Origin: Methanotorris formicicus Mc-S-70
GTDB lineage: Archaea > AGJL01 > Methanococci > Methanococcales > Methanococcaceae
NCBI RefSeq assembly: GCF_000243455.1
Contig: NZ_AGJL01000017.1
Coordinates: 1 to 32,761, forward strand
Direction: 5' to 3'
Length of the DNA: 32,761 nucleotides
In this document: in pieces, positions 1 to 32,761 of the stretch
Numbering within the stretch: position 1 is the first letter of the stretch
Layout: each line of letters begins with the position of its first letter
Made by a program: the position numbers and the translations under genes
The notes under the pieces: generated by a model
Seen by the model: only the letters and a program-made list of their open reading frames with translations
Told to the model about the DNA's origin: nothing
The model's database searches: none

Positions 1-415
1 TGTGTGATGGGAATTAGGTAATATTTATATCAAAATTAATAATCGTTGAAGATAATACCGTTTATTACACTTTCTTAACGAATCTTGATTTTGAACATGC
101 AAAGGACTATCTAAAAATCTATAAAAAGCGTTGGAATATAGAAACAAGATTTAGAATGTTTAAAGACCTAAAAATAAAAACGAAATCCAGGACTTTAAAG
201 GTTAGGTTGTTTCTATTTATACTTAGAGCGATAATCCATAACTTTTGGATTTGGATGAAACATAAAACGAAATTCCTTATAATTTAAATTATAATTTAAA
301 AGAATTTATTATATCAATTAACGACTTTGCAAACTTGTATTGCAAACCTTCCTTTGATTATTATGGTGGTAATACTCGGTTGTGTATATCTAATGCATAT
401 TCGGAGATACTGTAA
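1..415 (+). pseudogene. Decayed IS4-like (DDE) transposase, C-terminal remnant
   Basis: A reading frame open from 18 to 284 encodes the C-terminal part of a DDE transposase. It contains YKKRWNIETRFRMFK, which fits the Y-(2)-R-(3)-E-(6)-K signature around the last catalytic Glu of IS4-like transposases. The frame meets TAG at 15-17 and TAA at 285-287. The rest of the C-terminus (from about KEFIISINDFANLYC to SEIL) continues in another frame from about 275 to the TAA at 413-415, so at least one frameshift separates the halves. The 5' part is cut off by the window edge or lost. A perfect 12-bp tandem duplication sits at the frameshift zone (277-300). No terminal inverted repeat could be confirmed. 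The family assignment rests on the signature only. Confidence 0.72.
277..300. repeat. Perfect 2 x 12-bp tandem duplication in the transposase remnant
   Basis: TTATAATTTAAA occurs twice back to back (277-288 and 289-300). Twelve bases preserve frame, so this copy step alone does not explain the nearby frameshift. It marks local decay by slippage in the dead transposase. Confidence 0.7.
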
Positions 416-522
416 CAATAAATCAAACATAAAATTCTAAATAAATCAATTTATCTCTTTAATTTCATAGAATGGGATATAATACAAACGACCATAAAGG
501 CACTAATCAGATAAATACAATT

Positions 523-536
523 AAAATATATATACC
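523..536 (+). promoter_or_regulatory. Probable TATA box for apgM
   Basis: The stretch AAAATATATATACC lies about 41-54 nt before the apgM ATG. A transcript starting about 25 nt downstream would have a short leader of 15-25 nt that includes the GGTGG ribosome site at 568-572. The whole region is AT-rich, so the exact box is uncertain. Confidence 0.45.
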
Positions 537-576
537 TAACCCATTAACATAATGCAAAAAATAACAAGGTGGTAGA

Positions 577-1797
577 ATGAAGGCAGTTATTTTTATCATT
601 GATGGTTTAGGGGATAGGCCAAATAAAGAAGGCAACACCCCATTAAAAGAGGCAAATACACCAACAATGGATAAAATTGCAAAAGAAGGAATTTGTGGAA
701 TTATGAATGCTGTAGATATTGGGGTTAGGCCAGGGAGTGACACCTCACACCTCGCAATTTTAGGATACAACCCTTATGAAGTATATACTGGAAGAGGACC
801 TTTTGAGGCATGTGGTGTTGGTATTGATGTTAAAGAAGGAGATATTGCATTTAGATGTAACTTTGCCACTGTTGATGAGAATTTTGTTGTTTTAGACAGG
901 AGGGCAGGAAGAATCAAAGAAACTGAAGAATTAGCAAGAGAGTTGGATGGTTTGGAAATTGATGGGGTTAAAGTTATATTTAAGCAATCTGGTGGTTATA
1001 GGGCAGCACTGGTTTTAAGAGGAGATGGGTTGAGTGATAAGATAACTGATGCAGACCCTAAAAAGGAAGGTAGAAAAGTTAAAATGATTGAACCATTGGA
1101 TGATTCAGAAGAGGCTAAGAGAACAGCAGAAATATTAAATAAATTATTAAAAATTGCCTATGAAAAACTAAACAACCACCCAATAAATGAAGAGAGGAGA
1201 AAGAAAGGTTTACCAGTTGCAAATATGATTTTACCAAGAGGTGCTGGAAAGGTTCCTTATGTGCAGAAGTTTGAGGAAAGATATGGATTAAAAGGGGCTT
1301 GCATTGCTGGAACAGGATTGATAAAAGGTATTGCTAAAATGGCTGGATTAGATCTTATTGAAGTAGAAGGAGCGACTGGAACACCAGAAACAAACTTTAT
1401 GGGTAAGGCAAAGGCGTTAGTTGAAGCATTAAAAGAGTATGACTTTATTTTAATCAATGTTAAAGGTGCAGATGAGGCAGGACATGATGGGGATTATGAG
1501 ACAAAGAAAATTGTCATTGAGAAGATTGATGAGATGCTGAAATACTTTATTGAAAATGTTGATAAAGATGAGGTTTATCTCGTATTAACTGGAGATCATT
1601 CAACACCAATAGAAGAAAAAGACCACTCAGCAGACCCAATACCAATAGTTATTTGGGGTAGAAGTGTTAGAACAGATGACGTTGAGAAGTTTGATGAATT
1701 TAGCACATATAAAGGAGGATTAGGATGGATTAAAGGTAAGTACATAATGCCCATATTGATGGACTTGATGGGATTGGCTAATAAATATGGTGCATAG
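577..1797 (+). CDS. apgM: 2,3-bisphosphoglycerate-independent phosphoglycerate mutase (archaeal ApgM)
   Basis: Interconverts 3- and 2-phosphoglycerate in cytoplasmic glycolysis/gluconeogenesis. The 406-residue protein has the alkaline-phosphatase superfamily layout. An N-terminal metal-binding segment, IDGLGDRP, carries the first Asp. The PGSDTSHLAILGY motif holds the presumed nucleophilic Ser. TGRGPFEACGVG follows, and near the C-terminus come metal-site motifs GADEAGHDGD and LTGDHSTP. Length and sequence match the archaeal ApgM group, closest by memory to the M. jannaschii MJ1612 type. The start is fixed by GGTGG at 568-572, nine nt from its first G to the ATG. It stands alone, with its own probable promoter and about 97 nt to the next gene. 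Confidence 0.95.
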   Translation: MKAVIFIIDGLGDRPNKEGNTPLKEANTPTMDKIAKEGICGIMNAVDIGVRPGSDTSHLAILGYNPYEVYTGRGPFEACGVGIDVKEGDIAFRCNFATVDENFVVLDRRAGRIKETEELARELDGLEIDGVKVIFKQSGGYRAALVLRGDGLSDKITDADPKKEGRKVKMIEPLDDSEEAKRTAEILNKLLKIAYEKLNNHPINEERRKKGLPVANMILPRGAGKVPYVQKFEERYGLKGACIAGTGLIKGIAKMAGLDLIEVEGATGTPETNFMGKAKALVEALKEYDFILINVKGADEAGHDGDYETKKIVIEKIDEMLKYFIENVDKDEVYLVLTGDHSTPIEEKDHSADPIPIVIWGRSVRTDDVEKFDEFSTYKGGLGWIKGKYIMPILMDLMGLANKYGA

Positions 1798-1894
1798 ACT
1801 ATAAGACTCTGAGCAGTTATCTATTAATTATTTTTACAACAAAATTTAAAGTTCACATTCTATTTTTTCAATAAATTTTTTATGTGGTGATATC

Positions 1895-3058
1895 ATGGAT
1901 TATCCAAAAATATACGTCAATTTTGCGGCATACAGTGCAATAGAAAAAGGAAATTTAATCGTTAAAAAGAATGGAATTTTAAATATAAAAGATTTTGAAA
2001 AACTTGATATTGGAGAAATTGTTGACGTTTATTCAAAAAAAGGTAAATTTTTAGGTAGGGGTTTTAAAAATCCGCATGAAATAAGGATAGTAACTCTAAA
2101 AAAGGAGAAAATTGATGAAAATTATGTAAGAAATAAAATCATTGAGGCAAACAATTATAGGAAGTTTTTAGGATTTGAGGGTGCTTATAGGATGGTATAT
2201 ACTCAATCTGACTGGTTAAATGGGCTTGTTATTGATAAATACAATGACATATGTACTATCCAAATTTTTAACCATGGTTTTGAGTTGATGAAAGATACCA
2301 TAGTGGAGACACTCTTGGATTTGGGGATTGATAGTATATATGAAAAAAGTATTGGACGGAATAGAAGAAGGGCAGGTTTAAAAGAGCAGGAAGGAATATT
2401 ATGTGGAGAAAAAACAGAAACAATAATAAAAGAAGGAAATGCAAAATTTAAAGTCACATTTGAGGGGCAAAAGACAGGTTTTTTCTTAGACCAAAGAGAT
2501 AATAGGTTAGAACTTGAGAGATATATAAAAGAGGGAGATAGGGTTTTAGATGTCTGCTGTTATACTGGAGGATTTGCTGTCCATGCTGCAATAAAAGGAT
2601 CTGAGGTTGTTGGAATAGATTTATCAAAAAAAGCCATAGAATTGGCAAAGGAGAACATGCAGTTGAATGACATTGATGAGAGCAAATATGAGTTTAAAGT
2701 AGGGAACGCATTCAAAATTATGGAGGAGATGATTGAAGATAGGGAGGAATTTGATGTTGTTATTCTCGATCCACCTGCATTTGCTCAGTCAAAAAAAGAT
2801 GTGAAAAATGCAGTTAGAGGTTACCATTTGCTAAATAGATATGGTGCAAAACTTGCAAAGAGGTTACTCGTTACATGCTCATGCTCACAACCAATTGAAC
2901 CCTCAGAATTTAAAGCAGTAGCGATAGATGCGGCATTAAAGGCAAATAAATGGATTAGACAGATAGGATCTTACAGAACTCAATCTGCAGATCATCCAAT
3001 AACATCAAAGGGAACTGAATACTTAAAATGTTTATTTTTTAAGGTAGATGAGTTCTAA
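1895..3058 (+). CDS. RlmI-like SAM-dependent rRNA (cytosine-C5) methyltransferase with PUA domain
   Basis: Predicted to methylate cytosine C5 in large-subunit rRNA. The 387 residues show an N-terminal PUA-type RNA-binding domain (about 1-75, including GEIVDVYSKKGKFLGRGF). A middle domain carries GLVIDKYND and the GFFLDQRDNR motif typical of the RlmI/COG1092 family. A Rossmann methyltransferase domain follows, with SAM motif I DVCCYTGGFAVHAA, an acidic GIDLSKKAI strand, the catalytic motif DPPAFAQ, and TCSCS, which holds the cysteine expected for m5C chemistry. GGTGA at 1886-1890 sets the ATG. The family is certain, but the exact target base is inferred from bacterial RlmI. Confidence 0.88.
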   Translation: MDYPKIYVNFAAYSAIEKGNLIVKKNGILNIKDFEKLDIGEIVDVYSKKGKFLGRGFKNPHEIRIVTLKKEKIDENYVRNKIIEANNYRKFLGFEGAYRMVYTQSDWLNGLVIDKYNDICTIQIFNHGFELMKDTIVETLLDLGIDSIYEKSIGRNRRRAGLKEQEGILCGEKTETIIKEGNAKFKVTFEGQKTGFFLDQRDNRLELERYIKEGDRVLDVCCYTGGFAVHAAIKGSEVVGIDLSKKAIELAKENMQLNDIDESKYEFKVGNAFKIMEEMIEDREEFDVVILDPPAFAQSKKDVKNAVRGYHLLNRYGAKLAKRLLVTCSCSQPIEPSEFKAVAIDAALKANKWIRQIGSYRTQSADHPITSKGTEYLKCLFFKVDEF

Positions 3059-3271
3059 TTAACTAACCGTGATTACCTTTACTCCCATAAAACAACAATC
3101 CATAATACTACAGAATTAAAAAACTTAAATATAACAAACTAAAAAATAAAAATAGAATACAAAAAATATTATCCTTTAATGGGGATTAAGATATTAAATA
3201 TAATATTAAATTAATTATAAAACTTTAAGTTATTTAACTCCTTTGGTCATAAATTCTTTGTGGTGATATTT

Positions 3272-4237
3272 ATGTTTTTTAAAAAACTATCAACAATTGA
3301 GAGGATATACAACATTGGGTTGGAGTTGGAACATTTGGATGAGATATTCGAAAAAATAACCAAATTTTTAATAGAGTTTGAGGAAGACATAATAAAAACC
3401 TACGCCTCAAGTGTCTTAAATGAGATAACAGTAGAGAACATAATGACAAAAGACGTTTTAACAGTTCCAGAAGATATGAACTTGGAAAAATTTGAAAAAC
3501 ATATTAGAGAACATAAGCATTTGGGTTATCCTGTTGTTGATGAGAATGATAATATCCTTGGTATTGTAACCTTCAATGATTTAAAAAAGATTGGAAAGGA
3601 GTTATTTAAAAAATTTAAAGTTAAAGATGTGATGACCCCTGAGAGTAAGTTGGTAACCGTCTCTCCAAAAACAAGTGCAGCAGACGTCCAAAAAATTATG
3701 TGGAAAAATGATATTGGAAGGATTTTAGTTGTTGATGATAAAAACAATTTACTTGGAATTGTAACAAAAAGTGATTTATTGAGGGCATCAGTAATTTTAC
3801 TCAACGAAATGCCAAAAATAACAGAATGCAAACACATAACAAACTTTTATTTTTACGATAGGGATGCATCAAAGATAAATAAACTTGCCGATGATATGGT
3901 TGTATTGCTTGGTGCGAGGGGGTATATTGTCTCAGAAAAAGAGGGGTATATTGAGATATTGACAAGAGATTGGGAACCACTTGCAAAAATAATGAAGAGT
4001 AAAAATAAGATAGAGCATATAACTATAACAACAAAAACTTTAAACCTAATAGATGAGAAGATAGCCAAAGAGGTCATAAACCTCATTGAAAAATATGCAT
4101 TTGAGGAAATTATAATAACTGATCACATCACACTAATTAATGAGAGATCTTCTATTATTAGGGTAATAACTGATATAACATCATTCAGAGATAGCAAAAA
4201 AACCTTTGGAACTGTAACTATTAGAATAGATTTCTAA
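3272..4237 (+). CDS. CBS-domain-pair protein with archaeal C-terminal domain, function unknown
   Basis: The 321-residue protein starts with a charged helical segment (about 1-50). Two CBS domains follow (about 55-170), visible as ENIMTKDVLTVPED...GYPVVDENDNILGIVT and VKDVMTPESKLVTVSP...ILVVDDKNNLLGIVTKSDL. CBS pairs usually bind adenosyl ligands such as AMP, ATP or SAM and regulate an attached or partner protein. The C-terminal 125 residues match no domain I can name. A GTG at 3260 is in frame, but GGTGAT at 3262-3267 is correctly placed for the ATG at 3272. It is the first gene of a tight run (24 nt to the next) that includes mmp7, so a regulatory link to methanogenesis is possible but unproven. 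Confidence 0.85.
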   Translation: MFFKKLSTIERIYNIGLELEHLDEIFEKITKFLIEFEEDIIKTYASSVLNEITVENIMTKDVLTVPEDMNLEKFEKHIREHKHLGYPVVDENDNILGIVTFNDLKKIGKELFKKFKVKDVMTPESKLVTVSPKTSAADVQKIMWKNDIGRILVVDDKNNLLGIVTKSDLLRASVILLNEMPKITECKHITNFYFYDRDASKINKLADDMVVLLGARGYIVSEKEGYIEILTRDWEPLAKIMKSKNKIEHITITTKTLNLIDEKIAKEVINLIEKYAFEEIIITDHITLINERSSIIRVITDITSFRDSKKTFGTVTIRIDF

Positions 4238-4261
4238 AACTTAAAAATATGAGGTGGTAAG

Positions 4262-4666
4262 ATAAAGGTTCTTGGAATAGATGTGTCTGGGAGGCATGAT
4301 GTGTATGGGAAATTTCTAAGGCTCTATGCAGGAATTTTGGCTGAGATATCAGCAGATAGGGTAATACATGTTGAAAAGATAGAGGTGTATTACTCAGAAA
4401 GTTCAACACAAACGCCAAAGGATATAATAAAAGAGGTTAAAGAATTAATGGGTAAAATAAAAGGAAACTACGACTACATAGTTTGTGAGAAGGGGGAATT
4501 TTTTAAAATCCCAAAAGAACACGTTTCAAGTTTGTTGGGAAAGGAAGTTATTCATCCAAAAACTTTGGGGGAATTGGAGTTGGTGAATATTGCCCATCAT
4601 GTTTCTTACTCATGTAGAAAATTATTGTTAAGGGAGTTAGAATTAAACAATTTGGAATCAAAATGA
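4262..4666 (+). CDS. Small conserved archaeal protein with RNase-H-like N-terminus; probable ATA start
   Basis: Read from ATA at 4262 the protein has 134 residues and begins (M)KVLGIDVSGRHDVYG. That is a beta-strand ending in an Asp, as in RNase-H-like/actin-like folds. The rest includes DYIVCEKGEFFKIPKEH and a C-terminal helical tail. The only conventional start, GTG at 4283, would remove this strand and its Asp and has no ribosome site. GGTGG at 4253-4257 lies exactly nine nt before ATA, the spacing seen throughout the window. The upstream in-frame stop (TGA at 4250) excludes any other start. It resembles small uncharacterised archaeal families (possibly DUF2209), which I could not verify. 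It ends 21 nt before mmp7, suggesting co-transcription. Confidence 0.7.
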   Translation: MKVLGIDVSGRHDVYGKFLRLYAGILAEISADRVIHVEKIEVYYSESSTQTPKDIIKEVKELMGKIKGNYDYIVCEKGEFFKIPKEHVSSLLGKEVIHPKTLGELELVNIAHHVSYSCRKLLLRELELNNLESK

Positions 4667-4687
4667 AAAGGTTATTTTGGTGGAAAA

Positions 4688-5599
4688 ATGTATGAAATTG
4701 TTAGATATGAAGGAGGAGTATATAAGAATAATATTTTAAAGGAATGGATTGAAGATATAGGTGGCTTTGTTATTCAGGAGCATGTCATGCAGTTGGATGT
4801 TTATATGACCGTTGCTTTGCCTCAAAGTGAGATTGAGGCATTTAAAGAAGAGGCTAAGAAATATAAGGGAAAGGTTGTTGAGACGCCATTGGCAGGGATT
4901 GAGATAGCAGTTGTTGCCCCAAGTTTGTCAAGGCACCACCTTCCACACACCGCATGTGATATATCAGAATACGTTAGGAGATTTGGGGCAAAGCCAAATA
5001 TGATAGGTCTTGCACACGGAGCAGGAAAAAATATAAGTAGAATTAGCGAGAGAGAGAAGAAACTCATAGAAGAGCATGATGTTGCAATATACGTAATGGG
5101 TAATTTTGAAAATTGCATAAAAGACAAAACCCATTTATTTGATGTAGATATTCCGGTAGTTGTAACTGGAGGACCGGAAGAGTTGGATATCCCTTACCCG
5201 TATGTTGGAAACTTGGGAAGGAGGGCACATAGGTTGAGACACGGGGAAGAGACCAGGGCATTGAGAAAGATGGTAGATGTTGTTACAGATTTGATAAATG
5301 AAAGAAGGAGAGAACTCTCCTACGACCCCCCAATTGTGCCACCAGTTGTTGTTAAGGATGAGATTGAAAAGAGGGTTGAGGAGGTATTTAACATACTTTC
5401 TCCAATGCCTATTGTTACGCAACTTGATGGTTTGAGGATTAAGATGGATTATGATAAATACAAGGATAAAATTGCAAATGTTAAAGTAGGGAATTACGTT
5501 TTAAAAGATATTGCATATATAACAAGGTCTATGATGAAGAACTACATTCTTGTAAAGATAAAACCAAAATCAGAAGTTGAATTTGAATTAAACAAATAA
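4688..5599 (+). CDS. mmp7: Methanogenesis marker protein 7 (Mmp7)
   Basis: The 303-residue protein matches methanogenesis marker protein 7, a family found essentially only in methanogens. In other methanogens it is reported in the component A3a/activation complex that reduces and activates methyl-coenzyme M reductase with ATP and other Mmp proteins. Supporting segments are the N-terminal MYEIVRYEGGVYK, the LSRHHLPHTACDISEYVRRF region with conserved His and Cys, GLAHGAGKNISRISEREKK, VVVTGGPEELDIPYPYVGN and the YDPPIVPPVVVKDEIEKRV stretch. GGTGG at 4679-4683 is nine nt before the ATG. It sits between two small unknown genes (21 nt and 14 nt gaps) that are candidates for the same process. Confidence 0.87.
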   Translation: MYEIVRYEGGVYKNNILKEWIEDIGGFVIQEHVMQLDVYMTVALPQSEIEAFKEEAKKYKGKVVETPLAGIEIAVVAPSLSRHHLPHTACDISEYVRRFGAKPNMIGLAHGAGKNISRISEREKKLIEEHDVAIYVMGNFENCIKDKTHLFDVDIPVVVTGGPEELDIPYPYVGNLGRRAHRLRHGEETRALRKMVDVVTDLINERRRELSYDPPIVPPVVVKDEIEKRVEEVFNILSPMPIVTQLDGLRIKMDYDKYKDKIANVKVGNYVLKDIAYITRSMMKNYILVKIKPKSEVEFELNK

Positions 5600-5613
5600 T
5601 TGGAGGGAAATTT

Positions 5614-6027
5614 ATGGAAGATATGGATAATCAAATAATAGAAATGCCAATACCTCCCGGATTACCACAATCCATTATTGCCAGATTGTTAGAGATGTGC
5701 AATGTTAAGTTTGATATTAGGACGGATGAAATTCACGATGTGAAGTATCCTGTTTTATGTGGGACTTTGGAGGATTTAAAAATAGCAAAGGAATATTTGG
5801 AGTTGACCACAGAAACAAAATTGGCGTTGAGGGAAATAGCAAGATTGGCAAGAAAATTCAAAACAAAAGTTAAACTATACACTAACGATGATGAATACAA
5901 ATACATCTTAGAGATTATTGCAAACGACATAGCAAACAAAGATAAGATTGAAGTTGTTGAAAAAGAACCAGAAGGGGAATATGAAACCGTAAAGGTTCTT
6001 GATAAGGAAATTAAGGTTTATATTTAA
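5614..6027 (+). CDS. Uncharacterised protein downstream of mmp7
   Basis: I do not recognise this 137-residue protein. It opens with MEDMDNQIIEMPIPPGLPQ. A central stretch, LCGTLEDLKIAKEYLE, is followed by a lysine/arginine-rich helix (LALREIARLARKFKTKVKLY). An acidic C-terminus ends in strand-rich VKVLDKEIKVYI. No signal peptide, membrane segment or cysteine cluster is seen (two Cys only). GGAGG at 5602-5606 lies 12 nt before the ATG. It begins 14 nt after mmp7, so it is almost surely in the same transcript. A role beside Mmp7 in methyl-coenzyme M reductase activation is inferred from position only. Confidence 0.8.
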   Translation: MEDMDNQIIEMPIPPGLPQSIIARLLEMCNVKFDIRTDEIHDVKYPVLCGTLEDLKIAKEYLELTTETKLALREIARLARKFKTKVKLYTNDDEYKYILEIIANDIANKDKIEVVEKEPEGEYETVKVLDKEIKVYI

Positions 6028-6108
6028 TATTATGTTTTTTTATATATGTTTTTTAATATTATTCAGATGAAACTCTTTTTATAACGCAATAAGGTTAGGA
6101 TGGAAAAT

Positions 6109-6588
6109 ATGATTGGGATTAGGAGATTCAGATTGGAGGATTTGGACAGGGTTGAGGAGATAGAAAAGCAATCATTTAAAAAAATATATCCACGTTTTTT
6201 ATTGATTCACCTATACACAAACTTTCCAGATGGATTTATTGTTGCTGAAATTGATGGTCATATTGTTGGTTATATTATAGGCACGATTGAATGGGGAAAT
6301 GGTCATATAATTTCAATTGCAGTGGATAGAAAATTTAGAAACAGGGGAATAGGATCAATATTGATTGAATATTTAGAAAAGTACTTTTTTGAGAGATGCA
6401 ATGTTAAATACATTGTTTTGGAGGTTAGAGTTAGCAATAAAAAAGCGAGGATGTTTTATTATAAGAGAGGTTATGTTGATAAGAGATTTCTCCCAAAGTA
6501 CTACGATGATGGAGAGGATGCTATTTTGATGGTAAAGAAAAGAAAGGACTTAAAAACAAACTATCCAATAACCATAAGTATGTGGTGA
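6109..6588 (+). CDS. GNAT-family N-acetyltransferase, RimI-like
   Basis: Predicted to transfer acetyl from acetyl-CoA, probably to protein N-termini as in archaeal RimI/Ard1 enzymes. About 159 residues. [20 protein letters not shown] forms the N-terminal strand-helix. [17 protein letters not shown] and [22 protein letters not shown] contain the Q/RxxGxG/A acetyl-CoA loop (RNRGIG). [20 protein letters not shown] is the classic RimI C-terminal motif. An ATG at 6100 is also in frame, but the best Shine-Dalgarno match (AGGATGG at 6097-6103) suits 6109. The gene ends in ATG TGG TGA, and this stop lies inside the hisA ribosome site, so the two are likely translationally coupled. Confidence 0.85.
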
Positions 6589-6592
6589 AAAG

Positions 6593-7315
6593 ATGAATAT
6601 AATTCCTGCAGTTGATATAAAAGACCAAAAATGTGTTCAACTTATACAGGGGGATCCAAGCAAAAAACATATCGAATTAGACAATCCTGTAGAAGTTGCA
6701 AAGAGATGGGAAGAGGAAGGAGCAAAGATGTTACATTTGGTAGATTTAGATGGAGCGTTTGAAGGAAAAAGAAAAAACAGAGAAATTTTAAAGAAAATTA
6801 TAGAAGAGGTAAATATCCCAGTGGAAATTGGTGGAGGGATTAGAACTATTGAGGATGCAATGGAATTAATAAACATTGGTGCTGAAAGAATAATCATTGG
6901 AACTATTGCAATTCAAAATCCAAATTTTGTTGAAGAACTTTCAAAAAGATTGGATAGTAAGAAAATCATGGTTGCGTTGGATGCAAAAGATGGATATGTT
7001 GTTATAAAGGGATGGAAGGAAAAAACAAAATACACTCCAGTAGAGATTGGGAAAATTTTGCAGGAGAAAGGTGCTGGGAGTATTTTGTTTACAAATGTAA
7101 ATGTTGAAGGGCTTTTGAAGGGAATTGATGTAAATCCAATTAAGGAGTTGGTAGATTCATTGGATATCCCAGTTGTTGCTTCTGGTGGGGTTACATCTAT
7201 TGATGATTTAATAAAGTTGAAAGATTGTGGGGTTGAAGGAGTTGTAATCGGTTCTGCATTGTATAAGGGGTTGATAGATTTAAAAGAGGCTATAAAGGTT
7301 GTTGAAGGTAGGTAA
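6593..7315 (+). CDS. hisA: Phosphoribosylformimino-AICAR isomerase, histidine biosynthesis
   Basis: HisA catalyses the Amadori-type isomerisation of ProFAR to PRFAR in histidine biosynthesis. The 240-residue protein is a full (beta/alpha)8 barrel. The first strand is [19 protein letters not shown] with the catalytic Asp (AVDIKD). [12 protein letters not shown] and [12 protein letters not shown] are phosphate-binding segments. [17 protein letters not shown] carries the second catalytic Asp at mid-barrel symmetry. [13 protein letters not shown] and [11 protein letters not shown] bind the other phosphate. GGTGA at 6584-6588 sets the start and overlaps the upstream gene's stop. No other his genes are nearby, as is common in archaea with dispersed his genes. 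Confidence 0.96.
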
Positions 7316-7422
7316 TCATTTTATTTTTTAAATATTTAAATCTGTTATATCATTTTCGAAAATCCTAAATAAGATATATTATAAAAAGATAGGTCTTAAC
7401 AAATTATCATTATGGTGGTTGC

Positions 7423-8361
7423 ATGGATGAGGATAGTTTTAACTCTAAGAAAAATAAGATCGTATCTGTTGGGCATATAGCATTGGATTATATATTCAAC
7501 GTTGAGAAATTCCCAGAACCAAATACATCCATTCAAATTCCATCTGCAAGGAAATACTATGGTGGAGCGGCATGTAATGTTGCCGTTGGTGTGGCAAAAC
7601 TTGGATTATCCTCTGGCATTGTATCGTGTGTTGGCTATGACTTCAAAAATTCTGGATACGAGAGATACTTAAAAAACTTCGGTGTTGATATTTCCCAAAT
7701 CTACCACTCGGAGGAAGAAGAAACTCCAAAGGCATGGATATTTACAGATAAGGACAACAACCAAATAACATTCTTCCTTTGGGGAGCAGCAAAACATTAC
7801 AAAGAACTAAATCCACCATTATTCGGATCAGAAATTGTCCATTTAGCCACTGGAGACCCAAAGTTTAATGTAAAATGCGCAGAAAAAGCGAAAAAAAATA
7901 ATATATTGGTATCTTTTGACCCTGGGCAGGATTTGCCATTATATGACAAAGAAACCATGGAAAAAGTTATAGAAAACACTAATTTTTTATTTATGAATAA
8001 ACATGAGTTTGAGAGAATTTTAAAGTTATTAAACACTAATTTGGAGAGTTTGATGAATAAGGTTGACGTTTTGGTTGTAACCCATGGTAAAGATGGGAGT
8101 ATAATATATACAAAAGATGAAGAAATAAAAATTCCAAGTATTAAAGCAAAGAAAGTTGTTGACCCAACAGGTGCTGGAGACAGTTATAGAGCAGGATTTT
8201 TAACAGGTTATGTAAGAGGGTATAACTTAAAAGAGTGTGGATTAATTGGTTCCTGCGTGGCATCATTTGTTATTGAAAAAAAAGGCTGTCAAACAAACCT
8301 GCCATCATGGGATGATGTTGTTGAACGATTAAAAAGAGAGGGCTATGTATTGGAATTCTAA
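7423..8361 (+). CDS. PfkB-family nucleoside kinase (MJ0406 type)
   Basis: ATP-dependent sugar/nucleoside kinase of the ribokinase fold. The sequence closely resembles M. jannaschii MJ0406, a nucleoside kinase with broad specificity (inosine, guanosine, cytidine). The 312 residues show the substrate-side glycine motif YYGGAACNVAVGVAKLG, the region ITFFLWGAAKHYKELNPP, VVTHGKDGSIIY, and the PfkB signature DPTGAGDSYRAGFLTGY, whose Asp is the catalytic base and whose GAGD forms the anion hole. It has about seven extra N-terminal residues before the usual family start. GGTGG at 7414-7418 nonetheless places initiation at 7423. nadA follows at 116 nt, a pairing remembered from M. jannaschii. Confidence 0.92.
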   Translation: MDEDSFNSKKNKIVSVGHIALDYIFNVEKFPEPNTSIQIPSARKYYGGAACNVAVGVAKLGLSSGIVSCVGYDFKNSGYERYLKNFGVDISQIYHSEEEETPKAWIFTDKDNNQITFFLWGAAKHYKELNPPLFGSEIVHLATGDPKFNVKCAEKAKKNNILVSFDPGQDLPLYDKETMEKVIENTNFLFMNKHEFERILKLLNTNLESLMNKVDVLVVTHGKDGSIIYTKDEEIKIPSIKAKKVVDPTGAGDSYRAGFLTGYVRGYNLKECGLIGSCVASFVIEKKGCQTNLPSWDDVVERLKREGYVLEF

Positions 8362-8476
8362 CTATGTGAAATAATATTAAATTTAAATCTGAAACCTTTG
8401 TTTTATTATTTAAAAATAACTTTAATTTTAAATAGTTTTTATTTTAAAAATTTAACTTCAATATGGAGGAATAACC

Positions 8477-9403
8477 ATGAGTGATATCGTTCAAAGAATA
8501 AATCAATTAAAAAAAGAGAAAAATGCGATAATATTGGCCCACAACTACCAACCAGAAGAAATTCAGAGGATTGCGGATTTCGTGGGAGATTCTTTGGAAC
8601 TCTGTATAAAAGCGAAGGAAACAAGGGCAGATATAATAGTATTTTGCGGAGTAGATTTCATGGCGGAAACAGCGAAAATCCTAAACAGCGATAAAAAAGT
8701 TCTCATTCCAGAAATTAAAGACATTGAGTGTCCAATGGCTCATCAGTTGCCAGCAGATGTGGTGAAAAAAGCAAAAGAAAAGCATCCTGATGCGATGGTT
8801 GTTGTTTACGTTAATACACTCGCTGAAACTAAGGCTCTCGCTGATGCAACGTGCACTTCAGCAAATGCGGATAAGGTGGTTAACTTCCTCGATTGTGAGA
8901 AGGTTTTATTCGGTCCAGATAGAAACCTCGCTTACTTCGTTTCAAAAAGAACGGATAAGAAGATTATCCCAATCCCTGAGGATGGACATTGTTATGTACA
9001 TAAGAAGTTCACTCTTGAAGATGTTAAGAGAGTTAGGAAGGAATATCCTAATGCAGAACTCCTCGTGCATCCTGAGTGTAATCCAGAGGTTCAGGATTCT
9101 GCAGACTATATTTTAAGTACAAGTGGAATGATAAGACATGTTCTAAACTCTGATAAGAAAAAGTTTATTATCGGTACTGAGGTTGAGTTGATTACAAGGA
9201 TAAAACTCGAACTTGAGAAAACTGGGGAAGAGAAGGTACTAATTCCATTAAGAGAAGATGCTATCTGCGACCCTATGAAGAGGATAACGTTAGAGAAGGT
9301 TGAAAGATGTTTAAAAGAGGAGAAGTATGAGATAACCCTCGACGAAGAGATTATTAAAAAAGCAAGAGTTGCAATAGAGAGGATGCTGAGTGCAAAATTA
9401 TAA
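8477..9403 (+). CDS. nadA: Quinolinate synthase A, [4Fe-4S] enzyme of NAD biosynthesis
   Basis: NadA condenses iminoaspartate with dihydroxyacetone phosphate to quinolinate, the NAD precursor, using an oxygen-sensitive [4Fe-4S] cluster. The 308-residue protein shows ILAHNYQPEEIQ at the N-terminus, the VFCGVDFMAETAKIL segment, and three expected cluster cysteines in CTSANA, HPECNPEVQ and AICDPMKRITLEKV. Length is normal. GGAGG at 8465-8469 sets the ATG. Leucine CTC, AAC and TTC codons are used noticeably more than in neighbouring genes, and a spurious 108-codon frame overlaps at 8790-9116. No nadB or nadC lies nearby, so iminoaspartate probably comes from a dehydrogenase encoded elsewhere. Confidence 0.96.
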   Translation: MSDIVQRINQLKKEKNAIILAHNYQPEEIQRIADFVGDSLELCIKAKETRADIIVFCGVDFMAETAKILNSDKKVLIPEIKDIECPMAHQLPADVVKKAKEKHPDAMVVVYVNTLAETKALADATCTSANADKVVNFLDCEKVLFGPDRNLAYFVSKRTDKKIIPIPEDGHCYVHKKFTLEDVKRVRKEYPNAELLVHPECNPEVQDSADYILSTSGMIRHVLNSDKKKFIIGTEVELITRIKLELEKTGEEKVLIPLREDAICDPMKRITLEKVERCLKEEKYEITLDEEIIKKARVAIERMLSAKL

Positions 9404-9462
9404 AAATTATTAATTATGCATTATTTGGAATTTTATTCATATTTTCCCCAATCCGTGAGAGT

Positions 9463-10224
9463 ATGGAGGAAATTATAAAAGAAATAAGATTAAATACATC
9501 AAAGAAAGCGTTAAAATTGATAAAAGAAAAAAATTTGATAGATTTGGATGTATATGACAATTTGATGAATTTGTTGAATAGAAGGATTAAGGGCGAGAAG
9601 TTTTACAGATTTGATGTGAGGCATAAACCTACATGCGTTGTAGCATTTAGTGGTGGAGTTGATAGTTCTGCCTCTGCAATAATCTCAAAAAGTATTTTTG
9701 ATGTTGTTGGGGTTACCGTGTACTCAAAATACATCATGCATGAAGAGGTTAAAAACCATATAAAAAACCTCTCAAAAAAATTAGATATAAAGCATGAATT
9801 TATAGATATTAATATGGATGAGATTGCTAAAGATGTTGAAGATGGAAGATACCACCCGTGTGGGAGATGTCATAAGGCAGTTGAAGAGGCGGTTATAAAT
9901 TATGCGAAAAATAAAGGCATTAAATTTGTAATCTTTGGAGATCTACTGTCTGTTGGGTATTTGTCAATTATCCCAATGGATGATGGGTTAATAAGGATAA
10001 ATATGCCTGCCTTCCTATCCCTAACAAAGAATGAAAACAGGAAAATTTTAAGACAGAATAACATAGAAATAAAACTCCCATACGGTTGCCCATTGGTAAA
10101 AAAAGCACATAAACATAGGCACATGAAGAAATTCACAATCCAAAGAATTTTGAGGGAGGTTAGAGCACAGGTTGTAGACAAAGATGAAGGGTTAAAAAAC
10201 ATTTTGGATATACTTAATCTATGA
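9463..10224 (+). CDS. PP-loop ATP-pyrophosphatase-fold protein (N-type), probable sulfur-transfer or tRNA-modifying type
   Basis: The 253-residue protein has a clear PP-loop, VVAFSGGVDSSASAIISKS (about residues 62-80), which binds and adenylates substrates with ATP. Downstream are HPCGRCHKAVEEAV with a CxxC pair, the GDLLSVGYLSI loop, and PYGCPLVKKAHKHRHMKKF near the C-terminus. The three cysteines in CGRC and YGC resemble thiolation or Fe-S enzymes of the TtcA/TtuA/LarE superfamily, but the exact family and substrate are not recognised. Initiation at 9463 is supported by CGTGA at 9454-9458, the usual spacing with one mismatch. The stop overlaps an ATG at 10221 that polB probably does not use, leaving a 38-nt gap to the likely polB start. 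Confidence 0.8.
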   Translation: MEEIIKEIRLNTSKKALKLIKEKNLIDLDVYDNLMNLLNRRIKGEKFYRFDVRHKPTCVVAFSGGVDSSASAIISKSIFDVVGVTVYSKYIMHEEVKNHIKNLSKKLDIKHEFIDINMDEIAKDVEDGRYHPCGRCHKAVEEAVINYAKNKGIKFVIFGDLLSVGYLSIIPMDDGLIRINMPAFLSLTKNENRKILRQNNIEIKLPYGCPLVKKAHKHRHMKKFTIQRILREVRAQVVDKDEGLKNILDILNL

Positions 10225-10262
10225 CTTATCATTCACCGCAAAATTTCTTTTTGGTGTTTAAA

Positions 10263-13076
10263 ATGGATGCATTAGTTGATTTAATATATAAAACTGAAAA
10301 TAATAGGGCAATTATTTATCTTTATTTGATTCAGAAGATATTGAAGGACGAGAATTTTAAACCTTATTTTTATGTTGAGTTAAATAACAACAATATTGAA
10401 AAAATTGAGGAATTTTTAAAAAAGAACAATCTTTCCCATTACGTTGAGAGTATAGAAGTAGTCAAAAAACAAATAATCAACAAAGAAAAAGAAGTTTTAA
10501 AAATAATTACAAAACATCCAAAATACGTTCCTAAGTTGAGGATTTTGAAGGAATTTGATGAGGTTTTGGATATTTACGAGCATGACATACCATTTGCAAA
10601 GAGATATTTGATAGATAACAAAATCATCCCCATGACATATTGGGATTTTGAAAAAAATAAAATAAAAAGCAGAGGTATTCCAAAATTAAAGGCTATAGCA
10701 TTTGATATGGAAGTTTATAATAGAAATTCCGAACCAAATTCACAAAAAGACCCAATACTAATGGCAAGTTTTTGTGCAGAGGATTTTAAGAAAGTTATTA
10801 CTTACAAACCATTTAACCATGAGCGTGTTGAGGTTGTTGAGGATGAAAAGGAACTCATTAAGAGAATCATTGAAGTTCTAAAGGGTTATGATATCATTTA
10901 CACCTATAATGGGGATAACTTTGATTTTCCTTATTTAAAGAAAAGAGCAGAGATTTATGGAATAAAATTAAATTTAGGAAGGGATGGGGAAGAAATAAAA
11001 ATCTCAAGAGGGGGTATGCATTTAAGAAGTTACATCCCTGGGAGGGTGCATATTGATTTATATCCAATAGCAAGGAGATTACTCCATCTAACAAAGTATA
11101 AGTTGGAAGATGTTACATTGGAACTTTTTGGGATTAAGAAGTTGGAAGTTGGGCATCAGAACATAAGTAAACTTTGGGAAGAAAATGATGAAAAACTTAT
11201 TGAATATTCATTTCAAGATGCACTTTATACATTTAAAATTGGGGAGTATTTTTTGCCGTTGGAGGTGATGTTTTCAAGGATTGTTAATCAGACACTCTTT
11301 GAGATATCAAGGATGAGTAGTAGTCAGATGGTGGAATATCTCCTATTAAAAAATGCATTTAAAAACAACATCATTGCCCCAAATAAACCTTCAAATGAAG
11401 AATATCAGAGAAGATTAAAAGAGAGTTACGAGGGGGGTTATGTTAAAGAACCCATAAAGGGGATGCATGAAGGCATCATCTCTTACGATTTTAAAGCATT
11501 ATATCCCTCAATTATAATAAGCCACAACATAAGCCCAGATACCATTGATTGTGAGTGTTGTAAGGATGAATCAGAAAAGATTTTGGAACATTGGTTCTGT
11601 AAAAAGAAAGAAGGGCTAATACCAAAAACATTGAGGAATTTGGTTGAGAGGAGAATGAATATTAAGAAAAAAATGAAAGAAAAAGCAAAAAAAGGAGAGG
11701 TTGATAATGAATATAAACTCTTTGATTATGAACAGAAGTCATTGAAGATTTTGGCAAATAGTCATTATGGTTATTTAGCATTTCCAAGGGCGAGGTGGTA
11801 TTCAAAAGAGTGTGCAGAGGTTGTTACATACTTGGGGAGAAAATACATACAAGAAACAATAAAAGAGGCGGAGAAATTTGGATTTAAGGTTATATATGCT
11901 GATAGCGTTACGGAAGATACTGAAATAATAGTCAAAATAAATGAAGAAATAAAATTCCTAAAAATTAAGGACTTGTTTAAAAATGCCGATTATACAATTG
12001 GAGAAAAGGAATATTATGCCCTAAATAATGTTTATGCTTTAACTTTAAATGATGATGGTAAGTTGGTTTGGAAAAGAGTGCCTTATGTAATGAGGCATAA
12101 AACAAATAAAAACATCTATCGTGTTTGGATTACAAATAAATGGTATGTTGATGTTACAGAAGACCATTCTTTAATTGGTTATTTAAATAAAAAATTCGTT
12201 GAAATCAAACCATGCAAAATAGGGAATGCCTACTTAATAATTTTGGATAAATCAACACTCAACACATACAATTTTGTAAAAGTTAAAAAAGTTGAAAAAA
12301 TTAATTATAATGGATATGTTTATGACATTGAGGTTGAAGATACACACAGATTTTTTGCAAATGGAATTTTAGTCCATAATACTGATGGTTTTTATGCAGT
12401 TTGGAAGGAAAAGATTGATAAAGATGAACTTATCAAAAAGGTTCATGAATTTTTAGATATGATAAATTCAAAACTTCCAGAAAATATGGAGTTGGAGTTT
12501 GAAGGCTTTTATAAGAGAGGCATCTTTATAACAAAGAAAAGATATGCCATAATAGATGAAAACAACAAAATAATCATCAAAGGTTTGGAATTTGTAAGGA
12601 GGGATTGGGCAAACATTGCAAAAAAAACACAAAAAGCAGTTTTAAAGACGCTTTTAATTGAGGGGAATGTGGATAAAGCAACAAAAATCATTCAAAATGT
12701 GATAGATGATTTAAAGAAGGGGAAAGTAAATAAAGAGGATTTAATAATATACACCCAACTAACAAAAGACCCAAAAGAATATAAAACAACCGCCCCGCAT
12801 GTTGAGGTTGCAAAGAAAATAATAAAAAAAGGTGGAAGGTTAAGGATAGGGGATGTTATTGGTTATATTATAACGAGTGGTGAAAAATCAATAAGTGATA
12901 GGGCAAAACTTCCAGAGGAAGCAAAGGATTACGATGTTGAATACTACATAGAAAACCAAATCCTTCCACCAGTTTTAAGGATTATGGAGGCATTGGGGGT
13001 TTCAAAGGAAGAACTTAAAAATTTTGGTAAGCAAGTTACACTGGATGATTTCTTCACAATAAATAAAAATAAATAG
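10263..13076 (+). CDS. polB: Family B DNA polymerase precursor containing one mini-intein
   Basis: Replicative/repair DNA polymerase with 3'-5' proofreading. The 937-residue precursor gives a 778-residue mature enzyme after removal of a 159-residue intein (11904-12380). Exonuclease motifs are AFDMEVYNRN (ExoI), YTYNGDNFDFPYL (ExoII) and YSFQDALYTF (ExoIII). Polymerase motif A is YDFKALYPSI, and motif B is LKILANSHYGYLAFPRARW. Motif C (YADTDGF) is split by the intein after YAD and restored as TDGF. KKRYAI and the C-terminal TLDDFF (PIP-box-like, following GKQV) are present. An ATG at 10221 overlaps the upstream gene, but GGTG at 10253-10256 and the family N-terminus favour 10263. Convergent with the minus-strand gene at 13101. 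Confidence 0.96.
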   Translation: MDALVDLIYKTENNRAIIYLYLIQKILKDENFKPYFYVELNNNNIEKIEEFLKKNNLSHYVESIEVVKKQIINKEKEVLKIITKHPKYVPKLRILKEFDEVLDIYEHDIPFAKRYLIDNKIIPMTYWDFEKNKIKSRGIPKLKAIAFDMEVYNRNSEPNSQKDPILMASFCAEDFKKVITYKPFNHERVEVVEDEKELIKRIIEVLKGYDIIYTYNGDNFDFPYLKKRAEIYGIKLNLGRDGEEIKISRGGMHLRSYIPGRVHIDLYPIARRLLHLTKYKLEDVTLELFGIKKLEVGHQNISKLWEENDEKLIEYSFQDALYTFKIGEYFLPLEVMFSRIVNQTLFEISRMSSSQMVEYLLLKNAFKNNIIAPNKPSNEEYQRRLKESYEGGYVKEPIKGMHEGIISYDFKALYPSIIISHNISPDTIDCECCKDESEKILEHWFCKKKEGLIPKTLRNLVERRMNIKKKMKEKAKKGEVDNEYKLFDYEQKSLKILANSHYGYLAFPRARWYSKECAEVVTYLGRKYIQETIKEAEKFGFKVIYADSVTEDTEIIVKINEEIKFLKIKDLFKNADYTIGEKEYYALNNVYALTLNDDGKLVWKRVPYVMRHKTNKNIYRVWITNKWYVDVTEDHSLIGYLNKKFVEIKPCKIGNAYLIILDKSTLNTYNFVKVKKVEKINYNGYVYDIEVEDTHRFFANGILVHNTDGFYAVWKEKIDKDELIKKVHEFLDMINSKLPENMELEFEGFYKRGIFITKKRYAIIDENNKIIIKGLEFVRRDWANIAKKTQKAVLKTLLIEGNVDKATKIIQNVIDDLKKGKVNKEDLIIYTQLTKDPKEYKTTAPHVEVAKKIIKKGGRLRIGDVIGYIITSGEKSISDRAKLPEEAKDYDVEYYIENQILPPVLRIMEALGVSKEELKNFGKQVTLDDFFTINKNK
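11904..12380 (+). other. PolB mini-intein (no homing endonuclease) in polymerase motif C
   Basis: Protein-splicing element of 159 residues. It starts with Ser (block A SVTEDTEIIVKI). Block B is VDVTEDHSLIGY with the conserved T-x-x-H. It ends with block F VYDIEVEDTHRFFANG and ILVHN, with terminal His-Asn before the +1 Thr of TDGF. No LAGLIDADG motif exists between blocks B and F. Only a short linker (about LIILDKSTLNTYNFVKV) stands where an endonuclease would lie. The insertion point, YAD/TDG, is a known polymerase intein site. M. jannaschii is recalled to have a full-size intein there. Splicing residues look intact, so the element is probably active in splicing but immobile. Confidence 0.93.
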
Positions 13077-13100
13077 TTAAAAGTAAAACAAATAATTAAC

Positions 13101-13688
13101 TTACAACTCACCCATTTTTTTCTTGTTTCTTGGCATGCATATAATTTCTTTTGCTTCAATATTAAAGAACGTGTTCATATTTGCTGGTTTTATAACCATT
13201 GCTGTATCTGCCCCCCTACTCCTCCCACCAATGGCGATAATGTCCTCCTTTACAGAAACCAATCCTGCATCTGCTGCCATAACTGCTATCTCATAACAAA
13301 CCTTAACTCCATGTCCAAATGTTCTCAATGTTTCTGCTATAACTTCAACAGGTCCGTAACCCCCTAATTTTCTTGAGATTCCTCTTTCAACACCACTTAG
13401 TGCATGAGTTCCCATGAATACTTTAGCCCCCATGTTTTCCAATTCTTCTCTTGTTTCATTACTCATCGCTCTTGTGTCATCCCCATAAAATCCTTGGTGG
13501 TAGGTAACTACAACAACATTTAAGTTTAAATTTTCCTTTTTAAGAAATTCTAAGAGTTTCTTTGCAGTCTCTCCTGTTGAAGATGCAACAACAATACTCT
13601 TTATATCTCCCATCTTTGCCCTCTCAACTGCAAGTTTTAATGTTTGTTCTGTGTTCTGGGAACCTGCATAGTCAAAATAAACTACCAT
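13101..13688 (-). CDS. Pyruvate-kinase C-terminal-domain-like protein (AF0103/MTH1675 family)
   Basis: The 195-residue protein resembles stand-alone relatives of the pyruvate kinase alpha/beta (C-terminal) domain, found in many archaea; biochemical role unknown. Visible segments are [38 protein letters not shown] (a nucleotide- or phosphate-binding loop candidate), [35 protein letters not shown], and [19 protein letters not shown] with its glycine-rich motif. A TTG at 13700 lies in frame, but GGTGA at 13697-13693 is nine nt before the ATG at 13688, which is preferred. It is convergent with polB (24 nt apart) and divergent from the ClC gene. Confidence 0.82.
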
Positions 13689-13781
13689 CTTCTCACCCAA
13701 TTTTTTAAATACGGTTTGTTAATATTATAATACAAACATAATATTACTTTCAATGTTATTAAAATTTACGAAAGGGAAAAA

Positions 13782-14966
13782 ATGATAGTTGACGTATTTA
13801 ATTTAAAAAGGATTATAAAGTGGCTTTATGTATCTTCACTTATCGGTGTCGTTGGTAGTTTGAGTGCTATATTTATTTCCATAATTATTCATTTTGCCTA
13901 TTTAGGGGGACATTTTAATCCAATATATATACCATTTGCGTTGGCATTTTCTGGATTGTTGGTTGATTTTTGTCATAATTTAAAAGATTCTGGTGTTGAT
14001 AGGGTTTTGAAAGCATTAAAAAACAACATCCCACTAAATCCCATTGTTGGTTTTTTAAAGATTATTGCCGCTGGGATTGTTATTGGTTTTGGAGGTAGTG
14101 CTGGAAAAGAGGGACCTTGTGTTCAATCAAGTGCATCATTTGCGGATGTGTTGTATGAGGTCTTAAAATTAAAGTATAGAAAGGCAGTAATCATTAGCGG
14201 TATCGCTGGTGGGTTGAGTGGTGCTTTTTGTGCTCCCCTCGGTTCTGCGATATTTGCATCAGAAATAGTTAATGGTCATGATTTTAACTATAGGGGTTTG
14301 TTTCCGTCAATCTTTGCAAGTGTCATTGGCTACTTTACATATTACCTAATCACTGGGAAAAAGCACCTCTTCAATATTGATTTATCATATAATTTAACAC
14401 CACCTGACTTTATACTGTTCTTTTTGTGTGCAGTGTTCTGCTCTATTGCTGCATTTTTATATATCTCTATGTATGGAAAGATAAGGGATTATTTTGATAG
14501 CCTTAAATATCCTCAGTGTTTCAAATCATTTGTTGGAGGAATCGTTGTTATGTTAATTGGTTATTTTATCCCCCAAGTTTTAGGTTTGGGTATTGATGTG
14601 ATATCAAATTTATTCTTTGTGAAGTATGGGGTGGTTTTGTTAACATTGATACTCTTGGGAAAAATATTTGCAACAACATTCACAGTTGGGGTTGGAACTC
14701 CTGGAGGGTTAGTTATTCCATCAATGTTTGTTGGGGCAGTTTCAGGGGCGTTATTCGGAACTTTGGTTGGAGTGGAGAATATAGCACCATTCATAATCCT
14801 TGGAATTGCAGCATCCATGGCATCCATTGCAAATGTCCCACTTGCCTCTGCAATTCTCTGTACTGAGATTTTTGGCTTTGATTTTGCAGTTCCTGCAGCA
14901 ATTGGGGCATTACTTGGATATCAATTGACGAGATGGAATGTCATCTACAGATATATCAGTCTTTAA
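13782..14966 (+). CDS. ClC-family chloride channel/transporter
   Basis: Polytopic membrane protein of 394 residues with roughly ten or more hydrophobic helices, predicted to carry chloride or similar anions, possibly as a Cl-/H+ exchanger. Selectivity-filter motifs are present. GSAGKEGPCVQSSA holds the gating glutamate (GKEGP). GGVGLSG-like GGLSGAFCAPLGSAIFASEI follows, then VGVGTPGGLVIPSMFVGAVSG. The first filter motif (usually GSGIP) reads KDSGVDRVL. There is no C-terminal CBS pair, so it is a short, prokaryote-type ClC. Initiation is supported by a weak AGGG upstream of the ATG. The next gene begins 12 nt downstream, so the three genes to 16801 may share a transcript. Confidence 0.9.
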   Translation: MIVDVFNLKRIIKWLYVSSLIGVVGSLSAIFISIIIHFAYLGGHFNPIYIPFALAFSGLLVDFCHNLKDSGVDRVLKALKNNIPLNPIVGFLKIIAAGIVIGFGGSAGKEGPCVQSSASFADVLYEVLKLKYRKAVIISGIAGGLSGAFCAPLGSAIFASEIVNGHDFNYRGLFPSIFASVIGYFTYYLITGKKHLFNIDLSYNLTPPDFILFFLCAVFCSIAAFLYISMYGKIRDYFDSLKYPQCFKSFVGGIVVMLIGYFIPQVLGLGIDVISNLFFVKYGVVLLTLILLGKIFATTFTVGVGTPGGLVIPSMFVGAVSGALFGTLVGVENIAPFIILGIAASMASIANVPLASAILCTEIFGFDFAVPAAIGALLGYQLTRWNVIYRYISL

Positions 14967-14978
14967 TAGAGTGATAAT

Positions 14979-15602
14979 ATGAAAAAGAAACATTTGGAGA
15001 TAATATTGGATCAATTAAAACCCCATCCAAAACCTAAGGCAAGTTTGGAGCAATATACAATAGAGGGAAGATTGGCAAGTGAGATTTTATTTTTTGCCAA
15101 GGATGATATTGAGGGTAGTGCTGTTGTTGATTTGGGCTGTGGAACTGGGATATTGGCAATTGGAGCCAAACTTTTAAATGCAAAAAAAGTTATAGGCATT
15201 GATATTGATGAAGAGAGTATTGGGGTTGCCAAAGAAAATGCAAAAAAAGTTAATGTAAATGTTGATTTTTATTGTATGGATGTTGCTGATGTTGATGCCA
15301 ATTTTATAAAGGAAATTTGTGGGGATTTGAAGATCGTTGTTATACAAAATCCCCCATTTGGTTCTCAAAAAAGGCACGCAGATAGAATATTCTTAGATAA
15401 GGCATTGGAGATTGGAGATGTTGTATATAGCATCCACAACGCAGGAACGAAGGATTTCGTTGTTAAATATGTTAATGAGAAAGGAGGAATAATAACCCAT
15501 ATCTTCCAAGGGAGTTTTAAGATCCCACATATTTATGAATTTCATAAGAAAGAGGTTATATACATTCCAGTGAACATTTTTAGAATAATATCTAACAAAT
15601 AA
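14979..15602 (+). CDS. METTL5-like RNA N6-adenosine methyltransferase
   Basis: SAM-dependent methyltransferase of 207 residues. The N-terminal LEQYTIEGRLASEILFFA is typical of the METTL5 family. Motif I is VVDLGCGTGILAIGA, the acidic strand is VIGIDIDEESI, and the catalytic motif is QNPPFGSQ followed by RHADRIFLDKAL. The NPPF signature indicates methylation of an exocyclic amino group, as in N6-adenosine of small-subunit rRNA for human METTL5. The archaeal target is inferred, not shown. GTGAT just upstream fits the usual spacing. It lies 12 nt after the ClC gene and 14 nt before cfbE, so the three are probably co-transcribed although functionally mixed. Confidence 0.86.
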   Translation: MKKKHLEIILDQLKPHPKPKASLEQYTIEGRLASEILFFAKDDIEGSAVVDLGCGTGILAIGAKLLNAKKVIGIDIDEESIGVAKENAKKVNVNVDFYCMDVADVDANFIKEICGDLKIVVIQNPPFGSQKRHADRIFLDKALEIGDVVYSIHNAGTKDFVVKYVNEKGGIITHIFQGSFKIPHIYEFHKKEVIYIPVNIFRIISNK

Positions 15603-15616
15603 CAATTGGGATTTAC

Positions 15617-16801
15617 ATGCTTATCGTAGATGTGAATCATGGAGCATTGGATTTGGCAAGAGAGTATATAGAATTGGGATATAGCGTTGATGTTTGGGAT
15701 ATATATGGAAAGTTGGAAAAGGATAAAGATTTTTTGAATAACTATGAGGACATAATTTCGAAGGTAAAAATCATAAAAAAAGATGAAAACATCAACTTTA
15801 ATAAATATGACAAAGTTATCGCCCCAATTCACTGTCCAATAGATGTTGATTTTATCTCATTCCACGATGCAGTTTCAGAAATTGTGAAGGAGAAATATGG
15901 CATACAAAAAAAATTTATTGAAGTTACTGGGGTTAAGGGAAAGACAACAACGACAGAGATGATAAACTTTATTTTAAAGGATGATTATGAGGTTTTTTTA
16001 CACAACAGTAATAGAGGTTCAATAACCCCAACTTCAATATTGAATGTCCTCAGGAGAGGCAATCTTGATTTTGATTATTATGTATTTGAGGTTTCACTTG
16101 GGATAACGGCATGTGGATACGGAGTTATTACAAATATCCTTGAAAATTACCCAATAAGTAAGGGCAAGAGAAACGCCTTAGTGGCAAAGATCTCAACCCT
16201 AAAAAATGCAGATAAGAAATATATAAACATGAAGATTTTGGAAGAGTATGAATTAAAATTAAATTTGGAAAATTTGTTTGTTTTAGATACAAATGGGGAA
16301 ATAATATCTAAATATCCACTAAAATACAAATTTAATGACCATATTGTTGAATTCAACAAAGATGTCTTTGGCATGCATCTTGTGGAAAATTCAATTTTTG
16401 CCATAAAGGTTTGCGAAAATTTCTTAGATACTGAGGAGATAATTGAAAAAATAAAGAATTTTAAGATAAACAGTAGAATGAGTGTAGAAAAAATAAAAAA
16501 TAGATATATTGTTAAAAACATAAACCCGGGACTTGATGTTAAGGCAATTGATTATGCAATAAAGGATTTTTTAGAGGTTTTTGGAGGAGTTGTAGTTATT
16601 GGTGGTGATTTTGGTATAACTTGTGAGGAGATAGATGTTAAAAAATTAGCCAAAGTTTTGGAAAAGTACGATGCAAACTTTATATTTGTGGGCGATGTTG
16701 GGAAAGAACTGAAAAAAATTTTAAAAAATCCATTTTACGATGAAATTGATTTGAATAATTTGAATGGGAATGTATTGGCTATAATTAGGACTTCTTTATA
16801 A
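15617..16801 (+). CDS. cfbE: Coenzyme F430 synthetase, Mur-ligase family (CfbE)
   Basis: Mur-ligase-like ATP-dependent enzyme. CfbE acts in the last part of F430 assembly, forming the lactam/closed ring precursor that yields the nickel cofactor of methyl-coenzyme M reductase. The 394 residues begin MLIVDVNHGALDLAREYIE, a short N-terminal domain that fits CfbE. Next comes the Mur P-loop VTGVKGKTTTTEMINFI. A central domain has VFEVSLGITACGYGVITN. After residue 270, INSRMSVEKI and VVVIGGDFGITCEE belong to the C-terminal ligase domain. Murein-type partners are absent, as expected in an archaeon. GGGAT precedes the ATG. Its stop abuts the stop of the convergent HD gene with no bases between. Confidence 0.78.
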   Translation: MLIVDVNHGALDLAREYIELGYSVDVWDIYGKLEKDKDFLNNYEDIISKVKIIKKDENINFNKYDKVIAPIHCPIDVDFISFHDAVSEIVKEKYGIQKKFIEVTGVKGKTTTTEMINFILKDDYEVFLHNSNRGSITPTSILNVLRRGNLDFDYYVFEVSLGITACGYGVITNILENYPISKGKRNALVAKISTLKNADKKYINMKILEEYELKLNLENLFVLDTNGEIISKYPLKYKFNDHIVEFNKDVFGMHLVENSIFAIKVCENFLDTEEIIEKIKNFKINSRMSVEKIKNRYIVKNINPGLDVKAIDYAIKDFLEVFGGVVVIGGDFGITCEEIDVKKLAKVLEKYDANFIFVGDVGKELKKILKNPFYDEIDLNNLNGNVLAIIRTSL

Positions 16802-18190
16802 CTATATTTTTACAAAATTGTAATCATACCTATAAATCCCACCAATCTTCTCAATCTTCTCCTTTATCAATCCGCAAAATACCAACTTATGCAGTTCAGA
16901 GAAAAACTCGCTCTCTGTCATCCCATGATCTTTTGCTATTGATAAAAATGCCCCCCTACCTTTAATTATCCCATGCTCTTCAATAATATCCAGCAAAATA
17001 CTTTCAATAGGGATATCTTTTATAAATTCTTTTAGGATATCCCTTTTATATGATTCCAACTTCTTCCTTATCTCCCCAACCTTATCTGGTGGAGCATAAA
17101 CCCCAACATCCCACAATCTAATTTCAGATGGCTTTAAACTCTTTGCAAGTGGGGAAACTTCATCCAACCTATATTTTTTATCATCTATGATGATTGTGAC
17201 ACTATGTTCTTCCATTTTTGGGTAGTCGGGAATATCCAAAAATACACTTGTCCCTAAATACTCTGATAACTCTTTTTCAAGATTTCTCACATTTTCTTCA
17301 TCCATTGAAATTAAAACCCACCTTTCCTTTGGAGTTAGGTCGGTATATTTGTATGTTATTATCTTTTTAAACAACTTCCTCCCATCAATCATTTTTATTA
17401 ATCTATTTTCTTCCCCTTCGCTATTTCTCAACGTATAAATTAAATCTATGTCATCCATATATGCCAAATCATTTATGCTAAACAACTTATCCTCCAAAGC
17501 ATACATCACAGATCTTTTTAACATAGTATCTGCGATCCTTGATGTTGGATGCATATAAACGGTTGGATACATCTGATGCCTTGCAATTAAGAGAGATTCA
17601 ACAGCATGAATCCCCTTCTCTAAGATTCCAATTCTCAATTTACCCATCTCTTCATAAGTTACAATACTTCTCATAATCCTTGGCAAGTCAATAAGTCCAT
17701 AGGCAACTCCCGTGTGATAACTATCTCTCAACAGATAATCCATCCTATCAGCGTCAACATCCCCACTTATTATTTTTCCCTCAAGTCCCTTCTTATTTAA
17801 AACATCGATAATTTCTTTGTTTGAATAATTTTCAAATTCCATCTTTTTAATCTTCGTCCTTGCCATCTGCTCATGGTTGTATCCACATATCTCCAATGTA
17901 TGGGAGAACGGAGGATGTCCTATATCATGAAGTAATGCAGATATTCTTGTTAATTCCACATCAGCATTTAACCTTTCCGCAATTTCACCAGCAATATACA
18001 TCGTACCAAGAGAGTGTTCGAACCTCGTATGGTTTGCACTTGGATATACTAAGCATGTTAATCCTGTTTGTTTTATATTCCTTAATCTTTGGAAGTCTAT
18101 AGTATCCACTAACTTAATTTCTTCATAACTCAATGGAATATCCTTATGAATTGGGTCTCTGATAACCTTTTTACTGTTACTAACAATCAT
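16802..18190 (-). CDS. HD-domain phosphohydrolase, dGTPase-like
   Basis: The 462-residue protein has a conserved N-terminal HD domain: KVIRDPIHKDIPLS, NHTRFEHSLGTMYIAGEIA with the first metal His, LLHDIGHPPFSHTLE with the HD pair, and DADRMDYLLRDSYHTGV with a later Asp. This layout matches archaeal/bacterial dNTPase-like HD proteins (COG1078). The substrate is not determined. The last ~60 residues (from EEHGIIKGRGAFLSIAK) look like a winged helix. No Shine-Dalgarno site precedes the ATG, whereas TTTAAATA lies about 23 nt upstream, so the mRNA is probably leaderless. The stop directly abuts that of cfbE. Confidence 0.86.
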   Translation of the reverse strand: MIVSNSKKVIRDPIHKDIPLSYEEIKLVDTIDFQRLRNIKQTGLTCLVYPSANHTRFEHSLGTMYIAGEIAERLNADVELTRISALLHDIGHPPFSHTLEICGYNHEQMARTKIKKMEFENYSNKEIIDVLNKKGLEGKIISGDVDADRMDYLLRDSYHTGVAYGLIDLPRIMRSIVTYEEMGKLRIGILEKGIHAVESLLIARHQMYPTVYMHPTSRIADTMLKRSVMYALEDKLFSINDLAYMDDIDLIYTLRNSEGEENRLIKMIDGRKLFKKIITYKYTDLTPKERWVLISMDEENVRNLEKELSEYLGTSVFLDIPDYPKMEEHSVTIIIDDKKYRLDEVSPLAKSLKPSEIRLWDVGVYAPPDKVGEIRKKLESYKRDILKEFIKDIPIESILLDIIEEHGIIKGRGAFLSIAKDHGMTESEFFSELHKLVFCGLIKEKIEKIGGIYRYDYNFVKI

Positions 18191-18213
18191 ACATGTAGAT
18201 GTATAACAATAGA

Positions 18214-18221
18214 TATTTAAA
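18214..18221 (-). promoter_or_regulatory. Probable TATA box for a leaderless HD-protein mRNA
   Basis: On the minus strand TTTAAATA is followed by 23 nt and then the ATG at 18190. This is the normal archaeal distance from TATA box to transcription start. Together with the missing ribosome site it predicts a transcript beginning at or within a few bases of the ATG. Confidence 0.45.
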
Positions 18222-18262
18222 TATTCCTGAAACTTATAAATTCAAATATATAAATTATTGGG

Positions 18263-18283
18263 AAATAAAAAAATAAAAAATTT
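18263..18283 (-). terminator. T-rich terminator after cdc48
   Basis: Six nt past the cdc48 stop the minus strand reads AAATTTTTTATTTTTTTATTT. Oligo-T tracts without a stem-loop are the usual intrinsic terminators of euryarchaea. Confidence 0.55.
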
Positions 18284-18288
18284 GGGGT

Positions 18289-20520
<2,232 letters not shown>

Positions 20521-20584
20521 TTATGTTGAGAATAATCATCAATGATGTTAATTTTTGATGACGTTATAATATACCGTTGAAGTT

Positions 20585-20598
20585 CTATATAAACCTTT
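20585..20598 (-). promoter_or_regulatory. Probable BRE/TATA box of cdc48
   Basis: On the minus strand CCAAAGGTTTATATAG combines a purine-rich BRE-like stretch with the TATA-type TTTATATA. Transcription would start near 20562, giving a leader of about 75 nt before the cdc48 ATG. That is long for this genome. Confidence 0.5.
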
Positions 20599-20602
20599 GG
20601 TT

Positions 20603-20623
20603 TTGTGTACAGTTGATACACAA
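20603..20623. promoter_or_regulatory. 21-bp inverted repeat upstream of the cdc48 TATA box, candidate regulator site
   Basis: TTGTGTA (20603-20609) and TACACAA (20617-20623) are perfect inverted arms around a 7-bp spacer, CAGTTGA. A second overlapping inverted repeat, GTTGAT-ACACA-ATCAAC, covers 20612-20628. The site lies just upstream of the presumed BRE/TATA, where archaeal activators often bind. The regulator is unknown. Confidence 0.45.
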
Positions 20624-20678
20624 TCAACAACATACATGGTAGCATCAAATGCAATATACTGACTTAACACCCTCCCAA

Positions 20679-21035
20679 TTATATGCTAACCATGTGGAAC
20701 CAATAATACCTTGAAAAGCCACAGTTTCTACATCTAACAATGAGTTTTGATTCAGTTACTAAAATATCCTGGATACCATTTTTTTTACAGTTATAACAAG
20801 TTGCTTCCTTTTCCAAGTACCAAATATCATACTTGGATTTTTTATTTTTTTCAAGTTCTAAGATATTTTCCTCTTCAACAGAGATTTTTCTTATTAGATA
20901 GTATCTTGTTGCCCCACAGTTAGAACATTTAACAAAGGCCTGGTTTGTATATATCTCTATAATTTGGTCTGCATACTTTTGGCAGTGGTAACATTTGGTC
21001 GGATAATTTAAAACCCATTTTTCAACGTTAGTCAT
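20679..21035 (-). CDS. Small protein with two tandem zinc ribbons
   Basis: I do not recognise a named family. The 118-residue protein contains two matching zinc ribbons: Cys15-x2-Cys18 with Cys37-x2-Cys40, and Cys80-x2-Cys83 with Cys102-x2-Cys105. Both have 18 residues between the pairs, and both end in CxxCGxxRYYxxR/H-like segments (CSNCGATRYY and CRNCGFSRYY). This indicates an internal duplication. It is probably a cytoplasmic nucleic-acid- or protein-binding factor. GGAGG at 21047-21043 is 12 nt before the ATG. It is followed after 190 nt by cdc48 on the same strand, with a separate promoter signal for cdc48. Confidence 0.8.
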   Translation of the reverse strand: MTNVEKWVLNYPTKCYHCQKYADQIIEIYTNQAFVKCSNCGATRYYLIRKISVEEENILELEKNKKSKYDIWYLEKEATCYNCKKNGIQDILVTESKLIVRCRNCGFSRYYWFHMVSI

Positions 21036-21139
21036 AATACCTCCTCCCTTAACATAAGTTTATGTCAATTTTAAGTATTTAAAAATTTCTAAAAGTCATA
21101 AATACAACCATATTCCAAAAATAACAACGATAACTAAAC

Positions 21140-21186
21140 TAAAAAAATAAAAAATAGAATTGTGGACTAGTTCGAAAAATAAAAAG
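21140..21186 (-). terminator. T-rich terminator region after aroE
   Basis: Downstream of the aroE stop, two minus-strand T-tracts occur (CTTTTTATTTTTC around 21174-21186 and TTTTTTATTTTTTTAG around 21140-21155). They separate aroE from the zinc-ribbon gene. Confidence 0.45.
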
Positions 21187-21197
21187 TAATGTGTAGA

Positions 21198-22046
21198 TTA
21201 TTTTAGATTTAAATGGTTTATTATTGCATCTTTCATAACTTCAATGCTTGGTTTTTCATTTGTCCATATCTCAAATGCAATAGCCCCTTGGTAAATCAAC
21301 ATACCCAATCCATTTATTGTTTTTGCTCCAACTTTCTTTGCCTCTTTTAAAAGAACAGTTTCTAATGGATTGTAAATCAAATCCATAACAACCATATCAT
21401 TATGCATTTCCTCCGCCTTCACAATCGGCTCAACATCAACATTTGGATACATACCTATTGGCGTAGCATTTATTATTATATCTATTTCATCCAAACTTGC
21501 ATCCAGTCCTGAATATTTAACCTCTTCCTCAGTTTTATTCAATTTTTCCCTTACTTCCTCTGCAAGACTTTTTGCCTTTTCTATAGTTCTATTTGCAATT
21601 ATTATGTTGTTGTTCTTTGCAAGTTCAAATGCAACTGCTCTTGCCGCCCCTCCTGCACCATAGATAATGATACTCTTATCCACTACTTTCCCAATCTCTT
21701 CCTCTAATGCCATTCTTGCTCCTAAACCATCAGTGTTATAGCCAATTGCTTTGTTATTCTCTATTTTTATAGTATTTACTGCTCCAATTAGCTTAGCATT
21801 TTCATCTATCTCATCCAAATACTCCATAATCTCAATTTTGTGGGGAATGGTGACGTTGAATCCAACAATACCCATCGCTTTTGCTCCATCAATAACATAC
21901 CTTAAATTTTCTGGCAACACATCAAAAGCCAAATAAACATAGTTTAGATTTTTATCCCTAAATGCTGCATTATGCATTATTGGTGAAAAGGAATGCTCTA
22001 CAGGATGCCCTAACAATCCAATAAGTTTTGTCTTTGCATTTATCAT
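21198..22046 (-). CDS. aroE: Shikimate dehydrogenase
   Basis: Reduces 3-dehydroshikimate to shikimate with NADPH in aromatic amino-acid synthesis. The 282 residues start MINAKTKLIGLLGHPVEHSF. The substrate-binding SFSPIMHNAAF serines and the catalytic lysine in FNVTIPHKIEIM are present, as are AVNTI and GYNTDGLGA. The nucleotide site is IIYGAGGAARAVAFEL with an Arg in ANRTIEKA, suggesting NADP preference. INATPIGMYPNVD and the C-terminal GLGMLIYQGAIAFEIW are standard. An ATG four codons upstream is in frame, but GGGGAT lies at the right distance from the ATG at 22046. The resulting 282 residues match the remembered M. jannaschii length. trpC nearby belongs to a later branch of the same pathway. 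Confidence 0.96.
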   Translation of the reverse strand: MINAKTKLIGLLGHPVEHSFSPIMHNAAFRDKNLNYVYLAFDVLPENLRYVIDGAKAMGIVGFNVTIPHKIEIMEYLDEIDENAKLIGAVNTIKIENNKAIGYNTDGLGARMALEEEIGKVVDKSIIIYGAGGAARAVAFELAKNNNIIIANRTIEKAKSLAEEVREKLNKTEEEVKYSGLDASLDEIDIIINATPIGMYPNVDVEPIVKAEEMHNDMVVMDLIYNPLETVLLKEAKKVGAKTINGLGMLIYQGAIAFEIWTNEKPSIEVMKDAIINHLNLK

Positions 22047-22177
22047 GAATATCCCCATTTTGCATTTTTAATCTTGATTTGGTAATTATTTGGAATTAAA
22101 TAATTCCTTTAATCCATTCCAAATTAAAACTTATTTTCCATTAAATTTTTTAATTTAAATTTAATGATTTACTTTGT

Positions 22178-22200
22178 AAAAATAAATAATAGAAAAAAAA
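22178..22200 (-). terminator. T-rich terminator after fbp
   Basis: Five nt past the fbp stop, the minus strand reads TTTTTTTTCTATTATTTATTTTT. This is a strong oligo-T signal without a stem-loop. Confidence 0.5.
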
Positions 22201-22205
22201 GGAAA

Positions 22206-23357
22206 TTATTCTACGTCTCCCCTTTCTCTACATTTTTCTAATTTTTTAGGTTCATCCTCAATGTCCTCAAATCTATCCTTTAATTTTTCTAAGACCTTTG
22301 GGACTGTTGTGTATTCCATCATTCCTGATGGTAATCTGTGTGGTTGGAATGGTCCCATTCTTCTTATAATGTCTGCCATCACTAATGCCTTTTCTCTTGC
22401 TTTATCGAAACTCTTGTCTGCAAATAAGTCATTTGGACCAACTAACATACCATCTGCCAATTGGAACCCTAATGCCATAATTCTTGCAGGTCCATCGAAT
22501 CTTGAAGGTGTTGCATCATCCTCACCAACAGGCATTAATGGCCCCCAATGGCTACCTCTCATCCATCCTGCAACAAAGTGTGGATCAGCAAATGGCTCTA
22601 ATACCTCCCCAACTGCTGGGAATCCACTTTGTGCCCTTACAATTGCAACTGGGTCGTCTTTACCAACATACTCCCCTGCAATGTAATTCAATTTCTCAGT
22701 ACTAACAACTGCCGCAATTTCATTATCCTTTCTTCTATAAACTCTCTTAATTGCATATTTTTCAACATCCCCAATCAATGCCAACAATGAGTAGGTTTCT
22801 TCTGGAGTGTTTAAGATAACTTTTTTGCTGTCCATAATGTCGTGGACTTCAAATGCAAATCCACCTGTCATTGAAGGATCGAATACCAAACCTGCTGTGT
22901 TAAATGGATCAGCAAACATCTTGTATAATGGGAAGTTAAATGCTGCAGGGTCTGTTTTGTCACAGCAGAATACAACTATTGGTTCACTTGGTCTTTCAAC
23001 AAACTCCATTTCTGCACATCCTGGACCTAAACCCCTAACATTTCCAGAGAAACTTTCTGCAAGTAAATCTTGTCCAGCACCATATAATTTAAGTTCTTTT
23101 GCAACCTTAGTTGCTTCTTCAAATGCATTCCATGCCAATTTGTGAATTTCCTCATTATCTACTCCCATTCTGTGTGTCATAATTAAATCCACATCATCCC
23201 CACATCTTGTAACATAATAATCAATAATCAATTCATCAACAACTGCCTCTAAAACTCCTTCACATGCCTCTAATAAATCCTCTGGTGCTAATGTGTGTCC
23301 GCATAATCCACCAATATCTGCCTTAATTACGCTAACAGTTATTTTGTTGTTGTCCAT
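22206..23357 (-). CDS. fbp: Bifunctional fructose-1,6-bisphosphate aldolase/phosphatase
   Basis: Single-chain archaeal gluconeogenic enzyme (class V FBPase) that joins DHAP and GAP and then dephosphorylates FBP to F6P, using Mg2+. The 383-residue protein begins with VSVIKADIGGLCGHTLAPED, whose Asp and His bind metal. GGDDVDLIMTH-like CGDDVDLIMTHRMG follows, then LGPGCAEMEF and CCDKTDPAAFNFPLY. The EYVGKDDP segment fits the catalytic Tyr and Schiff-base Lys spaced three residues apart. GWMRGSHWGPLMPV is conserved. A GTG three codons upstream is in frame, but GGGGTGA precedes the ATG at 23357. It is divergent from trpC, with TATA-like sequences back to back. Confidence 0.96.
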   Translation of the reverse strand: MDNNKITVSVIKADIGGLCGHTLAPEDLLEACEGVLEAVVDELIIDYYVTRCGDDVDLIMTHRMGVDNEEIHKLAWNAFEEATKVAKELKLYGAGQDLLAESFSGNVRGLGPGCAEMEFVERPSEPIVVFCCDKTDPAAFNFPLYKMFADPFNTAGLVFDPSMTGGFAFEVHDIMDSKKVILNTPEETYSLLALIGDVEKYAIKRVYRRKDNEIAAVVSTEKLNYIAGEYVGKDDPVAIVRAQSGFPAVGEVLEPFADPHFVAGWMRGSHWGPLMPVGEDDATPSRFDGPARIMALGFQLADGMLVGPNDLFADKSFDKAREKALVMADIIRRMGPFQPHRLPSGMMEYTTVPKVLEKLKDRFEDIEDEPKKLEKCRERGDVE

Positions 23358-23419
23358 AGTTTTCACCCCTTTATGTATAACTTAATTTTATTTTCTTAAA
23401 TTTTATTAATTTCTATGTT

Positions 23420-23470
23420 TTATATTATATATCATGGGCATTTAAATAATCTATGCATCATATATAAAAA
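23420..23470. promoter_or_regulatory. Divergent promoter pair for fbp (minus) and trpC (plus)
   Basis: The fbp-side box reads GATATATAATATAAAA on the minus strand near 23420-23435. The trpC-side box is CATATATAAAA near 23459-23469. The two lie about 30 bp apart and face outward. Each would give a leader of roughly 45-55 nt before its ribosome site. Confidence 0.45.
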
Positions 23471-23541
23471 TTTGTTGTTTAGTTTTGAGGTTATCATTAA
23501 ATAGAGAATTAACAACTTCTGAAGTCATTGGAGGTAGTTTC

Positions 23542-24348
23542 ATGAGTGTTTTAGATAAAATTGTAAAGGATACAAGAAAAAGAATAGAATCGGAAAGAAG
23601 AAGGAATATATTAAAGGAGTTAGATAATTTTATTAAATATTATGAACTTGATGAATATATTGAAGAATACGGCAAATTAAAATTATCAAAACGTATAAAA
23701 AAAGTAAAAGAAACAAGAAATCCAATAATCACAGAAATTAAACCTTCATCACCATCAAAAGGAAATATTAGAAAAATTAAAGAGGGGGATATTGAAAATA
23801 TAGCAAGAGATATGGTTGAAGGTGGTTGTTGTGGAATCTCCATCTTAACTGAGCCAAAATACTTTAATGGAAGTTATAAAAATTTGATTATAGCAAGGAA
23901 ATTTGAAGTTCCAATCCTCTTTAAGGACTTTGTTGTTGATTTTTATCAGATTGATATAGCAAAAACCATTGGGGCAAATATAGTTTTATTGATGGTTTCT
24001 GTTTTAGGGGAGGATATTGGAGAGTTTTTAGATTACGCCCATGAGAATGATTTGGAGTGTTTGGTTGAAACACACGATGAAGATGAAATTGATATTGCAT
24101 TAGATAACAATGCAAAGATTGTTGGTATAAACAATAGGGATTTGAAAACACTAAACATTGATCTAAAAACCACAGAAAGATTGTCTCCACTAATACCAAA
24201 CAATATAATAAAAATAAGCGAAAGTGGAGTTTATACAAGGGATGACTTAATGTATGTCTTAAAATACACAAACTGTGCTTTAATAGGCTCATCAATAATG
24301 GAAAGTGGATGTATAAAAGATAAAGTTGAAGAATTAACAAAAAAATAA
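23542..24348 (+). CDS. trpC: Indole-3-glycerol phosphate synthase
   Basis: Closes the indole ring from CdRP in tryptophan synthesis. The 268-residue (beta/alpha)8 barrel shows an N-terminal helical extension, and ITEIKPSSPSKGNIRKI with the Lys and Ser residues of the phosphate and substrate site. ISILTEPKYFNGSY, PILFKDFVVDFYQI with the catalytic Lys, LVETHDEDEI, VGINNRDLKTL, ISESGVYTRDD and ALIGSSIM follow. The frame extends upstream to 23485, but GGAGG at 23530-23534 is 12 nt before this ATG. It is followed 12 nt later by mtnA and then a UbiD-like gene. No other trp gene is present, so tryptophan genes appear dispersed. Confidence 0.94.
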   Translation: MSVLDKIVKDTRKRIESERRRNILKELDNFIKYYELDEYIEEYGKLKLSKRIKKVKETRNPIITEIKPSSPSKGNIRKIKEGDIENIARDMVEGGCCGISILTEPKYFNGSYKNLIIARKFEVPILFKDFVVDFYQIDIAKTIGANIVLLMVSVLGEDIGEFLDYAHENDLECLVETHDEDEIDIALDNNAKIVGINNRDLKTLNIDLKTTERLSPLIPNNIIKISESGVYTRDDLMYVLKYTNCALIGSSIMESGCIKDKVEELTKK

Positions 24349-24360
24349 TATGGTGAAAAA

Positions 24361-25323
24361 ATGAAGGATTTAAGACCAATAATTTGGGACGATGAAAATA
24401 ACCAGTTAATCTTAATAGATCAAAGAAAACTCCCACATAAGTTGGAATACTTTACATGCAAAACTTATGAGGATGTTGCTTATACAATAAAAGACATGGT
24501 TGTTAGGGGTGCTCCAGCTATAGGGGTCTCTGCTGCCTATGGGATGGCTCTTGCTGAGATTCATGGGGCGGATATTGAGAAAGCATATAAAACCTTAAAA
24601 AACACAAGACCTACTGCTGTAAATTTATTTTGGGCACTAAATAGAATTATGGATGCATATGATAAAGGAAAATCAATCCTTGAAGAGGCGAAGAAAATAC
24701 ATGAGGAAGATATAGAAACATGCAGAAAAATTGGGGAGATTGGGGAAAAACTTATTGATGATGGAGATACAATTTTAACCCACTGCAATGCAGGAGCGTT
24801 AGCATGCTCTGCCTATGGAACTGCTTTGAGTGTTATAAGATTTGCATTTTACAACAACAAAAAAATCCAAGTTATAGCGGATGAAACAAGACCAAGATTG
24901 CAAGGGGCTAAACTCACTGCATTTGAGTTAAGTTATGAGGGCATTCCAGTTAAAGTTATTCCTGACAACATGGCTGGCTATTTAATGAGCAAGGGGATGA
25001 TAGATAAGATTATTGTTGGGGCAGATAGGATTTTGAGTGATTACCATGTATTCAACAAAATAGGAACATACTCCCTTGCGGTTCTTGCTAAACATCACAA
25101 CGTCCCATTCTATGTTGCAGCACCATATTCAACATTTGATTTTGAAAGTGGGGTTGAAGATGTTGTTGTTGAGGAGAGGGGGGAGGAAGAGGTCACATAT
25201 ATCGATGGAGTAAGGATTATTCCTGAGGGTGTTGGAGTTTACAACTATGCATTTGATTGCACCCCTCCTGAGTTGGTAACTGCCATTATAACTGAAAAAG
25301 ACATTATCTATCCAAATGAATAG
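24361..25323 (+). CDS. mtnA: Methylthioribose-1-phosphate / 5-deoxyribose-1-phosphate isomerase (MtnA family)
   Basis: Aldose-ketose isomerase of the eIF2B-alpha-like superfamily. The 320 residues include MVVRGAPAIGVSAAYGMAL, the phosphate-binding loop, and LTHCNAGALACSAYGTAL with the catalytic Cys. ADETRPRLQGAKLTAFEL and IIVGADRILSDYHVFNKIG with the catalytic Asp follow, then YVAAPYSTFD. In methanogens this enzyme is linked to recycling of methylthioadenosine or 5'-deoxyadenosine, the SAM by-products; the real substrate is inferred from the family. GGTGA at 24352-24356 fits. The TAG stop at 25321-25323 overlaps the ribosome site of the next gene, so coupling is likely. Confidence 0.9.
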   Translation: MKDLRPIIWDDENNQLILIDQRKLPHKLEYFTCKTYEDVAYTIKDMVVRGAPAIGVSAAYGMALAEIHGADIEKAYKTLKNTRPTAVNLFWALNRIMDAYDKGKSILEEAKKIHEEDIETCRKIGEIGEKLIDDGDTILTHCNAGALACSAYGTALSVIRFAFYNNKKIQVIADETRPRLQGAKLTAFELSYEGIPVKVIPDNMAGYLMSKGMIDKIIVGADRILSDYHVFNKIGTYSLAVLAKHHNVPFYVAAPYSTFDFESGVEDVVVEERGEEEVTYIDGVRIIPEGVGVYNYAFDCTPPELVTAIITEKDIIYPNE

Positions 25324-25331
25324 GTGAAAAA

Positions 25332-26600
25332 ATGCTTAGGGAGTTAATAAATGAAATAAACCCAATTGTTGTTGAAAAAGCATCAAAGAGGTTTGGAGTT
25401 TCAAGGATATTGAAGAAATATGATGGACAGCCAGTTTATATAAAAGATGTTGATGGATATGAGGTTATAGGGAATCTCTGCAATAGGGAAGTATTGGCTA
25501 AATCTTTAGGGATAAAGAAAGAGGATTTAATGATGCACATTTTGAAGGCAATGGACAATGAGAAGGGAGGGAAATTGGTTGTTGATAATTCATTAAAAAA
25601 CAAGTATGTTGAGGACGATTTGGAAAAATTAAAGGAATATCCAATCCCAACATACTATGAGAAAGATGGGGGGGCGTATATAACCTCTGGTGTTGTTATT
25701 GTTAAGGATGAGGATTTTGGCTATAATGCCTCAATCCATAGGATTTTAGTAAAAGAAGGGCATTTAGTTATTAGAATGGTAGAGCAGAGGCATCTCCACT
25801 ACCTATACACAAAAAATATAGAAGAGAAGGATGAGATGGATGTAGCAATTGTTATAGGTGTGCATCCATCTGTCCTTTTAGCAAGTAGTACTTCCGCAGA
25901 TATAACATTCAATGAGTTGAGGTTTGCATCTGCGTTGATGGGAGAACCTTTAAAGGTTATGGAATGTGATAACGGCCTATTAGTCCCAGAAGGAGAGTTC
26001 ATCATTGAGGGGAAAATAACAAAAGAAATGGAGGATGAGGGACCTTTTGTAGATATAACTGGAACTTATGATATTGTTAGAAAGCAGCCAGTGATAAAAA
26101 TAACCTCATTAAAAAGAAAAGAAAAACCTATCTTCCATGCTCTATTGCCGGGAGGGAGAGAGCATAAGTTGTTAATGGGGATGCCACAAGAGCCAAGGAT
26201 TTTTAAGGGTGTGAGGAATGTTGTTCCAACTGTAAAGAATGTTGCTCTAACAGAAGGAGGCTGCTGCTGGCTTCATGCAGTTGTGCAAATTGAGAAAAAA
26301 ACAGAAGGAGATGGGAAAAATGCAATTTTGGCAGCATTATCCTCCCACCCAAGTTTAAAGCATGTTGTTGTTGTGGATGAGGATATAGATATTTATGATA
26401 TTAATGATGTTGAATTTGCAATTGCTACAAGGGTTCAGGGAGATGAGGATATAATTATCATTAGAGGGGCAAAAGGTTCATCATTAGACCCATCATCAAA
26501 CTTAGAATATAGAACAACAACAAAAGTTGGCATAGATGCAACAATAAGTTTCAAAAAAGATAAAAATCACTTCATCAGAGCAAAAATTCCGGATGAATAA
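25332..26600 (+). CDS. UbiD-family decarboxylase, probable anhydromevalonate phosphate decarboxylase
   Basis: Prenylated-FMN-dependent (de)carboxylase family. The 422 residues include NLCNREVLAKSLG, TYYEKDGGAYITSGV and HRILVKEGHLVIRMVEQRHL in the cofactor domain. VIGVHPSVLLASSTS and EDEGPFVDITGTYDIVRKQP follow, then FHALLPGGREHKLLMG and VVVVDEDIDIYDINDVEFA, with invariant-type Arg/Glu residues. Archaea of this kind lack ubiquinone. The closest known role is therefore decarboxylation of trans-anhydromevalonate 5-phosphate in the modified mevalonate pathway for isoprenoid lipids. This is an inference from family and length. GGTGA at 25323-25327 overlaps the mtnA stop. Its own stop is two nt from the convergent engB stop. 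Confidence 0.85.
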   Translation: MLRELINEINPIVVEKASKRFGVSRILKKYDGQPVYIKDVDGYEVIGNLCNREVLAKSLGIKKEDLMMHILKAMDNEKGGKLVVDNSLKNKYVEDDLEKLKEYPIPTYYEKDGGAYITSGVVIVKDEDFGYNASIHRILVKEGHLVIRMVEQRHLHYLYTKNIEEKDEMDVAIVIGVHPSVLLASSTSADITFNELRFASALMGEPLKVMECDNGLLVPEGEFIIEGKITKEMEDEGPFVDITGTYDIVRKQPVIKITSLKRKEKPIFHALLPGGREHKLLMGMPQEPRIFKGVRNVVPTVKNVALTEGGCCWLHAVVQIEKKTEGDGKNAILAALSSHPSLKHVVVVDEDIDIYDINDVEFAIATRVQGDEDIIIIRGAKGSSLDPSSNLEYRTTTKVGIDATISFKKDKNHFIRAKIPDE

Positions 26601-26602
26601 AT

Positions 26603-27253
26603 TTATACAATTTTTTGGGATTTGAATCCATTAACTCTCTCCATAATCTTATATTTTATTTCATCCAATCCTTCTTTTTCCTTTAAAATAGCAGGAACTA
26701 CAAATTCCCACTGATTCCATGGTGGTTTATAGCCCAAGGTTCCAAGGATTTTGTTTAAATGTTCATCCCACTGAGGTTTCTTTATTTTGTCCATCTTGTT
26801 TACAACCAATATTGGATTTAACTCCAACTCATTTAAAAAATCAAACATCTCTATATCTATTGGTATTTCCCCCCTCTTGTCCCATCTTTCAACGATCTCT
26901 ATAAATGACCCTGCGTCTATTATTTGGATGGCAGTTGCAATCTCATCTCTTTTTCCTTCTATGTAGTGGACTATTTCATCCTTAATCTTTTCCTGCACTT
27001 TTTTATCAACCCCATGCATAAATCCAAAACCCGGCATGTCCACTAAGATGTAACTTCCCATATCGTATTCATTTATCTTCAAAGTTACTCCCGGCCTTTT
27101 TCCCATCCTCACATTTTTTCCCGTCATGTGTCTAACGAAGGTGGATTTTCCAACATTTGACCTTCCTGCAACAACAACCTTTGGTTTTTCTATTTTTTTC
27201 TTTTTAATGTTGGTGCTTTTAATTTTTTTATACCTCTCAAAAAAATCCGCCAT
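26603..27253 (-). CDS. engB: EngB/YihA-family GTP-binding protein
   Basis: TRAFAC-class GTPase of 216 residues. EngB assists large-subunit ribosome assembly in bacteria; the archaeal role is inferred. G1 is [18 protein letters not shown]3 is [12 protein letters not shown] and G4 is [22 protein letters not shown]-like [11 protein letters not shown] supplies the G2 threonine. A basic N-terminal stretch ([16 protein letters not shown]) suits RNA contact. An upstream ATG at 27316 is in frame but lacks a site. GGTGA with four-nt spacing fixes 27253. The DUF211 gene ends 71 nt upstream on the same strand, so the two probably share a transcript. Confidence 0.9.
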
Positions 27254-27324
27254 AGTATCACCTTTAAATTGAAAATTAATGTAAAAAAAGATATATCCTT
27301 CAAAATAAAAATGCAAAAAATTAT

Positions 27325-27618
27325 TTAGTATCTATCTTGGGGTGTTTTTACATCCTCAATAATCCTTCTACCTGCTGCAACTTCATCAATGCTATGGATT
27401 ACCCCACTCATTGACTCTATAACTTCTCTTATTTCTTCATATTGTAAATCTGTTCCTTCTATGGTAATTTTGACGTTTTCTGTGGCTTTATCTATCTCAT
27501 AAACGGTAATATTTACCCCATCCACTTCTTTTAAAGAACATAACCTAAGTGCTAAATCTGTTATTTTTGGTTCATGCGGTTTTAGAATATCTAAAACTAT
27601 TCTCCTTATACCACTCAA
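27325..27618 (-). CDS. DUF211 family protein, TTG start predicted
   Basis: Archaeal protein of 97 residues with a ferredoxin-like alpha/beta pattern. Landmarks are [55 protein letters not shown] and [15 protein letters not shown]. The family has solved structures but no settled function. An ATG at 27624 is in frame, but it lies only six nt from the first G of GGAGG (27630-27626). The TTG at 27618 is exactly 12 nt away, like every other GGAGG-led gene here except cdc48 (11 nt). TTG is therefore preferred, giving MSGIRRIV. It is followed by engB and is divergent from cfbD. Confidence 0.85.
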
Positions 27619-27661
27619 CGACATTCCTCCTTAATTTTTTATGTTTGTATATTTTATTTCT

Positions 27662-27675
27662 AATATTATAAAACT
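27662..27675 (-). promoter_or_regulatory. Probable TATA box for the DUF211-engB transcript
   Basis: The minus strand reads AAAGTTTTATAATATTAG about 45-55 nt before the predicted start. It is paired with the cfbD box about 40 bp away on the other strand. Confidence 0.4.
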
Positions 27676-27703
27676 TTATTGTTTTTTAAACAAATTTCAT
27701 CAA

Positions 27704-27713
27704 ATATTTATAT
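27704..27713 (+). promoter_or_regulatory. Probable TATA box for cfbD-rfcS
   Basis: ATATTTATAT lies about 43-52 nt before the cfbD ATG, giving a short predicted leader with the ribosome site AGGAGTGGT at 27744-27752. Confidence 0.45.
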
Positions 27714-27755
27714 TCGTGGTGTAATATTTAAGATTACAAAATTAGGAGTGGTATA

Positions 27756-28814
27756 ATGATACTTCATCCGAGACCATCACCAATTGCAGCGGCAATGTAT
27801 CAACTTAGGGATGTTGGGGTTGATGCGATTATCCTGCATGGACCGGCAGGATGTTGTTTTAGGACTGCGAGGTTATTGGAGTTAGATGGTGTTAGAGTTT
27901 TCACGAGTGCAATGGATGAGAATGATTTTATTTTTGGAGGTATGGATAAGTTAAAGAGGACAATTGAAGAGGTTATAGAATATTTAAAGAAAAATAAAAA
28001 TAATTTTATGATTGGTATAGTTGGAACATGTGCAAGTATGATTATTGGAGAAGATATTTGGAGTGTTGTTGATGAGTATGATGCAACATTAATTCCTGTT
28101 GAAGTTCATAGCGGATTAAACGACAACACTGCAGGGGCAATAAATGCCATGGAGAGTTGCCTAAGATTAGGTTTGATTGATGAAAAGGAATTTGAAAGGC
28201 AAAAATACATGCTTAAAAAAGCAACGGAAATAGAAAAAATGCGTGGAATGGCAAAGAGTAAATATATAAAACCAACCTATGAGGATGATGTAAAAGAAGT
28301 TATTGAGTTATTTAAAAACAATATAGACAAAGATCCAAAAGTTGCGTGTGTGTTAAATGCAAAAAAGGAAACTGCTTATTTATTTACACATCCTTTAATA
28401 AAAATAAATGAAATATTTAACTGCATAAATATTGGAAATTTAGATGAAAATGTTGGATTAAAAAAGATTAGAGAAGATGCAAAAAATATTTTAAGAGAAT
28501 TTAAGGTTGATTATATAACAGGAGGTTTGGATGAGTATCCAGTAACTGGAGAAAAGGCAGTTGAGATATTAAAGGAGATAAAGCCAGATATTGTTGTTGT
28601 TTCTGGAGTTCCTCATGCACTGCCTATTGAAACTTTAAAGGAAGAGGTTAATTGTATAACCATTGGCATTAGCGATGGACCAAGATTATATCATCCAATT
28701 AAAGAGATTTATGATTATGCTATTATTGAATTAGATGCTCATGCGAAGGTTTTAGGAAAAAGAGAAGTTGTTAAATCAAGATTTGGAGAAATTTTGGAGT
28801 ATGCACTAAAGTAA
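27756..28814 (+). CDS. cfbD: Ni-sirohydrochlorin a,c-diamide reductive cyclase, NifD-like subunit (CfbD)
   Basis: With the NifH-like CfbC, this nitrogenase-like subunit performs the multi-electron ring reduction and cyclisation of Ni-sirohydrochlorin a,c-diamide on the way to F430. The 352 residues start MILHPRPSPIAAAMYQLRD. HGPAGCCFRTARLLELDGV contains the cluster-ligand cysteines, GIVGTCASMIIGEDIW is the second Cys site, and VPVEVHSGLNDNTAGAIN-like IPVEVHSG follows. This is a shortened nitrogenase alpha-like fold, as in other methanogens. The partner cfbC is not in the window. rfcS follows after 18 nt, an arrangement remembered from M. jannaschii (MJ1421-MJ1422). Confidence 0.88.
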   Translation: MILHPRPSPIAAAMYQLRDVGVDAIILHGPAGCCFRTARLLELDGVRVFTSAMDENDFIFGGMDKLKRTIEEVIEYLKKNKNNFMIGIVGTCASMIIGEDIWSVVDEYDATLIPVEVHSGLNDNTAGAINAMESCLRLGLIDEKEFERQKYMLKKATEIEKMRGMAKSKYIKPTYEDDVKEVIELFKNNIDKDPKVACVLNAKKETAYLFTHPLIKINEIFNCINIGNLDENVGLKKIREDAKNILREFKVDYITGGLDEYPVTGEKAVEILKEIKPDIVVVSGVPHALPIETLKEEVNCITIGISDGPRLYHPIKEIYDYAIIELDAHAKVLGKREVVKSRFGEILEYALK

Positions 28815-28832
28815 ATAATAAGTGGTGAGATT

Positions 28833-31800
28833 ATGGAAAAACCATGGGTTGAAAAATATAGACCAAAAACATTGGATGAAGTCGTTGGGCATGAAGAAAT
28901 TGTAAAAAGGCTTAAAAAGTATGTAGAAAAAAAATCCATGCCGCATTTGTTATTTAGCGGTCCTCCGGGAGTTGGGAAGTGCTTAACTGGAGATACAAAA
29001 GTTATTGTAAATGGAGAGATTAGAGAAATTGGGGAAGTTGTTGAAGAAATAAGCAATGGAAAGTTTGGAACTACCTTAACTAACAACCTAAAAGTTTTAG
29101 GAATTGATGAATATGGAAAAATCAGGGAATTTAATGTTCAGTATGTCTATAAAGATAAAACAAACGCTTTAATAAAAATAAAAACTAAAATGGGTAGAGA
29201 GCTAAAGGTAACTACTTATCATCCTTTATTGGTAAATAATAAAAATGGAGAAATAAAATGGGAAAAAGCAGAGAATTTAAAGGTTGGAGATAAGTTAGCA
29301 ACACCAAGATACATCTTATTTGAAGAGACCGATTACAATGAAGAGTTGGCAGAGTGGCTTGGTTATTTCATTGGAGATGGACATGCAGATAAGGAATCAA
29401 ATAAGATAACCTTCACAAACAGTGATGAAAAACTTAGAAAGAGATTTGCTGAACTTACTAAAAAATTGTTTAAGGATGCAAAAATAAAAGAGAGAATACA
29501 TAAGAATAGAACACCAGATATTTATGTTAATTCAAAGGAGGTAATAGCATTAATTGATAAGCTTGGCTTAAGGGGGAGTAAGGCAGATAAAGTTAGAATT
29601 CCAAAAGAAATAATAATGAGCATGGCATTAAAAGCATTTTTAAGAGCATATTTTGATTGTGATGGGGGTGTTGAGAAAAATTCAGTAGTTTTATCAACTG
29701 CAAGCAAAAGGATGGCTGAAGATTTAGCTTATGCATTGTCAAGGTTTGGAATAATTGCAAAATTAAGAGAAAAAATAAATAAAAACAATAACAAGACATA
29801 TTACTATATTGTAATATCCAACTCTTCAAATTTAAAGGCATTTTTAGAAAGTATTGGATTTAGCCATGAAAGGAAACTTAAAAAGCTTTCAAATATTATA
29901 AAAGATGAAAATCCAAACTTGGATGTTATAACTATCGACAAAGAGAAAATAAAATACATTAGAGATAGATTAAAAGTTAAATTAACAAGGGATATTGAAA
30001 AAGATAATTGGAGTTATAATAAATGCAAAAAAATTGCTCAAGAACTTTTAAATGAAATATATTACGGATTAGAAGAGCTAAAAGAAATTGAAAAAACATT
30101 AGAAGAGAGTATATTAATTGATTGGAATGAAGTTGAAAAAAGAAGAAAAGAAATTGCAGAAAAAACTGGAATAAGAAGTGATAGGATTTTAGAATACATA
30201 AAAGGTAAAAGAAAACCAAGTTTAAAGAATTACATAAAAATTGCTAATGCTTTAGACAAATATGTTGAAAAAATCATTGATGCAATGAGAATATTTGCTA
30301 AGAAATATTCAAGTTATGCAGAGATAGGAAGAATACTCAATACATGGAATTCAAGTATAAGGATTTATTTAGAAAGCAATACACAAGAAATTGAAAAGCT
30401 TGAAGAAATTAGAAAGGTTGAGCTTAAACTTGTAAGAGATATTCTTAACGATGAAAAATTAATGGATAGTATTAGTTATGTATTATTCTTAGCATCTAAC
30501 GAAATCTACTGGGATGAAATCGTTGAGATTGAACAATTAAATGGGGACTTTACAATCTATGACTTGCATATCCCAAAGTATCATAACTTCATTGGTGGGA
30601 ATTTACCAACAATATTGCATAATACAACTGCCGCTTTGTGTTTAGCAAGAGATTTATTTGGAGAAAATTGGAGAGACAACTTCTTAGAGTTAAATGCCTC
30701 TGTTTCAAAAAATACTCCAATACTGGTTAAAATAGATGGAAAAATAAAAAGAACCACATTTGAAGAACTTGATAAGATATACTTTAACACCAATGATGAA
30801 AATGAGATGTATAAAAAAGTTGATAACTTAGAGGTTTTAACGGTTGATGAAAACTTCAAAGTTAGATGGAGAAAAGTTTCTACAGTAATTAGGCATAAAG
30901 TAGATAAAATCTTGAGAGTTAAGTTTGAAGGTGGATATATAGAACTAACAGGAAACCACTCCATTATGATGCTTGATGAAAATGGTTTAGTGTCAAAGAA
31001 AGCAAGTGATATAAAAGTTGGGGACTGTTTGTTAAGTTTTATAGCCAACACTGAAGGAGAAAAAGATAAATTGGATTTAAAAGAGTTTGAACCAAAGGAT
31101 ATAACTTCAAGAGTTAAAGTAATTAATGAGTTTGAGTTTGATGAAGATACTGCATGGATGCTTGGATTGTATGCTGCTGAGGGAGCCGTAGGATTTAGAG
31201 GAGAAACTTCCGGGCAAGTAATCTATACATTAGGCAGTCATGAGCATGATTTAATTAATAAATTAAATGATATTGTTGATAAAAAAGGATTTAGCAAATA
31301 TGAAAACTTCACAGGTTCTGGATTTGATAGAGAAAGATTGTCTGCTAAGCAGATTAGAATATTGAATACTCAACTTGCAAAATTTGTTGAGAAAAACTTC
31401 TACAATGGAAATGGAAGGAGAGCAAAGAATAAAAGAATCCCAGATATTGTATATGAGTTAAAAGAAAATTTAAGAGTTGAATTCTTAAAAGGATTAGTTG
31501 ATGGAGATGGCTATGGAGGTTGGGGAGGAGTTGTTAGAATATCATCAAAATCTGAGGATTTATTAATAGATACAGTATGGTTAGCAAGAATTTCTGGAAT
31601 TGAAAGTTCAATATTTGAAAATGAGGCAAGATTGATTTGGAAAGGAAAAATGGGGTGGAGGAAGGGTAATTTATTGCCAAGTGAGCCAATAATCAAAATG
31701 ATTAAAAAGTTAGATGGTAAAATAAATGGAAATTGGAGATATATATTAAGACACCAACTCTATGAAAATAAAAAGAGGGTCTCAAAGGACAAAATTAAAC

Positions 31801-32735
31801 AGATTTTAGAAATGGTTGATGTTGAGAAATTATCTGATGGAGAAAGAAAGATTTATAATTTATTGAAAAAACTGTCTGAAACAGAGATTCATGCATTGAT
31901 TGTTAAAGAGATTGAAGTTATTGACTACAATGACTTCGTCTATGATGTGTCAGTTCCAAATAATGAAATGTTCTTTGCAGGAAATGTGCCAATATTGTTA
32001 CATAATTCAGATGAAAGAGGGATAGATGTTATTAGGACAAAAGTTAAGGATTTTGCAAGAACAAAACCGATTGGGGATGTTCCATTTAAAATAATATTCT
32101 TAGATGAGAGTGATGCTTTAACAAGTGATGCACAAAACGCATTGAGAAGGACAATGGAAAAGTATTCTGATATTTGTAGGTTTATCCTCTCTTGCAACTA
32201 CCCAAGCAAAATCATCCCTCCAATCCAATCAAGATGTGCAATATTCAGATTCTCTCCATTGAAAAAAGAAGATGTTGTTAAGAAGTTGAAAGAAATTGCT
32301 GAAAAAGAAGGTTTAACTTTAACTCCTGAGGGACTTGAGGCAATTATTTATGTTTCAGAAGGAGATATGAGGAAGGCAATAAATGTCCTTCAAACAGCGG
32401 CAAGTGTCTCAAAGGAGATTGATGAGGAGGTTGTTTATAAGGTATCATCAAGAGCAAGACCAGAAGAGATTAAGAAGATGATTGAATTGGCGTTGGAAGG
32501 GAAGTTTATTGAAGCAAGAGAGTTGTTGTATAAGTTGATGGTTGATTGGGGAATGAGTGGAGAGGACGTGATATTGCAGATATTTAGGGAGATTCCAAGT
32601 TTAAACATAGATGAGAGGAAAAAAGTTGAGTTAGTTGAAGCGTTAGGGGAGTGTGATTACAGAATCGTGGAGGGGGCAAACGAAAGGATCCAATTGAGTG
32701 CGTTGCTGGCAAAGATGTGCAATATGGGTAAATAA
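28833..32735 (+). CDS. rfcS: Replication factor C small subunit precursor with two inteins
   Basis: AAA+ clamp-loader subunit that opens PCNA. The 1300-residue precursor carries inteins of 548 and 436 residues. Mature RfcS would be 316 residues, the normal family size. Exteins read MEKPWVEKYRPKTLDEVVGH and LLFSGPPGVGK, then (after intein 1) TTAALCLARDLFGENW and NFLELNA, then (after intein 2) SDERGIDVIRTKVKDFA. IIFLDESDALTSDAQNALRR is Walker B, SCNYPSKIIPPIQSRC carries sensor 1 and the arginine-finger SRC motif, and GDMRKAINVLQTAA is sensor 2. GGTGA at 28824-28828 sets the start. Without splicing, the P-loop (GPPGVGK/T) is broken and the protein would be inactive. Confidence 0.97.
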   Translation: MEKPWVEKYRPKTLDEVVGHEEIVKRLKKYVEKKSMPHLLFSGPPGVGKCLTGDTKVIVNGEIREIGEVVEEISNGKFGTTLTNNLKVLGIDEYGKIREFNVQYVYKDKTNALIKIKTKMGRELKVTTYHPLLVNNKNGEIKWEKAENLKVGDKLATPRYILFEETDYNEELAEWLGYFIGDGHADKESNKITFTNSDEKLRKRFAELTKKLFKDAKIKERIHKNRTPDIYVNSKEVIALIDKLGLRGSKADKVRIPKEIIMSMALKAFLRAYFDCDGGVEKNSVVLSTASKRMAEDLAYALSRFGIIAKLREKINKNNNKTYYYIVISNSSNLKAFLESIGFSHERKLKKLSNIIKDENPNLDVITIDKEKIKYIRDRLKVKLTRDIEKDNWSYNKCKKIAQELLNEIYYGLEELKEIEKTLEESILIDWNEVEKRRKEIAEKTGIRSDRILEYIKGKRKPSLKNYIKIANALDKYVEKIIDAMRIFAKKYSSYAEIGRILNTWNSSIRIYLESNTQEIEKLEEIRKVELKLVRDILNDEKLMDSISYVLFLASNEIYWDEIVEIEQLNGDFTIYDLHIPKYHNFIGGNLPTILHNTTAALCLARDLFGENWRDNFLELNASVSKNTPILVKIDGKIKRTTFEELDKIYFNTNDENEMYKKVDNLEVLTVDENFKVRWRKVSTVIRHKVDKILRVKFEGGYIELTGNHSIMMLDENGLVSKKASDIKVGDCLLSFIANTEGEKDKLDLKEFEPKDITSRVKVINEFEFDEDTAWMLGLYAAEGAVGFRGETSGQVIYTLGSHEHDLINKLNDIVDKKGFSKYENFTGSGFDRERLSAKQIRILNTQLAKFVEKNFYNGNGRRAKNKRIPDIVYELKENLRVEFLKGLVDGDGYGGWGGVVRISSKSEDLLIDTVWLARISGIESSIFENEARLIWKGKMGWRKGNLLPSEPIIKMIKKLDGKINGNWRYILRHQLYENKKRVSKDKIKQILEMVDVEKLSDGERKIYNLLKKLSETEIHALIVKEIEVIDYNDFVYDVSVPNNEMFFAGNVPILLHNSDERGIDVIRTKVKDFARTKPIGDVPFKIIFLDESDALTSDAQNALRRTMEKYSDICRFILSCNYPSKIIPPIQSRCAIFRFSPLKKEDVVKKLKEIAEKEGLTLTPEGLEAIIYVSEGDMRKAINVLQTAASVSKEIDEEVVYKVSSRARPEEIKKMIELALEGKFIEARELLYKLMVDWGMSGEDVILQIFREIPSLNIDERKKVELVEALGECDYRIVEGANERIQLSALLAKMCNMGK
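28980..30623 (+). mobile_element. RfcS intein 1, full-size with LAGLIDADG endonuclease and HTH-like insert
   Basis: A 548-residue intein placed after GPPGVGK of the P-loop. It starts with Cys (CLTGDTKVIVNGEIRE, block A). Block B is LKVTTYHPLLVNN with T-x-x-H. Two endonuclease motifs, LAEWLGYFIGDGHAD and FLRAYFDCDGGVE, supply the catalytic acidic residues. After about residue 370 of the intein it has an added charged helical region with an XRE-like helix-turn-helix (KEIAEKTGIRSDRILEYIKG) near 30141-30258. It ends with FTIYDLHIPKYHNFIGG and ILHN before Thr+1. The site corresponds to the M. jannaschii RFC-1 intein site as remembered. Confidence 0.94.
30699..32006 (+). mobile_element. RfcS intein 2, full-size with LAGLIDADG endonuclease
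   Basis: A 436-residue intein splitting NA/SDERG. It starts with Ser (SVSKNTPILVKIDGK, block A). Block B is YIELTGNHSIMMLDENG. Endonuclease motifs are TAWMLGLYAAEGAVGF and FLKGLVDGDGYGGW. It ends VYDVSVPNNEMFFAGN and PILLHN before Ser+1. Only 25 extein residues separate it from intein 1. In the first motif, where many active enzymes have an Asp, the acidic residue is a Glu (AAEGAV). This still fits known intein endonucleases, so activity cannot be judged. Confidence 0.94.
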
Positions 32736-32761
32736 TTTAACTTTATACCTCTCTCGCTAAA

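Follow-up and report, generated by a model that had tools for sequence, protein, structure and literature searches.

The AUA codon at positions 4262..4264 of the plus strand was concluded, from sequence comparisons, to be the genuine and conserved start codon of a DUF2209 protein gene in Methanotorris formicicus Mc-S-70 (genome G000), where it stands behind a strong Shine-Dalgarno (SD) sequence. The window, the whole stretch of DNA analyzed, was contig NZ_AGJL01000017.1, positions 1-32,761 (32,761 nucleotides). The best explanation, which we consider to be probable, is that this AUA is the true start codon, is usable through its strong SD, and is presumably kept weak by selection. The arrangement of an SD with an AUH codon (AUA, AUU, or AUC; H = A, C, or U) was conserved across species: 8 of the 15 gene-bearing genomes of the order had it without a canonical codon just ahead and 6 more had it with one, and it was also found at 18 of 76 loci outside the order.

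All of the features of this region are on the plus strand. A gene for a CBS-domain protein (3260..4237) ends 25 nt upstream of the ATA, and the DUF2209 gene (4262..4666; 134 amino acids) is followed by mmp7 (methanogenesis marker 7; 4688..5599; TIGR03274, 469.6 bits), which has a normal ATG start. A preliminary description of this DNA had named mmp7 in connection with the unusual codon; the codon belongs to the DUF2209 gene and not to mmp7, and the location beside mmp7 was correct in that DUF2209 lies just upstream of it. mmp7 was also downstream of DUF2209 in the congener (G001, the only congener compared) and at 9 of the 12 Methanocaldococcaceae loci searched, while the CBS gene, among 26 loci searched, adjoined the congener's copy only. 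By direct reading, positions 4250-4285 are TGA GGT GGT AAG ATA AAG GTT CTT GGA ATA GAT GTG. The in-frame TGA (4250..4252) is the upstream bound of the DUF2209 frame, the SD (GAGGTG; 4251..4256) lies 5 nt ahead of the ATA, and the GTG at 4283..4285, which is codon 8 and the first canonical in-frame codon, comes just past the invariant Asp7 and was rejected as a start (see below). As described previously, no ATG, GTG, or TTG was found in frame between TGA 4250 and GTG 4283.

SD strength was expressed as a simple match score to GGAGGTGATC, devised for the present analysis, and genes were represented by greedily chosen ORFs of at least 80 codons. GGTGG (4253-4257) precedes ATA 4262, with a spacing of 5 nt between GGTG and ATA. 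In a survey of ATGs within the first 60 ORF codons having GGTG at most 13 nt ahead, this spacing of 5 nt was found for 10 of 13 ATGs in the window and, in samples of two related genomes, for 88 of 188 ATGs from G001 and 90 of 183 from G028, in agreement with the earlier claim that the ATA is placed at the modal distance. ATA 4262 had an SD score of 11.5; no other codon among the first 40 of each of the window's 29 ORFs reached a score of 11 at a spacing of 5 or 6. Of the interior Ile codons, none in the G001 sample (n = 8,579) and two in the G028 sample (n = 18,689) were preceded by a score of at least 10.5 at a spacing of 5. Among the codons with a score of at least 11 at a spacing of 5 or 6, 4 of 24 (G001 sample) and 8 of 35 (G028 sample) were not start-like, and SD strength alone is, therefore, no proof of a start.

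The protein matched PF09974 (DUF2209) with 117 bits (curated cut-off, 26.8) at residues 5-122. In comparisons using an AlphaFold2 model (pLDDT of 93), the structures that could be aligned included Pyrococcus horikoshii RNase HII (1uax; Z of 11.8, rmsd of 2.9, 124 aligned residues), for which the alignment started at residue 1 in both proteins, and endonuclease V (6ozi; Z of 11.2, rmsd of 2.5, 115 aligned residues). The sole match with an E-value of 0.001 or less by Foldseek was 2dff (6.7e-4). The model places most of the domain in a predicted RNase-H-like fold of the RNase HII/endonuclease V group. RNase HII has an Asp-Glu pair that closes strand 1. The DUF2209 protein was not assigned as RNase HII because this pair was absent in all 24 rows of the alignment, in which Asp7 was followed by Val, Ile, or Met, and never by Glu. 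Ten positions were invariant among the 24 sequences, including D7, S9, G10, H12, E76, E104, and H112; judged from this conservation, D7, E76, E104, and H112 would be compatible with a putative metal site. The DUF2209 profile (residues 2-69, positions 4265-4468 of the window) also matched SRP54 chains with E-values of 1.1e-5 and weaker; since the model is RNase-H-like, this match is probably due to a short shared motif.

DUF2209 was present in 15 of the 36 genomes of the phylum: both genomes of Methanotorris, 13 of 14 of the Methanocaldococcaceae, and none of the 20 others of the window's own family. The preliminary description had proposed comparing the codon in sister genomes, and this comparison revealed ATA (G000, G001, and G025) or ATT (11 genomes) in 14 of the 15 gene-bearing genomes, and GTT in G031. 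The congener has GAGGTGATAAG-ATA. In 8 of the 15 genomes, ATA or ATT was at the SD spacing of 5 with no canonical codon just ahead. ATA or ATT was found in 12 of the 13 gene-bearing Methanocaldococcaceae, 6 of which had no ATG or GTG just ahead. In six further genomes of the order, ATT was preceded by ATG (four) or GTG (two). G031 has ATG-GTT, and AUH is, therefore, not indispensable. As a separate observation, DUF2209 matches were found in two different frames at G022:C8:8902-9290 (L017 and L019).

A scan of named genome records found 182 places encoding relatives, of which 80 were kept, 76 of these being outside the order; two of the 76 (L370 and L372) showed no motif and were left unclassified. 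Most of the 76 loci did not have AUH at the position of residue 1: the codon six before Asp was ATA or ATC in 18, TTG in 11, and ATG in 2. The 18 AUH loci (referred to as Methanothrix-type) comprised 15 named Methanothrix, Methanosaeta, or Methanotrichaceae and three uncultured ones, and their usual motif was GGGGTTGAATAG-ATA. The best SD register was at a spacing of 5 in all 18, with scores of 6.5 to 8.0. A long upstream frame (213-245 codons) stops anywhere between -67 and +1 at these loci, and the SD spacing is constant at 5; therefore, the SD, rather than coupling, seems to determine the site. TAG or TGA was located directly before the ATA or ATC at 16 of the 18 loci (e.g., L333, L344, L348, L357, and L359). 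Methanosarcinaceae loci typically carry ATG one codon earlier. At two loci from Euryarchaeota MAGs (L350 and L352), the first canonical codon in range is a GTG located two codons in. At four others (L347, L358, L377, and L397), Asp is preceded by no canonical codon, and the position of residue 1 is not AUH. In L358, L377, and L397 (near position 1500), a haloarchaeal-type leader was observed, with no ATG, GTG, or TTG from the in-frame TGA to Asp.

Among the alternatives to initiation at the AUA, a downstream start survives best, and even this appears to be quite unlikely. In this explanation, translation begins at GTG 4283 in the window genome and at other GTG or TTG codons in the relatives, and AUH is a mere Ile codon or part of a leader. 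GTG 4283 is indeed the first canonical codon, and 6 of the 8 genomes of the order with AUH only have GTG (+2) or TTG (+3), which would retain Asp7; outside the order, GTG is the fourth codon at 12 of the 18 Methanothrix-type loci, and L350 and L352 have the GTG described above. However, strand 1 of the model comprises residues 2-9, and GTG 4283 (residue 8) is at the end of this strand; its use would cost nearly the whole strand together with Asp7, which all 24 aligned sequences share. The conserved-looking strand with an Asp before this GTG had been pointed out previously, and this point was strengthened by the alignment; a protein starting at GTG 4283, the condition under which the AUA start would have been abandoned, is improbable given both features. 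In addition, the SD score of GTG 4283 was 4 versus 11.5 for the ATA, and none of the 14 other gene-bearing genomes of the order shares this GTG, its place being taken by ATA, ATT, ATC, or GTT. SD scores were also low for the GTG and TTG codons of the AUH-only genomes (3 to 5) and for the fourth codon of the 18 Methanothrix-type loci (3 to 6). No canonical codon was present before Asp7 in the window genome and G025 (in the latter, none until +36), or before Asp at six of the Methanothrix-type loci.

The true start may instead be codon -1, as an ancestral ATG, with the AAG, AGG, or ACG found there being decayed or non-canonical starts; we regard this as very unlikely. Codon -1 was ATG in 5 of the 15 genomes, GTG in 2, and AAG, AGG, or ACG in 8 (G000, G001, and six Methanocaldococcaceae), all of the latter differing from ATG by one base, and the Methanosarcinaceae loci have ATG at the matching place. 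On the other hand, codon -1 is only 2 nt from GGTG in the genomes that have GGTG at a spacing of 5, and ATGs were rare at that distance (5 of 188 and 5 of 183 in the G001 and G028 samples, respectively). AAG and AGG are also the poorest near-cognate start codons. The older state and the order of events were not fixed by a Rio2 tree: the AUH-only class and the class with a canonical codon before needed four changes, but supported branches forced only one, and 85 of 500 shuffles were equal.

Recoding, in which ribosomes would enter from an upstream frame by shifting frame, by reading through TGA 4250, or by reinitiating after termination on the CBS gene, is similarly given very little probability. 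This explanation is suggested by the ATG at 4249, from which a frame of three codons runs across the SD, by the end of the CBS gene at 4237, and by the stop codons directly before the ATA or ATC of the Methanothrix-type loci. However, among the 26 loci searched, the CBS gene was found beside the congener's copy only, the position of ATG 4249 reads TTG at 9 of 13 Methanocaldococcaceae loci, and the upstream frame of the Methanothrix-type loci ends at variable positions while the distance between the SD and codon stays the same. Furthermore, the RNA around the start showed no marked fold (z of 0.28), and no Rfam matches were found within 3900-4900. A sequencing error, or a recent change of ATG to ATA confined to the window genome, both raised in the preliminary description and the latter resembling what seems to have occurred in an ammonium transporter gene of G028 (see below), is practically negligible because the separately assembled congener also has ATA, and ATA or ATT is present in nearly all of the gene-bearing Methanocaldococcaceae. 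The remaining option of that description, a real AUA start, was supported by the SD spacing and by the conserved AUH in relatives, and the limiting effect on expression proposed with it would fit.

In initiation at AUA 4262 as preferred here, the strong SD would hold the 30S subunit at the codon, on general knowledge of initiation. Met-tRNAi would pair with A and U and mispair at the third base, and the protein would still begin with Met. Initiation at AUA would be inefficient, and the fidelity factor aIF1 may reject it; selection may retain the weak codon as a means of providing the low, stringency-dependent supply that is wanted of a nuclease-like protein with a predicted RNase-H fold. That scarcity of this protein is the desired state would be a further guess. 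The downstream mmp7 retains its own SD and AUG. Since a gene wanting mere low output could lose its SD, the retention of both a strong SD and a weak codon suggests that codon identity, and hence initiation stringency, sets the output. The AUH start probably keeps expression low and sensitive to the stringency of initiation. In terms of annotation, a gene finder limited to ATG, GTG, and TTG would clip the first strand of the DUF2209 protein.

The infC gene of Escherichia coli, encoding IF3, has a strongly conserved AUU start and is autoregulated, its product being the repressing fidelity factor. The DUF2209 gene is similar to infC in that a start codon of the AUH type at the SD spacing is conserved across species. 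They differ in that the DUF2209 gene is archaeal and its product is no initiation factor; moreover, the archaeal fidelity factor aIF1 itself starts with ATG at all of the loci examined. Gvozdjak and Samanta (2020) reportedly described bacterial genes preferring non-AUG starts. A non-AUG start is common to those genes and the present one, but the codons here are AUA, AUU, and AUC, and are archaeal and conserved in an order. The study by Gvozdjak and Samanta is cited in PMC9094748. AUU, AUC, and AUA are described as start triplets found in bacteria and discriminated by IF3 in a section of PMC4611024. In passages of PMC6237735 and PMC8211752, aIF1 is reported to discriminate against non-canonical start codons in Sulfolobus, which provides a biochemical ground for the expected weakness of AUH starts in archaea; these passages name no natural gene with an AUH start. 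A literature search, the scope of which excluded most subscription journals, found no report of archaeal AUH starts being conserved, nothing on the start codon of Rio2, and no paper containing DUF2209. AUH starts are already known in bacteria.

DUF2209 was not the only gene with such a start. A scan for strong-SD codons without a near canonical start gave 4 AUH rows (three genes) versus 2 control rows (AAG and AGG) in a 400-kb sample of G001 (387 ORFs), and 7 AUH rows versus 3 control rows (AAG, AGG, and CTG) in an 800-kb sample of G028 (818 ORFs). Orthologs were compared for five of the scan genes; further AUH rows came from L075 and from a TPP enzyme in L188. For the Rio2 kinase, 30 loci (L091-L120) were obtained from 36 genomes of the order, and the best-SD codon was AUA, AUC, or AUU in 27 and GTG in 3 (SD scores were only 6 for L119 and L120). 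No canonical codon was in range in 21 of the 30 loci, and the window's own genome (G000:C32 11672) has GGAGGTGCAAAT-ATC. Outside the order, ATG was available in all 13 Rio2 loci examined, with GTG having the better SD in 5.

A signal-peptidase-like gene (in G000, C48 at about 1171-1389), the product of which matched peptidase S26 with an E-value of 0.0004 and 20.8 bits (below the cut-off of 22.9), was compared using 26 of 30 loci (L121-L147; L141, L148, L149, and L150 were left out). The best-SD codon was AUH in 24 of the 26, ATG in G025, and TTG in G021; 20 had no canonical codon in range, and L137 had an SD score of only 5. This start shifts along the protein alignment yet remains AUH, mostly at a spacing of 5, and this speaks for the codon being under selection. 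The fourth gene encodes a GTPase that we take to be HflX-like, with Pfam domains being found by a search. Its best-SD codon was AUH (ATT or ATA) in 12 of the 14 loci used (L201-L214; the rest of the 30 loci matched at 33% identity or less), and the start in Methanotorris was different. This gene is only a possible AUH gene because an in-frame ATG that overlaps the SD lies five codons upstream at 5 of the 14 loci, and ATG-ATT is present at one (G024).

The AUH set of Methanococcales (Rio2, signal-peptidase-like, DUF2209, and possibly HflX-like) may represent a start-codon-fidelity regulon that tracks the aIF1 level or the state of the small subunit; we advance this idea tentatively and consider it to be rather doubtful. 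If true, Rio2, a kinase for small-subunit maturation, would be under ribosome feedback, as an archaeal counterpart of infC. Archaea would, provided that AUH starts are selected, offer a natural gene set for in vivo studies of start-codon discrimination by aIF1. In these genomes, a gene finder using ATG, GTG, and TTG only would also truncate Rio2 and the signal-peptidase-like protein or displace their starts.

As controls, ATG was the best-SD codon in 11 of 11 loci for mmp7, and aIF1 had ATG in all 23 loci examined (of 30 loci; 37 genomes searched) and was not included in the AUH set. Two other candidates were rejected. The ammonium transporter gene (L231) had ATA in G028; of the 16 other loci compared, 11 had ATG at this position, and in the remaining five a contig end came first or the position could not be aligned. 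This ATA looks private to G028. The nucleotidyltransferase-like gene (L060) was not supported as an AUA gene, its relatives having ATG further in.

What the first reader, a model, noticed from the sequence alone, without database searches (positions are those of the whole stretch)
11904..12380. Natural 159-residue mini-intein inside DNA polymerase motif C
The element has all splicing blocks (Ser1, TxxH, terminal HN, +1 Thr) but no endonuclease domain, at a site (YAD/TDG) where archaeal polymerases usually carry full-size inteins. It appears to be an immobile splicing relic that can persist only because its removal by splicing is essential. It may be useful as a compact thermophilic splicing domain of known ancestry.
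Basis: partly seen in the sequence, partly recalled or inferred. Interest (0 to 1): 0.6.

Follow-up and report, generated by a model that had tools for sequence, protein, structure and literature searches.

The report
Endonuclease-free intein in archaeal DNA polymerase
A methanogen's DNA polymerase gene carries a compact self-splicing protein insert that has lost the DNA-cutting enzyme which normally spreads it; it is a real but known kind of element, probably acquired from a neighbouring archaeal family and held at a site where complete, stripped-down and empty versions coexist in related genomes.

Summary
Confirmed: window 11904-12380 is a 159-residue mini-intein (Ser1, TEDH, His-Asn, +1 Thr) in family-B polymerase motif C (YAD|TDG, the Pol-c site). 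A confident model has the HINT fold; there is no endonuclease domain, and purifying selection is strong. It is not unusual: among 37 same-site inteins found in Methanococcales and Thermococcales, 14 are HEN-less and 23 full-size. The same-genus genome has an empty site. The intein's splicing core is 85-86% identical to those of Methanocaldococcus genomes whose polymerase exteins are only 74-76% identical, so it was most likely acquired laterally from a Methanocaldococcus-like donor. Minis are polyphyletic (AU p=0.0002), so HEN state changed repeatedly. All 23 full inteins carry an 11-residue basic loop just after block B and all 14 minis lack it, which suggests a DNA-recognition element that goes with the HEN (inference). 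Whether the HEN was lost before or after transfer is unresolved. The claim that it persists only because splicing is essential is untested, and PolB is non-essential in several archaea. New member of a known kind.

The parts
10221..11903 (+). N-extein of family B DNA polymerase (exonuclease domain, motifs A and B, up to YAD of motif C)
   Evidence: ORF; PF03104 and PF00136
11904..12380 (+). 159-aa Pol-c mini-intein
   Evidence: PF14890/TIGR01445/TIGR01443; model pLDDT 95.5 with PDB mini-intein matches
11904..11906 (+). Ser1, the splicing nucleophile at the N-terminal junction (block A start)
   Evidence: sequence; invariant in alignments A1 and A3
12156..12167 (+). Block B TEDH (residues 85-88)
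   Evidence: sequence; invariant in A3
12186..12197 (+). Short hairpin turn (residues 95-98, NKKF) where all full-size Pol-c inteins have an 11-residue basic loop
   Evidence: the loop is low-confidence (96-102, pLDDT<50) in the full-length model
12243..12269 (+). Linker (about residues 114-122) at the place where G002/G005-type inteins hold the LAGLIDADG endonuclease
   Evidence: alignment; LAGLIDADG_3 and Hom_end in G002 intein
12375..12380 (+). C-terminal His158-Asn159 (block G)
   Evidence: sequence; TIGR01443
12381..13076 (+). C-extein beginning with +1 Thr (TDGF), thumb domain, stop
   Evidence: 92% identical to the same-genus intein-free PolB
11880..11903 (+). Last 8 codons before the insertion: 7 of 8 informative sites match Methanocaldococcus G001 rather than congener G035 (possible co-conversion footprint)
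   Evidence: caveat: several of these G035 states look derived

Best explanation
The element is a cis-splicing HINT mini-intein of the Pol-c allele family. Expected mechanism (from established intein chemistry, not shown here): N-O acyl shift at Ser1, transesterification to +1 Thr, cyclisation of Asn159, then an O-N shift rejoining ...YAD-TDGF... to give an active 792-aa polymerase; the precursor should be inactive because motif C is split. The intein entered this Methanotorris-like lineage laterally from a Methanocaldococcus-like donor (supported by sequence). It has neither the LAGLIDADG homing endonuclease nor an adjacent basic loop, so it cannot home by itself and is kept by selection against splicing-defective mutants. 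Whether it arrived already HEN-less (shared with G001) or lost the HEN after arrival is unresolved.
For: Family and structure matches. Same-site full-size relatives with intact LAGLIDADG motifs show what was removed. Core identity G000-G001 86% and G000-G002 85%, against extein 76% and 74%; G001-G002 is core 86% and extein 93%; in every other Methanocaldococcus pair the core is less conserved than the extein. G000, G001 and G002 form a supported intein clade (100/97 protein, 97/91 DNA), while the G000 C-extein is 92% identical to intein-free G035. Purifying selection: dN/dS 0.05-0.16 among the core pairs G000/G001/G002 and G008/G014. The G000 mini linker is nearest to the G001 mini linker (62%) rather than the G002 full one (38%).
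Against: Splicing was not observed. The best core tree puts G000 beside full-size G002 (94/84), not mini G001, although G000+G001 is not rejected (AU p=0.19). The co-conversion footprint is confounded by derived bases in G035. Only two Methanotorris-like genomes were available.
Confidence: 0.88

Rival explanations
1. The intein arrived as a full-size, homing-competent element from a G002-like donor and lost its HEN independently of G001.
For: The core tree places G000 with full-size G002 (94/84); HEN state changed at least 5-6 times on supported branches, so another loss is cheap; G002 keeps both LAGLIDADG motifs; the possible upstream co-conversion tract is what homing leaves.
Against: G000 and G001 share linker length and sequence (62% vs 38% to G002) and the same NKKF hairpin; a shared mini ancestor is not rejected (p=0.19).
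Confidence: 0.42
2. Vertical inheritance from the Methanococcales ancestor with loss in G035 and most other genomes.
For: The site is occupied in both families of the order.
Against: Intein core identity to Methanocaldococcus exceeds extein identity by 10 points, opposite to all other Methanocaldococcus pairs; the G000 intein groups inside the G001/G002 clade; all other same-family PolB sites inspected are empty.
Confidence: 0.08
3. Assembly or deletion artefact, or a dead intein that no longer splices.
For: Draft assembly in 121 contigs; no wet data.
Against: All catalytic residues intact, frame open, confident HINT model, dN/dS far below 1, same architecture in three other genomes.
Confidence: 0.03
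4. The mini-intein is kept as a regulatory switch (conditional splicing of PolB).
For: Conditional splicing is described for other inteins (general knowledge); the intein is strongly conserved.
Against: No element or condition found here; close relatives do without it.
Confidence: 0.04

Closest known systems
Full-size Pol-c inteins of Methanocaldococcus (G002; G005, identified by its record as Methanocaldococcus sp. SG1) and Thermococcus (the PI-TliI-type Pol-2 intein, recalled)
   Same: Same insertion site, same Ser1/TEDH/HN/+1 Thr, splicing core 70-85% identical
   Different: They carry a LAGLIDADG HEN and an 11-aa basic loop (377-391 aa in total)
HEN-less Pol-c inteins of Methanocaldococcus G001/G008/G014 and ten Thermococcales genomes (156-162 aa)
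   Same: Same site, size and architecture; these include a 157-aa type that I recall as the third T. aggregans Pol intein (lead only, not tested)
   Different: 56-81% identity; different linkers, several probably of separate origin
Nanoarchaeum equitans PolB split mini-intein (NEQ068/NEQ528)
   Same: Same Pol-c position (PMC549080); HEN-less; PDB match weak (5oxw)
   Different: Split in two genes and trans-splicing; here one contiguous gene
Phage PolB inteins (Aes123 PolB1, PDB 9hth; virus record IMGVR_UViG_3300034064_000893)
   Same: HEN-less HINT inteins in phage family-B polymerases; the virus record is at the same YxD|TD site, 39-42% identical
   Different: Viral host gene; Aes123 is split, and its site was not tested here

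Membership tests
Intein (HINT protein-splicing domain) | Ser/Cys/Thr1, block B TxxH, C-terminal HN (or equivalent), Ser/Thr/Cys +1 | tested here: met
   S1, T85-E-D-H88, H158-N159, +1 T
Intein (HINT protein-splicing domain) | HINT fold | tested here: met
   AlphaFold2 pLDDT 95.5; PDB mini-inteins as best matches, TM-score 0.85-0.90
Intein (HINT protein-splicing domain) | In-frame insertion in a conserved site, with intein-free alleles | tested here: met
   Same-genus G035 reads YSDTDGF without insert
Intein (HINT protein-splicing domain) | Self-excision with extein ligation | not testable with these tools
   Needs expression or proteomics
Mini-intein (no homing endonuclease) | No HEN domain inside the intein | tested here: met
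   Only PF14890 matched; the G002 relative gives LAGLIDADG_3 and Hom_end
Pol-c intein allele | Insertion between YxD and TDG of PolB motif C, nearest relatives at the same site | tested here: met
   Best matches in two orders are all at this site
Homing (mobile) intein | Active endonuclease in cis | tested here: not met
   Absent; no Pol-c-type HEN elsewhere in the genome

The most novel reading that the evidence does not exclude
At Pol-c, the HEN and the 11-residue basic loop in the splicing domain behave as one exchangeable homing module: a DNA-recognition loop is gained or lost together with the HEN. HEN-less alleles are not dead ends but switch with full ones by recombination and cross between families, perhaps homing in trans with the endonuclease of a full-size allele.
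Probability: 0.25. Interest if true: 0.55.

Novelty: new member of a known kind. Interest (0 to 1): 0.33.

Why it matters
As a single element it is an ordinary mini-intein. With its relatives it gives a clean natural series at one site (empty, full with intact LAGLIDADG motifs, HEN-less) within one archaeal order, plus a parallel set in Thermococcales. That allows direct tests of the homing-cycle model, of whether HEN-less inteins can move between lineages, and of a predicted DNA-contact loop. It is also a compact, probably thermostable splicing domain with full-size relatives for comparison.

Tried and rejected
One origin for all mini Pol-c inteins: rejected (AU p=0.00017). One clade of the four Methanococcales minis: marginal (p=0.039). 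Orphan endonuclease acting in trans in the same genome: only other inteins' HENs at 26-30% identity. Viral or plasmid vehicle: one distant phage-type polymerase record (39-42%) and weak Campylobacter phage hits; read directly, the Campylobacter phage CC_R7 insert lies about two residues downstream of Pol-c. Decay of the LAGLIDADG acidic residues in G005/G006/G010 (D to E): not taken as inactivation, since Glu can serve in such enzymes (general knowledge). Clean co-conversion tract: the strongest Methanocaldococcus-like window in the gene is at the insertion, but G035 itself seems derived there, so it stays suggestive. The phylum-wide search added no new groups.

Full report
OBSERVATION. The PolB ORF (10221-13076, 951 aa) contains a 159-codon in-frame insert at 11904-12380 between YAD and TDGF of motif C. 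It matches Intein_splicing and the intein N- and C-terminal models, has Ser1, TEDH, His-Asn and +1 Thr, and no LAGLIDADG or Hom_end match. The AlphaFold2 model (pLDDT 95.5, pTM 0.89) matches solved mini-inteins (MvuTFIIB, Aes123 PolB1, Pho RadA, a hyperthermophile PolII intein).

RELATIVES AT THE SAME SITE. Of 36 Methanococcales genomes, nine carry a Pol-c intein: minis in G000 (this genome, 159 aa), G001 (160), G008 and G014 (158), and full-size ones in G002 (386), G005 (381), G006 (379), G010 (377) and G011 (391). In Thermococcales, 28 of 94 genomes have a Pol-c intein, 10 mini (156-162 aa) and 18 full (389-390 aa). HEN-less alleles are therefore 14 of 37 and not exceptional.

ORIGIN. The splicing core (residues 1-92 and 131-159) of G000 is 86% identical to G001 and 85% to G002, while the extein around the site is only 76% and 74% identical. 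G001 and G002, close host relatives (extein 93%), have cores 86% identical. In every other Methanocaldococcus pair the core is less conserved than the extein. Core trees put G000, G001 and G002 together (100/97 protein, 97/91 DNA), whereas the C-extein is 92% identical to intein-free G035. At synonymous sites G000-G002 has dS 0.81 in the intein and 1.57 in the extein. The best reading is lateral acquisition from a Methanocaldococcus-like donor. The eight codons before the insertion match G001 at 7 of 8 informative sites, against 102 of 602 over the whole gene; this is the most donor-like window of about 770. Several G035 bases there look derived, so I count this as suggestive of co-conversion only.

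WAS THE HEN LOST BEFORE OR AFTER TRANSFER? The linker of G000 is closest to that of mini G001 (62%) and not G002 (38%), which favours a shared HEN-less ancestor. The core tree weakly prefers G000+G002 (94/84) and does not reject G000+G001 (AU p=0.19). This is unresolved.

REPEATED CHANGE OF HEN STATE. All minis as one clade are rejected (AU p=0.00017); supported branches require at least five changes (six in DNA). Direction is not given by the trees. Minis with near-identical cores to full alleles can have unrelated linkers (G122 mini vs G045 full: core 97%, linker 31%), which hints at replacement of the central module rather than simple deletion, but G045 is from a metagenome assembly and may be chimeric.

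A CO-VARYING LOOP. Besides the HEN, all 23 full inteins have an 11-residue basic loop (for example within TTKKRNAKKIGDR) about seven residues after the block B His; all 14 minis and the virus record have a short hairpin turn. On supported branches there are five independent contrasts, all concordant (sign test p=0.0625, the minimum possible with five). In the full-length model, of modest confidence (pLDDT 77), the loop (96-102) is disordered between two strands. PI-SceI has its DNA-recognition region as an insertion in the HINT domain (PMC8966425), so a DNA-contact role here is plausible but inferred.

SELECTION AND ESSENTIALITY. Core dN/dS is 0.05-0.16 for the pairs among G000, G001 and G002 and for G008-G014, so the intein is under purifying selection. 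An insertion in the catalytic motif nevertheless means unspliced protein should be inactive (inference).

PRIOR ART. Pol-c is a known intein site (position III; also used by the split N. equitans intein and the Mimivirus intein, PMC549080). Mini-inteins and the homing cycle are well described (for example PMC1654191 and PMC6801210). A 2014 survey lists a polB-c mini-intein for M. igneus Kol 5 (PMC4071816); the congener G035 examined here has no intein in its PolB, and I could not reconcile the two because that paper's site names may differ.

VERDICT. Real, correctly delimited, a new member of a known kind. The added value is the lateral origin, the coexistence of empty, full and mini alleles, and the loop that co-varies with the endonuclease.

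Noticed in passing
window 28833-32735: Replication factor C small subunit (1300-aa frame) contains two large inteins with LAGLIDADG matches; the first also has an HTH_3 domain match at residues 438-477.
   Followed up: no
L037 1309-4560: A virus contig (IMGVR_UViG_3300034064_000893) encodes a phage-type family B polymerase with a 161-aa HEN-less intein at the same YGD|TDS site, sharing YVMRHKTNKNIY with the window's intein.
   Followed up: partly
PolB motif C of Methanocaldococcus genomes G004, G007, G009, G012, G013: Intein-free alleles mostly read YID or YVD at the site, while all nine intein-bearing alleles of the order read YAD; this could reflect co-conversion or target resistance.
   Followed up: partly
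L104 (G045) vs L131 (G122): Full and mini Thermococcales Pol-c inteins with 97% identical cores but 31% identical linkers, suggesting module exchange or a chimeric metagenome assembly.
   Followed up: partly
L099 (G040): A Thermococcus metagenome mini-intein whose core is 82% identical to Methanocaldococcus full-size inteins although the exteins are only 55% identical: an apparent between-order transfer.
   Followed up: partly
L148: Campylobacter phage CC_R7 DNA polymerase has a HEN-less intein apparently inserted two residues downstream of Pol-c (YNDTD|S...HN|SCY).
   Followed up: no
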